62,866 nucleotides of DNA from Spirochaetota bacterium (GTDB lineage Bacteria; Spirochaetota; UBA4802; JAFGJZ01), in NCBI GenBank assembly GCA_027858855.1, contig JAQIBV010000034.1, forward strand, positions 1-62,866, written 5' to 3'. The position numbers and the translations under genes are program-made. Below are positions 1 to 62,866 of the stretch, piece after piece. Positions within the stretch are counted from its first letter, which is position 1, and every line of letters begins with the position of its first letter. Below the pieces are notes generated by a model. The model worked only from the letters and a program-made list of their open reading frames with translations, did no database searches and was not told the DNA's origin.

Positions 1-183
1 TTGGTCGATTGCAGTTCGTTAAAAAGTAAATATTTTCGGTTAATCCATAAAGGTAAAAACAGCAATGTTGCAAAAACAGCAGTAGCTCGTGAGCTTGTTA
101 GTTTTATCTTCAGAAGCCATGATTGTCTATCACCAGGGCGAGCTAAAAGAAGCATCCTGATTGGCCTGATAAATATGAGGTAG
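1..183 (+). pseudogene. C-terminal remnant of an IS110-family transposase
   Basis: The open frame enters from the left edge. It contains a stretch like KGKNSNVAKTAVARELVSFI, which resembles the conserved C-terminal helix of IS110/IS116/IS902 transposases (usually R-G-K-x-x-N-x-A-x-x-A-x-A-R-E-L-x-x-F-x-W). The expected W after F is lost and the last ~25 residues look unrelated, so the end seems frameshifted or recombined. Only about 35 residues are recognisable. The rest of the element would lie outside the window. Confidence 0.45.
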
Positions 184-800
184 TAACCAGACGGCGTTTG
201 AAGTAACGCGTACTTTCCTATGCGGTTAATTCTATTAGTAGAGTTGTAGGCCTGCGATTTTAGAGTGCGTTAGCTTCTGGCGAATACAAGTATGTGTTGA
301 AAGTACACGAATAACTCAGATGACCAAAATGTCGTCGATATAGTTCGGTTACGTCAGTCCTCGGAACTGAGGATAGTAATGATACTATGAAACGAATTTA
401 ATTTGCTTTATCGCAGAAGGAAGAAACATTATGATTTAAAATAATTTTCTAAATTAAATTGACAGTCACACCCATAACAGGAATTTCATCAGTGAAGAGT
501 ACTGTAGTGGAGAGCATAAATGTTATAAGTACGACCAAGTATTTCATTCTATCCTCCGTAATGAGCTGGTCGTTCACAAGCTGACTGCACTGGTAGCTCA
601 CTACATTCGCTGCTCGTGCATGCGTCCTTCTCGCACATGCGACCTAAGACATACTGCATTTTATATACAGTACAAATAAGGGTTATTTGCCAGAGAAATC
701 CCCTGGCACCCGCAGGATTTTTGTGAAACAAAAACCTACAAGGGCGTAGTACTGTGATTAATTAAAATTTATACTTATCATATTGATGAGCATATAGAGT
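184..800. other. Gene-free stretch after the IS110 remnant
   Basis: I see no credible gene here. The only open frames are short and of unlikely composition. The one feature noted is AGTCACACCCATA at 464-476, the exact reverse complement of 13 bases at 7913-7925 that begin a small inverted-repeat element. The stretch may be IS-end debris. Confidence 0.4.
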
Positions 801-832
801 ATGTCGATAATTCAAGATAAACCAACATTGTT

Positions 833-847
833 CTTGACGCTGTCAAG
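833..847. promoter_or_regulatory. Predicted TetR operator in front of the tetR gene
   Basis: CTTGACGCTGTCAAG is a 15-bp palindrome with one mismatch. It matches two perfect copies (4880-4894 and 4919-4933) in front of the divergent-promoter operon. It lies 22 bp before the ATG at 870, and its TTGACG could serve as a -35 box. That placement predicts autorepression. Confidence 0.65.
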
Positions 848-869
848 ATTGTGTGTATTTATATCATTT

Positions 870-1499
870 ATGCTAGCTAAAAATAAAAAAAATACCAGTT
901 ATCATCATGGCGACTTAAAAGAAACATTGATCAATCAATCACTTTCAATTATTGACAAAGAAGGGCTTGGTGGTTTAACTTTGAGAAAAGCAGCCCGTTT
1001 GGCTGGAGTTAGTCACGCGGCACCAGCGCATCACTTTGGAGATATGAAAGGTTTGTTGGCCGCTATTGCAACTAACGGATTCGTATTGCTAACCACGCAG
1101 ATGGTAAATTCAATTGATCAATTAAAGGAAAATAATCCTCTTTATAAATTCAAAACAATCGGATTAGCTTACATAGAATTTGCGCTAAAAAATCCATCAT
1201 TTCTTAAGATAATGTATCACTCGGAACTTTCAGATAAAAAATCTTATCCAGAACTAATGCGGGAAAGCAAAAAGCCATTTCAATTATTAAAAAATATTAT
1301 CATGGAATGTCAAAAAGAAAAACTAATTAAAGATGGAAACCTTGATGAATCTGCCCTTTTCGCCTGGTCAACTGTACATGGTTTTTCCAATCTCGCGGTC
1401 AATGATCAACTTAAAAGTAAGGGTCTGAAAAAAAATAAAATGGAATATGCGGATAAAATCACCAACCTGCTTTACACTGGTTTAAAAATCAATAACTGA
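870..1499 (+). CDS. TetR/AcrR-family transcriptional repressor (WHG-type C-terminus)
   Basis: This is a 209-aa one-component repressor. The N-terminal helix-turn-helix spans about residues 15-62, with the recognition segment LTLRKAARLAGVSHAAPAHH. The ligand-binding half carries the TVHGF motif near residue 170, typical of TetR proteins with a WHG domain. The frame is open to 801, but the longer reading would translate the predicted operator at 833-847, so the ATG at 870 is chosen. The gene converges on the operon 1615-4808. Copies of the operator before both units make that operon the probable target. The ligand is unknown; a fatty aldehyde or acyl compound would suit the regulated enzymes (inference). 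Confidence 0.85.
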   Translation: MLAKNKKNTSYHHGDLKETLINQSLSIIDKEGLGGLTLRKAARLAGVSHAAPAHHFGDMKGLLAAIATNGFVLLTTQMVNSIDQLKENNPLYKFKTIGLAYIEFALKNPSFLKIMYHSELSDKKSYPELMRESKKPFQLLKNIIMECQKEKLIKDGNLDESALFAWSTVHGFSNLAVNDQLKSKGLKKNKMEYADKITNLLYTGLKINN

Positions 1500-1573
1500 C
1501 TTAGATTCAATTATTAAATGTAATTGAATTTTAAAAGATTAACATAAGTTAATTTTCTTAATAAATAGCGGTA

Positions 1574-1605
1574 ACTACTTATATTACCTTGATAATATAA
1601 GTAGT
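1574..1605. terminator. Bidirectional terminator-like hairpin between convergent units
   Basis: A perfect 13-bp inverted repeat (ACTACTTATATTA at 1574-1586 and its complement at 1593-1605) has a 6-nt loop. It lies between the ends of the tetR gene (1499) and the opposing operon (1615). The stem is A+T-rich and the T-runs are broken, so efficiency is uncertain. Confidence 0.55.
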
Positions 1606-1614
1606 GTAATTATT

Positions 1615-2013
1615 TTAAATTCTACTAATTGCAACTTTACCGCTATCCTTAAACAAAAACACTATAATAACCATAGTAATAATTCCTGCAAAGGATGAAA
1701 TACCCACATTTAAAACAAGATTTATCTGTTTTACATATATAGTTTTTATAAATGCCCATAGCGGCCACCATGATATCGAAACTGCTAGCACTGTATACAA
1801 ATTAATTCTTTTTGCACATAATTGATTTCCTAACACGATAAGTGCAATAATTACTAAAATAGTCATAGCTCCATCAATAAAGTTTCCAATTATAGAAAAA
1901 ATATGCATATCAATTCCGGGAATTTTAAAATTCTCTAAAAGGCATATGTTTTCAACGCTTTGAAATAAAAATCCTATAATAGACCCAATACCGACAAGTT
2001 TATATTTCTTCAT
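1615..2013 (-). CDS. Small four-helix membrane protein, unknown function
   Basis: This 132-aa protein is almost wholly hydrophobic. Probable membrane segments lie near residues 5-25, 38-62, 72-92 and 100-123, with a short basic loop (CAKRINLY) in the middle. I do not recognise the family. It is the third gene of the operon, 22 bp after the metallo-hydrolase gene, and so probably falls under the TetR operators upstream of 4808. It may sense or move the compound handled by the two enzymes; this is context only. Confidence 0.6.
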   Translation of the reverse strand: MKKYKLVGIGSIIGFLFQSVENICLLENFKIPGIDMHIFSIIGNFIDGAMTILVIIALIVLGNQLCAKRINLYTVLAVSISWWPLWAFIKTIYVKQINLVLNVGISSFAGIITMVIIVFLFKDSGKVAISRI

Positions 2014-2035
2014 TATAACTACTTCTTTGATTATT

Positions 2036-3100
2036 TTAATTTATATCAAATTTTCTTGTATCACCAATTTTCATGACCCAAAGGTTTTCATCTGAATACT
2101 TTGCTAATTTCCCTGCTTTTTTAAAACGGACAGGCGGCTCCCATATTGGCTCGTCACTTAACTTAATCGTGCCCCAATGCATTCCTATAAGATTGTTTGC
2201 ACCAAGATCTTTTCCGATTTGAACTGCTTCTTCAGGATTTGTATGAGATATCATTAAAGCCTTACGTGGAGCGTATGCTCCAATTGGGACAAATGCATAG
2301 TCAAAGCCTGAAAACAACTTGCCAATTTTTTTGAATATTGTTTTCGAGTAACCAGTATCACCTGCAAAATATAATTTAACAGCTTCTGTAGTAATAGCCC
2401 AGGATCCCCACAGTGTATTGTTTTTATTTGATGTACTTCTGCCAGAATCATGCAACGCAGGTAATAGTGTAAATGTTATGTTATCAACTTTTGTTTTTGA
2501 CCACCAATCTAACTCCTGAATATTCTTATATCCATACTTCTTGAATAATTTACCAATACCAAGTGGTACGATCACCATTATCTTTTCTTTTCCCGGTAAT
2601 GCTTCAATAGTCTGTTCATCTAAATGATCATAATGATCATGCGAAATAATTATTACATCAATAGCCGGTAAGTTTTCAATACTAATCCCGGACTTAACAA
2701 ATCTTTTTGGTCCTCGAATATAAGGACTCGCGTATTCTGTAAGATAGGGGTCTGTTAGTATTTTTTTCCCATTAAAAATGATTAGAAATGCAGAATGCCC
2801 CAGCCATGTAATCATATTTGAACTTTTAATTAATTTTATTTTTTTTAATACTTCTTGTTCTGGCACAACATGGTTCTCTTGCACATCTGGTAAAATAATA
2901 GAATCAAATACTCTACGTGTATAAAAGGTAAAACCCGGCTTTCTACCTGGAGTGATTGGAAAATTTCGATAACCATTATTTAAGTGATGCTTTGGTGTTC
3001 CCATTACCCATATTCCTTTTGTAGATGAACAGCTACACGAACTTAGTAAGAGAAGTAAAAACATTATTATCATAAGTACTTTGTTGCTAATAACTATCAC
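2036..3100 (-). CDS. Lipoprotein metallo-beta-lactamase-fold hydrolase, NAPE-PLD/RomA-like
   Basis: This is a 354-aa enzyme with a lipoprotein signal peptide (hydrophobic run followed by LLSSCSCSS). The metal site is clear: SHDHYDHLD (H154, H156, D158, H159), a later GDTGYS aspartate, and GMHWGT near the C-terminus. The ITWLGHSAFLI entry strand is typical of N-acyl-phosphatidylethanolamine phospholipase D-like and UlaG-like hydrolases. The start is taken as GTG at 3100, which has AAAGGAG 8 bp upstream; a longer ATG frame to 3124 lacks a ribosome site. The gene follows the ALDH-like gene by 1 bp. Cleavage of an N-acyl or phospholipid-type bond at the cell envelope is a family-based guess. Confidence 0.8.
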   Translation of the reverse strand: MIVISNKVLMIIMFLLLLLSSCSCSSTKGIWVMGTPKHHLNNGYRNFPITPGRKPGFTFYTRRVFDSIILPDVQENHVVPEQEVLKKIKLIKSSNMITWLGHSAFLIIFNGKKILTDPYLTEYASPYIRGPKRFVKSGISIENLPAIDVIIISHDHYDHLDEQTIEALPGKEKIMVIVPLGIGKLFKKYGYKNIQELDWWSKTKVDNITFTLLPALHDSGRSTSNKNNTLWGSWAITTEAVKLYFAGDTGYSKTIFKKIGKLFSGFDYAFVPIGAYAPRKALMISHTNPEEAVQIGKDLGANNLIGMHWGTIKLSDEPIWEPPVRFKKAGKLAKYSDENLWVMKIGDTRKFDIN

Positions 3101-3101
3101 T

Positions 3102-4808
3102 TTATATCTCCTTTGGCGTTGCATTTAGTTTTATAATGTTTTTTATAATTTTGTGTTCTGCATTTTTGGTCATAAACTTCATTGATTTTAGAAATTTAAA
3201 AAGTCTCCATAATGAAAAACTTGCATTTAAATATGTTAAATTTTTAGCAAAACCAGCATATCCGGATAAAACCCAGGGATCCAATCCTTCGGCTTTAAAG
3301 GGGCCCTTAATTACTGACTTCTGAATACCTTTCAAATTAAAAAGATTACAAATTACCCCTTTACCACTCTGTATATTAGCAGAATGATTTCCCGGAAATG
3401 CTCCCCATGGAGTAACGCCCAAGAAAAAAGCCATAGCTGCCCAAATATTAATACCGATTGTCCCATACCGTAAATTCTTAATTGCTTGTTGAAATGCTTT
3501 ATTATAAAGATCATCTTTGAGTGAATCGGGGTGAACTAGTATCATTGCTGCAAGATTACCCCATACAGTTTCATTTAAAAATGAAACTGTATTTCTAACA
3601 TAATCTGAAATATCATCACCCGGAATAGAAACTTCACCCATTATTGGACAATATGGCTCTGAATTAAAAATCATTTCATCCTTGTTCTGCCAGTCCAATC
3701 CTGGAATAAATGTCCAAGGGAGATGGCCGGACTTTTCTTCTCCCAATTTTTCAGCATTAGTGTAAGCATCCATAAACTGTGAATATACCATTTCGGCATT
3801 TGGGTAGTATGAGTAATTTGCCGGTCTACTTGTTAGATAATCTTTTAGCATTTTTAGAAACTGATTTTTTTGTGTCCATTCATCATGCATAACTAAAAGA
3901 CGCGGAGTAATACAATTAAAACTACAATTGTTTACAAACATATTTGCAACATGTAAAACCTGAAGATATAATTCATCTATAGACCATTTGCCCGGCATAA
4001 TAATAATTGGAGTGATATTCCCAAGTTCAGCTGAAAAAGGGCGTTTATTGATTACTTTAATTGATTTATTATCAGTATTTTTCAGGTTCAGCCCATAAAC
4101 AATCTGTTCATATGTTTTGTCTGAACCAGTTAAGTGAAGTGCATCAATATATTTATGCGTAGTAAGATATTTACTTGTTTCAGTATCTCCATTGATAAAT
4201 AGTATATAATTCATTTCTATTAATGGTTGAAATATTTCTTCTAATATACTGGAAAGATATTCATTTACCGGATTAACCTTAACAACTATAGTCTGACTCT
4301 GTTGAAACATGTAGTTCAATATATCTGCAATTATTAAAAATGAATGATTACCAGCAGCCAGAATCAAAGTAAGATTGCCAGCTTCATTTGCTGAATATAC
4401 TGATTCCTGACAACTATCATCTGATAAGTATATTTCCGCACTTACCTCTTTGTAAAATGTTTTATCAGATTTTAAACGCGGTAATACCGTAAGAATATTT
4501 CCTTTTGACTCAGGAATTTTAGGAGCTCCATACCTAATGCTTTCTTTTAATGATAGTAGTTGCATGTCAAACTGGCGTAATATTATATTTGCACACATCC
4601 ACTCTTCTCCTTGCAAGTCACTTCCTTTGCTATATTGCTTAGCAGCACAACTCAAAAGAACCCAATCACCCATTCTTCTAACAAAATTTTTACGTATTCT
4701 TTTCAAAAATGGGTATTTTCTCGTTAAAGATTCATTTTTCCATAAAATCTTGCTATTATTCATTATTTTTAATTCCGCATCAAATATTTGCATAGTATTA
4801 CTTTCCAT
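3102..4808 (-). CDS. Aldehyde dehydrogenase-superfamily protein
   Basis: At 568 aa it is somewhat longer than a usual ALDH (~480-500). Superfamily marks are visible but divergent: a cofactor-binding core AAGNHSFLIIADILNYMF, LHLTGSDKTYEQI in the FTGS position, AELGNITPIII in the LELGG position, and NNCSFNCITPRLLV where the catalytic cysteine belongs. The N-terminal ~90 residues have no obvious match. Expected chemistry is NAD(P)-dependent oxidation of an aldehyde or reduction of an acyl thioester. GGAGG sits 6 bp before the ATG. It is the first gene of the TetR-controlled operon, with a strong leader hairpin and two operators upstream. Confidence 0.75.
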   Translation of the reverse strand: MESNTMQIFDAELKIMNNSKILWKNESLTRKYPFLKRIRKNFVRRMGDWVLLSCAAKQYSKGSDLQGEEWMCANIILRQFDMQLLSLKESIRYGAPKIPESKGNILTVLPRLKSDKTFYKEVSAEIYLSDDSCQESVYSANEAGNLTLILAAGNHSFLIIADILNYMFQQSQTIVVKVNPVNEYLSSILEEIFQPLIEMNYILFINGDTETSKYLTTHKYIDALHLTGSDKTYEQIVYGLNLKNTDNKSIKVINKRPFSAELGNITPIIIMPGKWSIDELYLQVLHVANMFVNNCSFNCITPRLLVMHDEWTQKNQFLKMLKDYLTSRPANYSYYPNAEMVYSQFMDAYTNAEKLGEEKSGHLPWTFIPGLDWQNKDEMIFNSEPYCPIMGEVSIPGDDISDYVRNTVSFLNETVWGNLAAMILVHPDSLKDDLYNKAFQQAIKNLRYGTIGINIWAAMAFFLGVTPWGAFPGNHSANIQSGKGVICNLFNLKGIQKSVIKGPFKAEGLDPWVLSGYAGFAKNLTYLNASFSLWRLFKFLKSMKFMTKNAEHKIIKNIIKLNATPKEI

Positions 4809-4821
4809 TATACGCCTCCAG

Positions 4822-4862
4822 TTTATTTCCTCATTAGTTTTGAAAAATAATGAGGAAATAAA
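4822..4862 (-). promoter_or_regulatory. Long hairpin in the leader of the aldehyde dehydrogenase operon
   Basis: A perfect 15-bp inverted repeat (4822-4836 and 4848-4862) with an 11-nt loop lies directly before the ribosome site of the gene starting at 4808. It lacks a T-run in the minus direction, so it is more likely a 5' stabiliser or regulatory fold than a terminator. Confidence 0.5.
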
Positions 4863-4879
4863 GACTTGTAGATACTTAA

Positions 4880-4933
4880 CTTGACACTGTCAAGATAAGA
4901 AGAAGATATGGCGTGAAACTTGACAGTGTCAAG
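4880..4933 (-). promoter_or_regulatory. Tandem TetR operators on two overlapping promoters
   Basis: Two perfect palindromes occur, CTTGACACTGTCAAG at 4880-4894 and CTTGACAGTGTCAAG at 4919-4933. The second extends to 19 bp (AACTTGACAGTGTCAAGTT, 4917-4935). Their centres are 39 bp apart. On the minus strand each contains a consensus TTGACA. TATCTT follows the outer one after 18 bp and TACAAG follows the inner one after 17 bp. A repressor bound here would cover both -35 boxes. The same palindrome occurs before the tetR gene (833-847). Confidence 0.75.
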
Positions 4934-5068
4934 TTAAATTTATAAAAAACCATTGATATTATTAAAAGAATTCAAATGAGGTGAAAAACTGAGATTAACC
5001 GTTGTTATTTTGATGTGTTTTAAAGTTAAGATATACGATAATTAAAAAATGTTTTATATCACTCAAAA

Positions 5069-5735
5069 TGTCAATTTTCACGAAGTTGACCCCCTAAAAA
5101 TCGGTATCCTGACCCCTTTTCAAATACCAAAATGCACCTTCAAACTCGGAGGTATGCAATGGATAAAAGGGAGTTGGTTATGTACAAGCTTGAAGAAATA
5201 GTAAATGCCCTTTTGGAGAATACTCCAATAAAGCAAATTGCTCGTCAGCAAAAGATCTCTAAAAACACGGTAAAAAAGTACCGGAAGCATGTAGAGAAAA
5301 TATTGTCGGGCAATCCTCACCTGCTCGGTAATCTATCAATGATTATGGATGAGTTTCGAAACATGCGAAAGAAGGAACGCCATTCGGTGAACTATGGTTG
5401 GCTGGAACTTCATTCGGAAGAGATAGAAAAGCTTGCAGAAAACTGTGACAACTATGTGCGCCTGTTTCAGGTGCTGAGGGATAAAGGGTTCTCCGGCAGT
5501 TATTCATCGCTGCAAAGATATATCTCGAAATGCAATAATCTTGGGGAGAGATCTGTTTTCAGAATTGAAACAAAGCCTGGTGAAATTGCACAGGTTGACT
5601 TTGGCTCAATCGGAAAACTCTATGATGAGCTGGCCGGTACAATGGTGAAAGCCTATGTGTTTGTGATGGTATTGGGCTATTCCAGAGACGCCTACAATGA
5701 AATAGTCAGAAGTCAGGATATCCAGACCTGGTGCA
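5069..5735 (+). mobile_element. Truncated IS21-family element (left end plus part of istA)
   Basis: The left end seems to begin at TGTCAATTTTC near 5069 and holds repeated GTTGACCCCC / CCTGACCCC motifs (5084-5120), as in the terminal repeats of IS21 elements. It continues into istA and stops abruptly near 5713-5735, where unrelated G+C-richer DNA begins. No istB gene or right end follows. Confidence 0.7.
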
Positions 5736-5740
5736 GTTGA
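5159..5740 (+). pseudogene. istA: IS21 transposase IstA, 3'-truncated
   Basis: The first ~190 of about 500 residues remain. A helix-turn-helix lies at about 20-45 (IKQIARQQKISKNTVKKY), and the start of the DDE catalytic domain is seen in EIAQVDFGS. The frame ends soon after RSQDIQTW at the junction with a chorismate-mutase-like gene on the other strand. The second and third acidic residues of the catalytic triad are missing, so it cannot be active. The ATG at 5159 is preferred because GGAGG precedes it by 6-7 bp. Confidence 0.8.
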
Positions 5741-6099
5741 TACAGCTCAGCGCTGTCCCCCTCTTCCAAAAGCCGGATATGGGGAGCGGAGGCCGTAATC
5801 TCTCCCTGGATCTTTTCCCACTGGGCCCTCTCACGCTGGATAAGATAACTGGTGAACAGTTTAAACAGGTCCCGGGCAAAATACAGATCCAGATCCCGCC
5901 CGGCCACCTGTTTTAGCCGGGGCATCCGCATAGCCCTTACCCGTTGGGGATCCGCCACCGCATCCCGGTCTCTCTTGAAACGGGCGGCCTGATGGACATA
6001 GTCTTTCCGTAAGGACAGAATATCCAGCAGTTGCCGATCCAGATCATCAATCTCCCTGCGGACTTCTTCCAGAGTCCGTCATTTTTTTACAGTGTCCAT
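5713..6099 (-). pseudogene. Chorismate mutase type II / PchB-like gene with disrupted 5' end
   Basis: The open frame downstream of 6078 encodes about 121 residues with a clear AroQ/PchB pattern: LEEVRREIDDLDRQLLDIL, then LRKDYVHQAARFKRD, DPQRV, and a last helix ending RERAQWEKIQ. This fold converts chorismate to prephenate or splits isochorismate. Reading back, the only ATG (6099) gives six codons and then an in-frame TGA at 6079-6081. A second ATG overlaps the TGA one base out of frame; removing one G after it would give MTTLEEVRREID. It may be a frameshifted pseudogene, or may start at a non-ATG codon. The coding is richer in G and C than nearby genes. Its 3' end touches the IS21 break. Confidence 0.65.
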
Positions 6100-6106
6100 A
6101 AGGCCC

Positions 6107-6132
6107 CCATGTTTCTACACATAGAAACATGG
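6107..6132. repeat. 11-bp inverted repeat between phosphatase and mutase genes
   Basis: CCATGTTTCTA at 6107-6117 and its exact complement at 6122-6132 form a hairpin with a 4-nt loop. It lies downstream of the alkaline phosphatase stop and just before the mutase frame. No T-run follows on either strand, so a role as terminator is doubtful. Confidence 0.45.
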
Positions 6133-6230
6133 ATTTAATAAAGAGTCAATAAGGTAGAGCATGAATTATTATTTCAGAGCCTATTCAAAGGGAGGATATT
6201 CCCAAATCCCCGAGTGTTGGGATCTCTCAG

Positions 6231-7595
6231 TTAATTATCCATTAAATCCTTCACAACCAATCCAATATCCGTATTATCGATATAGTGGCCATGCTGGGGA
6301 TCGGCTTGATCAGTATACAAACTGAATTGAGCGGCTCCGATGCCTTTCGCAAAAAAGGGAACCAGCTGGTTTGTATGTCCGGAGCTATGCCAGTCCATTC
6401 CCGGAAGATTCCCGGAACCGTTATCAACAACAGAAGCCCAGGGCCCCGTTGAACCGGTATCCACAGAGGATCCAGTCAAATATCCCGATTCATGATCCGC
6501 TGTAACGATCAGCAGGGTTTCGTCCCAGCTGGAATTGGCCTCGACCCAGGAAATAACGGCTTCGACTGTCGTATTAAAAGACAGCTCCTCTTCAATGTTT
6601 CTCACAGAATTATTATCATGTCCGGCCCAATCCACGGCACCGCCCTCTATCATTAGAACAAATCCACTATCATTCTGATCCAACACCTCAATGGCAGCCT
6701 GTGCAAGAAGAGACAAGGCCGGAACATCTCCATTGAATGTGTCGCCTGTTGTGTTATCACCGGGATTAACCACCGAAGAAGTTCCGGACCGCTCATGCTG
6801 AAGGGTTTTATAAACCCTGGGAATTCCCAGAAGTCTTTCCGGAGCACTGACTGATCCATCGGCGATGGATTGGAATGCGGTGGTTGTTTCAACAAGGGTC
6901 CATTGATCATAGATACCATCGGAATCGTCAAGAAGATGATTCCAGGCTGATTCTCCCCCCACATACTGATACTCTTCCGATCCGGAACTGACAGGGTTGC
7001 CGTCATTATCATACAGAGGATGACCGCAACCGATAATGACATCCATGTTGCTCTCCAGCATCTCCAGAGCAATAGCCCCATAGTTTTTTCTTGAGGAATT
7101 ATGGGCAACAAACCCCGCTGGTGTGGCATGACTCCACTGTACACTGGTGACAACACCGGTGGCATAACCCTCCAGCTGAGCTGCCGTCATAAGATGATTC
7201 AAACGCCGGCTGCCAAGTTGACCGATGGTTCCCAATGTTGTTTTTACACCGGTAGACATGGCCGTTGCCGCTGCCGCAGAATCTGTTGGACCGGATAGGA
7301 CATGGTTAAAATCACTCCAGCTTTCGGCGGGGAGATACGAGCCTCCTGACGGGAATGTGGACATGCCGTATCGAACCATCCAGCTTTCATAGACCTGGGG
7401 ACTGCCGGAATAAAAATCGGCCGCCTGTATTTGGGCATAACCGCAGCCATCGGCTATCATGATAATAATGTTTTTCGGCTTTGGACCATTATAGTCATAA
7501 TAGCGATCCGGCATAGAATTACCCGAAGGTTGAATATTACATGCGCTATAACCCATACAAAGGAGAAGAATTAAAAACATTCCAGATTTTCTCAT
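6231..7595 (-). CDS. Alkaline phosphatase family lipoprotein
   Basis: This 454-aa PhoA-superfamily phosphomonoesterase has a lipoprotein signal (Cys19 after MGYSA), so it is probably anchored outside the inner membrane. Motifs in order: IMIADG (D49, metal), GPTDSAAAATAMSTGVKT with nucleophile S106, EGGAVDWAGHDNN, TADHESG, and WHSSGHTN near the C-terminus, which supply the metal ligands. Length and motif order match ordinary bacterial alkaline phosphatases. Base and codon use (frequent CTG, GGG, CCC) differ from the flagellar and ribosomal genes here and suggest transfer with the neighbouring mutase fragment and riboswitch. No PHO box is evident. Confidence 0.9.
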   Translation of the reverse strand: MRKSGMFLILLLCMGYSACNIQPSGNSMPDRYYDYNGPKPKNIIIMIADGCGYAQIQAADFYSGSPQVYESWMVRYGMSTFPSGGSYLPAESWSDFNHVLSGPTDSAAAATAMSTGVKTTLGTIGQLGSRRLNHLMTAAQLEGYATGVVTSVQWSHATPAGFVAHNSSRKNYGAIALEMLESNMDVIIGCGHPLYDNDGNPVSSGSEEYQYVGGESAWNHLLDDSDGIYDQWTLVETTTAFQSIADGSVSAPERLLGIPRVYKTLQHERSGTSSVVNPGDNTTGDTFNGDVPALSLLAQAAIEVLDQNDSGFVLMIEGGAVDWAGHDNNSVRNIEEELSFNTTVEAVISWVEANSSWDETLLIVTADHESGYLTGSSVDTGSTGPWASVVDNGSGNLPGMDWHSSGHTNQLVPFFAKGIGAAQFSLYTDQADPQHGHYIDNTDIGLVVKDLMDN

Positions 7596-7735
7596 GATTT
7601 AATTATCTCCCATTTTGTTATAATTAGCAAAAACAATCAGATTTTTTCAACCGTGAACAAAAAAACAGTCATGGCTGATAATGAAGAGACCGGACATCTC
7701 CCTTGATTAATCCCCCGAAAATAACTATTATTGGC

Positions 7736-7813
7736 CTTACCCGGGGTGGCTGTTTACAGTCTGAGAGCAAACCCGTTGAACCTGATCCGGCTGAACCCGG
7801 CGTAGGGAGTGGA
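7736..7813 (+). promoter_or_regulatory. TPP riboswitch (THI box)
   Basis: The conserved pieces occur in order: ACCCGGGGTGG at 7739-7749, CTGAGAG at 7761-7767, ACCCGTTGAACCTGATCCGG at 7771-7790 and CCCGGCGTAGGGAGT at 7796-7810. These form the thi-box core that binds thiamine pyrophosphate. An AGGAG ribosome site (7844-7848) and an ATG follow at normal distance, so translational control is plausible. The downstream gene is truncated. Confidence 0.92.
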
Positions 7814-7854
7814 TTTACCGCTTATCAATTCCCCGGACATTTTAGGAGACTCTT

Positions 7855-7908
7855 ATGAAAAAGATAATTATAATATTACTATTAATAGTTATTCCATTAT
7901 CTTTTTAG
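7855..7908 (+). pseudogene. Truncated TPP-controlled gene (signal peptide only)
   Basis: After the riboswitch and a good ribosome site, ATG at 7855 opens a 17-codon frame reading MKKIIIILLLIVIPLSF before TAG. This is the basic start and hydrophobic core of an export signal. The expected product is a thiamine-related periplasmic binding protein or another exported thiamine protein, which fits TPP control. The break lies within a few bases of the inverted-repeat element beginning at 7913. Confidence 0.7.
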
Positions 7909-7912
7909 ATAG

Positions 7913-8030
7913 TATGGGTGTGACTCTTAAAAGTTCGTGTGCTAATTCTATTTACAAAAAAATGTGAAATAGAAACAGGGACACATTACTATGTAGTAAA
8001 TAGTAAAAATACATAGAGGAGGTCACACCC
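7913..8030. mobile_element. Small inverted-repeat element, possibly MITE- or REP-like
   Basis: GGGTGTGAC (7916-7924) and GTCACACCC (8022-8030) bound about 115 bp with no coding content. It includes AACAGGGACACATTAC, a phrase of the kind seen around REP-associated tyrosine transposases. Thirteen bases at its left end recur inverted at 464-476. It directly follows the broken TPP-controlled gene and abuts a transposase remnant. Confidence 0.45.
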
Positions 8031-8039
8031 CGGTATATG

Positions 8040-8190
8040 TCAACACAGTTGCTGCTTTTTTTTTAGGGTTAACAAAGCCGCCACATCAGCGAGAGCTTTT
8101 TCTTTTCGGGCAAGCTCTTTCTCAAGTATTTTATTCTTTTTTTAATTCTCTTATCTTTTGATTGTCTTTTGGAGATGAAACCATTTCTTT
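8040..8190 (-). pseudogene. Decayed IS3-like transposase (OrfA-type) C-terminus
   Basis: Read on the minus strand, the end encodes ILEKELARKEKALADVAALL and then TLKKK before a stop at 8040. This is a common C-terminal coiled coil of IS3-type transposase subunits. Upstream, QKIRELKKE is in the same frame but followed at once by TAA; removing one T restores a continuous reading. Further upstream the frame runs into the 38-bp tandem repeats. It is plainly a fragment. Confidence 0.6.
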
Positions 8191-8208
8191 TATTTCCATT
8201 TCCTGCAC

Positions 8209-8312
8209 GCCGAGCAGCAACGAAGTTGCGACCAGGCAGGATGCATGCCGAGCAGCAACGAAGTTGCGACCAGGCAGGACGCATGCCGAGCAGCAACGAA
8301 GTTGCGACCAGG
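8209..8312. repeat. 38-bp tandem repeat, 2.7 copies, with palindromic core
   Basis: Units begin at 8209, 8247 and 8285 and are nearly identical (one C/T difference). Each holds GCAACGAAGTTGC, a 5-bp stem with a 3-nt loop. The repeats are G+C-rich in an A+T-rich setting. They lie between the transposase remnant and the dead cyclase copy. Confidence 0.85.
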
Positions 8313-8499
8313 GTATCGCTGAGGATAGAATGAAATACTTTGCCGTACTAAAATCGCTTTATCGTGACTGCGGTACCTGTTTCAAACTTCCTGTTTCGGG
8401 TGCCGCTTATAACCTTCCTGCCTTTGGCCTGTCACATGCTATTTTTTTATGCCTTCCTGTCGTGTCAGTAATAATTTTGCTCATTTATATATTACTCTT

Positions 8500-8802
8500 C
8501 AGTCAGCAAGTTCCCAGAAAGACGAATTTAAAGTCGGCATTCATTCGGGAGCGGTGGTTGTTGAACAAATGGGGGAATATAAATGCGAAGTCGTATTTAT
8601 AGCTGATGTTGTTAACACTGCTTCCCGTATTAGTAATAAATGCACGGAACTTCATTCAAAACTTCTCATATCAAACGAGTTTTATACTCTTATAAAAGAC
8701 AACACCGATTTAGAGAAATTTTATGCCATTAACTATGATGCAAAACGGGTTTTGCGCGGTAAAATAAAGGAAACAGAACTGCTTTCTGTGAATAGAAGAT
8801 AA
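8500..8802 (+). pseudogene. Dead partial copy of the adjacent class III adenylate cyclase gene
   Basis: From about 8515 the frame encodes the last ~95 residues of a cyclase catalytic domain: FKVGIHSGAVVVEQMGEY, DVVNTASRI and a C-terminus RVLRGKIKETELLSVNRR. This aligns with the end of the intact gene that follows (FKAGVHCGTVVVGQMGDI, DVMNTTARV, ALRGKKHETELFSVTRR). The membrane part and the metal-binding half are missing. It is best read as an old tandem duplicate truncated by the repeat/IS region to its left. Confidence 0.8.
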
Positions 8803-8897
8803 ACATGAATTGACTTTTCTGCATAACAACGGTATGTATGTAGTGATTTAATTAATTTGAGAAAAATCCGACTTAACATAAAGATGTGGGGCAAGAA

Positions 8898-9935
8898 ATG
8901 AACGCATATACAAAAAACAAAATAGTAAACATTGCAATAGTAATACTTGTATCATCATTAGGCGGAGCTGTTTTTGCCAGTTTTCTAACATCATCCAGAA
9001 GCGAATCACAAACTGTAATACATGTATTTATTCTTATCATCTCAGGTGCGCTTATCGGCTTAATAATTGGTGGTTCTATAGCGACATTAGAAGCATTCAA
9101 ACTGCTGACATTTAAAAAATTACCTATTGCTATTAATCTTCTATTAAAATCAGTTGTATATGCATTAATTATAGCCACTGCATATCTTATTGTATTGAGC
9201 ATAACTATTCACTCAAACGACATATTTAATATAAAATATTTTTTAATGACCATTGCCTTCTCTTCTGTAGCTACACTTGTAATATCTACTCTTGATGTTA
9301 TCAATCAACTGCTTGGACAACAGGCTATGCAGCGACTGTTTTTTGGCAAATACTTACGACCTGTTAAAGAAGAACGAGTTTTCATGTTTCTTGACTTAAA
9401 AGGTTCTACAACCATTGCCGAGAAAATCGGCGATATAAAATTCCACTCGTTTTTAGATGATTTTTTCTCTGATATAGTATCAGCTATTCTTGAATGCAGA
9501 GGTGAAATTTACAAATATATTGGAGATGAAATAATTATCACCTGGACAATAAAGAATGGTTTAAAAAAACAAAACGCACTTAAATGTTTTTTTCTAATTA
9601 AGGATAAAATTGATTACCTGGAAAAAAAATATACTGCTAAATACAGCATTATACCACAATTTAAAGCAGGGGTACACTGCGGCACTGTTGTAGTTGGACA
9701 GATGGGAGATATTAAACGTGAAGTAGCGTTTTTAGGTGATGTTATGAATACAACAGCCCGGGTAATCGGCGAATGCAACAGACTGAATAACCTTTATTTA
9801 ATATCTAAGGATTTTAAAAAACTCATAGAAAAAGACGATATAGTAAAGCGCTGCTACGATATAAACTCTGAAGCCAATATAGCCTTGCGCGGTAAAAAAC
9901 ACGAAACAGAATTGTTCTCTGTTACAAGAAGGTAA
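8898..9935 (+). CDS. Membrane-bound class III adenylate/guanylate cyclase
   Basis: This 345-aa protein has about four transmembrane helices (residues 10-30, 45-65, 80-105, 115-140) followed by one cyclase homology domain (about 155-345). Metal-binding aspartates lie in FLDLKGSTT and YIGDEIII, and the later motif VVVGQMGDIKREVAFLGDVMNTTARV is typical of nucleotide cyclases. It would make cAMP (or cGMP) at the inner membrane as a homodimer. The ATG at 8898 has GGGG 7-10 bp upstream; an ATG four codons earlier overlaps that site. A truncated paralogue lies directly upstream. The membrane ligand, if any, is unknown. Confidence 0.88.
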   Translation: MNAYTKNKIVNIAIVILVSSLGGAVFASFLTSSRSESQTVIHVFILIISGALIGLIIGGSIATLEAFKLLTFKKLPIAINLLLKSVVYALIIATAYLIVLSITIHSNDIFNIKYFLMTIAFSSVATLVISTLDVINQLLGQQAMQRLFFGKYLRPVKEERVFMFLDLKGSTTIAEKIGDIKFHSFLDDFFSDIVSAILECRGEIYKYIGDEIIITWTIKNGLKKQNALKCFFLIKDKIDYLEKKYTAKYSIIPQFKAGVHCGTVVVGQMGDIKREVAFLGDVMNTTARVIGECNRLNNLYLISKDFKKLIEKDDIVKRCYDINSEANIALRGKKHETELFSVTRR

Positions 9936-10074
9936 CACTTAATTTCTTCTAAACTGCTCGTGTAATTCGAATAACTAAGAGAGTGTCAAAAATCCTATTG
10001 TATTTTTTTGCAGTTCTTTAGTGCCTTTTCGTCTGTTTTTAGTATCTTATACTGGGTACAGACGGGAGGATATT

Positions 10075-10113
10075 ATGTCACTTAAATGGATATCGGATGA
10101 AACCGCAAAATAA
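10075..10113 (+). other. Short upstream ORF overlapping the hybrid kinase start
   Basis: GGGAGG followed by ATG at 10075 gives the best ribosome site in this area, yet it opens only a 12-codon frame (MSLKWISDETAK). It ends at 10113, inside the kinase gene and in another frame. It could couple translation of the kinase or act as a leader; it could also mark a small deletion at the true start. Confidence 0.45.
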
Positions 10114-13100
10114 ACCGGGTATTGATCGGTTACATCATGCTGTTTTCTTTTGTGATAGCGATTTTCAGGTTATTGATTGCAACGAGGTCGCCCATGCCTT
10201 GAAGCGGAAACCTGTGGTGAGTGGTTATGCGAATAGCTCACTTGAATCTTTTACAACCAAAAAGTTTGTTAAACATGTTAAGCAAAAGTTAAGCAGCTCT
10301 GAACAGACATTTTCTCTAGTATTCGATTGTTCAATAAGATCAGAGCATTATATCGTATTGTTAAGCCTGTCTCCGAAGACGAATAGTTCTTCAGAATCAG
10401 TTTATGCTCTTGAACTCATCCCCCGAAATTTAATAAAAACCGGATCTTCAGATCAATCGGGCTCATTTGTTGAGACTGATGCACTTATAGAAGAGTTGCC
10501 TTCGGCATTGCTGGCTGTGGATTGTAGGTACCATGTTCTTTCGATGAACAGGGCTGCACGGGAATATTTTAGCGTAAGTGATCAATTAAATTATCCGGGC
10601 ATAAAAGAGCTTTTCGATTGTACCGAACTTGACTGTTCTGTTGATGATGTAACACCTGTCTGTCCCATTCTGCTGTTAGTTGATGAAACTTTTCAAAAAA
10701 ATGATAGCAGCATCAAAAGAGAGATTGCTGTCGGAACTGATAAAAAGAGCTGGTTATCGGTGACCTCCATTCGGATGAGTGAGTGGCTTATTCATCTTAT
10801 TGTTAAGGATATTACTGAGGAAAAAACAACCGTTCGTGAACTTAGTGAAAATGAAGCAAGGCTCCGTTTTGCGACTGAATCAGCAGGGCTTGGTATGTGG
10901 GAGTGGAACTGCCGGAGTGACACCCTGCTTGTTTCTGATCTGTGGCTCAGGATTTCGGGTGTTAACCGGTCTGCCTTAAATGGAATTGGTGATTACTGGA
11001 TAAGCCATCTCCACTCTGGTGATAAAAACCGTGTATTGCGGCAATTGAGTGAGATTTCTTCCGGTAAGAATGAGCTTTTATATGTAGAATACCGAATGTT
11101 TAATGAAACAATTCAGAAATGGGTTTGGATGTCGTGTACGGGGAAGGTTGTTGAATATGATGAGGCTGGTAATGCTCTTCGAGTGGTTGGTCTGCAACAG
11201 GATATTTCGATGCGTAAAGGATACGAAACTCAGCTGAAAAAGAGTGATGAACATCTGAGTATGATAATGGAGAGCACCGATGCTGGTTATGTTGTAGCAA
11301 CAATTGATGGAAGAATTTTACAGTATAACCCGTCTCTGATGCGTGTTATGAACCGAACCAGCGAAGAAATTGAAAACGACAGCTATTACAGGTTCTTAAC
11401 TGAAGCGAGTCGTGAAGAAGTGAAGAAGCGTTTTTTGAATTATGTGAATAATGGAATTAATAGCGGTCCCTATGAAATAGAGATATATGCACCTGACGGA
11501 GCCATGATATACTGCCTGGTTAACCCTACACCAATAAAAGATGATGATGGAATTTATATCGGATCATTTGCCTGGCTAACCGATATTACAGACCTTAAAA
11601 TGATGACCAGAAAAATGCGTGAAGCAAAGAATAAACTGAATATTGCACTGCAATCGGCCGGTCTTGGTATGTATGAGATTAATTTGAGTACCGGTGATGT
11701 CTGGTGGGATCAGCGCATGTTTGAAATATATGACAGTGACCCTTTGGAGTTTAAACCAACCATTGATGGAATTGTTGACCTTGTTCTTCCGGAGGACATT
11801 GATTACCAGAATTCCATATTTTTCCACACCCTTCAGGAGTCAAGTGACTGGCATCAGCAGTACCGGATTCTTGATAAGAACGGCAATGTCCGTTTTATTG
11901 AGGGATACGGTATAATAGTTGAAAACGCATCCGGAGTTCCTGAAAAGGTGATAGGAGTAGTTACTGATGTTACTGAAAAACGTGTAGCGGAAAGACAAAA
12001 GTTAAAGAACAGTCAACAGCAGTCGATTATTTTTGACAATTCACCATTGGGTATGATTTTTATCGATCGTAACGGAACGGTTCTGCAGGTAAACAATAAC
12101 TTTGAATCAATCTTTGGAATCGGATTTAATCCCCAAAAGATGGATAAAATAAGCAAGTTGAATCACTCTGTAATACTAGAGCTTATCAATCGAGCAAGTG
12201 AAGGAGAGGGGATAGAATATGAGGGAGAGTACCTTTGTCCGTTCAAACCAACAACTAACGCTCGTACCTTGCATATAATTCTTAAACCTGTTTTGCCGGG
12301 AGGGCGCTCTGATGTAATCGGTATTGTTGAGGATATTACTATCCGAAAAGAGGCCGAAGAGAAATTGGTTTCAGCAATGCAGCAGGCTGAAGAGGCCAAC
12401 CGCGCTAAAAGTTCATTTCTTGCTAATATGAGTCATGAGATACGAACACCTATGAATGCAATAATCGGACTGACTTATCTGCTTAAGAAGACAGAACTAT
12501 CAGCGCAACAGAGAGACTATACATCAAAGATTAAAGTCGCATCGGATAATTTGTTGGCACTGATAAATGATATCCTCGATTTTTCGAAGATTGAAGCCGG
12601 CAAGATGATTCTGGAAGAGATCCCCTATGACGTGCGTACACTTATTGAGGGTATTGTCTCGATTGTTCAGTTTAACGCAGATCAGAAGAATCTAAAATTG
12701 GACATTGATATAGAGGAGAGTGTTCCTGAAAAGGTAGTAGGTGATCCAGTACGGATTCAACAGATAATATTGAACCTTTTGAACAATTCTGTTAAGTTTA
12801 CTAAGACGGGAACAGTTTCGCGGAGGTTATCTTCTGTTCAGAAAGTGAGTTGTAATAATTTAATTACGCTTTTTTATCGGGTTAGTGATACCGGTATTGG
12901 TATGAACAAGGAGCAGCAACGTCAGGTATTCGATTCTTTTACACAAGCGGATTCATCCACCACCAGAACTCATGGTGGAACAGGTCTGGGGCTTGCTATC
13001 TGTAAAGGACTTGTTGCAAACATGGACGGGACGTTGTCTGTCAGTAGTCGTGCGGGGGAGGGCAGTGTATTTACGGTCACACTACCCTGTAGAGTTCCAA

Positions 13101-14197
13101 CGGAGTCTGAAATCGCGGCAAAAAATTTGGCAGCAGTTGTTACTGACGGTAACCAGTTCGGATTTACAAGTGATGCCAAGGTTTTGCTTGTGGAGGATAA
13201 CGAAATCAACCAGCAAGTTGCGCGAGAGCTTTTAGAGCAGGAAGCATTGGAGGTAAGAGTCGCGGGGGATGGCGCGCATGCCATTGAGATTCTTGAACAA
13301 ACGGGCCTGAACTTTTTTGATCTTATTCTTATGGATCTACAGATGCCTGTTATGGATGGTTATGAAGCAGCAAAAATAATTTCAAAAAGAAGCAAGACTC
13401 CAATTGTTGCGATGAGTGCTGATGTTGTGCAGGGAGTCCGTGAGCGGGTGATTGCATCAGGTATGTGTGATTATATTGCAAAACCCATAAACGTAAAACA
13501 GCTGTATCGGGTAATCGGCCATCGCATGCAGGTATGTAATGAACGTGCACGTAATAATGCACCAACCGAAACAGATCTGAAATGGATGGAGGTTCCGGGC
13601 ATAAGAAGCAGTGAAATACTTGAAGGATTGAATGGTAATGTAAATCTTTATTGTACTTTGTTAAGTAAATTCACAAAGACAATGGCTGGCAGTGTAGATG
13701 AAGCTCGTGATCTTCTGGAAAATGATAATCATGCCGGAGCACTTCGTCTGATACACACTCTGAAAGGTATTTCTGTGAATTTGGGGTTGGAGGGAATTGA
13801 TTCGTTATGTGTAGCTATTGAAAAAAATATTCGTACTAGTGAAATTGCAAATGAGCCTGTTATTGAATTATTGCGGAAGCTTGATGAACAGGTTAAGTAT
13901 ATTCTGGATCAGATCATTCTTTTTTTACAGCAATTTCCTACAGTACAAAGATTGAATGTTGGTGCTGTGTCTTCGGAAGATTTCGTAAAAAAAATTGTTC
14001 GTCTTGTATTATTGCTTAATGAAAATAATGGAGCGGCAGTGGATGTAATAAATGAAATAAACGAGCTTGAAGTCCCTTTAAAGGTTCGCGAAGAAACTCG
14101 GGTTCTGCATGATTTCATTAGCGGGTTTGATTTTGAAAGTGCAAAAGCTGTAGCTGAATCCATGGTGGACAGATACAGGAGTGGGTGGATACAATGA
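10097..14197 (+). CDS. Multi-PAS hybrid sensor histidine kinase with receiver and HPt domains
   Basis: This 1366-aa protein shows no clear membrane segment, so it is probably a cytoplasmic sensor. About six PAS-like domains cover residues 1-760; those near 255-372, 380-505, 510-635 and 640-755 are clearest, with PAC endings such as VVGLQQDISMRKG. The HisKA domain holds SHEIRTPMNAIIG with phospho-His780. The ATPase domain has LNLLNNSVKFTKTG, DTGIGM and HGGTGLGLAI. The receiver (about 1030-1145) has MDLQMPVMDG with Asp1080. An HPt domain (about 1185-1260) has IHTLKG with His1220. It thus carries a full phosphorelay in one chain. Its stop overlaps the ATG of a one-domain response regulator, the likely output partner. 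Confidence 0.92.
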   Translation: MKPQNKPGIDRLHHAVFFCDSDFQVIDCNEVAHALKRKPVVSGYANSSLESFTTKKFVKHVKQKLSSSEQTFSLVFDCSIRSEHYIVLLSLSPKTNSSSESVYALELIPRNLIKTGSSDQSGSFVETDALIEELPSALLAVDCRYHVLSMNRAAREYFSVSDQLNYPGIKELFDCTELDCSVDDVTPVCPILLLVDETFQKNDSSIKREIAVGTDKKSWLSVTSIRMSEWLIHLIVKDITEEKTTVRELSENEARLRFATESAGLGMWEWNCRSDTLLVSDLWLRISGVNRSALNGIGDYWISHLHSGDKNRVLRQLSEISSGKNELLYVEYRMFNETIQKWVWMSCTGKVVEYDEAGNALRVVGLQQDISMRKGYETQLKKSDEHLSMIMESTDAGYVVATIDGRILQYNPSLMRVMNRTSEEIENDSYYRFLTEASREEVKKRFLNYVNNGINSGPYEIEIYAPDGAMIYCLVNPTPIKDDDGIYIGSFAWLTDITDLKMMTRKMREAKNKLNIALQSAGLGMYEINLSTGDVWWDQRMFEIYDSDPLEFKPTIDGIVDLVLPEDIDYQNSIFFHTLQESSDWHQQYRILDKNGNVRFIEGYGIIVENASGVPEKVIGVVTDVTEKRVAERQKLKNSQQQSIIFDNSPLGMIFIDRNGTVLQVNNNFESIFGIGFNPQKMDKISKLNHSVILELINRASEGEGIEYEGEYLCPFKPTTNARTLHIILKPVLPGGRSDVIGIVEDITIRKEAEEKLVSAMQQAEEANRAKSSFLANMSHEIRTPMNAIIGLTYLLKKTELSAQQRDYTSKIKVASDNLLALINDILDFSKIEAGKMILEEIPYDVRTLIEGIVSIVQFNADQKNLKLDIDIEESVPEKVVGDPVRIQQIILNLLNNSVKFTKTGTVSRRLSSVQKVSCNNLITLFYRVSDTGIGMNKEQQRQVFDSFTQADSSTTRTHGGTGLGLAICKGLVANMDGTLSVSSRAGEGSVFTVTLPCRVPTESEIAAKNLAAVVTDGNQFGFTSDAKVLLVEDNEINQQVARELLEQEALEVRVAGDGAHAIEILEQTGLNFFDLILMDLQMPVMDGYEAAKIISKRSKTPIVAMSADVVQGVRERVIASGMCDYIAKPINVKQLYRVIGHRMQVCNERARNNAPTETDLKWMEVPGIRSSEILEGLNGNVNLYCTLLSKFTKTMAGSVDEARDLLENDNHAGALRLIHTLKGISVNLGLEGIDSLCVAIEKNIRTSEIANEPVIELLRKLDEQVKYILDQIILFLQQFPTVQRLNVGAVSSEDFVKKIVRLVLLLNENNGAAVDVINEINELEVPLKVREETRVLHDFISGFDFESAKAVAESMVDRYRSGWIQ

Positions 14198-14571
14198 GTA
14201 AAGAAACCGTTTTGATTGTGGATGATACTCCGGATAATATTTCGGTACTGTATGAGATGTTGAAAGAAAAGTACAGGGTACTTGTAGCAACCGCAGGAGA
14301 AAAAGCTTTAGAGATACTGGAGAAAGATGGATCTGTGGATCTTGTGTTGCTAGATATTATGATGCCTGGATTAAACGGTTACGAGGTGTGCTCGCGTATT
14401 AAAGCGAATCCTTGCTTTGCACAGGTGCCGGTAATCTTCACATCTGCGATCGAGAACTGCGAACAGCAGCGTATGGTGGTTGAACACGGCGCTGTCGCAT
14501 GTATAAGTAAGCCCTACCGTAAAGATTTTGTATTACAAAAAGTTGCTGAATTATTAATTAAACCCATTTAA
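14194..14571 (+). CDS. Single-domain response regulator
   Basis: This 125-aa protein is a lone receiver domain: VLIVDDTPDN at the start, VLLDIMMPGLNG with phospho-acceptor Asp54, and SKPYR with the conserved lysine. No output domain follows. ATG at 14194 overlaps the kinase TGA (ATGA), which predicts translational coupling; a GTG three codons earlier is also in frame. It is a CheY-like shuttle for the HPt domain of the upstream kinase, either signalling by protein contact or passing phosphate on. Confidence 0.9.
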   Translation: MSKETVLIVDDTPDNISVLYEMLKEKYRVLVATAGEKALEILEKDGSVDLVLLDIMMPGLNGYEVCSRIKANPCFAQVPVIFTSAIENCEQQRMVVEHGAVACISKPYRKDFVLQKVAELLIKPI

Positions 14572-14635
14572 CAAAACATTAAGATAATAAAAGATAATTA
14601 AAACTTACCACGAAAGATTTAATAATGCATATATA

Positions 14636-15883
14636 TTAGGAATTTAGTGTAACTTGATGAAGAGGCAGTCGAACCGTTACCATAACTTTGAGGATCTCTT
14701 CAGTCTTCAGGTTAGTGTAATCCTCGACGTTTTGAATTTCTACTATCCCACCATGTTTACGGATTATTTTATCAGCCAGGGTTAATCCGAGCCCGAAGTC
14801 AAGAGTATTATAGCCATCGTAAACCCTCTTGTCGATACGGTAAAACGGTTCAAAGACTGTTGCAGCATACTCTTCGGGTATTCCATTAATGTTTTTTCTG
14901 TTTCCAGACGGCGTATTTATAAAAGAGATCCAGCACTCATTTTTCTTGATCTGGAAAAAAATGTATATCTTGCTTTCTGGTTTAGAAAATTTCATGGAGT
15001 TAATGAGAAGTTCCCGGAAGACCTCCTTGATATACTCCCGGTGAACATGAACCTGTAAGGTCTCACTTAATTCATTGTTATCGGCCAGGTGCAGGCTGTT
15101 TTTATGGATATTACACATATCTTTCATCTCGATTTTAAGAGCGAGTAAAATATCGAAGAGTTCGGTACAGTAGATTATTTCAGCATTAAGTGTTTCGGAA
15201 AGAATGGTGGATATTTTTGTAAAGGTTTTCAGAATGCTTTTGGCACTATTTGCATTATGCAGGAGCATCTCATAAATTCCTTTATCAATTGTGTAGGAGC
15301 CCTTTTCCTCCTTAACTGAATCAGATATGAATGCAAGAAGAGAAATGAGAGTACCGAAACCGGAACCCTGATTAAAGCTATCATTTAGATTAGAGAAGAG
15401 TGTTGCGTCAAAGCGGTCATAATCACGCATAATTATCGTTTCATTCCAGCGATACCACTGCAGCTCATGTTCAAGTTTTACGACTCGCTCTTTTTCACTG
15501 ATTCTTTTTATTCGTTTGAGTTCGGAAGTTTCTAATGCCCTGTGTATTTTATATATAAGCTTTTTTTTGTTAGTCGGTTTTACTATGTAATCATAAACGC
15601 CTGCTTTCATGGAATCAATAATTGCATCAATATCGTCAATACTGCTAAGAACCATAATTATCTGATCCTCATTGATGGTATGAATCAGACGAATTAGTTC
15701 TTCTCCATCGATGGTGGGCATGTTGAGGTCAGTCAAAACAAGAGCAAAGGCCCCATTTTTATAAGCTTCGAATGCCTCATTACCATCGGAGCATACAACA
15801 GCTGTATATCCGGCGTCATCCAGAATGGTTCGTATTATTTCGGCTGTGCCTACTTCGTCTTCAGCTACTAAAATTGAATACAT
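14636..15883 (-). CDS. Receiver-ATPase two-component protein lacking an evident H-box
   Basis: This 415-aa protein starts with a receiver (residues 1-120; ILVAEDE, LVLTDLNMP with Asp52, VKPTNKK). A basic coiled linker follows, then a helical region (about 165-280), then a GHKL ATPase domain (about 285-405; FRELLINSMKFSKPESKIYI as N-box, FGLGLTLADKIIRKHGG as G2). In the helical region where a phospho-His would sit I find NQGSGFGTLISLLAFISD and no SHELRTP-type motif. It may be an atypical kinase or a phosphatase-like partner. It is translated 2 bp after the HPt gene upstream, which could exchange phosphate with its receiver. Confidence 0.85.
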   Translation of the reverse strand: MYSILVAEDEVGTAEIIRTILDDAGYTAVVCSDGNEAFEAYKNGAFALVLTDLNMPTIDGEELIRLIHTINEDQIIMVLSSIDDIDAIIDSMKAGVYDYIVKPTNKKKLIYKIHRALETSELKRIKRISEKERVVKLEHELQWYRWNETIIMRDYDRFDATLFSNLNDSFNQGSGFGTLISLLAFISDSVKEEKGSYTIDKGIYEMLLHNANSAKSILKTFTKISTILSETLNAEIIYCTELFDILLALKIEMKDMCNIHKNSLHLADNNELSETLQVHVHREYIKEVFRELLINSMKFSKPESKIYIFFQIKKNECWISFINTPSGNRKNINGIPEEYAATVFEPFYRIDKRVYDGYNTLDFGLGLTLADKIIRKHGGIVEIQNVEDYTNLKTEEILKVMVTVRLPLHQVTLNS

Positions 15884-15885
15884 AG

Positions 15886-16227
15886 TTATTTAGCTCCAAA
15901 ACAGACAGATTTGTATTTTTTGATTTCTTCTTCCATTTCAGCCAGAATCATACGGTAATCAATAAGACGTCTATCTTTTGCGGCATCTTTAATTTTACGT
16001 GCTTTTTCTGTTATTTCATCAGTTTGATAATTTGCCGATGCACCGACAATTTTATGAGCAAAAAAAGTTATTTCAGTGAAGTTGTTTTTTACGATATTTT
16101 CACGAAGCCTGGTTATGTATTCGTTTAAGTTCTCATTTAAAAATTGTTTCATTAGAGTTTTAAACTTGTCAAGGTCGATGCCGAGCTCTTCTGCTGCTGT
16201 CGCCATGTTATAGTCTTTACTTTTCAT
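15886..16227 (-). CDS. Stand-alone HPt phosphotransfer protein
   Basis: This 113-aa helical protein has FFAHKIVGASANYQ, matching the HPt signature H-x-(L/I)-x-G-x-x-x-x; the phospho-histidine is His58. The open frame is longer upstream, but AAGGAGG lies just before the ATG at 16227, so that start is chosen; the extra upstream residues have no HPt character. It is co-transcribed with the receiver-ATPase gene and probably relays phosphate between that receiver and other local kinases. Confidence 0.82.
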   Translation of the reverse strand: MKSKDYNMATAAEELGIDLDKFKTLMKQFLNENLNEYITRLRENIVKNNFTEITFFAHKIVGASANYQTDEITEKARKIKDAAKDRRLIDYRMILAEMEEEIKKYKSVCFGAK

Positions 16228-16444
16228 GAGCCTCCTTGGATCCGTTGTGCGCAATAGATAGAAGTTGTTTGGTGACTGATTTTCAGGGTTTTGCTGCTGT
16301 GCTTGTAAAAGCAGATTGCGAGAGAATCCTGATTGCAGCATCCAGTATATACAATGATACAAACATTTTATGAAAATAACAACTTCAAATCATAAAAAAG
16401 GAGTTTTAGGGTACTAAGCTGTGAAAAAAGTTAATAAAGGGAGG

Positions 16445-16469
16445 TCCGGCTGTATAGGTACCAGCCGGA
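16445..16469 (-). terminator. Weak terminator-like hairpin after hisG
   Basis: TCCGGCTG (16445-16452) pairs with CAGCCGGA (16462-16469). In the minus direction the stem is followed by ACCTCCCTTTATT, a poor T-run. It lies 17 bp past the hisG stop codon. Confidence 0.45.
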
Positions 16470-16485
16470 AATGGAGTAATGAACG

Positions 16486-17532
16486 TCAGATGTCTATAAC
16501 TGAAATGTCCGGTATTGATGAGTGAACCGGAACTGTGTCGAGGTTTTGAGCACCGATTTTTAGTAATTCGTAACGGATACGAGCTAAAGGCAACAATGGG
16601 TTGTCGGCTGCTACCTGAATGGTGTACTCTGTGTAACGGTCACCGGATGCCTTTGTAGGTTCGTTACCGAAGAGATTGTTAACTTGCAGATACTCCTCAA
16701 TTTCTGATGATTTTGAAGATTCAGCATTAAAGAGAAGTAGAACCTTGTTTTCAGCATTGATGCAGCCATACAAGTTAAGAAGAAACATATGCAGTAAATC
16801 TTTTTTCACTGAATTTTTTAACAGTTCAGGGTTTATCCAGATGCTTGTCTCTGATTGAATTATCTCTTCGACAATTTTCAGACCGTAATTACGTAGTGCA
16901 CTGCCTGATTGAGTAATCTCGACACCAAAATCGGCTCCGCCATTTTTAATTTTCGCTTCTGTTTTGCCCCAGGTCTCATATATCACAATACCCGATTCAA
17001 TTTTTGGGGGAGTCTTGTATTTCTGTACGGTAAAGTTATTGAATTCGTCAAGTTTACCAATTCTATCAAGAGCCTTGCGAGTCCACTCCAGAGCGATGTA
17101 GGGCATTTCGGATACAATTACCAGAAGTTTCTTGTCTGAAGTTAATTTCTTCAAGTGCTCATCTATCGATTCAGCGCTACAGCGTGAATCTATGATTCCA
17201 ACAATACGTACTCCACCGCGATGAAGGGATAGAATTTTTTTAAGTTTAATATCTGATTTGTATTCAAGCTTCAGTTCAAGTCGTCTCTCTTCGATCCAGT
17301 CATCCCCGGCAATTGCGACATCCAGTTCATCAATGGCCAGCTGAGAGCCGAATTCTTGTGGTCTGCCGTCCCAGCCATATAGAAAATCGACAGTGGTAAA
17401 TTTTGATGGCCCACCGGATTCGTATCCTTTTGTATGAAAGCCAGCCCGCTCAAGAAGGTCAATCAGGTTTCCGCCCCGGTTGGGGTTGGCCAGTGAACCT
17501 GCGGGCATGCCAATAGTTAGTTGTCTTCTCAT
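16486..17532 (-). CDS. hisG: ATP phosphoribosyltransferase HisG
   Basis: At 348 aa this is the first enzyme of histidine synthesis, joining ATP and PRPP to phosphoribosyl-ATP. The N-terminus TIGMPAGSLANPNRGG, the DELDVAIAGDDW segment (receptor-like fold) and GGADFGVEITQSGSALR correspond to the HisG PRPP-binding region. The C-terminal ~90 residues may correspond to the regulatory domain of the long form. The ATG at 17532 has GAGG 8-9 bp upstream and lies 2 bp after the hisI stop; a longer frame to 17589 would overlap hisI. The rest of the his pathway is not in the window. Confidence 0.85.
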   Translation of the reverse strand: MRRQLTIGMPAGSLANPNRGGNLIDLLERAGFHTKGYESGGPSKFTTVDFLYGWDGRPQEFGSQLAIDELDVAIAGDDWIEERRLELKLEYKSDIKLKKILSLHRGGVRIVGIIDSRCSAESIDEHLKKLTSDKKLLVIVSEMPYIALEWTRKALDRIGKLDEFNNFTVQKYKTPPKIESGIVIYETWGKTEAKIKNGGADFGVEITQSGSALRNYGLKIVEEIIQSETSIWINPELLKNSVKKDLLHMFLLNLYGCINAENKVLLLFNAESSKSSEIEEYLQVNNLFGNEPTKASGDRYTEYTIQVAADNPLLPLARIRYELLKIGAQNLDTVPVHSSIPDISVIDI

Positions 17533-17534
17533 TA

Positions 17535-17924
17535 TTACGCCTCTATATATTCCAGTGTATCGTTTTCTGTTATTCTGCGATAGTAACATGAGGTGTGTGC
17601 TGAACCGTTTTCTCTTTTTGCGTGACAGGCTCCGCTTCCCTGTGGCGTCACCAGATAGACCAGTGAGTTCTGCTCGCAGTTGATAAGGATCTCTTCAATT
17701 TTCAGGGTGTCACCTGATGTAAGACCTTTTTTCCAGAGCTCTTTACGGCTGCGACTCCAGTAGGTTGCAAGTCCACTTGTTTTAGTTTCATTGAATGCAG
17801 CCTGGTTGGCGAATGCAAGTATCAGCACTTCCTTTGTCTTCGCATCTTGTGTTACAACAGGAATCAGTGTCTCTCCATCTTTTCCGAAATCAAGAAGGAG
17901 CTCGTTCGTGTATTCTTTGCTCAT
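17535..17924 (-). CDS. hisI: Phosphoribosyl-AMP cyclohydrolase HisI
   Basis: This 129-aa enzyme opens the adenine ring in step three of histidine synthesis. The family core is clear: AFANQAAFNETKTSGLATYWSRSRKELWKKG, then TLKIEEILINCEQNSLVYLV and GSGACHAKRENGSAHTSCYYR, whose cysteines and histidine bind zinc. There is no HisE (PRA-PH) fusion. AAAGGA precedes the ATG at about 9 bp. It heads a two-gene unit with hisG. Confidence 0.93.
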   Translation of the reverse strand: MSKEYTNELLLDFGKDGETLIPVVTQDAKTKEVLILAFANQAAFNETKTSGLATYWSRSRKELWKKGLTSGDTLKIEEILINCEQNSLVYLVTPQGSGACHAKRENGSAHTSCYYRRITENDTLEYIEA

Positions 17925-18504
17925 AACGGTTTCCTTTTATTGCAGGATCATAGTGATCTTACCCTGCAAAGAATTTTCTTTTTTGCTTATAAATTGCAAC
18001 TTTAATAGCAGGGATTTTTAGATAATCTGCAATAAAAGAGAGATTTGTGTCAAGAGAACTTTTTTAACGGTTGATTCTTTTAATAAAGGATGGTTTGAGG
18101 AGAGAGATTTAGATTTGAGAATCTATCTATTTAGTTGTTATTCTGCTGAACATCGGGCTTTTAAAAAAATAATCATCGCTGTTTTTGTAACGATGATTAT
18201 TATTATGTTTATTTCAAATTGGAAACGACAAATGCTCTTGTTAATAATAATAATAAATTCCTTCTGAGTGTCAGTGAAATTGACTCTCAGAAGGATTCTT
18301 TACATAAGGGAACTTCGAAAAATTACCATATTTCAGAAGGTAACACTGTTTAAGTACCTATTAAGGATAATTTTTCTCGCAGGGCTCGAAAAAACGCAGA
18401 AATCTTTCGCTTTAAGGACAGCGCAAAATTTTAGCTTATAAGAATTTTTCGCAAGTTCCTTGATAAAAAGTTAATTATTAGAGGTTCCTATAAGTGCTTT
18501 CGAA
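17925..18504. other. Gene-free region with three secondary-structure elements
   Basis: No gene is seen. The stretch holds the promoter side of hisI, a minus-strand terminator (18161-18201), a 14-bp hairpin with one mismatch (CCTTCTGAGTGTCA at 18260-18273 against 18281-18294), and a long-range inverted repeat (AAGGGAACTTCGAAAAATT at 18306-18324 against 18443-18461, with two 1-nt slips) around 118 bp. The last looks like a folded repeat element. Confidence 0.55.
18161..18201 (-). terminator. Rho-independent terminator downstream of the xylanase gene
   Basis: AATAATCATCG (18168-18178) and its complement (18191-18201) give an 11-bp stem with a 12-nt loop. In the minus direction seven T follow. 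It would stop transcripts from the xylanase gene before hisI, though it lies about 300 bp past that gene's stop. Confidence 0.7.
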
Positions 18505-20253
18505 TTAGTCTATAAGTTCAAGGACACCCCAACCAGCGGTACTTCTCCATGACTCATTTGTCAGGTCATTCCATTTGGATATTGCAGTCCGTTTAGCGGA
18601 GCCATCATTCTGGTTAACCTGAAAGTCGAGACCCATAACACGGCCGACTTCACCTGAGACTGACTGCAGTTTGAAACGAGCCTCAACAATGTAGCCGGTA
18701 GCTGTTGTTTTCGCAGCCGATTTGACCATATCTTCTGTGGAGTAACCACCAATACCGACTTTATTTTCATAGTCAACACGGAATTGAAAGTCGTCATTCT
18801 CTTCATATATGGGAGTCTTGGCGTTATTTTCATCTATGAATACTTCGAAAGAGTCATTCATGTATTGTTCAGGAGCATTGAGAGAAAGGTCGTCATCAGC
18901 AACTTCTGCTAAAAAATAGAGGTAGTTTTTATCCCATAAAACCCGAACAGAGGCTGTTGAAGGTTTGTCTCCAAAAACGATGATTTCAGTTTTAACTACA
19001 GGCGCTTTGTCCCACGCTGCCTCTTTTTTCGCATCAATAACCGGAGTTCCTTTTGGAGCTAGATAGCGTTTAGCTTCTTGTACTTCAAGAAGAGGCTTGT
19101 ATTCGGGAAGCTCGTCTGATTGAATAATTCCCTTGTATGCCAGGTTGTGCTTTAAATCTGCGTTAAAAGGAAGCGGCCAGTCAGGGCGGTTATATGGTGG
19201 GCCTGTAAGAAAGGTATGCCCATTGTTAAAACCCCAGAATGTTACGTTGGTAATGATATCTTTGTTCTTTTGAAACAGTTGAAAAAGAAGTTTGTATCTG
19301 TTTGCCTGACTATTTATATGATCTTCAGAGGGTGTGTCGAAGGTATCATATTCGTGGGCATACATGCTGATATCAAATTCTGTTATATGAATCTGAAGTC
19401 CCAGATCTCTGAATTTATCGATGGCCTCTTCCACGGATTCTATAGTAGGAGTTCCATTGCTAATATGCAACTGCATACCAATACCGTCAATAGGGGCGCC
19501 CTGCTCGAGGGAACTTTTTACAAGATCGTAAATTGCGTCACGCTTTATTGGGTTAAAATAGTCATAGTCATTATAAAACAGAAGCGCATCAGGTGCTGCT
19601 TTTCGGGCAAGCTTGAAAGCTTCGACTACATAGTCAGGGCCGATTGATTTGTACCACTGAGAACGTCGCATATTATCTTTTTCTGCAATATCAATCGCTT
19701 CGTTAACAACATCCCATGCGTATATATGATCGCCGTAACGATCGGTAAGAGTCTCCATGTGTTCACTCAAGAGCTCAAGTACACTTTCGCGCGAGCGTTT
19801 GCTCCCATCGTTGTTAAGGAACATCCAGAAAACGTGTTCAGCTGGATGGTGCCAGACAAAGGTGTGACCGCGCATCTTCATTTTATATTTTTTTGCGAAT
19901 TCATAAATTTTATCGGCACCCTTGAAGTTATATACATTTTTTTTCGGATGAATCGATTTGAACTTCATCGCATTTTCGCAGGTAATACTGTTGTAGTGGT
20001 AGCGCAACAGTGCTCCTTCTGCTTCTTCAAGCTGAAAGGGTTCAACAGCGGCACCGATAGGAAAGTCATCTTTGTAAAATTCTTGTAATGAAATAAGGTC
20101 TGTTTCTATTTCAGAATCAAACTGTTTTAGCGGATCACCGAAAGAGCATGATGTTAAAATAAGACCGATAAGCAGTGTTATAACTGTTTTTTTCGGTTGA
20201 GACACCATCTTTATAAAAGTTGATGTTAACGTGGTATAGGCGTGGTGTTTCAT
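18505..20253 (-). CDS. Endo-1,4-beta-xylanase lipoprotein, GH10 with C-terminal CBM9
   Basis: This 582-aa secreted enzyme cuts beta-1,4-xylan. A lipoprotein signal ends at Cys36 (LILTSC). The GH10 barrel covers about 55-370: ENAMKFKSIHP, GHTFVWH, WDVVNEA with acid/base Glu185, and HITEFDIS with nucleophile Glu292. Residues 400-582 look like a family 9 carbohydrate-binding domain (VRVLWDKNYLYFLAEVADDDL, DSFEVFIDENN). GGAGG precedes the ATG by 8 bp. Surface anchoring and substrate binding suggest plant or algal xylan use. A perfect 16-bp palindrome lies about 110 bp upstream. Confidence 0.92.
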   Translation of the reverse strand: MKHHAYTTLTSTFIKMVSQPKKTVITLLIGLILTSCSFGDPLKQFDSEIETDLISLQEFYKDDFPIGAAVEPFQLEEAEGALLRYHYNSITCENAMKFKSIHPKKNVYNFKGADKIYEFAKKYKMKMRGHTFVWHHPAEHVFWMFLNNDGSKRSRESVLELLSEHMETLTDRYGDHIYAWDVVNEAIDIAEKDNMRRSQWYKSIGPDYVVEAFKLARKAAPDALLFYNDYDYFNPIKRDAIYDLVKSSLEQGAPIDGIGMQLHISNGTPTIESVEEAIDKFRDLGLQIHITEFDISMYAHEYDTFDTPSEDHINSQANRYKLLFQLFQKNKDIITNVTFWGFNNGHTFLTGPPYNRPDWPLPFNADLKHNLAYKGIIQSDELPEYKPLLEVQEAKRYLAPKGTPVIDAKKEAAWDKAPVVKTEIIVFGDKPSTASVRVLWDKNYLYFLAEVADDDLSLNAPEQYMNDSFEVFIDENNAKTPIYEENDDFQFRVDYENKVGIGGYSTEDMVKSAAKTTATGYIVEARFKLQSVSGEVGRVMGLDFQVNQNDGSAKRTAISKWNDLTNESWRSTAGWGVLELID

Positions 20254-20361
20254 AGTAAGCCTCCTGGGTTTGCTTTACGGGGTGTAAAAAGTTTTCTTAA
20301 ACATGTGTAACAGATAATAAACTAAATATGCAACCCTTTTCAGTCAAGATGTTTTGATAGC

Positions 20362-20403
20362 TTAGCCAAAAAAATGTTACATATGTTACATTTTTTTGGC
20401 TAA
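20362..20403. promoter_or_regulatory. 16-bp perfect palindrome upstream of the xylanase gene
   Basis: TTAGCCAAAAAAATGT (20362-20377) pairs exactly with 20388-20403 around a 10-nt centre, and ATGTTACAT occurs twice in tandem across it. Runs of A/T7 follow a GGCTAA stem on both strands, so it could be a bidirectional terminator for the pseudogene side. It could instead be an operator for the xylanase gene. Confidence 0.5.
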
Positions 20404-20545
20404 CGTGCAATACGGCGGTTTTTCAGAAAAGAAAAAATTAGGAATGACCAAATATGAGAATAAATATAGTTGTTTTTATTATGAAAACTGATGCTATATA
20501 CCTTGCTAAAGTAGTTATAAAAAGCAGTGCGGTATCTATGATCAC

Positions 20546-21151
20546 ATGAATGATGACGATGATATACAGTTTATTGTTTCTACCGGGGATCTTACCAGCT
20601 CGGGCACCATAAGTGAAATTAAAACCTATGTAAAAAAAACAAAACGGTTAAATGTTCCGCTTTATACAACTATGGGAAATCATGATGCATTTGATTCATA
20701 ATACAAATATTGGCATAGACCGTTCGGGCGGGTGAATTTCAGCTTTATTTATCAAAATACGCTTTTCTGTTTTCTGGATTCATCATCGGGTGGACTTGAA
20801 AAAGAGCTCTATGGTGTAATCGATTCATGGCTTAGCCCCTCTGCTGCTTTAAAAATTGTGATTACGCACTATCCGCTTATTGATCCATCTGGTGTGCAGG
20901 GAGGCTCATTTAGTAGTCGTAATGAGGTCTATAAGCTGCTTGGTATGCTGGTAAGAGGAGGGACTGATCTTCTTTTTTTTGGGGATATTCATTCCTACTA
21001 CCATTATAGCCTTGCAGGAGTCGATTCATATATCTCGGGCGGAGGTGGAGCCATGCCCAGAAAGTACGACAATATCGGGCGGCATTACCTGAAAATAAGT
21101 GTAAACAGTGCAACAGGTTCATACTCTGTTGAACGGAAGGATGTTGATTAG
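20546..21151 (+). pseudogene. Calcineurin-like metallophosphoesterase, 5'-truncated with in-frame stop
   Basis: The frame from ATG 20546 encodes IVSTGDLTSSG and TTMGNHDAF (metal-binding GD and GNHD motifs), meets TAA at 20699-20701, then continues in the same frame with YKYWHRPFGRVNFSF, VITHYPL and FFGDIHSYYHY (the late TH and GDxH motifs) to 21151. The first DxH motif, which should precede 20546, is absent. Loss of the N-terminal metal ligand plus an internal stop argues for a dead gene. The 3' end overlaps the opposing ABC-F gene by 4 bp. Confidence 0.8.
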
Positions 21152-22935
21152 GGGGTTGCCTCTTCAGACGCGATTCGTTTTGCTTCAAGCTCTTCCCATC
21201 TGGAAAAGAGGGTTTCCATTTCAGATTCGAGTTGTTCGGCCAATTCACTCTTCTGTGTTACCTCATCTCCTTTATTCTTATACAGCTCTGGATCGGCCAG
21301 TTCGGCATGAACAAAGTCTATTTTTGATTCCAGTTCTTCTATCATTTGGGGCAAATTATCAAGTTCCTGTTTTTCTTTGTAACTCAATTTAGGATTTTTG
21401 CTTTTAGGCTTTATTTTGGTAGATTTTTCTTTAAGTTCAGATCGCTTTTGAGAACTGTTTTTCCCGCTTTGTATTAGATAGTCATCATAACCGCCAGCAT
21501 AAGTTAGTATTGTACCATCCTCTTCGAAGTTTATTATGTCAGTTGCAATATTATTCAGAAATGATCGGTCGTGGCTGACGGTCAGAACGGTACCGTCGAA
21601 GTCAGAGATTAGTTCTTCTAACAGTTCAACGGTCTCAATGTCCAGGTCGTTTGTAGGCTCGTCAAGAATCAGAACGTTGGCAGGTTGTGTGAATAATTTT
21701 GCCAGAAGCAGGCGATTTTTTTCACCACCAGAAAGAACGGCACTCTTTTCCTGAAGGCGTTCGGGGGTAAACAGAAAATCCTGGAGGTAGCTAATTATGT
21801 GGCGGTCACGTCCATTTACATGTACGGTCTCACATCCACCCGACACATTCTCAATTATTGAAAGAGCATCATCACACTGGTTGCGTAGCTGGTCGAAGTA
21901 AGCAATCTGCAGATTTGCACCTGTACGCACAGAACCATGTTGAACAGGAATTAATCCTAAAAGAATCTGTATCAGTGTACTTTTGCCACAGCCGTTAGGC
22001 CCGATGATTCCGATTTTGTCGCCCCTGACAATTCGAATCGAAAAGTCGGAAATAAGCGGTGTGTCGAAACCGAATGTTATTGAGTCGGCCTCGACAATCA
22101 TCTTTCCTGATTGGCAGGTCTGATTTGCCTCAAGCCTTGCGCTTCCCATTGACGTTCTTCGGGCGCTATGCGCTTCGCGCATTTTCAGCAGTGCGCGAAC
22201 TCGTCCTTCATTGCGGGTACGGCGGGCCTTTATTCCTTTACGGATCCACGCCTCCTCTTCGCTGAGTTTTTTGTCAAACAGCCTGTTCTGAGTCTCTTCA
22301 TTCTCGAGCCACTCGCTTTTGCGATCGATAAATGTCGTGTAATCACATTTCCAGTCGAAGAGTCGTCCCCGATCTATTTCAATAATCCGATTTGCTATAT
22401 TACGCATGAATTCCCGGTCGTGAGTAATAAGTAGAATAGTCCCTGTATATTTTATCAGAAAATTTTCGAGCCAGGTAATAGAGTCAATGTCCAGATGGTT
22501 TGTAGGCTCGTCAAGCAGCAGGATATCGGGATCGTCTGCAAGTGCCCGCCCCAGCAGTACACGTCGTTTCATACCGGCTGATAGGGTTTCGAACAGCAAC
22601 GATCCGTCGAGAGTCAGCAGTGAAAGGACGAACTCGACACGGGCTGTATCGTCGGGGCGGCTGAGGCCGCTTTGTACTACGGATGCAATGGAGCCTTTAA
22701 TTGTGGAGGGGACATCTTGTGGAAGAAGAGCGCTTCTGAAATATTTGCTGGTTATCACCTCGCCACTATCGGGTTGGAAGGAGCGATGAAGAGTTTTCAT
22801 GAATGTAGATTTGCCGGATCCGTTTCGCCCTAAAAGAGCAATTTTTTCTCCTATCTCAATATGTACTGTTATAGAATTGAATAGCGGCTCAGATCCGAAT
22901 GTGTGATTTATGTTTTGAAGTGTTATAAGTGCCAT
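21148..22935 (-). CDS. ABC-F family ATPase (Uup/EttA-like ribosome factor)
   Basis: This 595-aa protein has two ABC domains and no membrane part. Domain 1 has GRNGSGKST (about 36-44), the signature SAGMKRR and LLLDEPTNHLDI. Domain 2 has GPNGCGKST, LSGGEKNR and LILDEPTNDLDI. Between them is the arginine-rich linker (IRKGIKARRTRNEGRVRALL), and a basic coiled-coil tail follows from about 510, as in Uup. Such proteins act on the ribosome E site or on branched DNA. It has its own promoter, divergent from the CoA-binding gene. Confidence 0.92.
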   Translation of the reverse strand: MALITLQNINHTFGSEPLFNSITVHIEIGEKIALLGRNGSGKSTFMKTLHRSFQPDSGEVITSKYFRSALLPQDVPSTIKGSIASVVQSGLSRPDDTARVEFVLSLLTLDGSLLFETLSAGMKRRVLLGRALADDPDILLLDEPTNHLDIDSITWLENFLIKYTGTILLITHDREFMRNIANRIIEIDRGRLFDWKCDYTTFIDRKSEWLENEETQNRLFDKKLSEEEAWIRKGIKARRTRNEGRVRALLKMREAHSARRTSMGSARLEANQTCQSGKMIVEADSITFGFDTPLISDFSIRIVRGDKIGIIGPNGCGKSTLIQILLGLIPVQHGSVRTGANLQIAYFDQLRNQCDDALSIIENVSGGCETVHVNGRDRHIISYLQDFLFTPERLQEKSAVLSGGEKNRLLLAKLFTQPANVLILDEPTNDLDIETVELLEELISDFDGTVLTVSHDRSFLNNIATDIINFEEDGTILTYAGGYDDYLIQSGKNSSQKRSELKEKSTKIKPKSKNPKLSYKEKQELDNLPQMIEELESKIDFVHAELADPELYKNKGDEVTQKSELAEQLESEMETLFSRWEELEAKRIASEEATP

Positions 22936-23106
22936 AATTATCCTTATATTGTGCTTTATGATGTCATTTTGTATTCACTGATTGATATTGCGTTGTGTCA
23001 AGATAAGTTCGCCTACTTTTTATTGTGCTTTTCCTCATTTTAAATTTAACTGTACAATGGCCTGGATTTATGATATTCAATTAATATACATTTATATGGA
23101 GGCAGT

Positions 23107-23466
23107 ATGAAAAAAGTTATTCTTTTGGGTGCAAATAGTAAGGAAGACGGTTATGCATATACAGCATTTGGTTTATTACAACAAAAGGGATTCGAAGTAT
23201 TACCAGTTCATCCCAGTAATAAAAGTATAGATGGGGTTCCGGTTTTGAAAAGTATAGAGAGATTAACAGATATTTATGCAGTTTCGGCCTATGTAAACGG
23301 AACAATACTTGAAGGTTACTGTGATGATATAATAAAAGTTTCTCCACAGCGCGTTGTAATGAATCCCGGTAGCGAGTCTGAAAAGGCCGAGAAATTTTTA
23401 ACCGAAGCCGGAATAGAGGTAATCAGGGGGTGCTCAATCGTTTTACTTAAAACAGATAGATTCTAA
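23107..23466 (+). CDS. CoA-binding (YccU-like) Rossmann protein
   Basis: This 119-aa protein has VILLGANSKEDGYAYTAFGLLQQKGFEVLPVHP, matching the small CoA_binding family, a free-standing version of the succinyl-CoA synthetase alpha N-domain. VVMNPGSES and GIEVIRGCSIVLLK follow as in that family. It probably binds CoA or NAD; the cellular role is not known. GGAGG precedes the ATG by 6 bp. Its stop codon overlaps the end of the opposing DedA gene by 4 bp. Confidence 0.85.
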   Translation: MKKVILLGANSKEDGYAYTAFGLLQQKGFEVLPVHPSNKSIDGVPVLKSIERLTDIYAVSAYVNGTILEGYCDDIIKVSPQRVVMNPGSESEKAEKFLTEAGIEVIRGCSIVLLKTDRF

Positions 23467-24098
23467 TTCTGACTTTTTTTTCTTCTGTGAATTATTAGTT
23501 CGTATCTGACTATAATGGTAATTATTGCAACAGCGATTACTGCAAAGATGAGTTTATATTTGTTAAGTGAGCGAAAGAGGGATGCATAGTCTTCACCGAA
23601 CATCACTCCAAGTTTGAAAAGGACTGTTGATGTGATGGAAAGAGCCAGTAGATCAATGATTAAAAAATGTTTTAAAGGGACTCTGGTCAGTCCTGATGTC
23701 ATAAATACCAGATTTCGAACTCCGAAGGGTATGAACCTGCCGAAGAAGATTACCTTTTCACCATATTTTCGAAAGTACCCATTGATTTTGTCAATGCGTT
23801 CGGGATGAAATATATGTGATAATACTGAAGAGTTTACAATACGGTGTATGAAGTATTTGCCAATAAAGTATGACATGATGTCGCTAATAAACGCTCCTGC
23901 AAAACAGCCAATAAAGATGAAGTACTCAAGCTCGGGAGCATAGATTGCTGATATCGCGCCTGATAATATCAGAATAAGATCTTCTGATATTGGCAGATTA
24001 AACCCAGCAAGTAACAGCACCCCGAACGATATCCATGGTAGAAAATGGGAGTAGTGGCTGAAAAATATGAAGATGTAGTCTATTATACTGTTTGACAT
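23463..24098 (-). CDS. DedA/SNARE-associated family membrane protein
   Basis: This 211-aa protein has several transmembrane helices. Family motifs: LPISEDLILILSGAIS near residue 35, GAFISDIMSYFIGKYF, and FGRFIPFGVRNLVFMTSGLTRVPLKHFL. DedA proteins act in lipid carrier recycling (undecaprenyl phosphate and phosphatidylethanolamine flipping) and proton-motive-force maintenance. Length matches the family (~200-220). It is a single gene, convergent with the CoA-binding gene. Confidence 0.9.
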   Translation of the reverse strand: MSNSIIDYIFIFFSHYSHFLPWISFGVLLLAGFNLPISEDLILILSGAISAIYAPELEYFIFIGCFAGAFISDIMSYFIGKYFIHRIVNSSVLSHIFHPERIDKINGYFRKYGEKVIFFGRFIPFGVRNLVFMTSGLTRVPLKHFLIIDLLALSITSTVLFKLGVMFGEDYASLFRSLNKYKLIFAVIAVAIITIIVRYELIIHRRKKSQN

Positions 24099-24404
24099 GG
24101 AATTCCTGTTGCTTTTTGAGTATGGAAATCAACACCATAATCATTTGATTAAATTATTTGGCAACATAATTTTGTGAATCTGCATGCAAACCTGTAAGGC
24201 TCCCTTGCAATTTTCCTTGACTTATTTACAATGAATTACCTTAAATAAATAAGTCTTAAATAAGGTTAACATAAAAAAAATGTTTTAAACTAGATGTTTG
24301 AGAACTTTTGTCTTATGATTATGCGAATGTTACCTATTGAATCTCTTTTCTACGCCAGTATCCGGTTAATTGGATATCTGCCGAACTTTATCAGCGAACT
24401 GTAA
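24099..24404. other. Divergent intergenic region
   Basis: No gene is seen. It should carry promoters for the DedA gene (left) and the AsmA-like gene (right). GACTTATTTA (24219-24228) and its complement (24246-24255) form an interrupted inverted repeat with TTGACT at its left edge, a possible operator-promoter overlap. Confidence 0.4.
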
Positions 24405-24461
24405 TTGAGAATTTTGCTGGTGAACTATATGTACAATACTAATCAATTTTGGAAAAGAATA

Positions 24462-26729
24462 ATGAAACGAGTTCGTCAGCTGGTTCTGATTTTAATAATA
24501 CTGCTAATAGCTGTGATGGCGACTGGGGCTTTTGTCTCGTACCGTTTGACTAAACAGTTTACTGTTCAGCATTTACGTAATGTTGTTACTGATTTTGTGG
24601 AACAAAACTTCGATAAGGCTATTCGATTTGATTCGATTAAAATGGGTTATAAGGGGAATATTGTCATAACCAACCTGAAAATTTCGGCTTTTAGCGATTT
24701 TAATGACAATATTTTACTTGTTGATTCACCAGAAACAGTTATTGAATTGAATTTAATGGCATTGTTGAATGGAGAAATTCATATAGAAGATATAAATATC
24801 AATTCTGCACAATTTACAATACATAAATCTTTTGATGCAGAGTATGGAGACGCCTTTTCAGTTATTACTGGGATATTCGATCAGTTTGCCGCATCGAAGG
24901 AACTTTCTAAAAAAAAAATAAGTCTGAAGATCAGAAATTCTCAATTTACCTATAGTGAAATTTATCGCAACGAAGCTCAGAAATTTACCGCCTCTACCTT
25001 TAACTTGGATCTCTCAATAACACGTGATATTATAGAATTTTCAACTAAGGGGGCCTTTAACAAGAAAGGAACTCCTTTTATAGAAGAATCTCCTTTTTCA
25101 ATAAAAGGGGCTCTCTATTTCAATGAGGCAAAGTTTCATGGAATGACTGCCGATTTTTCAGTGGTTAATCTTGACCTATCGTATCTGAATCCCTATTTAC
25201 TGTATAAAGCAGATCTGAATTACGAAATGTACGGAGCCATTACCAGTCGCGGTTCATTAAATATCCTTAAAAATAACGCTTCACTCAACACCGATTCAAT
25301 TTTCACTGGTCTGTCTCTTAAAAGTGTTTCCCGCCTGGATGATGTACATGCGATAATTGTAAATAAAAATATGCGTGTTACCGCAAATATGGATTTTCTG
25401 AACAGAGGAGATCGGTTTATACTTCATAAGTTTTTAATAGATGATGAGAACCTTCATCTTGTTGCCGAGGGAGAATACGTAAACAGTGAAAAGTCTCATT
25501 ATCTTAAAACAAATGTCCGTTCAAACCGGATAGATCTTAATTCACTTTCAGAATCTTTAAAGCCGGTTAAGAATATTTCTTATACCGGTGGATTACAATT
25601 TGATTTCTCGACCGACTATGATTTTAATTCAGGGAAAAATAATCGTAGCAATATCCTGTTACATCTGAATAATTTTTCTGCGGAACGTATTGAAGATGGA
25701 GTCGCCCGTGGTTTCTTTAAAAATACTAATGCTGTAATTTCGGGGACCGAAAAGCAGCTGAATGTATCTGTCGATGCCCGCTCTTTCAATTCAGACTACC
25801 GGCTTACGCTTAAGTCGGATGTTGACAGTTGGGCCCCTCTCGCCGGAAATTCTGTGATAAGCATTAAATCTGATCAACTTGAAGCATCGCTAATAGTTCA
25901 ATTATTAGCCGAGGGACAGGAATATCTTGAATCTGTTGGTCTTGCTGATACCAAAGAGGGGTATGATGGAGTCATGTTCCCCGACAAGGAGTATGGTAAG
26001 TTTTTAACTAACAATTCAATCAAACTTTCTATGGATTGTAAAAAACTACTATTCCATAATAATGCTGCTGTTAAAAATATTGTTTTTAAACAGGTCCTTG
26101 AAGACAAGATGTCTTATACTGAAACATTTAATGCTGAGGGGTATGGTGCGGAGTATATTCTTGATTTAAGTGGTAATTTTAAAGGTCATTATGCTGTAAT
26201 TAAGGCTAATGCTGGTATTTACAATTTTGATCTTCAAAGATTTCATGAGGATACTGGCTCTCAGGGAGAGGTAGCTGGCATTTTGCGGGGAGAGTATCAG
26301 TGGCGTGTGGAAGGTTATCGCTTGCGAGAACTGGTTCTGCAAAATCGCTCCTCTTTATCTCTCTCTTTACGAGATGGTTATGTGAAAGGAACACGGTTCC
26401 AGGATGAATACTATACCTTTCTTGCGTCGGAAGGAGTAACTCTTCAGCCGGAGACGGTTGATATAAATGAGCTCTCTTATCGTATGAAAAAACAGAGTCT
26501 TTCCTATTATAATCAGCTCTCTTTATCGGGTAAAGCCATGTCTTTTTCGGCACGAGGTCCTTATCTGTTTCAGGAGGGCTATAATATGCCTGTAACCATA
26601 ACCGTTACAGAGAGCGATGGATCAAGATTGAAGCGTGAATCGGGGTATTTCCGTTTTTCAGGTACGTTTTTGAACCCTGTATTGGAATCCAGAAAAAATC
26701 CCGATGTCTCTATAGAGCTATTTCGTTAA
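24462..26729 (+). CDS. AsmA-like envelope protein with N-terminal membrane anchor
   Basis: At about 755 aa it has one membrane helix (LVLILIILLIAVMATGAFVSY) and a long beta-rich region. The motifs near the start (FDSIKMGYKGNIVITNLKIS and the VIELNLMALLNGEIHIEDININSA block) are those of AsmA/TamB-type proteins, thought to bridge inner and outer membranes for phospholipid movement. The C-terminal part (YQWRVEGYRLRELVLQNRSS onward) also fits an AsmA C-domain. The start is uncertain: ATG 24462 has GGAAAAG upstream; ATG 24429 and TTG 24405 are in frame. It ends 11 bp from the convergent cyclase gene. Confidence 0.75.
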   Translation: MKRVRQLVLILIILLIAVMATGAFVSYRLTKQFTVQHLRNVVTDFVEQNFDKAIRFDSIKMGYKGNIVITNLKISAFSDFNDNILLVDSPETVIELNLMALLNGEIHIEDININSAQFTIHKSFDAEYGDAFSVITGIFDQFAASKELSKKKISLKIRNSQFTYSEIYRNEAQKFTASTFNLDLSITRDIIEFSTKGAFNKKGTPFIEESPFSIKGALYFNEAKFHGMTADFSVVNLDLSYLNPYLLYKADLNYEMYGAITSRGSLNILKNNASLNTDSIFTGLSLKSVSRLDDVHAIIVNKNMRVTANMDFLNRGDRFILHKFLIDDENLHLVAEGEYVNSEKSHYLKTNVRSNRIDLNSLSESLKPVKNISYTGGLQFDFSTDYDFNSGKNNRSNILLHLNNFSAERIEDGVARGFFKNTNAVISGTEKQLNVSVDARSFNSDYRLTLKSDVDSWAPLAGNSVISIKSDQLEASLIVQLLAEGQEYLESVGLADTKEGYDGVMFPDKEYGKFLTNNSIKLSMDCKKLLFHNNAAVKNIVFKQVLEDKMSYTETFNAEGYGAEYILDLSGNFKGHYAVIKANAGIYNFDLQRFHEDTGSQGEVAGILRGEYQWRVEGYRLRELVLQNRSSLSLSLRDGYVKGTRFQDEYYTFLASEGVTLQPETVDINELSYRMKKQSLSYYNQLSLSGKAMSFSARGPYLFQEGYNMPVTITVTESDGSRLKRESGYFRFSGTFLNPVLESRKNPDVSIELFR

Positions 26730-26740
26730 AAAGAATAATT

Positions 26741-28723
26741 CTACTTCAGATCAAGAAGCTCGTAGATGCGAACAGGTTTAGCTTTTCCTTTTACACGAAT
26801 AAGATCAAGCTCTCTGACTACGCAATCGTACTCTTTCAAAAATTCATATGAGTACTCGCTAATAATAACATGGGTACCATACATCTTATTCGTACCTTCG
26901 AGTCTTGCACCCAGGTTTACGTTATCACCCATCAGTGTGTAGTCCATGCGTGAGGTTGACCCCATGTTACCGGCAATCATATCTCCCGAGTTTACACCAA
27001 TGCCAATGTCAAGAGGTGGTTTCTTTTCAGCTTTCCACATCGCATTAAGTCGGTCGAGCTCGACCATCATTTCGAGGGCGGCTTTGCATGCAAGGTAGGT
27101 ATGATTCGCTTGTGGAATTGGAGCCCCCCAGAAGGCCATTATCTCATCTCCAACATACTTATCAAGTGTGCCATCGTATTTTATAACAATATCGGTCATT
27201 GCTTGAAGATAGACATTTAGATGTTTAACCAGTTCTTCAGGAGTAAGGTGCTCGGAAAGAGTTGTGAAGCCCCTTATGTCTGAAAAGAGAACGGTTAAAA
27301 TTTTATTGTCACCACCAAGTTTAACCTTTTCGGGTTGTCGTAAAAGCTCGTCAACAACTGTTTTTGAGACAAACTTCGAGAAGGTCTGTCGGATAATCCG
27401 TTTCTCTTTCTGTTCAGTAAGCATTCTGATTGTTGTAATGAATGTGTAATCTGTTATTATAAATATAATCGGAGTCACATACGCTGCGATAATGTTGTAT
27501 TTTTCGAATAGAACATGGGCTGCGATGATATAGCCAATGATTGCAATAACTGTTGTTCCGGTTGAGAGAAGTATGGATAAACGTGGAAGAAGCAGTCCAA
27601 AAATCAGGGCAATAACAAGTAGCAGAATCAATGTCTCTTTATATGAAAACTGATAAAGATAATTATTCGTGATTATTGTGTTTATTGCATGAGAATGGTG
27701 TTCAATTCCGTACATCTGGCCATATGGAGAATCTTTAATGTCATCTGCAATTCCTGTAGCTGCATAAGCGGCAACCATTACAATTTTGCCTTCGAGCGAG
27801 CCTTCAAGTGATCCTTCGTTGTGAAAATAAAAATAAGGTATTTTGTTAAAGGAGCCGTGGGTTCCAATATAATTAATTGGCATCAAGCCATTATCATCAA
27901 TCGGAATGTCAATTATTCCACCCGGATAATGCTCAGAGCTCTTTTGGGGATCGGCATTTGAAATGCGTATATGAGATCCGACAACAATCTCCAAATCATC
28001 TACCGTTACATTGTAGTAACTCATTATAGTACAAAGAACTACTGATGGATATACCTTATCTTTGACACGTGCGAAGAGTAGGGTATTGCGGACCTTGTTG
28101 TCGCTATCTTCTAAAGCATTGGCAAAACCGATCATTTTTGATGAACGTGATATTTCGGGGGTTGGTGAGTCGATCTCTTTGAATATTTCTGGAAGTTTAT
28201 TCGCATCTACCGGTAGTACGAAGGTGTTAAGTATTGCCATACGTTCTTCAATATCAGCAGTTTTTTTATGTATAGTATCCTTTTCAAGAGCGTAGTCGGG
28301 GATTACGTTTCCAGCCTCCTGAAACGCTGCTGCAAGCTCTTCTTCACCGGGCTTATGTTCCAGTAGCATGATGTCAAAAAGAATAGAGTTCGGTTTGCCT
28401 GAGTCTATGAATCGGGTAACATCGGCATGAATGCCCCATGGGAATGGCCATTGTATGCCGACAGAATCGAAGTGACGGATTGTTTCAATGTCTATACCTA
28501 CTATCATAATATCGTCAGATGCGAGAGGGTTTTCCTGATTAATGACAATACCTTCTTTTAGATCAACAGGTGCCTGTGTTGTATCGCGTAAAAAGAACCG
28601 AAAATCGAGGGACATGTTTTTAAGCCCGTCAAGAAGATTGAAAGAGGTCAGAAAATGTATAAAAAGTATTAGAAAAAGAGAAACCAGAAGCGAAGCGATA
28701 TGTTTCAATTCGAATTTTTTCAT
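26741..28723 (-). CDS. CHASE2-domain adenylate cyclase
   Basis: At about 660 aa it has an N-terminal helix (10-32), then an extracytoplasmic CHASE2 sensor (about 35-365; DIMIVGIDIETIRHFDSVGIQWPFPWG is typical), three helices (about 370-440), and a class III cyclase domain (about 480-660). The catalytic domain has VLFSDIRGFTTLSE and KYVGDEIMAFWGAP (metal aspartates) and DYTLMGDNVNLGARLEG. An outside signal sensed by CHASE2 would change cAMP output. ATG at 28723 is preferred over 28735, whose AAAGG directly abuts the codon. It is the second intact cyclase of the window. Confidence 0.93.
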   Translation of the reverse strand: MKKFELKHIASLLVSLFLILFIHFLTSFNLLDGLKNMSLDFRFFLRDTTQAPVDLKEGIVINQENPLASDDIMIVGIDIETIRHFDSVGIQWPFPWGIHADVTRFIDSGKPNSILFDIMLLEHKPGEEELAAAFQEAGNVIPDYALEKDTIHKKTADIEERMAILNTFVLPVDANKLPEIFKEIDSPTPEISRSSKMIGFANALEDSDNKVRNTLLFARVKDKVYPSVVLCTIMSYYNVTVDDLEIVVGSHIRISNADPQKSSEHYPGGIIDIPIDDNGLMPINYIGTHGSFNKIPYFYFHNEGSLEGSLEGKIVMVAAYAATGIADDIKDSPYGQMYGIEHHSHAINTIITNNYLYQFSYKETLILLLVIALIFGLLLPRLSILLSTGTTVIAIIGYIIAAHVLFEKYNIIAAYVTPIIFIITDYTFITTIRMLTEQKEKRIIRQTFSKFVSKTVVDELLRQPEKVKLGGDNKILTVLFSDIRGFTTLSEHLTPEELVKHLNVYLQAMTDIVIKYDGTLDKYVGDEIMAFWGAPIPQANHTYLACKAALEMMVELDRLNAMWKAEKKPPLDIGIGVNSGDMIAGNMGSTSRMDYTLMGDNVNLGARLEGTNKMYGTHVIISEYSYEFLKEYDCVVRELDLIRVKGKAKPVRIYELLDLK

Positions 28724-28863
28724 AACCGATAGCATCCTTTGATTTATAAATTACTAATTTCAATTGTGGTATATAAAGAGTATATCATTCAGCTGTTTCG
28801 TCAAGCTTAACTTATAATTAGGTCGTTTAAAATCATCTTCTTTCCTGTTTGTAATTAATTTTG

Positions 28864-28894
28864 TTGACCCTCCTGTAACGGGAGAGTGCAGACT
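28864..28894 (+). promoter_or_regulatory. MerR-type promoter/operator of the ABC exporter operon
   Basis: TTGACC (28864-28869) and CAGACT (28889-28894) are separated by exactly 19 bp. The spacer holds a near-perfect dyad, ACCCTCC-TGTAACG-GGAGAGT. A 19-bp spacer with a central dyad is the hallmark of promoters activated by MerR-family regulators, and the third gene of this operon is a MerR protein. The TTG at 28894 cannot then be the first start codon, which supports GTG 28957. Confidence 0.7.
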
Positions 28895-28956
28895 TGGATG
28901 TAGAACCAGGTAATACAAAAGATCATTGTGACTTAATTAATAAGGGGGGCAATAAA

Positions 28957-29685
28957 GTGGTTGATGCTGTGAATGTCAGGAATCTGTGTAAAAGCTACGA
29001 TGATAAATCCGCTCTGCGTGGATTTGATCTCACTGTAAAAAAAGGAGAGATTTTCGGTTTATTAGGACATAATGGAGCAGGAAAAACTACTGCTGTAGAG
29101 TGCATGCTGGGAATTCGGAAAAAGAATGCGGGGAGTATTAAACTCCTTGGACTGGATCCAGTTATTGATAGGCGTTCTTTATTTCAGCGGGTAGGTGTAC
29201 AGTTTCAACATACCGGTTTTCAGGATAAGATTCGTGTAGAGGAGTGTTGCAGGTTGTCGGCCTCTCTTTACGATAATACGGCAGACTGGATGGAACTTCT
29301 TGAAAAATTCAGATTGATAGATAAAAAACGACAGACTGTTTCTGATCTTTCAGGTGGAGAAAAACAGAAGCTGGCTGTTGTTCAGGCCTTGATAGGAAAG
29401 CCTGAACTGCTTTTTCTTGATGAGTTGACAACAGGCCTTGATCCTGAAGCGAGAAGGGATGTATGGGAGTACTTGAAAGAACTTCGTGGCAACGGGGTGT
29501 CAATTGTGCTGACCTCTCATTTTATGGACGAGGTTGAGTATTTATGTGACAATGTTGTGGTTTTAAAGCAGGGTAAAACAGTTGTGTATGGAGAACCCGA
29601 GAAGCTGATCAATGTCTATGGTAAAAGAAATCTTGATGAGCTTTTTTTGTCATTAATGAAAGATAATCAGGGGGATGCTGCATGA
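28957..29685 (+). CDS. ABC transporter ATP-binding protein (drug/lipid exporter type)
   Basis: This is a 242-aa ATPase with Walker A GHNGAGKTT, Q-loop VGVQFQHTGF, signature LSGGEKQK, Walker B LLFLDELTTGLDPEARR and switch His (LTSHFMDE). It matches the CcmA/DrrA-like ATPases that pair with ABC-2 permeases. The start is set at GTG 28957, with AAGGGGGG 7 bp upstream; the open frame is longer, but the predicted -10 box at 28889-28894 excludes the upstream codons. It overlaps the permease gene (ATGA). Confidence 0.9.
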   Translation: MVDAVNVRNLCKSYDDKSALRGFDLTVKKGEIFGLLGHNGAGKTTAVECMLGIRKKNAGSIKLLGLDPVIDRRSLFQRVGVQFQHTGFQDKIRVEECCRLSASLYDNTADWMELLEKFRLIDKKRQTVSDLSGGEKQKLAVVQALIGKPELLFLDELTTGLDPEARRDVWEYLKELRGNGVSIVLTSHFMDEVEYLCDNVVVLKQGKTVVYGEPEKLINVYGKRNLDELFLSLMKDNQGDAA

Positions 29686-30419
29686 ACAGTTTAAAAAAAA
29701 ATTTTAACAGATTTTTAATAATGTTGAAAATAGAGATGTTACTTGCATTCCGCCATGGTGATATGATACTTTTCGGCATTGTTATGCCGGTTAGTATCAT
29801 GATGCTGATTGGAGCGATTGGTGACAGCAAAACAGTTGCTGAAAATTTTGCTGGTGTAGCAAGTGTTGGTATCTGCGCGGCCGGACTAATGGGTATTCCG
29901 TTGACGGTCGCCTCATATCGACATGAAAAAATTCTTAAGCGATTTCAAGCGACACCAGTGAGCCCTCTTATTTTACTTGTTTCGATAACAGCGCTTCAGA
30001 CTCTGTTTGCATGGGTTTCTGGGGTGGGGGTTTATCTTACAGCGAGGTTTATGTTTGGTATGAGTCTTGAGGGGGGGGGCTGGCGTTACATGATGACTTT
30101 TGTTTTTGTTCAATTTTCGATATACAGTATCGGTTTTTTGATTGCGGCTCTTGTTCCAGATATTAAAAAAGCCAATATGGTTTGTGTAATTGTATATTTC
30201 CCGATGCTGTTTCTGTCAGGAGCTACAGTCCCCTATAATATACTACCGCGGGGAGTCCAAGTGTTCTCGGATTTATTTCCCCTGACTCAGGGTATAAAAA
30301 TGCTTAGGGGAGCTGTTTACGGTTTGGAGTTTGACGGTGATATTCCGAGGTTTGCTCTCCTTACAATTATCGCATTTGTGGCTTATCTAATATCCATAAA
30401 AACTTTTCGTTGGGAATAA
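29682..30419 (+). CDS. ABC-2 type permease
   Basis: This 245-aa protein has about six transmembrane helices and belongs to the ABC-2 membrane family (MLKIEMLLAFRHGDMILFGIVMPVSIMMLIGAI; YFPMLFLSGATVPYNILP before the last helices). Together with the preceding ATPase it forms an exporter, probably for a drug or other amphipathic compound. Its ATG overlaps the ATPase stop, and the MerR gene follows after 10 bp. Confidence 0.88.
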   Translation: MNSLKKNFNRFLIMLKIEMLLAFRHGDMILFGIVMPVSIMMLIGAIGDSKTVAENFAGVASVGICAAGLMGIPLTVASYRHEKILKRFQATPVSPLILLVSITALQTLFAWVSGVGVYLTARFMFGMSLEGGGWRYMMTFVFVQFSIYSIGFLIAALVPDIKKANMVCVIVYFPMLFLSGATVPYNILPRGVQVFSDLFPLTQGIKMLRGAVYGLEFDGDIPRFALLTIIAFVAYLISIKTFRWE

Positions 30420-30429
30420 TGAGGATTTA

Positions 30430-31248
30430 ATGTACCGTATAGGGCTTTTTTCTAAAATGACAAAGGTTACTATAAAGGCTCTCCGTTTTTATGAGGCGGA
30501 GGGTCTACTCGTGCCAGATTATATTGATCCAGATAGCGGTTATCGCTATTATTCTTCACCACAGCTATCACATGTTTACCGTATTGTTTCTCTTAGACAA
30601 TGTGGTTTTTCTGTGGTACAGATTAGACAGATACTGGACGGAAGAAACATTGAAGAGTTATTCTATGATCAGCGTAACAAACTCGAGGAGCAGGCTCTTG
30701 AGACTGCGCGCCAGCTTAGTTCGGTTAATCATTATCTTGAATCGGTAACCGAAGCTGAGAATGAAAAATACGATGTGATTCTAAAGGAGTTACCCTCCGT
30801 TATTGTTTACAGTTGCCGTATGGTTGTAGATTCTTATGATGACTACTTTACTGTTATTCCGAAAATAGGTGAGGAGGTTTGTCGTGTAAATCCTGGATTA
30901 TGCTGTGTTGATGACCCTCCCTACTGCTTCATTATGTATCATGATGGTGAATATCGAGAACAGAGGATTGATATTGAGTTTTGTGAGGCTGTTAGCGAAC
31001 GAGGTCAGGAAACTGAGCGAATTAAATTCAAAGAGATTCAATCTGTTAAACAAGCAGCCTGTGCGTTGCATAAGGGTTCTTATAGTTCTTTACCTTATGC
31101 TTATGGCGCAGTATTCAAATGGATCGAAGATAATAATCTTGTTATTGTGGGGAATCCACGTGAGTCTTATATTGATGGGATATGGAACAAGAATAAAAAT
31201 GATAGTGAGTGGTTGACCGAACTGCAGGTTCCGGTGACCACGGTGTAG
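30430..31248 (+). CDS. MerR-family regulator with GyrI-like effector domain (BmrR type)
   Basis: This 272-aa protein has an N-terminal MerR winged helix (GLFSKMTKVTIKALRFYEAEGLL, then DPDSGYRYYS), a coiled coil (about 80-118), and a C-terminal GyrI/AraC effector-binding-like domain (about 120-270; ACALHKGSYSSLPYAYGAVFKWI is typical). BmrR-like proteins bind amphipathic drugs and twist a 19-bp-spacer promoter. Such a promoter (28864-28894) starts this operon, so it probably activates its own operon with the exporter genes. Confidence 0.9.
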   Translation: MYRIGLFSKMTKVTIKALRFYEAEGLLVPDYIDPDSGYRYYSSPQLSHVYRIVSLRQCGFSVVQIRQILDGRNIEELFYDQRNKLEEQALETARQLSSVNHYLESVTEAENEKYDVILKELPSVIVYSCRMVVDSYDDYFTVIPKIGEEVCRVNPGLCCVDDPPYCFIMYHDGEYREQRIDIEFCEAVSERGQETERIKFKEIQSVKQAACALHKGSYSSLPYAYGAVFKWIEDNNLVIVGNPRESYIDGIWNKNKNDSEWLTELQVPVTTV

Positions 31249-31290
31249 ATGTGGTTGTAAAGTGGAGTTTGTGCTGGTCTGTTCTGCTTT

Positions 31291-31788
31291 TTATGGGAAC
31301 GAAAGCAGTAATAAACGTTTATCTAGGACGGTTTGATCGATAGTTATCGTGTTGCTTGAATTAGATCGCCCCCATATAAATGTAAATGTTCTTTGATTGT
31401 TTGTATAACCGGAAAAAACCGAATAAAAATCATGATAAAGACCAATATTGTGGTCTTTATTTTCAGTTAAAAGTTCATTTATTACGATTTCAGCATAAAT
31501 ATCTAATGCCAGAGCCACTAGAAGAGAAAATGTATACTTAAGGTGTCTATCCACATCTCGATATTTCTCTGCAGTTGCTGGATGAAGGTAAACATGTACA
31601 TTTTCCCATTTTGAGGCACGTTTTTGGTATTGAGTCGGTCCGAATCGGTAGTTAGATCTCTTAAGTTTTGGGATATATCTGTTCAAGCAGAGAATAATAA
31701 TGCGGGATTTGGAGACATTTGCTAATTTACAATAGTTTTCGAGTCTTTGGAGTCTGTTAAATTCCATGGTAATTGTTGTTTCTGTCAT
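31291..31788 (-). CDS. Hypothetical protein, possible ribbon-helix-helix N-terminus
   Basis: This 165-aa protein is not recognised with confidence. The first ~40 residues (TITMEFNRLQRLENYCKLANVSKSRIIILCL) have the strand-helix-helix pattern of RHH DNA-binding proteins. The rest is mixed and ends in a hydrophobic segment. The start at 31788 is preferred, with GAGG about 9 bp upstream; the ATG at 31800 has no ribosome site. It stands alone between the MerR operon and the tRNA. Confidence 0.5.
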   Translation of the reverse strand: MTETTITMEFNRLQRLENYCKLANVSKSRIIILCLNRYIPKLKRSNYRFGPTQYQKRASKWENVHVYLHPATAEKYRDVDRHLKYTFSLLVALALDIYAEIVINELLTENKDHNIGLYHDFYSVFSGYTNNQRTFTFIWGRSNSSNTITIDQTVLDKRLLLLSFP

Positions 31789-31994
31789 ATCATTCCTCAT
31801 TGTTAATATATTTACTAATAATTACAACGAAGAATTTTCAAAAAGAGGCGTAAAAAAATGAGAAAACGAGAATATGATAATTATGTTTGGTTTGTAATTT
31901 CTTACCCGATAACTATCGGGTTAAATTAAGCAAAAATAGAATAATTCAGGTTTTAGAGACATAATAAAAATCAAAACCTGGCAACAATATTTTA

Positions 31995-32023
31995 TTGACA
32001 AAAAAACATGCCATTGGTTTAGT
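31995..32023 (+). promoter_or_regulatory. Promoter of the tRNA-rplU unit
   Basis: TTGACA (31995-32000), a 17-bp spacer and TTTAGT (32018-32023) lie 19 bp before the tRNA. The fit to a sigma-70 promoter is good, and no other promoter separates the tRNA from rplU. Confidence 0.65.
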
Positions 32024-32042
32024 GTTCCCACTTGCGATCAGA

Positions 32043-32116
32043 GGGCCCTTAGCTCAGTTGGTTAGAGCGGCTGACTCATAATCAGTAGGCCGTAGGTTCG
32101 AGTCCTACAGGGCCCA
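32043..32116 (+). tRNA. tRNA with CAT anticodon (Met, or Ile2 needing lysidine)
   Basis: This 74-nt cloverleaf has acceptor GGGCCCT/AGGGCCC (32043-32049 with 32109-32115), D-arm TTAGCTCAGTTGGTTAGAGC, anticodon loop CTCATAA, and T-arm GTAGGTTCGAGTCCTAC. Discriminator A, no encoded CCA. CAT can be elongator Met or the isoleucine ATA tRNA modified by TilS. The acceptor and T-arm resemble Ile2 tRNAs of other bacteria more than elongator Met, but this is not decisive. It shares a promoter with rplU. Confidence 0.93.
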
Positions 32117-32141
32117 CATAATAAAATTTGGAGTAATGACA

Positions 32142-32453
32142 ATGTATGCAATTGTTGAAATAGGCGGAAAGCAGTATAAAGTTGAGAAGGGAATGTCAAT
32201 TGATATAGAGAAAGTCAAGGCTGAAGCGAATTCTACGCTTACAATTGATAAGGTTCTTATGGTGGTTGACGGAGAAAATGTAAGTGTTGGAAAACCCTAT
32301 GTTTCGGGTGCTTCAATAAAAGCTTCTGTTGTTGGAGAGGTTAAGGGTAAGAAAGTCCTTGGCGTTAAGTTCAAAAAACGTAAAAATTATACACGTACAG
32401 TCGGCCATCGTCCACTTTTTCTTACCTTAAAGATTGACGAACTCTCTGCGTAA
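32142..32453 (+). CDS. rplU: 50S ribosomal protein L21
   Basis: At 103 aa, it begins MYAIVEIGGKQYKVEKG and ends with the RKNYTRTVGHRPLFLTLKI block, both diagnostic of L21, which binds 23S rRNA in the large subunit. The ATG at 32142 is used because GGAG lies 8 bp upstream; the ATG six bases earlier is too close to it. It heads the rplU-prp-rpmA cluster. Confidence 0.96.
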   Translation: MYAIVEIGGKQYKVEKGMSIDIEKVKAEANSTLTIDKVLMVVDGENVSVGKPYVSGASIKASVVGEVKGKKVLGVKFKKRKNYTRTVGHRPLFLTLKIDELSA

Positions 32454-32768
32454 TTGGTTACTGTTTCGTTTTACTCTCTTTCAGCCTCATCAAAGAGAGT
32501 CTTGACTGTCGAAGGGCATGCCGGCTTCCGTAAAAAGGGGCATGATATTGTCTGTTCGGCCGTTTCAGTTTTAGTACACACCTTTATCTCGTCCTCGCGG
32601 CTTATTGCGGGTGCCACGCTCACCATCGTTGATGATGAACTTCTGGAGATAAATGTTGATACAATAGATAATGTTGAGGCGTTTTCTGTTATTCTTGAGT
32701 CCACTGCGATCGGTATGGAAGCCGTGGCTGGTGAGTATTCTGAAAACGTTACTATACACTACAGATAA
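32454..32768 (+). CDS. prp: Ribosomal-processing cysteine protease Prp (YsxB family)
   Basis: At 104 aa it has [18 protein letters not shown], with the catalytic His22 and Cys34 of Prp. In Firmicutes Prp removes a short N-terminal leader of L27. The gene starts with TTG directly after the rplU stop (no gap), which predicts coupled translation, and sits between rplU and rpmA as in Firmicutes. The adjacent L27 here starts MAHKKGGGS and shows no leader to cut, so the substrate is open. Confidence 0.9.
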
Positions 32769-32779
32769 GAGGAATAGAT

Positions 32780-33034
32780 ATGGCACATAAGAAGGGTGGC
32801 GGTTCAACCAGAAACGGACGTGATTCGAATTCTCAACGTCTGGGCGTTAAGCGTTTTGATGGTGAAGTTATTACAGGCGGAACAATTATTGTTCGTCAAC
32901 GTGGAACAAAAATTCATCCGGGCATCAATGTTGGAAAGGGATCTGATGATACTCTTTTCTCAAAGATTGACGGAAAAATCAAGTTTGAGAGATATGGAAA
33001 AGCCCGTAAAAAGGTTTCTGTTTATCCTGCATAA
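32780..33034 (+). CDS. rpmA: 50S ribosomal protein L27
   Basis: This 84-aa L27 has N-terminus [20 protein letters not shown] and [14 protein letters not shown]. Its tail reaches the peptidyl-transferase centre. It lacks the N-terminal extension (ending near FF-A) of Prp-processed L27 proteins. GAGG precedes the ATG by about 7 bp. A terminator follows. Confidence 0.97.
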
Positions 33035-33063
33035 CCGGTTTTTCTTACAAATAAGTACCTGAT

Positions 33064-33096
33064 AAAAATGCGTGAGTATATACTTACGCATTTTTT
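33064..33096 (+). terminator. Terminator between rpmA and obg
   Basis: AAAAATGCGT (33064-33073) and ACGCATTTTT (33086-33095) form a 10-bp stem extended by further inner pairs, running into six T. It can partly separate ribosomal protein expression from obg and proB. Confidence 0.75.
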
Positions 33097-33141
33097 GTTG
33101 TAATAAAAGAGTCATTAAGATGATGACAAGAAGAGAAAATC

Positions 33142-34134
33142 ATGCCTAAATTTACAGATACCATAACAATACGTTTGAAGGCCGGCCAGGGTGGTCCCGG
33201 TTCGGTTGCTTTTCATCGTGAAAAGTACATTGCCAAAGGAGGTCCTGACGGAGGGGATGGAGGCGATGGTGGAAACATATATTTTGTTGCCGATCGTAGT
33301 CGTACCAATCTTTCGTCTTTTTTCAAGGATCGACTCTATGCGGCCAAACGTGGAATGCATGGTGAGGGACGCAATAAGCACGGCGCTGATGGATCTGATT
33401 TAATTCTGAAGGTTCCACCGGGAACTGAGATCATCCGTGAAGATACCGGCGAGCTTATCTCTGATATGGTAGATGAAGATGTTCCGGTTTTGATTGCTAA
33501 GGGTGGTCGTGGTGGCAAGGGTAACGCCTTTTTTAAATCGTCCACAATGCAGATACCCCGTTTCGCACAGCCTGGAGAAGAGGGCGATGCCTTTTCAATA
33601 GTCCTGAACCTGAAATTGATAGCTGACGTTGGAATTGTTGGGCTTCCAAATGCCGGTAAATCCACTTTTTTAAAAGCGGTAACAAATGCGAAACCAAAGA
33701 TTGGTAGTTATCCCTTCACAACTCTGATACCAAATATTGGAGTTGTCAAGAGTCCTCGTGGTCATGAGTACAAGATCGCAGATATTCCCGGAATTATTGA
33801 GGGAGCACATCAGGGCAGCGGGCTGGGGCTCTCCTTCCTGCGCCATATCGAACGGGTAAACTGCCTTCTCTATTTCATCGATATCGAGTCGGAGGATATC
33901 GAGTATACTTACAAACTGCTTCGAAGTGAGCTGTCATCATATAGTGAGGAGCTTCTTGAAAAACCGTTCCGTGTTGTTCTTACCAAAGCTGACCTGGTTC
34001 CCGATAAGAGTTTCATACAGGATATGATTTCCGATCTGAGTCTTGAAAATATTATTGCAATCTCATCACTTGATGGTTATAACACAGATACTGTTTTGAA
34101 AGAGATCGAGACCATGGTTACAGACGAGGAGTAA
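33142..34134 (+). CDS. obg: Obg/CgtA GTPase
   Basis: This 330-aa GTPase acts in late 50S assembly and stress signalling. The glycine-rich Obg fold covers about 1-158 (KAGQGGPGSVAFHREKY, GGDGGDGGNIYF). The G domain has GLPNAGKST (G1), DIPGIIEGAHQGSGLG (G3) and LTKADL (G4). It ends at about residue 330 with no OCT domain, the shorter form of the family. Six bp separate it from proB. Confidence 0.96.
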   Translation: MPKFTDTITIRLKAGQGGPGSVAFHREKYIAKGGPDGGDGGDGGNIYFVADRSRTNLSSFFKDRLYAAKRGMHGEGRNKHGADGSDLILKVPPGTEIIREDTGELISDMVDEDVPVLIAKGGRGGKGNAFFKSSTMQIPRFAQPGEEGDAFSIVLNLKLIADVGIVGLPNAGKSTFLKAVTNAKPKIGSYPFTTLIPNIGVVKSPRGHEYKIADIPGIIEGAHQGSGLGLSFLRHIERVNCLLYFIDIESEDIEYTYKLLRSELSSYSEELLEKPFRVVLTKADLVPDKSFIQDMISDLSLENIIAISSLDGYNTDTVLKEIETMVTDEE

Positions 34135-34140
34135 ATACAT

Positions 34141-35250
34141 ATGCCACGCAAAGAATATCTGCAAAACGTTCGGCGTCTGGTTGTTAAAATAGGGTCATCC
34201 TCCATAACTGATAACGGTCGTATCTGTGCGAAAAAAATAGAAACCTTTGTACGCGATGTCCTTGCAGTTAAGAGCAAGGGCTATGAGGTTATCGTCGTCT
34301 CTTCCGGTGCAATAACAGCCGGTGCCGGTGAATCCGGTATTGAGCTTGGACATCTTACCATTCCGGTTAAACAGGCTCTTGCCGCTGTAGGTCAGACTGT
34401 GCTTATGAATCAGTATCGTGATTCTATGAAAAGTAATGGGGTAATGGTCGGTCAGATTTTAATGACCGAGGATGATGTAAAAAATCGTCGCCGTTTCCTG
34501 AATTTGCGCAACACGATCAATGCCCTGCTTAAGATGGGCGCTGTACCGATCATTAATGAGAATGATTCGGTTGCAGTAAAAGAGATAAAGGTTGGTGACA
34601 ACGATACTCTCTCTGTTCATGTTGCGCATATGACTGAAGCACAGCTTCTTATTCTTCTTTCCGACGTAAATGGATTTTACCGAGATCTTTCTGATAAAGA
34701 ACCGATAGATATTGTTCATGAAATCGATGATGATATTCGAACCTGTGCAGGTGGAAGTGGATCACGGTATGGTACCGGTGGAATGCAGACAAAGATCAGC
34801 GCTGCCGATAAGGTTATCAAATCCGGTGAAATGATGGTCATTGCCTCTGCTTCCGAACCTTCGGTAATTGAACGTATAGTCGCTGGTGAAAAAATGGGTA
34901 CTCTATTTATTCATCCGGATGATATCACTATGCCTGGACGAAAGCGGTGGATATCGTTTAACATGAACGAGAAGGGTTTAGTTGTTATTGATAAGGGGGC
35001 ATACCGGGCTCTTTTTGAACAGAAAAAGTCTCTTCTTGCTATTGGTATTACATCAGTTTCGGGTGTTTTTTCTCCCGGAGATGCTGTTGTAATCAAATAT
35101 CAGGATGCTATTGTGGGTAAGGGGATTGTAAACTACAGTTCAGACGAGCTTGTAAAAATTGCTGGCATCAGGTCAGACGCGATTGCTTCGGTGCTCGGTC
35201 GAGAGTACTACGACGAGGTTATTCACCGAGATAATCTGATTATCTATTAG
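34141..35250 (+). CDS. proB: Glutamate 5-kinase with PUA domain
   Basis: This 369-aa enzyme phosphorylates glutamate, the first step of proline synthesis. The amino-acid kinase domain covers about 1-260 (RRLVVKIGSSSITD, VVSSGAITAGAGE, INENDSVAVKEIKVGDNDTLS, GSRYGTGGMQTKISAA), and a C-terminal PUA domain follows (about 275-365; VDKGAYRAL-like region to SVSGVFSPGDAV). Length matches ProB. proA is not in the window. Confidence 0.95.
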   Translation: MPRKEYLQNVRRLVVKIGSSSITDNGRICAKKIETFVRDVLAVKSKGYEVIVVSSGAITAGAGESGIELGHLTIPVKQALAAVGQTVLMNQYRDSMKSNGVMVGQILMTEDDVKNRRRFLNLRNTINALLKMGAVPIINENDSVAVKEIKVGDNDTLSVHVAHMTEAQLLILLSDVNGFYRDLSDKEPIDIVHEIDDDIRTCAGGSGSRYGTGGMQTKISAADKVIKSGEMMVIASASEPSVIERIVAGEKMGTLFIHPDDITMPGRKRWISFNMNEKGLVVIDKGAYRALFEQKKSLLAIGITSVSGVFSPGDAVVIKYQDAIVGKGIVNYSSDELVKIAGIRSDAIASVLGREYYDEVIHRDNLIIY

Positions 35251-35524
35251 AGGCATAAAAGTTGCCAGATAAATCATACCAGCCTCCTTCTTCAATTATA
35301 TTTTTAAGCATATAAACTCTCCTTTTCCACACCAGTCTGTCAGTTTTGCTGGTATTAAACTTTAACTTGACGAAAATGTGGAAACCATGCATCGTCGTTC
35401 GCAAAGAGAAGTATCTACTCCGCACTACTATAAAATTATGGTTACTATTAGAAAATCACATTCTATTTATGATGTAACCGGTAGGGAATAATTTGATTCC
35501 CATATAAAAGAAAAGGAATGTTTA

Positions 35525-38269
35525 ATGTTTGGTAAAATAATCGGTTTTATTTTTGGAACAAAACACGAGCGTGATGTTAAGCGCATGAAGCCCATTGTGG
35601 CACGTATTAACAGTTTCGAGCCTAAGATGCAGGGGAAAACAAACGAAGAGTTGAAAGATTGCTCTTTCGAGTTGCGAGAGCGCTGCCTGAAAGGTGAAAG
35701 CCTTGATGATCTTTTACCGGAGGCCTTCGCATTAGTGCGGGAGACCGCTGTCCGTGTACTTGGTATGCGTCACTACGATGTACAGATGATGGGTGGTATT
35801 GTATTGCATCAGGGTAAGAATGCAGAGATGAAAACCGGAGAAGGTAAGACTCTTGTTGCAACTCTTGCGGTTTATCTGAATGCACTCAGTGGAAAGGGGG
35901 TTCATGTTGTTACTGTAAATGACTATCTTGCACGTCGTGATGCGATCTGGATGCGCCCAGTTTATGATTTTCTGGGGTTAAATGTTGGTATAATTCAGCA
36001 TAACATGGATCATGAGGCGCGAAAGGTTGCTTACGGTTCAGATATAACTTATGGTACAAATAATGAGTTTGGCTTTGATTATCTGCGCGATAATATGGTC
36101 GAACACAGAACTTTACGTGTACAGCGCGAGTTGAACTACTGTATTGTGGATGAGGTTGACTCGATTCTTATAGATGAGGCACGAACACCACTTATCATAT
36201 CCGGTTCCATCGAAGAGAGTACCAAGAAATACTTCGAAATCGACAAATTAATCCCACGCCTGAAAAAAGACGAAGATTACGAGGTAAATGAGAAAGATCG
36301 TAATGTTTCCTTGACTGAAAGTGGTGTCCACACTGTCGAAAAACTTCTGAGTATTGATAATCTTTTTGATAATAATAATTTTGAAGTTGTTCATTATGTA
36401 AATCAGGCTCTCAAGGCACATACACTTTTCGAAGCTGATGTCGACTACATCGTTAAAGATGACAAGGTTGTTATTGTTGATGAGTTTACCGGCCGATTGA
36501 TGGAGGGGCGCCGATTTTCTGATGGCTTGCACCAAGCACTTGAGGCCAAAGAAAAGGTTACCATTGCCCGTGAGAGTCAGACCCTCGCTTCTGTAACCTT
36601 TCAGAACTTCTTCCGTATGTACAACAAACTTTCCGGTATGACCGGTACAGCCGATACCGAAGCGGTCGAATTCCATAATATCTACAGCCTTGATGTGGTC
36701 GTTATTCCTACAAATAAACCATTGGTTCGAGTCGATCATGCAGACATGATCTATAAAACCGAACGAGAGAAGTTTAATGCAATAGCCGAAGATATACGAA
36801 GTTGCAGCACAAAAGGTCAGCCAATTCTTGTTGGTACAGTCTCTATTGAAAAGTCAGAAATACTCTCCGCTTTGCTTAAAAACAAGGGAATCGGACACAA
36901 TGTGTTAAACGCCAAGTTTCATGAGCGCGAGGCTCAGATTGTATCAGAAGCTGGTAGTCCTGGAATGGTAACTATTGCAACCAATATGGCTGGTCGTGGT
37001 ACAGACATTGTCCTGGGTGGGCAGAAAAAACATGTTGAAGATATTGAACACTATATTCCGGCTCATGATGTAAAGTTGTGGGAGGAATTTAAAGTTATGA
37101 TTCTCTCCAATAACTTTGATGAGGCTGAGCGGTTCAGCAGTTCTTTAGAGGGTAAGGATCGTCATAAAGCCGAAGCTGCTGTTCGCGGAGGTCGTGAATG
37201 GCTGGTCAGTCATCAAAAAGTTCTCGATGCTGGCGGACTCTATATTCTGGGAACAGAACGCCATGAGGCTCGCCGAATAGACAATCAGTTGCGTGGACGT
37301 GCCGGCCGTCAGGGTGACCCGGGTGTTTCACGCTTTTATCTTTCGCTTGAAGATAACCTGATGCGTATCTTCGGGTCCGAGCGTATCTACAAAGTTATGG
37401 ATCGTCTTGGAATGGAAGAGGGCCAGCAAATAGAGAGCAAGATGGTTTCGAATGCTATTGCCGGAGCACAAAAAAGGGTCGAAGGCCGTAACTACGAGAT
37501 TCGTAAACATCTGCTTGAATATGATGATGTTATGAATTCTCAGCGTGAATTCATCTATTCTCAGCGTAATGACATTCTTGAAGGTGAAGATATTTCAGAA
37601 ACCATTCAGGATTATATGTACGAAGCTATTCAAAACGCGGTGGAGATTCATTCCAACGAGAAGAACTACTCTGATGAGTGGGACATGGAATCCCTGATTT
37701 CATTTATCCGATCCAAGTACATATCTGATTTTACCTTCGAGGCTAAAGATCGGAAAAAGGTCAGTTTCGATAATTTTGTAGAGGAGACATTTCAGAAGTT
37801 CCTTGATGTATATAACAGCAAGGCATCTAAGATTGGTGATGAAAATATGCGCCATCTGGAAAGGATGATAGCTTTAAAGATAATAGATACTAAATGGCGT
37901 GAGCATCTCTATCAGATGGATGAGTTGCGTGATGGTATCTGGACTGTTGGTTATGGAAACAAGCAGCCTCTTGTTGAATACAAACTTAAAGGATACGATA
38001 TTTTTCAAGAGATGCTCGATGCTCTGCGTGCCGACATAACCGAGTTTCTGTTAAAGGTGCAGATAAACGAACAGATCCGCGAAGAGGCTCCTGTAAAATA
38101 TCGTCAGGTTGGAAACGAGCATCATGCCGAGGTTCAGCAGTTTGGTGCGGGTGCCGGTATTCCAACTAGCACTGGTACTCATAAAAATCCGAACAAAACA
38201 AGATCAAAACCTGAACCGGTTGTCGGTGGCACCAAGAGAGTTAAATCCCGTCGCAACAGGAGACGCTGA
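35525..38269 (+). CDS. secA: Preprotein translocase ATPase SecA
   Basis: This 914-aa motor drives proteins through SecYEG. Motifs in order: MKTGEGKTLVATLAVYLNAL, DEVDSILIDEARTPLIISG, the preprotein cross-linking region, TNMAGRGTDIVLGG, and ERHEARRIDNQLRGRAGRQGD. The helical scaffold follows (DDVMNSQREFIYSQR; DTKWREHLYQMDELRDGIW). The extreme C-terminus is basic (KRVKSRRNRRR) and lacks the zinc-binding CxCxSGxxxxxCH tail that binds SecB and lipids. Start follows a weak AAAGGAATG site. Its stop overlaps the next ATG. Confidence 0.97.
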   Translation: MFGKIIGFIFGTKHERDVKRMKPIVARINSFEPKMQGKTNEELKDCSFELRERCLKGESLDDLLPEAFALVRETAVRVLGMRHYDVQMMGGIVLHQGKNAEMKTGEGKTLVATLAVYLNALSGKGVHVVTVNDYLARRDAIWMRPVYDFLGLNVGIIQHNMDHEARKVAYGSDITYGTNNEFGFDYLRDNMVEHRTLRVQRELNYCIVDEVDSILIDEARTPLIISGSIEESTKKYFEIDKLIPRLKKDEDYEVNEKDRNVSLTESGVHTVEKLLSIDNLFDNNNFEVVHYVNQALKAHTLFEADVDYIVKDDKVVIVDEFTGRLMEGRRFSDGLHQALEAKEKVTIARESQTLASVTFQNFFRMYNKLSGMTGTADTEAVEFHNIYSLDVVVIPTNKPLVRVDHADMIYKTEREKFNAIAEDIRSCSTKGQPILVGTVSIEKSEILSALLKNKGIGHNVLNAKFHEREAQIVSEAGSPGMVTIATNMAGRGTDIVLGGQKKHVEDIEHYIPAHDVKLWEEFKVMILSNNFDEAERFSSSLEGKDRHKAEAAVRGGREWLVSHQKVLDAGGLYILGTERHEARRIDNQLRGRAGRQGDPGVSRFYLSLEDNLMRIFGSERIYKVMDRLGMEEGQQIESKMVSNAIAGAQKRVEGRNYEIRKHLLEYDDVMNSQREFIYSQRNDILEGEDISETIQDYMYEAIQNAVEIHSNEKNYSDEWDMESLISFIRSKYISDFTFEAKDRKKVSFDNFVEETFQKFLDVYNSKASKIGDENMRHLERMIALKIIDTKWREHLYQMDELRDGIWTVGYGNKQPLVEYKLKGYDIFQEMLDALRADITEFLLKVQINEQIREEAPVKYRQVGNEHHAEVQQFGAGAGIPTSTGTHKNPNKTRSKPEPVVGGTKRVKSRRNRRR

Positions 38270-39630
38270 TGTCTTCAGAGTTAATGAAGAGCGTATCAGG
38301 AATACGCGGCATCGTTGGAGAGACAATGACTCCAGCACTAATTCTCAATGTGGCGCGTGCGTTTGCTCTCTATGTTCGTGGAGGCAAGGTCGTTATCGGG
38401 CGTGATGGTCGCTGTACTGGCCATGCAATTTCGGCAATAATCGAATCGACGCTCGCTCTTTACGGTTGCGATGTTGTTGATCTGGGTGTTGTGCCAACTC
38501 CTACTGTACAGATTATGGTCGAAGATCTTGAAGCGGCTGGAGGCATAATAATATCGGCTTCACATAATCCGATAGAGTGGAATGCTTTTAAACTGCTCAA
38601 GTCGGATGGAACTTTTTTAAATGGTCGTGAAATTGAGAAATTTTTTGCACTGCTTGAAAAAGATGCCGGTAGCCCAAAGGTTTGGGACGAGATAGGTCAG
38701 GTCTATACAACGGACAATGCTTTTACCACACATATCAGGCGTGTTGTTAATGTTATCTCTGTTAGCGCAATAAAGCGAAAACGATTCAAGGTTGCACTGG
38801 ATTCTGTTAACGCATCCGGTTCTTATATTACAACAGAACTTCTAAACTATCTGAATTGTAAAATCGTACCTGTGTTTTGTGAAATAACCGGAACCTTCCC
38901 CCGGGTTGCCGAACCGCAGCCTCAGAACCTGGTTGATCTATCTACTGCGGTTTTGCGCTACAAATGTGACATCGGCTTTGCACAGGATCCGGATGCCGAT
39001 CGACTTGCTTTAGTCGATGAAACAGGAACTCCATTATCTGAGGAGTATACACTTGTGCTTGTTGCGGAACATCTTCTGTCACAGGTGAAAGGGCGTGTCG
39101 TTATAAACCTCTCTACTACCAAGGCCGTGGAGGATGTAGCGGCCAAATATGGCGTTGAGTGTGTACGTACTGCGGTTGGTGAAATCAACGTTGTTGATGA
39201 AATGAAGAATGGTGCCCGTATAGGTGGCGAGGGTAACGGCGGAGTCATCTCTCCGGAGATTCATCTGGGGCGCGATAGCCTTGCAGGCATTGGCTACATA
39301 CTTGATATGATGGCTCAGCGAAACAAGTCGCTTTCCGAACTGCTGGAAGATTTACCCCGCTATTATATGAGAAAAGGGAAAGTATCTTTTAATCGTGCTA
39401 AGCTTAAAAGTCTGTACGCCAAGATCAAAAAAACATTTAAAGATCAGAAAATATCTGAAGTTGATGGAATAAGAATAGACTTTATAACTATTGAAAAGTT
39501 TTCAAATGGCTGGGTTCATCTGCGTCCCTCTAATACTGAACCTATCTTTAGAATTATAACAGAAGCCGACACGGTAGAAAAGTCAGATCTGATTTATAAT
39601 TATTGTGCCCGACTCGTTAAGAGTCTGTAG
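38269..39630 (+). CDS. glmM: Phosphohexomutase, probably phosphoglucosamine mutase
   Basis: This 453-aa alpha-D-phosphohexomutase has SVSGIRGIVGETMTP at the N-terminus, the active-site serine loop IIISASHNPIEWNAFK, metal loop QDPDADRLALVDE, sugar loop GEGNGGVISPE and phosphate loop RPSNTEPIFRI. GlmM makes glucosamine-1-phosphate for peptidoglycan and lipid precursors. ManB-type activity cannot be excluded by motif alone. The ATG overlaps the secA TGA by one base. Confidence 0.88.
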   Translation: MSSELMKSVSGIRGIVGETMTPALILNVARAFALYVRGGKVVIGRDGRCTGHAISAIIESTLALYGCDVVDLGVVPTPTVQIMVEDLEAAGGIIISASHNPIEWNAFKLLKSDGTFLNGREIEKFFALLEKDAGSPKVWDEIGQVYTTDNAFTTHIRRVVNVISVSAIKRKRFKVALDSVNASGSYITTELLNYLNCKIVPVFCEITGTFPRVAEPQPQNLVDLSTAVLRYKCDIGFAQDPDADRLALVDETGTPLSEEYTLVLVAEHLLSQVKGRVVINLSTTKAVEDVAAKYGVECVRTAVGEINVVDEMKNGARIGGEGNGGVISPEIHLGRDSLAGIGYILDMMAQRNKSLSELLEDLPRYYMRKGKVSFNRAKLKSLYAKIKKTFKDQKISEVDGIRIDFITIEKFSNGWVHLRPSNTEPIFRIITEADTVEKSDLIYNYCARLVKSL

Positions 39631-39656
39631 GTTTTGCATAATTGTCTTTGAAAAAC

Positions 39657-39686
39657 TCCGGTTGCGCGTTTTCACGCACAACCGGA
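39657..39686 (-). terminator. Terminator of the GNAT gene
   Basis: CCGGTTGCGCG (39658-39668) pairs with 39675-39685 (one mismatch), extended by a T-A pair. In the minus direction the stem runs into AGTTTTTC; in the plus direction A-rich sequence follows. It therefore serves the minus-strand gene ending at 39703. Confidence 0.65.
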
Positions 39687-39702
39687 AAAAATCCCGCATC
39701 CT

Positions 39703-40941
39703 CTACATATTATAATAGAGAAATGAGTTTTGTTTCGGAAAGAGAATTTGTGTAATGACCATGTTTTCATCATCACATATACAGTCATATGTACGATTCA
39801 TAATCATATTAATAGTTTCGTGCCCTGTAATCAGGCTGAAAAAATCTCCCTCTTTCATCGAAAAAATATCCATAAACTCTCCTGTTATCGCTTCACGTTC
39901 AACAGATTTAAATTTGCCATCTGTAAAGGTGAGTATAAGTGAATAGTGATACAGATCAACCCTGAATGTAAAACTCTGTGATTGAAGAATACTTTTTCTT
40001 ACTCTATGTTCAAGTATCGAAGCAATTTTCTTTAAAAATCGAATCGGTTCAATCCTGATCTGCCATGCGTAGCATATTGTATGCCGACCACGACAGCTCT
40101 TAATTACCGGAACGATAGAGTGAAAATCTGGAATATTAAAACGGATATAATCCATTCCTCGACTTAGGGCTAAGGTGCGACAGTGAACCAAAAGGGCTCT
40201 GTATGCAGAATAGTCCATATCAGAAACTTCACTGACAATCAAGCCATCACCAAAGCCATGAAGATTGATCTTAAAGTAGCCGATATCATTACCGTTGTGA
40301 TTCAAAAAGTAGTACTCAGCATCATACTCGGAATCGAAGGAACAATCCATACAGTATGTAATTGTAGTGCTGTTTAATTTTGTATGAAGATCATATTTTT
40401 TTATATGTTCTTTGTAAAAATCAGCAATGGCTCCTGACTCTTCCGGAACGGCTTTTCTTAGAATATATCCGCTCTCTTCGATAGATTTTGTAATTCCATA
40501 CAAGGGTAAATCGAGGTGGATATCTAAAGGTATTGCGTAGTGAAACCCAAAATTATGATAAAATCCTGGAATGCCCTGTATGATAGACATATCATATTCA
40601 AGATTATCAATATACTTTAAAAAATGTTCAGTCAGAGAACGACTTAGTCCTTTCCCTCTGTAGTCGGCACGTGTTCCTACTATTCCCAGTTCATAAACAT
40701 TTAGTTTTACTGAACCAAAATAAACATCCCAGGGAATAAGTGCTACAGATGAAATAATCTCTTTATTACTGTTTTCAATAAAGAAAAAGTGTTCGTCCAA
40801 AATTGTTGGGTGTAACTTGAAAATCTTATCGGTTAGCCGACCGCAAATTTCGTCATGAATAATAGCGTTGAAGTCAATCAGACGTTTACGATCATTTTGC
40901 GAACTGCATTGTTTAATAATATATTCAGTTGAATTCTTCAT
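39703..40941 (-). CDS. GNAT-family N-acetyltransferase with C-terminal extension
   Basis: This 412-aa protein has an N-terminal GNAT domain (about 5-150) with VYELGIVGTRADYRGKGLSRSLTEHFL, the acetyl-CoA pyrophosphate loop (RGKGLS). A second, weaker acetyltransferase-like region covers about 165-290, and the last ~100 residues resemble the sterol-carrier-like end of Eis-type enhanced acetyltransferases. The substrate is unknown. It is a single gene, convergent with glmM. Confidence 0.75.
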   Translation of the reverse strand: MKNSTEYIIKQCSSQNDRKRLIDFNAIIHDEICGRLTDKIFKLHPTILDEHFFFIENSNKEIISSVALIPWDVYFGSVKLNVYELGIVGTRADYRGKGLSRSLTEHFLKYIDNLEYDMSIIQGIPGFYHNFGFHYAIPLDIHLDLPLYGITKSIEESGYILRKAVPEESGAIADFYKEHIKKYDLHTKLNSTTITYCMDCSFDSEYDAEYYFLNHNGNDIGYFKINLHGFGDGLIVSEVSDMDYSAYRALLVHCRTLALSRGMDYIRFNIPDFHSIVPVIKSCRGRHTICYAWQIRIEPIRFLKKIASILEHRVRKSILQSQSFTFRVDLYHYSLILTFTDGKFKSVEREAITGEFMDIFSMKEGDFFSLITGHETINMIMNRTYDCICDDENMVITQILFPKQNSFLYYNM

Positions 40942-41118
40942 GATTCTCTCCTGTTGTTACACGGTTTACCAACGACCAACGACAAATGCTTACAAAGCTC
41001 ATTGGTAAGCCGGATTATGGTTTAGTTCTGCTCAAATTATCTTGTGTCTGTTGTTTTTGAGCATAAGAAGAGATGCCGTAGTTATTACGAGTTTTTAGGT
41101 ATAAAGGAGTTAAGAAAA

Positions 41119-41133
41119 CCGTAGCAACTACGG
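41119..41133 (-). terminator. Short terminator after the cation exchanger gene
   Basis: CCGTAG-CAA-CTACGG is a 6-bp perfect stem followed, in the minus direction, by TTTTCTT. It lies about 90 bp past the stop at 41220. Confidence 0.55.
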
Positions 41134-41219
41134 ACTATACCAGCATGAAGACTCCGAAGGAAAATTTTAAATTGATTAGGTTCTTTATATAAACTCTGTG
41201 AATAATAGTCAATATTTAT

Positions 41220-42155
41220 TTACATCTTAATAAAGTCTATGGCCCAGAGGGCGAGTCCGCATAAAATTAGAGCAACACCTTCCTTTCGCGAGACCTTCCA
41301 CCCGGTTCTTAAAAAGATGAGTGCTGTCACAATCATTGTTATCAGCATAATTAGTGAAAAGAAAGATGTCTTTTCAATAACAAGAGGATTGATTGCACCT
41401 GCAACACCCAGAACGCCCAGTATGTTAAAGATATTACTACCCACAAGGTTACCAGCAGAGATATCATGTTTGCCCTTGATTGCGGCCGCAAGAGATGTGA
41501 CAAGCTCAGGAGCCGATGTCCCTGCTGCAACAATTGTGACTGCGATTACCCATTCTGAAATTCCAAACATTCGAGCAATCGATTCGGAAGATGATACCAG
41601 TAGCTGACCGCCCGTAGCAATAACAATAATCGATATTGGTGTGATTAGGAAATCGTACCAGCGCGCAGTCTTTGTTATCAGTTCGTCTGACTCTATAGCT
41701 TCTTTTTTAATGAACAGAACAGAAAGGTAGACGATTAGGAGTATGAACAGACACACAGCTTCAATGCGTGACAGGGTGTAGTCTCCGGTGTAAAAGAAAA
41801 TAAGTAGAATAATTGACGAGGCTGTCATAAAGAAACCGTCCCGATAGATCAACTTGCGACTGCTCGCAACGGGATGGAACAGGGCAACCAGTCCAAGAAT
41901 GAATCCGAGGTTAAAGATGTTTGAGCCGACTACGTTTCCAACTGAGATACTTGACTGCCCCTTAAGAGCCGCACTAACAGTTACCGCGAATTCTGGTGCA
42001 GACGTTCCAAATGCTACAATCGTTAAACCGATAACAAGTTGTGAAACACCAAAGCGGTTTGCAATTTTTTCAGCAGATTCTACAAGATAATTAGCGCCGA
42101 ACCAGAGAAAAACTATTGATAGTGCGAGGATCAGAAGCTGTTGAAATAATATCAT
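41220..42155 (-). CDS. CaCA-family calcium/sodium (YrbG-type) antiporter
   Basis: This 311-aa membrane protein has ~10 helices in two inverted halves. Each has an alpha-repeat: LTIVAFGTSAPEFAVTVSAALKG then GNVVGSNIFNLG in the first half, and VTIVAAGTSAPELVTSLAAAIKG then GNLVGSNIFNILG in the second. These bind the exchanged cations. It probably exports Ca2+ against Na+ or H+. It follows the 109-aa unknown gene by 13 bp, likely in one transcript with the S1-domain gene. Confidence 0.93.
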   Translation of the reverse strand: MILFQQLLILALSIVFLWFGANYLVESAEKIANRFGVSQLVIGLTIVAFGTSAPEFAVTVSAALKGQSSISVGNVVGSNIFNLGFILGLVALFHPVASSRKLIYRDGFFMTASSIILLIFFYTGDYTLSRIEAVCLFILLIVYLSVLFIKKEAIESDELITKTARWYDFLITPISIIVIATGGQLLVSSSESIARMFGISEWVIAVTIVAAGTSAPELVTSLAAAIKGKHDISAGNLVGSNIFNILGVLGVAGAINPLVIEKTSFFSLIMLITMIVTALIFLRTGWKVSRKEGVALILCGLALWAIDFIKM

Positions 42156-42168
42156 GGGTAGTTAGTCC

Positions 42169-42498
42169 TTAGTGAATAGTCTTGTCTGTGTCCAGAAATT
42201 GGTTCGAGAGGTCAGGAATGGAGAGCACGATGCTATTAAAAAGAAAACCGGTAACAAGAAATTTTGAAAGATTCTTGTTAACTTTTGCAAGGTCAAAGAT
42301 CTGATGAGTAACAAAAATACTGTTGTCCATAATCTCTTTCAAAAGAATTTTGTTAAATGCATCCTGTCCCTTAACTTTGTCTGATCCGGTTTGAGCAGCA
42401 GTTACAGATTCACTAATTATTTCCGTCATGATTGTCTGAAAAAACTGATCAAAATCCTCTTCAACTTCTATTATTTTGCCTGATTTAAGTTTTATCAT
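42169..42498 (-). CDS. Hypothetical 109-aa protein coupled to the S1-domain gene
   Basis: Not recognised. It begins MIKLKSGKIIEVEEDFDQFFQTIMTE, mostly helical and acidic, with a hydrophobic stretch at 80-95 (FLVTGFLFNSIVLSI). Its ATG overlaps the end of the S1-domain gene by 14 bp, so translation is probably coupled. A role connected with that protein is possible but only from position. Confidence 0.6.
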   Translation of the reverse strand: MIKLKSGKIIEVEEDFDQFFQTIMTEIISESVTAAQTGSDKVKGQDAFNKILLKEIMDNSIFVTHQIFDLAKVNKNLSKFLVTGFLFNSIVLSIPDLSNQFLDTDKTIH

Positions 42499-43906
42499 TA
42501 TTCTTCACTTTATTATTTAAATCTTTAAATTTATCTCCCAGCATTGCGCCTAATGAAGAGCTGTGCTCGGCGCTATTCTGTTCAGAGATGAAGTCTGCCA
42601 TCTCCTCTTTTTCACGAATTTCGGTATGCTGTTTTTCACTGGCAAGCGCGCGTCGGCTTTTCTTATCGGCTTCAATTATCGCTACTTCCAGTGTCGATCC
42701 CACAGAGTAGCGGCTGTCCTCCAGTCGGCTACTGAGTTCACTTTGCGGGATAAAGGCCTCTATGCCCGATTCCAGTCGAACTACAAGCCCACGGTCAGCC
42801 TTCTGTTCAACAATGGCTTTTTCGGTGTTACGGACGTCTTCGTCTATTCCTGCCCAGGGATCAATTTCACCTGACATATAGTCCAGTGAAATTCGCTTTT
42901 TTTCTTCGTCTATTGTCAGAACAGAAACTTCAATAGTCTGGCCGTAGGAAAATAGCTCTTTGGGATTATTGATTCGTTTCCGTTTAGAAAGTAGTGACTT
43001 ATGTATAAAACCGTCAATTCCCGGTACAACTTCAACAAAGACACCATCAGGGATAAAACCGCTTACGCGTCCAGATAATGTATCACCCTCGCTAAGAGTT
43101 GAACCGATATGGCTCCAAGGATCTTTTTGAGTCGAGCGAATGCTGAATGTATGTTTATTTTGATTCCAGTCAAGAGCAATAATGGTTATATTTACAGCGT
43201 CACCAATACTGAATGAAGTAGGTGTAACAAATTTAGATATATCCAGTTCCCGACGTGGAACAAGTCCTTCCAGATCTGAGTCAAGACGAACAAAGATTCC
43301 ATACTCTTCGATTCGTGTAACTATGCCTGATCCACCGTCTCCAACGGATAGTTCGGCAGCAAGTTTTTCGGTAACAATCTTCTGTTGTTCATCGCGCAAA
43401 ACGCGAGTAGAGACCAGATAGTTGCCACGCTTTTTTTCAAGCACAGAGAATGGAAGAAGGGTGCTGTTTTTGTTCTCGTAGGCCATAAGATCTGTTTTTG
43501 ACATCTGTGACTTGGGGCAGAACGCTTTTTTATCGCCAATCATAACTTCAAAACCGGAACTGTTTTCTGAAACCACATGGCCATAAACAGGTAACGAGTT
43601 TTCGGTAGCATAGGATATAAGCTCGTCTGAAACAAATCCGGCACCAATTTTAGTTGTAAGCTCAATTTCTGTGCCACGCACAGAACTGATAAAAAATTGT
43701 TTCGGTGTTGAGCGAAGTGTAGGTAGCTCATCACTACTGAATTCTGTTATAAGAGCAACAGCTTCGTTTTTATAGCCTATATCAACAAATACAAGTTCGT
43801 CATCGTTGTTTACAACAGTTCCAGTGACCTCTTCACCTGCTTCGTAGTAGTGGTCAAGTTTGCTGAAAGATTCATTCAGCAGATCTTCAAAATTGTCTGA
43901 GTCCAT
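42485..43906 (-). CDS. rpsA: S1 RNA-binding domain protein (ribosomal protein S1-like)
   Basis: At 473 aa it has about five S1 repeats, clearest at 20-85 (GTVVNNDDELVFVDIGYKNEA), 190-255 (GIVTRIEEYGIFVRLDSDLEGLVPRREL), 270-345 (GRVSGFIPDGVFVEVVPGIDGFIHKSLL) and 365-425. That is shorter than the six-repeat S1 of proteobacteria, but similar forms serve as S1 in several phyla. It would help mRNA bind the 30S subunit. The symbol is provisional. Confidence 0.8.
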   Translation of the reverse strand: MDSDNFEDLLNESFSKLDHYYEAGEEVTGTVVNNDDELVFVDIGYKNEAVALITEFSSDELPTLRSTPKQFFISSVRGTEIELTTKIGAGFVSDELISYATENSLPVYGHVVSENSSGFEVMIGDKKAFCPKSQMSKTDLMAYENKNSTLLPFSVLEKKRGNYLVSTRVLRDEQQKIVTEKLAAELSVGDGGSGIVTRIEEYGIFVRLDSDLEGLVPRRELDISKFVTPTSFSIGDAVNITIIALDWNQNKHTFSIRSTQKDPWSHIGSTLSEGDTLSGRVSGFIPDGVFVEVVPGIDGFIHKSLLSKRKRINNPKELFSYGQTIEVSVLTIDEEKKRISLDYMSGEIDPWAGIDEDVRNTEKAIVEQKADRGLVVRLESGIEAFIPQSELSSRLEDSRYSVGSTLEVAIIEADKKSRRALASEKQHTEIREKEEMADFISEQNSAEHSSSLGAMLGDKFKDLNNKVKNNDKT

Positions 43907-44250
43907 AGTTATTCTCCGGCTATTTGCTATAGTGAACTAAAACCAGAATTACTAACGAACAACTTTTAATCAAACAGAATATTCAATTAAAACCCAAAAA
44001 TTTCTTCTATAATAACGAATAGATCAAGATTCGGATAAAGTAATAAATAGTCGTTTTTTTTGAAGGAAAACCGTAAATAGTGGGAAAAAATGTGCTTTTT
44101 GAAAGCAGTCTGAAATAAATTGTTGACATTCACCCTTATCTGTTACTATTATAGGTGAAAGAATCAGATTCGTGAATTATCGATCCGGTTTAAAATCTTA
44201 GCATAAAATCGATTTTGCACTAACTCTATAAAAAATTTTGAGGTATAAAG
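43907..44250. promoter_or_regulatory. Divergent promoter region with strong promoter for the HEAT-repeat gene
   Basis: TTGACA at 44123-44128 is followed by TACTAT (44144-44149, 15-bp spacer) and TATTAT (44147-44152, 18-bp spacer), about 100 bp before the ATG at 44251. That leaves an untranslated leader of roughly 90 nt. The minus-strand promoter of the S1-domain gene should also lie here. No gene is seen. Confidence 0.6.
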
Positions 44251-44703
44251 ATGAAAAAAGCACTTTTCCTATTACTTGCAATTGTTGTATCTTTTGGCAC
44301 ACTTTATTCGGCTGATGCTGAAAAAACTGTCGAGGATTATCTTACTGACCTTTCAAGCAAGAATCCTGCTCGTGTTGTTGATGCATGTAACTGGTTTGGA
44401 AAGAATGAAAACGTAGAAGGTTATGACAAGATGCTTACTCTTGTTTCACACAGTGAAGAGTCTGTTCGTATCTGGTCTTCTGCAAACCTTGGTCTTCTGA
44501 AAAATGTTGAAGCTGTTAATCCACTTATCGATCAACTCGAAAAAGAGACTTCGGCAGACGTTCGTTATACAATAATTCTTGCAATTACCCGTCTTGGAAT
44601 TAAGGATGATGAGCAAAAAGAACGCTTGAAAAAGCTGAAAAGAAAAGAAAAAGATCCGATTGTACTTGACTACATAACCAAGATGGAAGAAAAGCTTAAA
44701 TAG
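44251..44703 (+). CDS. Exported HEAT-repeat protein
   Basis: This 150-aa protein has a clear signal peptide (KKALFLLLAIVVSFGTLYSADA). The mature part is alpha-helical with HEAT-like repeats (MLTLVSHSEESVRIWSSANLGLLKNVEAVNPLIDQLEKE; SADVRYTIILAITRLG). Such solenoids bind other proteins. A strong promoter and long leader suggest high expression in the periplasm. AGGTATAAAG precedes the ATG. It is a single gene with its own terminator. Confidence 0.8.
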   Translation: MKKALFLLLAIVVSFGTLYSADAEKTVEDYLTDLSSKNPARVVDACNWFGKNENVEGYDKMLTLVSHSEESVRIWSSANLGLLKNVEAVNPLIDQLEKETSADVRYTIILAITRLGIKDDEQKERLKKLKRKEKDPIVLDYITKMEEKLK

Positions 44704-44757
44704 TAAAAAAAAATATAGAACGCACAATAACAAATAACTATCAGTCTTAACAGATCG

Positions 44758-44779
44758 ACCTCCTTAACGGGAGGTTTTC
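44758..44779 (+). terminator. Terminator after the HEAT-repeat gene
   Basis: ACCTCC (44758-44763) pairs with GGAGGT (44770-44775), followed by TTTTCTGTTATT. The stem is short but G+C-rich. Confidence 0.55.
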
Positions 44780-44824
44780 TGTTATTCTAGCTTATCCTAG
44801 CTTGTCCTCTCTTATCTTCTCATT

Positions 44825-46285
44825 TTAACTTTCTACGTCATTGATATATTTTTTTATTCGTTTTGTTGCATCATGATGTGCTTCACGAATGATCTCCAGC
44901 TTTTTACTGAAAACCCTAGTTATTCTATCTGGTAATGTTTGCAAGTCGCACTCTATATTGCTTTCTGAAAAGGCTTGGTCAAGATTCTTGCAATTAGAGT
45001 GTATTGTTTCAACAAGCAGATGTGCTAATGAAGAGGGAATGTAGGCCTTGGTTTCATTATTAAGAACTGTGATTATAACATTGCTCTTTTCCGTGGTAAC
45101 TAACAGAGCGGTGCCAAAAAGACCAATAAAATATTCAATTTCATCCAGTATTTTGATAAGTGGCTGCATATAACTGCTAATATCCGGATTTGTTTTTATT
45201 TCAGTCAATATCCAGCTGATAATAAACATCAGGGAGTTTGAATGATAATCACAGACAGTCTTCAGGGTTACCCCGAATGCAGATGAAGCATGAAACAGAC
45301 TGCGATCCTTTTTTTTTGCCTTTGCAAGTCCCGAGCAGTCGCTATATTCTTCAATAAATTGGGAAGGAGAGCCCGTATTCAGGTTGTAGATGCTGTTGAT
45401 CAGGGTTTGCAGATGAATACGTGTGTTAATATGGTTTTTATTGTTTTCTTTCTGTAAAATTGCGCTCTGACTTTTAAAGAGCCTGTTTTCATTTGTTGCA
45501 ATTGTGTCTGGTATTTCTATAATAATGTCTTTAATATGCTCCCTGAATTCATTTGAAGTCATACCGGTTATAGCTAATACCTGATTATCGATCCCCATTC
45601 TTGTGATTTCACCGGCCAGCAGATCTGTAATTTCGGTTGGAGTGCTGGCTTTTGTATTAATTTTAACGTAGATCCAGATAAAGGTGTAGAGTTCGCTTTC
45701 AATTATGGTGCTGTGTTTTAGATTGTTGTTTGAGCCGGTTTTTGTATTCAGACACTTCTCGATGATATTAAAAAAGTGCAGTGAGTTTATGTCATTTAAA
45801 AATTCGCGCAAAGCTGGGGCGATATTATTCTGGAATCTTGAGTCAAATTGGTCGATCTGATTTTGTAACTCAGCCAGATAGATGTTTTTTGTGCGTTTCA
45901 AGCGAGAGTCGTTTATGAACTTATTGTGTTGTTTATCAAGCCTCGTCTGCTCAATTATGGCAGAGTTAAGATCTCTCAGTGCTGCGGTAACAGTGCATGA
46001 GTCGATGAAATTATTCTGAAAAAAGACAAGAATATCCTCCAGTGCGTGAGCGTCTCCATCTTTGGCACTGTCAAACAGTCGTAAATATTCGTAAAACCGG
46101 TTTATCTCTTCAGATATTTTTTCAACACCATCACGTATTTCAAAGTCACCTTTACGAGATCCGTTTGCGTAGGAAAGTCCGTCCATCTCATAAATATGCT
46201 TCTGAAGCTTATATTTGATGTCATTAGCGCTTTGTGTTTTCAGTCTTATATAGGCACTGCGCTCTTTATAGTTGTTTTTAAGCAT
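44825..46285 (-). CDS. Large helical cytoplasmic protein, unknown function
   Basis: This 486-aa protein has no signal peptide or membrane segment and is predicted mostly helical by eye, with charged coiled-coil-like stretches (about 35-70 and 115-165). I do not recognise a domain. It is translated 9 bp after the PilZ/YcgR-like gene, so the two form one unit and probably work together. Its size and lack of motif suggest a scaffold or partner rather than an enzyme. Confidence 0.6.
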   Translation of the reverse strand: MLKNNYKERSAYIRLKTQSANDIKYKLQKHIYEMDGLSYANGSRKGDFEIRDGVEKISEEINRFYEYLRLFDSAKDGDAHALEDILVFFQNNFIDSCTVTAALRDLNSAIIEQTRLDKQHNKFINDSRLKRTKNIYLAELQNQIDQFDSRFQNNIAPALREFLNDINSLHFFNIIEKCLNTKTGSNNNLKHSTIIESELYTFIWIYVKINTKASTPTEITDLLAGEITRMGIDNQVLAITGMTSNEFREHIKDIIIEIPDTIATNENRLFKSQSAILQKENNKNHINTRIHLQTLINSIYNLNTGSPSQFIEEYSDCSGLAKAKKKDRSLFHASSAFGVTLKTVCDYHSNSLMFIISWILTEIKTNPDISSYMQPLIKILDEIEYFIGLFGTALLVTTEKSNVIITVLNNETKAYIPSSLAHLLVETIHSNCKNLDQAFSESNIECDLQTLPDRITRVFSKKLEIIREAHHDATKRIKKYINDVES

Positions 46286-46294
46286 TAATGCCTC

Positions 46295-47308
46295 TTATAT
46301 GTGTTCATATATATAGTTACGGATAACTTTTTCGGCCGGTTTGCTCACTTCTGTAAACTTTAGTGTGTAGTAGACAGCATCCTGTTCGGAAATAGTTTTT
46401 TCTGTAAGAATGGTGGCTGGTGTTGAAATAGAGAAATCTTCCAGTGTGAAATTTATGATGCAATTGTCAGCCTTTATACGATCTTCTGACAGGCGTAAAA
46501 CTATTTCATGTTCGGCAAGTTTAAAGACTGTTACGTTCAAAGTCTCTTCTTCTTCAGCCGATTTGCTTATAATAACTGTTCCCGGAATTATTATATTTAC
46601 AAATGGAAGGCGAACCTCTTTACCACGGATGATTTCAGACGGTTTTTGTAAGATAACCATGTTTTTTGCAATGTCGGTTACTGTTGTTTGGAAGGTATAT
46701 TCTGCATCTCCGGCTCTCCAGATATAACAGGTGACTGATAAATTTGTTTTCAAAAGTTTAAGTTCACGGGGGCGGCGGAAAAGTTTAAGAACCATATTAC
46801 TGTTTTCTATTCGGAACAATTTTCCAATAAATACAAATTCAGGGTCAGTGTAGAAATATATTAGTCGTCCATCGGATATTTCGTCAATAGAAGTCATAGG
46901 GCGTTTATAGCCAGTTTCAGAAAACAGCTTTTCATAGGTGATAACAATTGATTTGAATATTTTCATAAGGGAATTACTGTCATTCTTATTGTTTTTAGTT
47001 AGAAACAGAATGAAAGAGGCTATTGATTTTTCAAAACATTCTTTTGATTCGATTATTTGTACTGGATGTTTAAGTTTGAGAATCTCGGCCATTCCTCTAA
47101 CTATCTTGTACTGGAAATTGGTAAGCCCCCTGTTTTTCGTTTGGAACAATATATACTGATATTCGTGATTCAGTGACTTATTGTGGTTAAAATATGTTCG
47201 AATAAGCAGAAGTACTATTGCGATTATTAGCAGAACAATTATCATAATTGTAATTTCGCGCATACCGGCTTCATACCAGGTAACTCCCCATACTGTCTTT
47301 ATTTCCAT
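46295..47308 (-). CDS. Membrane-anchored PilZ/YcgR-like protein with degenerate c-di-GMP motif
   Basis: This 337-aa protein has one N-terminal membrane helix (ITIMIIVLLIIAIVLLLIRTYF) and a helical segment (about 50-140). Two beta-barrel-like domains follow: the first (about 145-225) resembles a YcgR N-domain, the second (about 225-337) a PilZ domain ending FTEVSKPAEKVIRNYIYEHI. Where PilZ has R-x-x-x-R, this has IRGKEVRLPF, and the D/N-x-S-x-x-G motif is not visible, so c-di-GMP binding is doubtful. GGAGG precedes the ATG. Spirochaetes use PilZ proteins in motility control, but the link here is inference. Confidence 0.5.
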   Translation of the reverse strand: MEIKTVWGVTWYEAGMREITIMIIVLLIIAIVLLLIRTYFNHNKSLNHEYQYILFQTKNRGLTNFQYKIVRGMAEILKLKHPVQIIESKECFEKSIASFILFLTKNNKNDSNSLMKIFKSIVITYEKLFSETGYKRPMTSIDEISDGRLIYFYTDPEFVFIGKLFRIENSNMVLKLFRRPRELKLLKTNLSVTCYIWRAGDAEYTFQTTVTDIAKNMVILQKPSEIIRGKEVRLPFVNIIIPGTVIISKSAEEEETLNVTVFKLAEHEIVLRLSEDRIKADNCIINFTLEDFSISTPATILTEKTISEQDAVYYTLKFTEVSKPAEKVIRNYIYEHI

Positions 47309-47819
47309 AAAGCCTCCTCCTTCATATCAGTGTACTAATATAGCATAAGAGGTTAGGGTAAACAACTTTTTAATCCAGTAAAGCAGTTCTGGTATACAGA
47401 TTAGATCTACTTGATTGAATTAATCGATCAAATCACCGTCTATCTGTCCATGCCGGCAAGATTTAAAAAGGTTTTGACGAAATAAGCGAAATGTTAAAAA
47501 TTACTTGAGGAAGTTCTTATAACATAGTAAAAATTAGGCCTTATTGGAAGTGTTGTCTTAAGTTTCAGGCTTTGCCGGTAACAGTGGTTCAAAAAGGACT
47601 ATTTAAACTTCTCTCGTTTCGAAAGAATTATACCTAAATTATTGTTATCTGTCTCTCGTCTTCGACGGGGGACAGATAACAATAATTATTTTTTACTTAT
47701 ATTGAATCTATTTTGGAAATTATGGACTATGGCATTATAAGTAGAGTGTTGAGTTTAATAAAATACCCGAGAGCTTTTATGAATTAAATTCTGGAAGTTC
47801 TCCATCAGGATTACCTCAA
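47309..47819. other. Gene-free region with a very stable hairpin
   Basis: No gene is visible in 510 bp between the PilZ-like gene (reading left) and a small gene (reading right). It contains the 24-bp-stem hairpin at 47637-47687 and an interrupted repeat TTGATTGAATTAATCGATCAA near 47412. A transcript reading rightward across it would be a non-coding RNA or a long leader. Confidence 0.5.
47637..47694 (+). terminator. 24-bp-stem hairpin with T-run: terminator, attenuator or ncRNA 3' end
   Basis: AATTATTGTTATCTGTC (47637-47653) is exactly complementary to 47671-47687. The seven bases inside each arm also pair (two G-U), leaving a TTC loop. ATTTTTT follows in the plus direction. No plus-strand gene ends upstream, so it terminates either an unannotated RNA or a leader of the gene at 47820. 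Confidence 0.65.
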
Positions 47820-48047
47820 TTGACGAAAAATACTGAAATACTTTTTAGAGAATTGTTTTCCCATAGTGATACTAGTACAACCTTCTTAACCTTTGACGAG
47901 CTTCTTACTACAACTGGGATGGACGGATATATTCTTCGTGGTTGTGTGGAGGATCTGAAACAGATGGGATTTGCTGTTGAGGATGAGAGTGGTGTTCAGA
48001 TAACCGGTTCCGGCCGGTATGAGGCCGGAACCAGGTGGGTTGACTGA
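47820..48047 (+). CDS. Small protein, possible winged-helix fold
   Basis: This 75-aa protein starts with TTG (no good ribosome site). LTFDELLTTTGMDGYILRGCVEDLKQMGFAVEDESGVQIT has the helix-helix-strand pattern of small winged-helix domains. I cannot name a family. It ends 1 bp from the convergent argG stop. It could be real and small, or spurious; the spacing and composition favour real. Confidence 0.4.
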   Translation: MTKNTEILFRELFSHSDTSTTFLTFDELLTTTGMDGYILRGCVEDLKQMGFAVEDESGVQITGSGRYEAGTRWVD

Positions 48048-48048
48048 T

Positions 48049-49260
48049 TTACTTGTTTCGCTCTAGCTTGATCATCGCTTCGACCTTGTCTTGCAGGCCA
48101 AAAAGATTAATGAAGCCCTCGGCATCAGAGTGGTTGTAGAGTTCGCTGTGTTCGAAAGATGCTATGTCCTCAGAGTAGAGTGAGTAGGGCGATTTACGAC
48201 CTACAACGAAAGCATTTCCTTTAAAAAGCTTAAGGCGAACCGTACCGGTAACTGTTTTTTGAGTTTCGGTAATAAAAGCGTCAAGGGATTCGCGTTTGCG
48301 ACAGAACCACTGGCCGTTGTATGCCAGGATAGCGTAGTCATTTGCCAGTTTATCTTTTAAGTGCTGTGTTTCACGATCTATACAGATTGACTCCAGGTCA
48401 CGGTGAGCTCTCCATAACATTGTGCCACCGGGAGTTTCGTATACGCCACGTGATTTTATCCCGACCAGTCTGTTCTCGACAATATCGATTCTTCCGATAC
48501 CATGTTTTCCGGCAATTACGTTTGCCTCTTTCATCAGGGTGTGTGCGGCAAGTTTTTTACCATTTAATGCTACAGGATTACCCTTTTCAAATTCAATTTC
48601 GAAATATTCTGGTTCGTTAGGTGCATCTTCGAGTGATTTGGTTAAAAGAAACATAGATTCATCGGGCTCATTGAAAGGGTCTTCAAGAATGCCACCCTCA
48701 TAAGAGATGTGTAGAAGGTTTCGATCCATGCTGTAGGGTTTATCTTTGGAAAGAGGAAGAGGTATTCCATGTTTTTCCGCATAGTCAAACAACAGAGATC
48801 GAGAGTGAAGATCCCATTCTCGCCAAGGCGCGATTATTCTGAGGTCCGGAGCAAGTGCTTTGAAAGCTAGCTCAAAACGCACCTGGTCGTTACCTTTACC
48901 GGTAGCACCGTGGCAAACTGCATCGGCACCCTCTTTTCGGGCAATTTCAATGTGACGTTTTGCAATAATGGGGCGTGCAAGCGATGTTCCAAGTAAATAA
49001 CGGTCTTCATAAACGGCATTCGCTCTAATTGCCGGAAAAACGTAATCACGTGCGAACTCTTCACGTAAGTCCTCAATATAACATTTAGAAGCACCTGTTT
49101 TGCGAGCTTTTTCGTCAAGACCATCAAGCTCCTCTTCCTGACCGACATCGGCCGCGTAGCAGACGACTTCACATTGATATGTATCAATTAACCATTTTAC
49201 TATTACCGATGTATCGAGTCCTCCGGAGTAGGCGAGTACAACTTTATTCACTTTTCCCAT
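48049..49260 (-). CDS. argG: Argininosuccinate synthase
   Basis: This 403-aa enzyme joins citrulline and aspartate with ATP. The P-loop [18 protein letters not shown] lies at the start, and [30 protein letters not shown] and [18 protein letters not shown] follow as in the family. Length is standard (~400). It is the last gene of the arginine cluster, 80 bp after argF. Confidence 0.97.
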
Positions 49261-49340
49261 ACGTTTCTCCTGGTCTGTTTATATTTGATAATTCATGTTT
49301 CTGTAATGAGCATAATATTTCGTTCTAAATTGAATCTGTT

Positions 49341-50285
49341 TTACTTTGTGCCCATTAGTATAGCCATGACTGCCTTTTGCACATGTAATCTGTTCTCTGC
49401 TTCGTCAAGTATAATTGAGTGCTCAGAATCAAGAACTTCGGCGGTAACCTCTTCACCTCTATGTGCCGGGAGGCAGTGCATCACAAGAGCATTTGGAGCA
49501 TGGTTTTTAATAAGGTCCATGGTGATACAGTAACCGTCGAACTGACGTTTTCGTTCTTCAGCCATATTCTCCTGTCCCATGCTGGCCCACACATCGGTGT
49601 ATAACACATCAGCATCTTTTGATGCCTCTTCGACAGAATTTGTAACGGTAACTGTTGCACCCGTTTTTTTAGCAAAATCCTGTGATTCAGCAACAACATC
49701 TTCATTAGGGGCAAAGCCATCAGGTGTTGCTATGGAGACATTCACACCCAGCATTGCGCCGCAAAGCATAAGAGAATGTGCCATATTATTCCCATCACCG
49801 ATATAGGTCAGTTTCTTACCGGACAGGCAACCCATCTTCTCGTACATAGTAAAGTAGTCAGCCAGAGCCTGACAGGGGTGAAAGTCGTCAGTTAGCCCGT
49901 TGATTACAGGAACTGAACCAAACTGCGCAAAAGCCTCAGCTTTTGAATGCTCAAAGGTACGAATCATTATGCCGTCGATATAGCGTGATAAAACTGCTGC
50001 AGTATCGCTTAGTGGTTCTCCCCGTCCAAGCTGCATGTCATTTTTTCCTAAAAAGAGCCCGGCTCCACCGAGTTGATAAATGCCGGTTTCAAATGATACA
50101 CGGGTACGTGTGGAACTTTTTTCAAAAATCATTCCAAGAACTTTACCCTTTAATAGATGATGTTTTTTTCCAGCCTTCTGCTGTTTTTTTAAAATACGGG
50201 TAAATCTGAAAAGCTCCGTTATTTCGCTATGCGATAGATCGCTGACCTTCAGTAGATGTTTTGTATGTATTACGGGAATTTTCAT
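49341..50285 (-). CDS. argF: Ornithine carbamoyltransferase
   Basis: This 314-aa enzyme makes citrulline from ornithine and carbamoyl phosphate. It has FEKSSTRTRVSFE (carbamoyl phosphate loop), HPCQALADYFTM and MHCLPAHRGEEV (ornithine-side HCLP motif). Length is standard. It starts 4 bp after argD, in one operon. Confidence 0.97.
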   Translation of the reverse strand: MKIPVIHTKHLLKVSDLSHSEITELFRFTRILKKQQKAGKKHHLLKGKVLGMIFEKSSTRTRVSFETGIYQLGGAGLFLGKNDMQLGRGEPLSDTAAVLSRYIDGIMIRTFEHSKAEAFAQFGSVPVINGLTDDFHPCQALADYFTMYEKMGCLSGKKLTYIGDGNNMAHSLMLCGAMLGVNVSIATPDGFAPNEDVVAESQDFAKKTGATVTVTNSVEEASKDADVLYTDVWASMGQENMAEERKRQFDGYCITMDLIKNHAPNALVMHCLPAHRGEEVTAEVLDSEHSIILDEAENRLHVQKAVMAILMGTK

Positions 50286-50289
50286 ATTA

Positions 50290-51486
50290 TTACCCCTGTT
50301 TCACAATATATTTAAATATATCGAGCCCTTTACGGAGCGTATCTTCGTCAATAGTTAATGGCGGCATAATTCGTAACACATTTTGTGCGGTACAGTTTAT
50401 AACAAGCCCAGCCTCAAGACCTCGGTTTACAAATTCCATACCATTTTTATTAAGCTCAATTCCAATATGAAGTCCTTTACCGCGAATCTGTGTAATGTTC
50501 GGGCATTCGCTTTTCATCTGATTTAGAATAGAAAATGCAACTTCTGACATTTTATTAACATGATCCAGAAAACCATTCTTTGTAATGATATCAAACACAG
50601 CGCATATGCCGGCTGTTGCAAGCTGGTTGCCACCAAAAGTGGTCCCGTGAGAGCCAGCGCCGAGCAGTTCCAGTAACTTTTCCTGTGCATGCATTGCTCC
50701 TGCAGGAATTCCGTTTGCGAGCCCCTTTGCAAGTGTAATAATATCCGGCTTTATATTAAAGTGTTCATAGGCGAACAGAGTGCCGGTTCTTCCGATTCCG
50801 GTTTGTATCTCATCGGCAATGAAAAGAATATCGTTTTCTTGTGCAGTATTATAGACGAATTCGACAAACTCTTTGTCGGCTACATTAATACCGCCTTCAC
50901 CCTGAATCAGCTCGGTTATGACTGCGCATACTTTTTTTTCGGATACTGTCTTTAAAAAGGCCTCTTTATCGTTAAAAGGCAGATATTCAAAACCCGGAAC
51001 TATTGGTCCGAATCCGGTATGTATTTTTTTGTTACCAGTTGCCGACATTGCGCCAAAGGTTCGGCCGTGAAACGATTCTGAAAAAGAAATAATGGTATAG
51101 CAGTCACTGTCAATTGATTGCCCGTATTTACGTGCAAGCTTGATCGCAGCTTCGTTCGCTTCGGTTCCGCTGTTCACAAAGAGCGTACGCCCTTTGAACG
51201 AGTTATCAGAAATCGCTTTAGCAGCCAGCGCCTGTTTAGAGTTAAAATACCAGTTAGATGTATGGATTATTTCATCGATTTGTTTATGCAGAGCTTCAGT
51301 AAAATGGGGATTGCCATAACCCAGGTTAACTACTGAAATGCCAGAAAGAAAATCGATATACTCTTTTCCTGTACTGTCAAAGAGGAAAGATGCTTCACCG
51401 CGTACAAATTCAACCGGAAGGCGGTTTCCATAGTTCTGGAAAAGATACTCCTTATCGAGTTTCATAACGGTTTCTAAATTGTTCAT
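50290..51486 (-). CDS. argD: Acetylornithine aminotransferase
   Basis: This 398-aa PLP enzyme of fold type I class III has FVNSGTEANEAAIKLARKYG, FHGRTFGAMSATG, FIADEIQTGIGRTG and the PLP-lysine site ITLAKGLANGIPAGAM. The ATG at 51486 is chosen because GGAGG lies 5-6 bp before it; the open frame upstream to 51582 has no ribosome site. It heads argD-argF-argG. A weak TGAAAAATTTCA palindrome near 51662 could be an operator, but it does not match a good ARG box. Confidence 0.95.
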   Translation of the reverse strand: MNNLETVMKLDKEYLFQNYGNRLPVEFVRGEASFLFDSTGKEYIDFLSGISVVNLGYGNPHFTEALHKQIDEIIHTSNWYFNSKQALAAKAISDNSFKGRTLFVNSGTEANEAAIKLARKYGQSIDSDCYTIISFSESFHGRTFGAMSATGNKKIHTGFGPIVPGFEYLPFNDKEAFLKTVSEKKVCAVITELIQGEGGINVADKEFVEFVYNTAQENDILFIADEIQTGIGRTGTLFAYEHFNIKPDIITLAKGLANGIPAGAMHAQEKLLELLGAGSHGTTFGGNQLATAGICAVFDIITKNGFLDHVNKMSEVAFSILNQMKSECPNITQIRGKGLHIGIELNKNGMEFVNRGLEAGLVINCTAQNVLRIMPPLTIDEDTLRKGLDIFKYIVKQG

Positions 51487-51741
51487 CTGATCCTCCTCGG
51501 TTGTTTGACACAAACCTTCCATAAAATTAGCAAAATAGACATTGTTTATAAATGAGTGGTTATATGTCAATAATATTTCCACCCTGTTGAACTTCGTTCC
51601 TGATTTCAGGCTTGAAGTTGGGTAAAGGTCTTGCCTGGTATCGGCAAAATTTAATAATGCTGAAAAATTTCACAAACTATAAAAAAATTCGCCTCTTTTA
51701 AAAATAAATCGGTTATATATAATTAAGGAGAGCAGTCATCT

Positions 51742-53142
51742 TTGTTAAATTTTGATCACAAAGGGGTATTAGAATTAAGAATCATGGAAATGTTAAATAG
51801 AGATCAGGCGAGGGCTGCTGCTTTTTCGCGCACCCATTCGCTTATTATAGCCGGTGCTGGAACAGGTAAGACTTCGACATTAATTTCCAAAACTGCAGCT
51901 ATTGTGACTGAGGGGGGTGCCGATCCGTCAAAGATTGCACTCTTAACCTTTAGTAAAAAAGCAGCATTCGAAATGCGCGAAAGACTGGAGAAGAGGCTAC
52001 CGGGAGGAGTAGGTGAGATGTTTATAGGAACCTACCACTCTTTCTGTTACTGGGCCATGCATAAACATGAAAAAATTTTGTTTCAATATTTTGGATACAA
52101 CCAGTTTCCGTCTCTATTAACACGGGAACAGGCATTGAAAATAAATGACGCTTTTTTTGAACAACATGGCCATCTTTTGTATGGTATTCCCTATAACCTG
52201 ATACCACAGTTATCTCGGAAAATTTCTGCCGACATCAAATATCGCAAAAAGATAGAGGAGTTAACATGCTTCGAAACAGTGAGTACTATTTTGAAATATC
52301 CTGTTTTTTTTGGTGAAGGCAAACGTGCTATTGAGGCCTTTGAGTTTGATGATCTTATAGACTGGTGTAACAGGCTCTATTTGCTGGATTCGGATTTTAA
52401 CGAGTGGATGTCAAAGTGTTTCGATTATTTGCTGGTGGATGAGTTCCAGGATACATCGGTGCGGAATTGCACTATGATAAAAAATCTTTTAGAGGGGGGG
52501 GCTGTTCTCTGTGCGGTTGGTGATGACTATCAATCCATTTACGGTTTTCGTCAGGCTTCACCGGAAATAATGATGCAGTTCGGTAAACATTTTGGACAGG
52601 TAGACCGGTTTTTTCTTACTGTAAATTACCGTTCGCATAAGGAGATCGTAGCAGTATCCAATCGTCTGATTCGTAAAAACCGGCGGCAAATACATAAGAG
52701 AATGGTTTCGCATCGTGGTTCCGGTGGTTGTGTGAAACTCTATTCTGTAAGTAGTTTTGATCAGGAGTGCGAACTGATAAGGGCTTTGCTCAATAAAAAT
52801 AGTGGATACTCCTCCTGCGCTCTGCTTTTCAGGAATAACGCATACGGAGCAAAGCTTAAAAAGAATCTGATTGATGACATTGAGGAAGACCGCTGTCTGT
52901 TTTCAACCTTTCACTCATCTAAAGGGCTTGAATATGATCACGTAATACTTTGCGGACTGCATAATTCACAGGTGCCGTCACCCCTCAGTAACATTGCAGA
53001 AGAGCGGAGGCTGTTTTACGTAGCTTTAACAAGAGCCTCTCATAGGCTGGATATAATCAGCTACAGCGAGGAGTCCCGACCGCAGTTTATCGACGAGCTG
53101 AAACTCTCATGGTCGGGCTCTTCTTTGTCAAAAATCAGCTAA
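51742..53142 (+). CDS. Short UvrD/Rep-family superfamily 1 helicase
   Basis: At 466 aa it is much shorter than UvrD or PcrA (~700). Core motifs are complete: LIIAGAGTGKTSTLI (I), FIGTYHSFC (Ic), YLLVDEFQDTS (II), GDDYQSIYGFR (III), LTVNYRS (IV), STFHSSKGLEYDHVIL (V) and RRLFYVALTRASHRLDI (VI). Domains 1B and 2B are trimmed. It should be an ATP-driven 3'-5' helicase or translocase in DNA repair. The start is uncertain: TTG 51742, ATG 51784 and ATG 51790 are in frame. Confidence 0.9.
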   Translation: MLNFDHKGVLELRIMEMLNRDQARAAAFSRTHSLIIAGAGTGKTSTLISKTAAIVTEGGADPSKIALLTFSKKAAFEMRERLEKRLPGGVGEMFIGTYHSFCYWAMHKHEKILFQYFGYNQFPSLLTREQALKINDAFFEQHGHLLYGIPYNLIPQLSRKISADIKYRKKIEELTCFETVSTILKYPVFFGEGKRAIEAFEFDDLIDWCNRLYLLDSDFNEWMSKCFDYLLVDEFQDTSVRNCTMIKNLLEGGAVLCAVGDDYQSIYGFRQASPEIMMQFGKHFGQVDRFFLTVNYRSHKEIVAVSNRLIRKNRRQIHKRMVSHRGSGGCVKLYSVSSFDQECELIRALLNKNSGYSSCALLFRNNAYGAKLKKNLIDDIEEDRCLFSTFHSSKGLEYDHVILCGLHNSQVPSPLSNIAEERRLFYVALTRASHRLDIISYSEESRPQFIDELKLSWSGSSLSKIS

Positions 53143-53203
53143 GTAGGCAATTTTGATGCTGTATTGTCATTATGACTTCAGTTCATCCTTTTTATCGTAG
53201 TTG

Positions 53204-53638
53204 CTAAAACTGGTTGCGATCATTTACATGGAGTATAGTGTATTTTTCAACTTTCATACGATGAATCTTTGTGCCGGATTTGCCGTTTGCAAGTCGCAAA
53301 GTAAAGGTTTCGATTACACCTTCGATTTGTATGTAGCGGTACTGGTGTTTGAAAATTTTATCGTAGTCATCCTTGTTAAGTTTCATCTCTACGGTTAGTT
53401 TATTATCGGTTGTAACAACAAGCTTTGTAAAGCGGGAACTGCCAACAAGGCGGATAATCCCTACTACAGTATATTTTTCACCACTTTCGATGTCGGCCGG
53501 TGAAAGTTTTACGTGTTTATTATCTTTTAAAGTCTGAATTTCACGAACGCTTGATGAGGCGCAACAGAGTGTAATTGTACATAATACAAGAGCGAGGATT
53601 ACAAAGACTCTCTTGCAGAGAGCCTCTATAGAGTTCAT
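53204..53638 (-). CDS. Putative lipoprotein, OB-fold-like, unknown function
   Basis: At 144 aa from the ATG at 53638, it has a lipoprotein-like signal (VFVILALVLCTITLCCASSS). The mature part has alternating strands (EKYTVVGIIRLVGSSRFTKLVV; YRYIQIEGVIETFTLRLANG) like a small OB-type barrel. The open frame reaches 53743, but the longer form has no signal peptide at its N-terminus. It lies downstream of the M30-type peptidase gene, probably in one transcript. Confidence 0.6.
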   Translation of the reverse strand: MNSIEALCKRVFVILALVLCTITLCCASSSVREIQTLKDNKHVKLSPADIESGEKYTVVGIIRLVGSSRFTKLVVTTDNKLTVEMKLNKDDYDKIFKHQYRYIQIEGVIETFTLRLANGKSGTKIHRMKVEKYTILHVNDRNQF

Positions 53639-53726
53639 TTTAAGAGGCTCGCTATAGTAGCAACTCTCATCATCTGCGGGCGTTTTCAGTAAATATTTTA
53701 GTAAAAGGTTTGTCGCAAAAAGTTTT

Positions 53727-55139
53727 CTACAGATCTTGATCAATTACGATACCCTCCCGCACGCTTGTAAGATTAATGTTCTCACCACGGCCGGCTCCCG
53801 TTGCAGTCTGTATAGAGTCCCATTCGGTCATGATTGCTATTGATCCGCCCGGTTTCAAACTGATTGCCGAAACCGGAGTTATGGGCGATTGTACGGTCAA
53901 CTTGAATGTGCTATTTTCGTCTAAGTATCCGTATATATTGTCCGGTTGTTGTAAAAGGTTAGCCATGCGGTATGAGAGAAGAATTGTTTTGAAATCTGTA
54001 AAGTATCTGTTCTCTTCTTTCATAACAGTAGTTAAACCGTGATAGCTACCATCAGGGGTATCTATCAGTTTTTTGTATAGCGTGTGACCGCTTTTTGAGT
54101 GAATGCGAAGATATTGCATGAACGTATAAGAGAGTGAATAGTTGCCTATTGTGTTTTCCCAGACGCAAAGTCCAAGCCCGTTTCGGATGTTTCCATAGTA
54201 GTCCTGGTTGAACCAGTCAATTCGTGATAACCCGGGCGTTTTCAGGGTATAATGCTCAGCTGATTCGGCAAGAGCCTCGTCTATCCAGGTATCCATAGTC
54301 GAATTGCCATTTAGAAAACGGGAGCCAAAGTTTATCATGTGCTGAAACTCATGGGGTAGTGTGCGTAACATCTCTGCGTCGTCTGGTATGGGTTCCGGAT
54401 TTTCTTCACTTACTGACCAGTTGTAGTTCATATAGAAAATTTCCATCTCATTAGAAGTATATCCTTCTGTGGGATAATATTCATCCAGATCTTCTTGGCT
54501 AAAGAGGTCGACTGAGTAAAAGAATCCCATGTACCTGTTATCCTGCATGTCGTAATAGAGAATTACAACTTTTCCGTTGCTGTCGACATCGGTGGGGTTT
54601 CCGAAACCGGTTAGCATTGCCGGGGAAACGGTATTGTCAAAGAATTTACCGATGGAGCTCCAGTCGCTGAATTCGCCATTGTAGCTATCCTGAACGTAAA
54701 TAAGGCATTTGGAATCAGTGGCTCCATATTCCAGGCTTGCCGTTACAGTGATGAGTTCGTCATCGTTGTCGTAGGCGTAAAAGCTGTAGCTGGTATCTTC
54801 TTCTGAAAGGCCGCGAGCGGAGCGAGTTTTGCGTAAAATAGTAATATCCCGTCTATTCGGTGTTGATCCGGTCAACAGGTTTCGTCCTCGTATGTAGGCT
54901 GTTGGCGGTTCCTGTATTAATGAGCCGTTTTTTGATATCGCAGTCGATGGTGATGGCAATGAGCCAACGGGTTCGGCGACACCATTTCGAAGACCGCTTA
55001 TGTTGGTTACAACCAGCGCCGTGACATCGTTACCCATTTGCTGCTCAACTAGAAGAACATCGGGTACATCAGGCACCGACGATGAACCACACGATGTGAT
55101 GAACAGTATAATACAGGCGAGAGACAGAGGTAAGCCCAT
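53727..55139 (-). CDS. Zinc metallopeptidase lipoprotein, M30 (hyicolysin)-like
   Basis: This 470-aa protein has a lipoprotein signal (Cys17 after LFITS). The zinc motif is LPHEFQHMINF (H263, E264, H267) with a downstream helix WIDEALAESAEHY (third ligand Glu/His), the M30 arrangement. The first ~120 residues form a strand-rich domain of unknown role. It would act at the cell surface or in the periplasm. GGAGAGCTTT precedes the ATG. Two AATAGCTATT palindromes lie just upstream. Confidence 0.8.
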   Translation of the reverse strand: MGLPLSLACIILFITSCGSSSVPDVPDVLLVEQQMGNDVTALVVTNISGLRNGVAEPVGSLPSPSTAISKNGSLIQEPPTAYIRGRNLLTGSTPNRRDITILRKTRSARGLSEEDTSYSFYAYDNDDELITVTASLEYGATDSKCLIYVQDSYNGEFSDWSSIGKFFDNTVSPAMLTGFGNPTDVDSNGKVVILYYDMQDNRYMGFFYSVDLFSQEDLDEYYPTEGYTSNEMEIFYMNYNWSVSEENPEPIPDDAEMLRTLPHEFQHMINFGSRFLNGNSTMDTWIDEALAESAEHYTLKTPGLSRIDWFNQDYYGNIRNGLGLCVWENTIGNYSLSYTFMQYLRIHSKSGHTLYKKLIDTPDGSYHGLTTVMKEENRYFTDFKTILLSYRMANLLQQPDNIYGYLDENSTFKLTVQSPITPVSAISLKPGGSIAIMTEWDSIQTATGAGRGENINLTSVREGIVIDQDL

Positions 55140-55520
55140 AAAGCTCTCCTTTAATAAATAGCTATTTTCAAACCTTAATAAATAGCTATTTTCCTTTCGG
55201 AAATCAAGAAATCAAGAAATTAAAAAAGAAAATTCCGAAAATTTAGTTCTGGTTACTGCTTTCTACCTAATTATCTTTCGGAAATTACTTTATTTAATAT
55301 AAAACTCAGTCTGGATGGCTCATCAGCTCTAATTTTTACTGTTTGGTGATTTTAAAACATGAATTATCGTTTACAAATAGATCGACATATGTATCTGTTG
55401 TATTATGTCGCATTATAGATCGAATTTCAAAAGATGACCGTTGTGTTACGGGGGGGGGCGATCCGTTCGGATTGCTTTTTGTTAGTAACGGTTTTTATCT
55501 TGTAGTTTCGGGGGAAATAT
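55140..55520. promoter_or_regulatory. Divergent region before the peptidase and fliF with repeated palindromes
   Basis: TTAATAAATAGCTATTTTC occurs twice as a direct repeat (55151-55169, 55175-55193; period 24 bp), each with the palindrome AATAGCTATT. CTTTCGGAAAT also occurs twice (55194-55204, 55275-55285). CGACATA...TATGTCG spans about 55381-55408. No gene is credible. A short frame overlapping the fliF start has no coding character. This is probably the control region of the flagellar operon and the peptidase gene. Confidence 0.55.
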
Positions 55521-57215
55521 ATGGATTTTTTAAAGCAGATGGTCGTTCAGTTACAGGAAGTCTTCAGCAAGCTGAATTCAACCAAAAAGATTATTATTGG
55601 AGCTGTGGGCGCACTGTTCATAATTTCGTTTATTGCACTTTTCAGTATCAGCAGTGAAACTCCTAAATCTGTTCTGTTTGCTGAATTGACGTCGAATGAT
55701 TTCGGCCAGGTTACCAAGAAGCTTGAAGAGCTTGGTTATAACTATACAACAACCGGTACCACTGCGATTCATGTTGATCCTAAGGATCGCGAGGTAATTA
55801 TGACTCGCCTTGCTCAGGAGGATATGATTCCGAAGGGTATTCCTGGTTGGCAATTGTTTGATGTCAGTAAATGGACCGAAACGGATCGTGAAATTGACGT
55901 TAAATATATGCGTGCCTTGCGTGGGTCTATTCAGAAACATATCGAATCTCTTCGACCTGTTGAAAAAGCCGATGTCGAAATTGCAATGACAAATGATGAC
56001 CTCTATTCATCACCCGAAGCGACCTATACCGCAGCAGTTACCATCTACCTTGCTCCCGGTTATGAAACAATTGGTCAGAAATCCATCAAGGGTATCATGT
56101 ACCTTGTTTCACGTGCAGTGGGCAGTAAACTTAAGCCTGAAAATGTAACCGTTACAAATGCTGACGGAAAGATAATCTCTGATTTCGATGATGACTTTAG
56201 CAGGGCTAAAGAAGAGATGAGTCTTATTGAGCAGCGACGAAAAATAAAGGAGAGGGATCGAGTTCGTTTACTGAAGGATATCCATAACGGGCTTGAACGT
56301 ATATTCCCTGACCGTGTTCAGATAGTTAGCCTTAATCTTGAGTATAACTGGGATGCCATAACTGAGGATATTACCGAGTATTTTCCGGTGGAGATGGTTC
56401 CAGATGATCCTAACACTCCCTATTCCGAGCGTGTTGTGAAGGACTCTCTTGTCGTTTCTGAAAAAACTACAGATGAAAAATTTCAGGGACATGGCTGGAA
56501 CCCGGAAGGACCAGCCGGAACCGAGGCTAACCGCCCTCCGGGATATAAGGCTGCCGATGACCAGTTTGCAAAATATGAGAAAAATGAAGATATCAAAAAC
56601 CATAAAGTAAATGAAAAAAATACCAAAATAATCCAGGATCCATATGACATAGCAAATATATCTGTTTCAATAGCCATTGATGGCATTCAGGATTTGCCAA
56701 AAAAATCGGATGGTAGTTATGACCTTGACCCCACAAAGGATCCTGTTCAGATCCCTCTTACGCCTAAAGAGTTGAAAGAGGCCGAAGAGATTGTGAAGGC
56801 TGCTATTCAGTATAACAAGGTGCGTGGTGATCAGGTTGCAGTTAAGAATATAATGTTTGACCACTCAAAAGAGTGGGCAGGTATACGGGACGAACATTAT
56901 CGCAAAGAACAGATGAAGCGCTTGGCTCTTGCAGCATTGATCGGACTCTTTGCGCTTTTCCTCGGATTTATTCTATTTCAGTCTATCCGCAAGGAGATGG
57001 AACGCCGTCGTCGTATTCGCGAAGAACAGCTTGCACTTGAGCAGCAGCGTATGCGTGAAGCAGCACTTCGTGCCGCTGAGGAGGAGGGTGTTGATGTTGA
57101 ACTCTCTCTTGAAGATCGCGCACGTCTTGAGTTGCAGGAGAATGCAATGAACCTTGCAAAAGAGCGACCAGATGATGTTGCTCAGCTTTTACGGACATGG
57201 CTTGCTGAAGAATAG
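55521..57215 (+). CDS. fliF: Flagellar MS-ring protein FliF
   Basis: This 564-aa protein forms the MS ring of the flagellar base in the inner membrane. Transmembrane helices lie at about 24-44 (IIIGAVGALFIISFIALFSI) and 462-483 (LALAALIGLFALFLGFILFQ). Between them lie the ring-building domains (ELTSNDFGQVTKKLEELGY; LFDVSKWTETDREIDVKYMRALRG; RPVEKADVEIAM). The cytoplasmic tail (DDVAQLLRTWLAEE) is the FliG-binding end. GGGGGAAAT precedes the ATG. It is first in the operon here; flgB, flgC and fliE are not upstream. Confidence 0.97.
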   Translation: MDFLKQMVVQLQEVFSKLNSTKKIIIGAVGALFIISFIALFSISSETPKSVLFAELTSNDFGQVTKKLEELGYNYTTTGTTAIHVDPKDREVIMTRLAQEDMIPKGIPGWQLFDVSKWTETDREIDVKYMRALRGSIQKHIESLRPVEKADVEIAMTNDDLYSSPEATYTAAVTIYLAPGYETIGQKSIKGIMYLVSRAVGSKLKPENVTVTNADGKIISDFDDDFSRAKEEMSLIEQRRKIKERDRVRLLKDIHNGLERIFPDRVQIVSLNLEYNWDAITEDITEYFPVEMVPDDPNTPYSERVVKDSLVVSEKTTDEKFQGHGWNPEGPAGTEANRPPGYKAADDQFAKYEKNEDIKNHKVNEKNTKIIQDPYDIANISVSIAIDGIQDLPKKSDGSYDLDPTKDPVQIPLTPKELKEAEEIVKAAIQYNKVRGDQVAVKNIMFDHSKEWAGIRDEHYRKEQMKRLALAALIGLFALFLGFILFQSIRKEMERRRRIREEQLALEQQRMREAALRAAEEEGVDVELSLEDRARLELQENAMNLAKERPDDVAQLLRTWLAEE

Positions 57216-57248
57216 CGGTAAAAATGCCGATACTTTAGTGAGGTTTTC

Positions 57249-57355
57249 TATGAAAAACGGCATGGCGATAGACGTCTGCTGTTTTTCATAAACTCGATTA
57301 ATAACCGAAAATTCCTGGATTTAGCGATATTTTCTTTCGTATGTGATTCCAGGAA
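57249..57355 (+). repeat. Two hairpins in the fliF-fliG gap
   Basis: TATGAAAAACGGCA (57249-57262) pairs with 57277-57290 (one G-U) around a 14-nt loop. TTCCTGGA (57312-57319) pairs with 57348-57355, just before the fliG ribosome site. Neither has a T-run, so read-through is expected. They may be RNA-processing or stability elements. Confidence 0.5.
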
Positions 57356-57372
57356 CCATAAAATGGATAATT

Positions 57373-58389
57373 ATGCTACAATCTAAAAAGACACAGCTGA
57401 CCGGTCGGCAAAAGGCGGCCATTTTTCTTGTTACTCTTGGTTCAGAGGTCTCGTCAGAGATCTTTAAGCATCTTCGAGAGGACGAGATAGAACAGCTGAC
57501 TTTTGAGATTGCCCGTATTGATAAGGTAGAACCTGCTGAAAAGGACCAGGTTTTGATGGAATTCCAGGAGCTTATGATGGCTCAGGAGTTCATCACAAAT
57601 GGTGGTATTGAGTATGCCCGCGAGGTTCTAGAGCGGGCCTTGGGAACACAGAAGTCCATTGATATTGTTAACCGGCTTACCTCCTCTTTGCAGGTTCGTC
57701 CTTTTGACTTTATCCGTCGTACCGACCCGAGTCATCTTTTGAACTTTATTGCAAACGAGCACCCTCAGACAATAGCTCTTATTCTGGCCTATCTTGATCC
57801 GCAGAAGGCGGCTCAGATATTATCATCTTTGAATCACGACATTCAGGCTGATGTTGCCAAGCGTATTGCGAAGATGGACCGTACTTCACCGGATGTACTG
57901 CGTGAGGTTGAACGGGTACTGGAGCGAAAACTTTCGACACTTGCCTCTGAAGACTATACTTCTGCAGGTGGTATTGATGCAATTGTTGAGGTACTTAACA
58001 ATGTTGACCGTACAACAGAAAAGATTATTATAGAGGCATTGGAAGAGGATGATCCCGAGCTTGCAGAAGACATCAAGAAACGTATGTTTATCTTTGAAGA
58101 TATCGTTCTTCTTGACGATCGTTCAATTCAGAAGGTATTGCGCGAGGTTGATAATAACGAATTAGGTAAGGCCCTCAAGGGTGTGGATGCCGATGTTCAG
58201 GAAAAAATATTTAAGAATATGTCAAAACGTGCAGCGTCATTATTGAAAGAGGACATGGATTTCATGGGACCTCTTCGTATTCGTGATGTAGAGGAATCAC
58301 AACAGAAGATTGTAAACATTATTCGTAAACTTGAAGATTCCGGAGAGATTGTTGTTGCCCGAAGTGGTGAAGAGGAGCTTGTTGAGTAG
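57373..58389 (+). CDS. fliG: Flagellar motor switch protein FliG
   Basis: This 338-aa rotor protein has the N-terminal FliF-binding domain (TGRQKAAIFLVTLGSEVSSEIFKHL), the middle domain with NEHPQTIALILAYL (EHPQ motif) and a C-terminal torque domain (VLLDDRSIQKVLREVDNNELGKALKG), whose charged helix meets the stator. ATG at 57373 gives the usual FliG N-terminus; GTG 57343 would add ten atypical residues. Confidence 0.97.
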   Translation: MLQSKKTQLTGRQKAAIFLVTLGSEVSSEIFKHLREDEIEQLTFEIARIDKVEPAEKDQVLMEFQELMMAQEFITNGGIEYAREVLERALGTQKSIDIVNRLTSSLQVRPFDFIRRTDPSHLLNFIANEHPQTIALILAYLDPQKAAQILSSLNHDIQADVAKRIAKMDRTSPDVLREVERVLERKLSTLASEDYTSAGGIDAIVEVLNNVDRTTEKIIIEALEEDDPELAEDIKKRMFIFEDIVLLDDRSIQKVLREVDNNELGKALKGVDADVQEKIFKNMSKRAASLLKEDMDFMGPLRIRDVEESQQKIVNIIRKLEDSGEIVVARSGEEELVE

Positions 58390-58428
58390 ATATGATAAAA
58401 TTAGTATGGGTAGATCAGGAGGTGTTTC

Positions 58429-59355
58429 TTGGCTAAGTTAGTTTTTAAACCTATGGAAATTCATCAGACTGTAATACCAAAACAGATTGAATTGCCTGAT
58501 AAATATCAGAAGAGCATTTTATCGGACGACGAGTATAAGGAATTTGAAGTCGATGCTGATGGTAACCCGGTTGATGTATATCAGGGGCCATCAATTGAAG
58601 AGATGGAAGCGGAACTTGAGCGTAACCGTCGTGAGGCCGAGGAAGATAGTCGTCGCATGCTTGAAGAGGCTCGTCTTGAAGCCGAGCGGATTGTAGAGGC
58701 GGGAAAGAATGATGCTTTTAACGAACTTAAGATCGCTCGTGAGCAGATAAAGAATGAGATGGAGCAGCAGCGTAAGGACTCTGATCGTGAAATTGAGCGT
58801 GGAAAATTCGAAGCTGAGAAGATGATTAAGGACGCAGAGCTTAAAGTTTCGATTATTGAACACGATGCCTATAAAAAGGGATATGACGCTGGTCGTGAAG
58901 AGGGTTACAAAGAGGGCGAATCGGAAGTTATGCGCCTTATTGACCGACTAGGAACGATTGTTTCAACAGCTGTTGATATTCGGGACGATATTATTAAATC
59001 ATCAGAGAAAATGATGACCGAAATGATTCTGATGATTTCACGTAAGGTAATCAAGGACGAAATAGTCGAACGACGCGAGGTTGTTATTAATAATATAAAA
59101 GAGGCAATACGTCGAGTTAAGGATCGGGACCGCATTGATATACGTGTAAACTTTGCGGATCTGGATATGACAACGGCTCACAAAGATGAGTTGATCAAGA
59201 TGATGGAGTCTCTTAAGAAGGTCAATATTTACGAAGATTCAAGAGTGGATCGTGGCGGTTGTATTATTGAAACCGATGTCGGATCAATTGATTCGCGTAT
59301 TTCCACGCAGCTTGACACTATAGAAGAGGCCATAAGAAACACCAGTACAATGTAG
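58429..59355 (+). CDS. fliH: Flagellar export regulator FliH
   Basis: At 308 aa the central part is a long charged coiled coil (about 60-165; ERNRREAEEDSRRMLEEARLEAERI), followed by a FliH C-domain (VDIRDDIIKSSEKMMTEMILMISRKVIKDEIVERREVV; VDRGGCIIETDVGSIDSRISTQLDTIEEAI). It holds FliI at the export gate. TTG start at 58429 with GGAGG 8 bp upstream. It lies between fliG and fliI as in other spirochaetes. Confidence 0.95.
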   Translation: MAKLVFKPMEIHQTVIPKQIELPDKYQKSILSDDEYKEFEVDADGNPVDVYQGPSIEEMEAELERNRREAEEDSRRMLEEARLEAERIVEAGKNDAFNELKIAREQIKNEMEQQRKDSDREIERGKFEAEKMIKDAELKVSIIEHDAYKKGYDAGREEGYKEGESEVMRLIDRLGTIVSTAVDIRDDIIKSSEKMMTEMILMISRKVIKDEIVERREVVINNIKEAIRRVKDRDRIDIRVNFADLDMTTAHKDELIKMMESLKKVNIYEDSRVDRGGCIIETDVGSIDSRISTQLDTIEEAIRNTSTM

Positions 59356-59378
59356 CAGAAAAGGATGCGCTAGAAAGT

Positions 59379-60767
59379 ATGATAAGGGTTTTACCACACG
59401 AAAAAGTAGATATTCTTTCAAAGTACTTTAAGGTACTTGAAGAGGTTGACTGTGTTCGGTTAACGGGATTTGTCGACAAGATTCAAGGGCTCTCTATAGA
59501 GAGTGTTGGGCCTAATGTGCGTTTTGGCGATGTATGCAAGATCATGACCAGCGAAAAGGAGTATATCTATGCGGAGGTAGTCGGCTTCAAGGCCAAGGAT
59601 CGTCCGTTGTTGATGCCTATTGGAGACATGCAGGGCGTTCTTCCTGGAGCAGATGTTATATCTCTTGGAACTTCTCTTATGGCACCTGTTGGTGATGAAA
59701 TTCTGGGACGTATTATTGATGGAATTGGAATGCCAATTGACGGGAAAGGGCCGATTATAACCGGACAGAAGTATCCTATTGATGGCACCCCCGTTAATCC
59801 TCTTCAGCGTCATAATGTGGAAGCTCCTCTTTCAACTGGCATTCGAGCGATTGACGGTTTAATGACGGTTGGACGTGGACAGCGGATTGGAATATTTTCC
59901 GGTTCAGGAGTCGGGAAGTCAACAACGCTTGGAATGATTGCACGTTATACGGATGCAGATATAAATGTAATTGCGCTTATTGGTGAGCGAGGTCGGGAAG
60001 TACGAGACTTTGTTTATAAGGAGCTCGGTGAAGAGGGGCTTAAGCGTTCAGTAGTAATAGTCGCTACATCAGATCAACCACCAATGATGCGTATTCGTGG
60101 AGCCTATCTTGCACATGCAATTGCTGAATATTTTCGTGACCAGGGTAAGGATGTGAATCTGCTTCTTGACTCTATCACCCGTTTTGCTATGGCACAACGA
60201 GAAAAGGGCCTTGCTGCTGGCGAGCCTTCCGCTTCGAAGGGTTACCCTCCATCAGTTTTTAACATGCTTGCCCGAATGATGGAGCGTTCTGGAAGCGGTA
60301 TTAACGGTTCAATTTCAGCCTTTTATACAGTTCTGATCGAGGCTGACGACATGAATGATCCAATCGCAGATGCGGTTCGAGGAATATTGGATGGTCATAT
60401 TATTCTTGATCGTGCCATTGCTAACAAGGGGCATTATCCGGCAATTGATGTACTCGCATCTCTTTCTCGTTGTATGAAAGATGTAACTACTCCCGAACAC
60501 CAGCAGTTGGCACAGCAATTGCGTGAACTTATGGCTGCTTATAAAGATGTGGAAGACATGGTTATGCTAAATACATATGCACGCGGAACTAATCTGGTTG
60601 CCGACCGTGCAATAAACATGATAAACGATATAAATGCATTTTTACGTCAGAAGGTCGAGGATGAATCTTCATTAGAAAAAACTGTAGCTCTGTTGCATGC
60701 TTTACTGGACGTGCAGCCCTCTTCTCGTACCCGTAGATCGGATTATGTCTCTTCGGTAGGACGGTAA
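59379..60767 (+). CDS. fliI: Flagellum-specific export ATPase FliI
   Basis: This 462-aa F1-beta-like ATPase has P-loop GIFSGSGVGKSTTLGMIARY (about 173-192), ALIGERGREVRDF, LLLDSITRFAMAQRE and GEPSASKGYPPSVF, all typical of FliI/type III export ATPases. It energises export of rod, hook and filament subunits with FliH and FliJ. Length is standard. Confidence 0.97.
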   Translation: MIRVLPHEKVDILSKYFKVLEEVDCVRLTGFVDKIQGLSIESVGPNVRFGDVCKIMTSEKEYIYAEVVGFKAKDRPLLMPIGDMQGVLPGADVISLGTSLMAPVGDEILGRIIDGIGMPIDGKGPIITGQKYPIDGTPVNPLQRHNVEAPLSTGIRAIDGLMTVGRGQRIGIFSGSGVGKSTTLGMIARYTDADINVIALIGERGREVRDFVYKELGEEGLKRSVVIVATSDQPPMMRIRGAYLAHAIAEYFRDQGKDVNLLLDSITRFAMAQREKGLAAGEPSASKGYPPSVFNMLARMMERSGSGINGSISAFYTVLIEADDMNDPIADAVRGILDGHIILDRAIANKGHYPAIDVLASLSRCMKDVTTPEHQQLAQQLRELMAAYKDVEDMVMLNTYARGTNLVADRAINMINDINAFLRQKVEDESSLEKTVALLHALLDVQPSSRTRRSDYVSSVGR

Positions 60768-60777
60768 GTAGCGGCTT

Positions 60778-61245
60778 ATGAAGAAATTCAAGTTCAGATT
60801 GCAGAAGCTTCTGGATATAAAGATGGCATTCGAGAAGCAGATTCAACACGAGCTTGCACGGGAAATTGGGAAGCAGAATCTTTTACGTGATAAGCAGCAG
60901 TTATTACGTGAAAGGGTTGAGGGGCAGCAGCATGCGTTTCATGAATCAATGAGGGGTACTGGTGGTAACTTTAACGACCTGAAGTCCTTCCACCGGTATT
61001 CGGAATATGCTGATATGGTCATAGCCTCTTCCGAAGCCGAGATAGAGGCTATGCAACCAAAAATAAATGAGATTCGATCACGCTTAATCGAGGCATCGAA
61101 AGAGCGTAAATCAATAGAAAAACTTAAAGAAAAAAAACACGATGAATGGAAATACGCGGTTAACCGTGCTGAAGAGAAAGAATTGGAAGAGATAAACATG
61201 CGGATATTTCATGATCAGCAGAGGAGGAACAGTTATGACACCTGA
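60778..61245 (+). CDS. fliJ: Flagellar export chaperone FliJ
   Basis: This 155-aa protein is nearly all coiled coil, starting KKFKFRLQKLLDIKMAFEKQIQHELA, the usual FliJ opening, and ending in a charged helix (EEKELEEINMRIFHDQQRRN). FliJ is the stalk-like subunit linking FliI to FlhA. It is called FlbA in Borrelia. The next gene overlaps its end by 11 bp. Confidence 0.9.
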   Translation: MKKFKFRLQKLLDIKMAFEKQIQHELAREIGKQNLLRDKQQLLRERVEGQQHAFHESMRGTGGNFNDLKSFHRYSEYADMVIASSEAEIEAMQPKINEIRSRLIEASKERKSIEKLKEKKHDEWKYAVNRAEEKELEEINMRIFHDQQRRNSYDT

Positions 61246-61588
61246 TATGGTTAACGTAATGAACCGGATCAATGAGTTACAGAAACGCTTCGGGTTGCGA
61301 CGTGAAAGGCAGGATTTAAAACCGTTCAAGGAGTATGTGACGGAGCAGAAGATTAATAATCAAACTGATCGTTCCACAATGCAGCCACAACCCAAAACAG
61401 CTGACATCGCGACTGAGGACACAATTATAAAGAATTTGATGAATATTAATCCAATGCTTTCTGAAGATGTTGGTCAGAATTCTATGCTAAAAGAGCGTGA
61501 CATCATTATGAAAGAGGCGCTGAAATCATATAATCAAAACAGGCAATCTGTTACTGAAAGTTTTGATATAGGCCTGGATCGGGAGTAA
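61235..61588 (+). CDS. Small conserved-position protein between FliJ and FlbB, unknown
   Basis: This 117-aa, lysine- and glutamine-rich protein has a helical start (DMVNVMNRINELQKRFGLRRERQDLKPFKEY) and a likely disordered middle. I do not recognise a domain. GAGGAGG lies 7 bp before the ATG at 61235, inside the end of fliJ. Treponema also has a small unassigned gene at this point of the operon (from memory, not checked). A role in export or collar assembly is inferred from position only. Confidence 0.65.
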   Translation: MTPDMVNVMNRINELQKRFGLRRERQDLKPFKEYVTEQKINNQTDRSTMQPQPKTADIATEDTIIKNLMNINPMLSEDVGQNSMLKERDIIMKEALKSYNQNRQSVTESFDIGLDRE

Positions 61589-61591
61589 CAA

Positions 61592-62188
61592 ATGAGAGTA
61601 TCAGAAAAATCGAAAGTAATATATCTTTTAATCCTGATAATTTTTCTTCTTGCCGCTGGAATGTTCTGGTTGGATTACCTTGGGCTTGTTCACTTGAGCC
61701 GTTATTATCGACAGACATTTTCAGAGACATCAGAGTCGGTTCTGTATGCCGATGATGATGAGCCATCATTGATAAGGCGTGAAGAATTCTTGAAAGAGCA
61801 GGAGACCCTGAAAGAGAGGATAGCTGATCTTGACCGTCGTGAAGCAATAATCATAGAACGGGAGAAGGAGCTTCAGAAAGAGCAGGAACGTCTTGATGAA
61901 ATATCCAAGGGTCTTGAACTTGAACAGAAGAAGTTTGAATCCGAAAAGGAACAGTATGCTGGTTACCGCAAAAACGTGGTCGACCTGGCGCAGAAGATAC
62001 AGTCCATGCCACCTGACTCATCCGTGGGAATTATGATTAATTGGGAGGATCCGTTAATCATTGATGTGCTGCGTCAGATGGATCAGAATGCCGAAGCCGA
62101 AGGTGCCGTAAGTATAACATCATATCTGATTTCACTAATGCCCCGCGAAAAAGCAAGTCGCATCATGTACCTCATGACCCAGCTGTAA
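61592..62188 (+). CDS. flbB: Periplasmic-collar protein FlbB-like (MotE-type C-domain)
   Basis: This 198-aa protein has one N-terminal membrane helix (VIYLLILIIFLLAAGMFWL), a long coiled coil (about 60-135; RRREAIIIEREKELQKEQERLDEI-like heptads) and a C-terminal helical domain (DPLIIDVLRQMDQNAEAEGAVSITSYLISLMPREKASRIMYLM) similar to MgtE-N/MotE domains. In Borrelia FlbB forms the base of the spirochaete collar around the motor. It starts 3 bp after the preceding gene and ends this operon segment. Confidence 0.8.
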   Translation: MRVSEKSKVIYLLILIIFLLAAGMFWLDYLGLVHLSRYYRQTFSETSESVLYADDDEPSLIRREEFLKEQETLKERIADLDRREAIIIEREKELQKEQERLDEISKGLELEQKKFESEKEQYAGYRKNVVDLAQKIQSMPPDSSVGIMINWEDPLIIDVLRQMDQNAEAEGAVSITSYLISLMPREKASRIMYLMTQL

Positions 62189-62203
62189 CGGTATTGACGA
62201 AAG

Positions 62204-62231
62204 TTCGAAAGTTAAAGTTCGAAAGTTAAAG
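62204..62231 (+). repeat. 14-bp tandem repeat
   Basis: TTCGAAAGTTAAAG occurs twice head-to-tail (62204-62217, 62218-62231), with a partial copy before it. It begins 15 bp after the flbB stop. Confidence 0.8.
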
Positions 62232-62242
62232 TTGGCAGAATC

Positions 62243-62460
62243 GGGGACGGAGGACAAGCAGCTAACGGTCAGTAACGGGGACAGTAACGGGGACGGAGGT
62301 TGTTCCAGGGCCCGTGTGCCCGTGTGTCTGTAGAAGTCGGACTGTAAATAGTGGGGACGGAGTTCGTTCCGAGATACAACAATACCAGGGACGGAGGTTG
62401 CTACAGAACAGCGTGTCGGTAATATCAGTGCAACGGCAATGGCTGCAGGGACAGAGGTTC
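62243..62460 (+). repeat. Scattered GGGGACGGAGG repeats (REP-like)
   Basis: Variants of GGG(G)AC(G/A)GAGGTTGTTCC occur near 62243, 62277, 62289, 62353, 62388 and 62448, all in the same orientation. Phrases like this are common in DNA associated with REP-type Y1 transposases. No transposase gene is in the window. The stretch has no coding frame of note. Confidence 0.6.
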
Positions 62461-62585
62461 AAGAATCAGTGAACATGGCAATAATCGCACTGGTGAGCAT
62501 ATCGCAGAGGCGGAGTTTTCGAATTGGTATTTTGTTAAGAATAAGGGAGAGTAATAACGAGAGTATACGTTATTATTATTTGGTA

Positions 62586-62626
62586 GAGCCTGAAATATAT
62601 TTAGAATTTAAATATATTTCAGGCTC
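62586..62626. repeat. 17-bp perfect inverted repeat
   Basis: GAGCCTGAAATATATTT (62586-62602) pairs exactly with 62610-62626 around a 7-nt loop. No T-run follows on either strand. It may end the flagellar transcript or be part of a repeat family. Confidence 0.65.
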
Positions 62627-62866
62627 ATAAATAACTGTACATGAATAAGGCACTTAAAATGTCATTAATAATCACTTCAACAAAGTTACCGTTCTAACAA
62701 TTCTATTTTTTCAAAATTCTTTAATAATTTTTTTGAAGCTTTGTATGATTAAGTCTGTTCTCGAATTTTATCCTGATTATCAAAATTATCTATGGTGAAT
62801 GAACTCTTTTTATCGGTATCTGACAGGGGAGTAATATAGACCTGGATTTCTTTAATAATTTTCAGG
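62627..62866. other. Right-edge sequence without a recognisable gene
   Basis: I see no gene in the last 240 bp. In other spirochaetes fliK-like/flbC and flgD genes would be expected soon after flbB. Confidence 0.4.

What the first reader, a model, noticed from the sequence alone, without database searches (positions are those of the whole stretch)
833..4933. One palindrome links a TetR regulator to an ALDH / NAPE-PLD-like / membrane-protein operon
CTTGAC-A-C/G-TGTCAAG occurs three times: once (one mismatch) before tetR and twice, perfect, before the operon. Each operon copy contains its own TTGACA -35 box. This gives a self-contained regulon. The pairing of an ALDH-fold enzyme with a lipoprotein NAPE-PLD-like hydrolase and a small membrane protein is unusual and could be a system that releases and then oxidises a lipid-derived aldehyde or acyl-amine at the envelope.
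Basis: partly seen in the sequence, partly recalled or inferred. Interest (0 to 1): 0.65.

Follow-up and report, generated by a model that had tools for sequence, protein, structure and literature searches.

The report
TetR-controlled aldehyde-clearing operon with NAPE-PLD-like lipoprotein
A low-GC, probably horizontally acquired gene block in which one repressor and one short palindrome, recurring beside related repressors in unrelated bacteria, appear to switch on an aldehyde-oxidising enzyme together with a membrane-anchored relative of the lipid-cutting enzyme NAPE-PLD; the wiring is well supported by comparison, the chemistry is inferred.

Summary
CTTGACASTGTCAAG occurs at 833-847 (one mismatch), 4880-4894 and 4919-4933, and nowhere else in the 3.35-Mb genome at one mismatch or fewer. 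Expected by chance: about 0.25. The same palindrome lies directly upstream of related tetR genes in five other genomes, so its role as operator is strongly supported. In one of them it separates tetR (64% identical) from a close ALDH homologue (59%). In another, two copies 40 bp apart (39 bp here) separate tetR (53%) from a different, class-3 fatty-aldehyde dehydrogenase. The lipoprotein is a NAPE-PLD relative (E 6e-59) with all metal ligands; the ALDH has the ALDH fold and catalytic residues. The cassette is 32% GC in a 40% window, its ALDH is absent from about 390 sampled phylum genomes, and an IS21 remnant and a dispersed repeat flank it. The ALDH/NAPE-PLD pair was not found at related loci, but a Vibrio plasmid pairs TetR, another ALDH and a NAPE-PLD relative. 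Best reading: derepressible lipid-aldehyde response, with cytoplasmic ALDH and envelope NAPE-PLD-like hydrolase, possibly removing aldehyde-modified PE. 'Releases then oxidises at the envelope' is only partly supported: compartments differ.

The parts
833..847 (.). Operator copy before tetR, CTTGACGCTGTCAAG (one mismatch)
   Evidence: just upstream of ATG 870, same position as in homologues L125-L127
870..1499 (+). tetR, TetR_C_33 subfamily repressor (209 aa; ORF opens at 801 but 870 is the likely start)
   Evidence: PF13305 44.3 bits, TetR_N E 2.8e-4; 64% and 53% identical homologues with the same operator
1615..2013 (-). Small hydrophobic membrane protein (132 aa), third gene of the operon, no family found
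   Evidence: Pfam and NCBIfam none, no plasmid homologue, at least 2 hydrophobic spans
2036..3124 (-). NAPE-PLD-like metallo-beta-lactamase-fold hydrolase, predicted lipoprotein (LSSC lipobox)
   Evidence: E 5.9e-59 to human NAPE-PLD 4qn9, all seven metal/catalytic residues conserved (H162 H164 D166 H167 H225 D256 H316); N-terminal hydrophobic span
3102..4808 (-). Divergent aldehyde dehydrogenase (568 aa), first gene of the operon; overlaps the next gene by 23 nt
   Evidence: ALDH fold, invariant N154, K177, E261, C299; 80 homologous loci retrieved
4822..4862 (-). 14-bp-stem hairpin in the operon's leader, just before the Shine-Dalgarno sequence
   Evidence: (-18.3 kcal/mol for the leader, z -2.8)
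4880..4894 (.). Operator copy, promoter-proximal, perfect palindrome CTTGACACTGTCAAG
4919..4933 (.). Operator copy, distal, perfect palindrome CTTGACAGTGTCAAG
   Evidence: 39 bp from the proximal copy (40 bp in L120)
4903..4932 (-). Likely operon promoter: TTGACA (inside the distal operator), 18 nt, TATCTT
   Evidence: 10 of 12 consensus matches
5132..5740 (+). Truncated IS21-family transposase next to the cassette
   Evidence: NCBIfam NF033546 E 4.7e-27, positions 9-164 of 294 only
500..780 (.). Dispersed repeat at the left border of the cassette
   Evidence: 13 matches in the genome, this one included

Best explanation
A horizontally acquired, self-regulated aldehyde-response cassette. TetR binds CTTGACANTGTCAAG sites that overlap the promoters of its own gene and of the ALDH / NAPE-PLD-like / membrane-protein operon (two sites 39 bp apart), and a lipid-derived aldehyde or acyl compound releases it. 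The cytoplasmic ALDH then oxidises free fatty or lipid aldehydes to acids. The lipoprotein, displayed on the membrane, cleaves N-modified phosphatidylethanolamine (N-acyl-PE or aldehyde-adducted PE), and the membrane protein assists. Supported by comparison: sites, TetR-site linkage, linkage to ALDH genes, operon arrangement, foreign origin. Inferred: binding, repression, ligand, substrates of ALDH and hydrolase, any role of the membrane protein.
For: Sites unique to the locus in the genome (expected 0.25). L025: tetR (64%) and ALDH (59%) divergent around the only perfect copy in that 4.2-Mb genome. L120: tetR (53%) divergent from a class-3/FALDH-type ALDH (4qgk E 7.5e-131) with two one-mismatch copies 40 bp apart. 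In the phylum sample 5 of 392 other genomes carry a perfect copy, and 3 of the 5 are directly upstream of a homologous tetR. TetRs with another recognition-helix sequence (L121-L123, GVSQAAP) have a different upstream palindrome (GTTAAC type). Two unrelated ALDH subfamilies under the same TetR/operator point to aldehyde as the common theme. NAPE-PLD relative with all ligands; human NAPE-PLD hydrolyses aldehyde-modified PE (PMC12214272). ALDH keeps the general-base Glu and the Cys, so non-acylating oxidation is expected. Genes overlap or are 22 nt apart. Independent counterpart: Fe-ADH, TetR, ALDH, NAPE-PLD-like on a Vibrio plasmid. Foreign: GC 32% vs 40%, GC3 22-29% vs 36-45% for most neighbours, ALDH in 0 of 392 other phylum genomes.
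Against: No binding, expression or enzyme data. The ALDH/NAPE-PLD pairing was not found at the 80 ALDH loci fetched or next to about 39 NAPE-PLD homologues of relatives, so the functional link of the two enzymes rests on the operon itself and one Vibrio plasmid. The best homologue (L025) is broken and IS-truncated after the ALDH, so it cannot show what followed. In L125-L127 the same type of TetR and operator control a sugar/amino-type operon (aldolase, aminotransferase, kinase, transporter), so the operator alone does not imply aldehydes. Whether this organism makes PE, N-acyl-PE or peroxidisable lipids is not known.
Confidence: 0.6

Rival explanations
1. One reading: the NAPE-PLD-like lipoprotein releases an N-acylethanolamine (or another alcohol/amine) from a phospholipid, an alcohol dehydrogenase elsewhere converts it to the aldehyde, and the ALDH oxidises that to an N-acylglycine-type acid for catabolism.
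For: The Vibrio plasmid locus holds exactly an alcohol dehydrogenase, TetR, an ALDH and a NAPE-PLD-like enzyme in a row. NAPE-PLD chemistry is known (PMC12214272); the ADH/ALDH route from N-acylethanolamine to N-acylglycine is recalled from general knowledge and was not tested here.
Against: No alcohol dehydrogenase or acyl-CoA synthetase in this operon; product and oxidase lie in different compartments (predicted lipoprotein vs no signal peptide); the related TetR/operator pairs with ALDH without any NAPE-PLD (L120).
Confidence: 0.2
2. Catabolism of an exogenous alcohol, aldehyde or alkane-type substrate, with the metallo-hydrolase acting on an ester, lactone or other precursor and not on phospholipid.
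For: Distant ALDH homologues sit next to acyl-CoA synthetases and GMC oxidoreductases, in Polaromonas in a cluster resembling alk genes (fatty acid desaturase-like, GMC oxidoreductase, CoA ligase, ALDH, OmpW). The metallo-beta-lactamase fold is catalytically versatile; related hydrolases of other function were also matched.
Against: No transporter, monooxygenase or CoA ligase here; the hydrolase is much closer to NAPE-PLD (203 bits) than to any other solved family (42 bits for the next).
Confidence: 0.15
3. The ALDH and its TetR are the functional unit; the NAPE-PLD-like and membrane-protein genes were caught downstream by recombination and have no role in the response.
For: The pairing is absent at the other ALDH loci and at relatives' NAPE-PLD loci, while TetR+ALDH+operator occurs without it in L120 (and in L025, where the downstream part is lost). 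NAPE-PLD-like genes are common in relatives (33 of 59 genomes).
Against: 23-nt overlap of ALDH and NAPE-PLD-like reading frames and similar low GC (32-34%) suggest they travelled together; Vibrio counterpart.
Confidence: 0.2

Closest known systems
N-acylphosphatidylethanolamine-hydrolysing phospholipase D (human NAPE-PLD, PDB 4qn9)
   Same: 256 residues aligned at E 5.9e-59; HxHxDH, H225, D256, H316 ligands, the LWGSW and IGAYxPR motifs
   Different: Bacterial, predicted lipoprotein with its own N-terminal 100 residues; activity and substrate unknown
ALDH superfamily; class 3 / fatty aldehyde dehydrogenases (4qgk, 5ucd, 6k0z)
   Same: Fold (TM-score to target 0.72-0.78), catalytic Cys, Glu, Asn, Lys
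   Different: About 14-16% identity; 568 aa with a C-terminal helical extension; Pfam score below cut-off; belongs to an unnamed family that elsewhere sits beside acyl-CoA synthetases
TetR_C_33 (PF13305) regulators, closest solved structure 3on2
   Same: Domain architecture and sequence (E 2.7e-27 to 3on2)
   Different: The operator CTTGACANTGTCAAG was not found in the held literature; ligand unknown
Vibrio sp. THAF190c plasmid locus (NZ_CP045340, L131)
   Same: TetR, ALDH, NAPE-PLD-like hydrolase and a small protein in one row
   Different: ALDH of the 'coniferyl aldehyde dehydrogenase' type, TetR with no detected similarity to the window's, extra iron-containing alcohol dehydrogenase, small protein unrelated

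Membership tests
TetR family repressor (PF13305 subfamily) | C-terminal ligand domain PF13305 above cut-off | tested here: met
   44.3 bits, cut-off 26.8
TetR family repressor (PF13305 subfamily) | N-terminal TetR HTH | tested here: inconclusive
   PF00440 21.0 bits, cut-off 24, but aligned without gaps through the HTH to homologues of which one tested passes (L126, 32.7 bits)
TetR family repressor (PF13305 subfamily) | Binding of the proposed operator and release by a ligand | not testable with these tools
   Comparative footprint only
NAPE-PLD | Closest sequence relative among solved structures is NAPE-PLD | tested here: met
   203 bits against 42 for the next family
NAPE-PLD | All metal/catalytic residues | tested here: met
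   H162, H164, D166, H167, H225, D256, H316 aligned to H185, H187, D189, H190, H253, D284, H343 of the human enzyme
NAPE-PLD | Hydrolysis of N-acyl-PE | not testable with these tools
   needs an assay
Aldehyde dehydrogenase superfamily | ALDH fold | tested here: met
   AlphaFold2 pLDDT 88.9; the first 50 PDB matches listed are ALDH-superfamily enzymes, E down to 4e-19
Aldehyde dehydrogenase superfamily | Catalytic Cys, general-base Glu, Asn and cofactor Lys | tested here: met
   C299, E261, N154, K177 invariant in 28 sequences
Aldehyde dehydrogenase superfamily | Pfam PF00171 above curated cut-off | tested here: not met
   21.9 bits against 23; outweighed by fold and residues for superfamily membership, not for any named subfamily
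Class 3 fatty aldehyde dehydrogenase (ALDH3A2/FALDH) | Full-length sequence relationship | tested here: not met
   Single-sequence E 0.2, profile E 2e-4 to 4qgk; the ALDH of L120 does meet it
TetR-ALDH-NAPE-PLD locus of the Vibrio type | Same ALDH subfamily and homologous TetR | tested here: not met

The most novel reading that the evidence does not exclude
A bacterial two-compartment repair system for reactive lipid aldehydes: ALDH inside, a NAPE-PLD-type lipoprotein removing aldehyde-adducted phosphatidylethanolamine in the envelope, jointly induced by an aldehyde-sensing TetR. This would be a bacterial counterpart of the clearance of aldehyde-modified PE proposed for mammalian NAPE-PLD in 2025.
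Probability: 0.25. Interest if true: 0.65.

Novelty: new variant of a known kind. Interest (0 to 1): 0.42.

Why it matters
The function of bacterial NAPE-PLD relatives in this setting is not known to this report. An operon that ties one to an aldehyde dehydrogenase under a single, sequence-defined switch gives a testable handle on substrate and inducer. The link between operator and recognition helix also gives a predictor for other members of this TetR subfamily.

Tried and rejected
Viral contigs for the ALDH: 9 pattern matches, none a relative. ALDH in 59 relatives and 393 phylum genomes: no true homologue besides the window; weak E 1e-4 hits are ordinary ALDHs. Plasmid homologues of the membrane protein: none. 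Operator in the literature: only two unrelated hits. Papers linking TetR with fatty aldehyde dehydrogenase operators, or NAPE-PLD with bacterial lipoproteins: none useful. Considered and rejected: palindrome as genome-wide repeat; palindrome as a terminator (the scan lists 832-848, but it has no proper T run and sits before tetR); ALDH as a CoA-acylating reductase (it keeps the general-base Glu); hydrolase as UPF0173 or UlaG (far weaker scores). Crude ORF clustering of neighbours of the distant ALDHs gave no conserved partner beyond small clades.
Full report
OBSERVATION. The palindrome CTTGACASTGTCAAG is present at 833-847 (one mismatch), 4880-4894 and 4919-4933. In the assembly of 3.35 Mb these are the only sites with zero or one mismatch; a composition model expects 0.006 perfect sites and 0.25 with up to one mismatch. 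The two operon sites, 39 bp apart start to start, form part of a larger inverted repeat.

ANATOMY. tetR probably starts at ATG 870: the ORF opens at 801 and would run through the operator, but homologues begin just before the YHHGDL motif and have an operator 35-61 bp upstream. On the minus strand follow ALDH (4808-3102), NAPE-PLD-like lipoprotein (3124-2036, overlapping the ALDH by 23 nt) and a 132-aa membrane protein (2013-1615, 22 nt further). The best promoter match of the operon leader is TTGACA-18-TATCTT with the -35 box inside the distal operator; the proximal operator covers the region just downstream, so a bound repressor would be expected to block it. That each copy contains TTGACA is a property of the palindrome itself on both strands. 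A 14-bp hairpin lies between the operators and the ribosome-binding site.

PROTEINS. The hydrolase aligns with human NAPE-PLD over 256 residues (E 5.9e-59) and keeps all seven ligand residues; the next best solved family scores 42 bits against 203. Its N-terminus (basic, hydrophobic, LSSC) reads as a lipoprotein signal; many homologues in related genomes have a hydrophobic, Cys-containing N-terminus as well (a simple pattern check only). The ALDH is divergent (Pfam just under cut-off), but the predicted structure (pLDDT 88.9) matches ALDHs, best a class 3 benzaldehyde dehydrogenase, and N154, K177, E261, C299 are invariant in 28 homologues. The retained Glu argues for oxidation to the acid, not CoA acylation (established ALDH knowledge).

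COMPARATIVE EVIDENCE FOR THE SWITCH. A deltaproteobacterial MAG (L025, G393) has tetR 64% identical, divergent from an ALDH 59% identical; between them lies CTTGACATTGTCAAG, the only perfect copy in that 4.2-Mb genome. That ALDH is frame-broken and truncated by an insertion, so nothing can be said about genes that followed. In G617 (L120) a tetR 53% identical is divergent from an ALDH of another subfamily, the class 3 / FALDH type (E 7.5e-131 to human FALDH), with two one-mismatch copies 40 bp apart. In the window's phylum 5 of 392 other sampled genomes carry a perfect copy; three lie directly upstream of a homologous tetR (L125, L126, L127), each with a second site of the form CTTTACANTGTAAAG 29-32 bp away (one mismatch in L125), divergent from an operon of class II aldolase, class III aminotransferase, FGGY kinase and transporter. 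TetRs with a different recognition helix (L121-L123) have different palindromes. Thus the operator follows the TetR subfamily, and the target genes vary; for the two closest TetRs (64%, 53%) the target is an ALDH both times.

ORIGIN. The cassette has 32% GC (GC3 22-29%) in a 40% window. The ALDH was found in no other genome of a 393-genome phylum sample, and the TetR is sporadic elsewhere (1 of 46 and 2 of 194 genomes including the query's own). A truncated IS21 transposase lies to the right and a dispersed repeat with 13 matches in the genome to the left. Horizontal acquisition is the simplest reading.

THE PAIRING. None of the 80 fetched ALDH loci has a NAPE-PLD homologue within the fetched stretch (some stretches are short), and of about 39 NAPE-PLD loci in relatives only one (L164) has ALDHs anywhere within the fetched stretch, some 3 kb away or more. 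One independent counterpart exists: a Vibrio plasmid with iron-containing alcohol dehydrogenase, TetR, ALDH, NAPE-PLD-like hydrolase and a small protein in one row; the ALDH and TetR there are not of the same subfamilies, so this is convergence on a theme, from a single case.

MECHANISM. Most likely: TetR represses itself and the operon; a lipid aldehyde or related acyl compound releases it; the ALDH clears aldehydes in the cytoplasm, the lipoprotein acts on N-modified PE in the envelope. Human NAPE-PLD hydrolyses several aldehyde-modified PEs, some at a rate similar to N-linoleoyl-PE (PMC12214272), which gives a chemical reason for joint control with an ALDH. Binding, repression, ligand and substrates are all untested.

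VERDICT. The regulatory observation is confirmed and strengthened. The system is a new variant of a known kind (TetR-controlled aldehyde operons) with an unusual partner enzyme and, as far as the held literature shows, an undescribed operator.

Noticed in passing
window 7732-7825 (+): A TPP riboswitch (Rfam 60.5 bits) is followed after a Shine-Dalgarno-like AGGAGA by ATG 7855 and a stop after 17 codons (MKKIIIILLLIVIPLSF): it looks like an orphaned riboswitch whose target gene has decayed.
   Followed up: partly
window 8204-8317: Three tandem copies of a 38-nt unit (TGCACGCCGAGCAGCAACGAAGTTGCGACCAGGCAGGA); the sequence just after them (8305-8349) resembles the left-border repeat at 528-572 in inverted orientation.
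   Followed up: no
window 500-780: Dispersed repeat with 13 full or partial matches in the genome, several in clusters on contigs C1 and C21; nature unknown.
   Followed up: partly
window 4822-4862: Strong 14-bp-stem hairpin in the operon leader ending just before the Shine-Dalgarno sequence; not terminator-like; L025 has only one arm-like stretch.
   Followed up: partly
L125 5497-5540, L126 6751-6797, L127 5895-5941: Paired operators of two kinds, CTTGACANTGTCAAG and CTTTACANTGTAAAG, between a related tetR and an aldolase/aminotransferase/FGGY-kinase/MFS operon: a second regulon of this TetR subfamily.
   Followed up: partly
L009, L010, L011, L012: The ~570-aa ALDH family lies next to long-chain acyl-CoA synthetases in Klebsiella, Streptomyces, Polaromonas and Sulfitobacter, in Polaromonas in an alk-like cluster; the family seems to lack a name.
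   Followed up: partly
L171 (G000:C36:68480-69211): The genome has a second, 36% identical NAPE-PLD-like gene, without an ALDH or palindrome beside it.
   Followed up: partly
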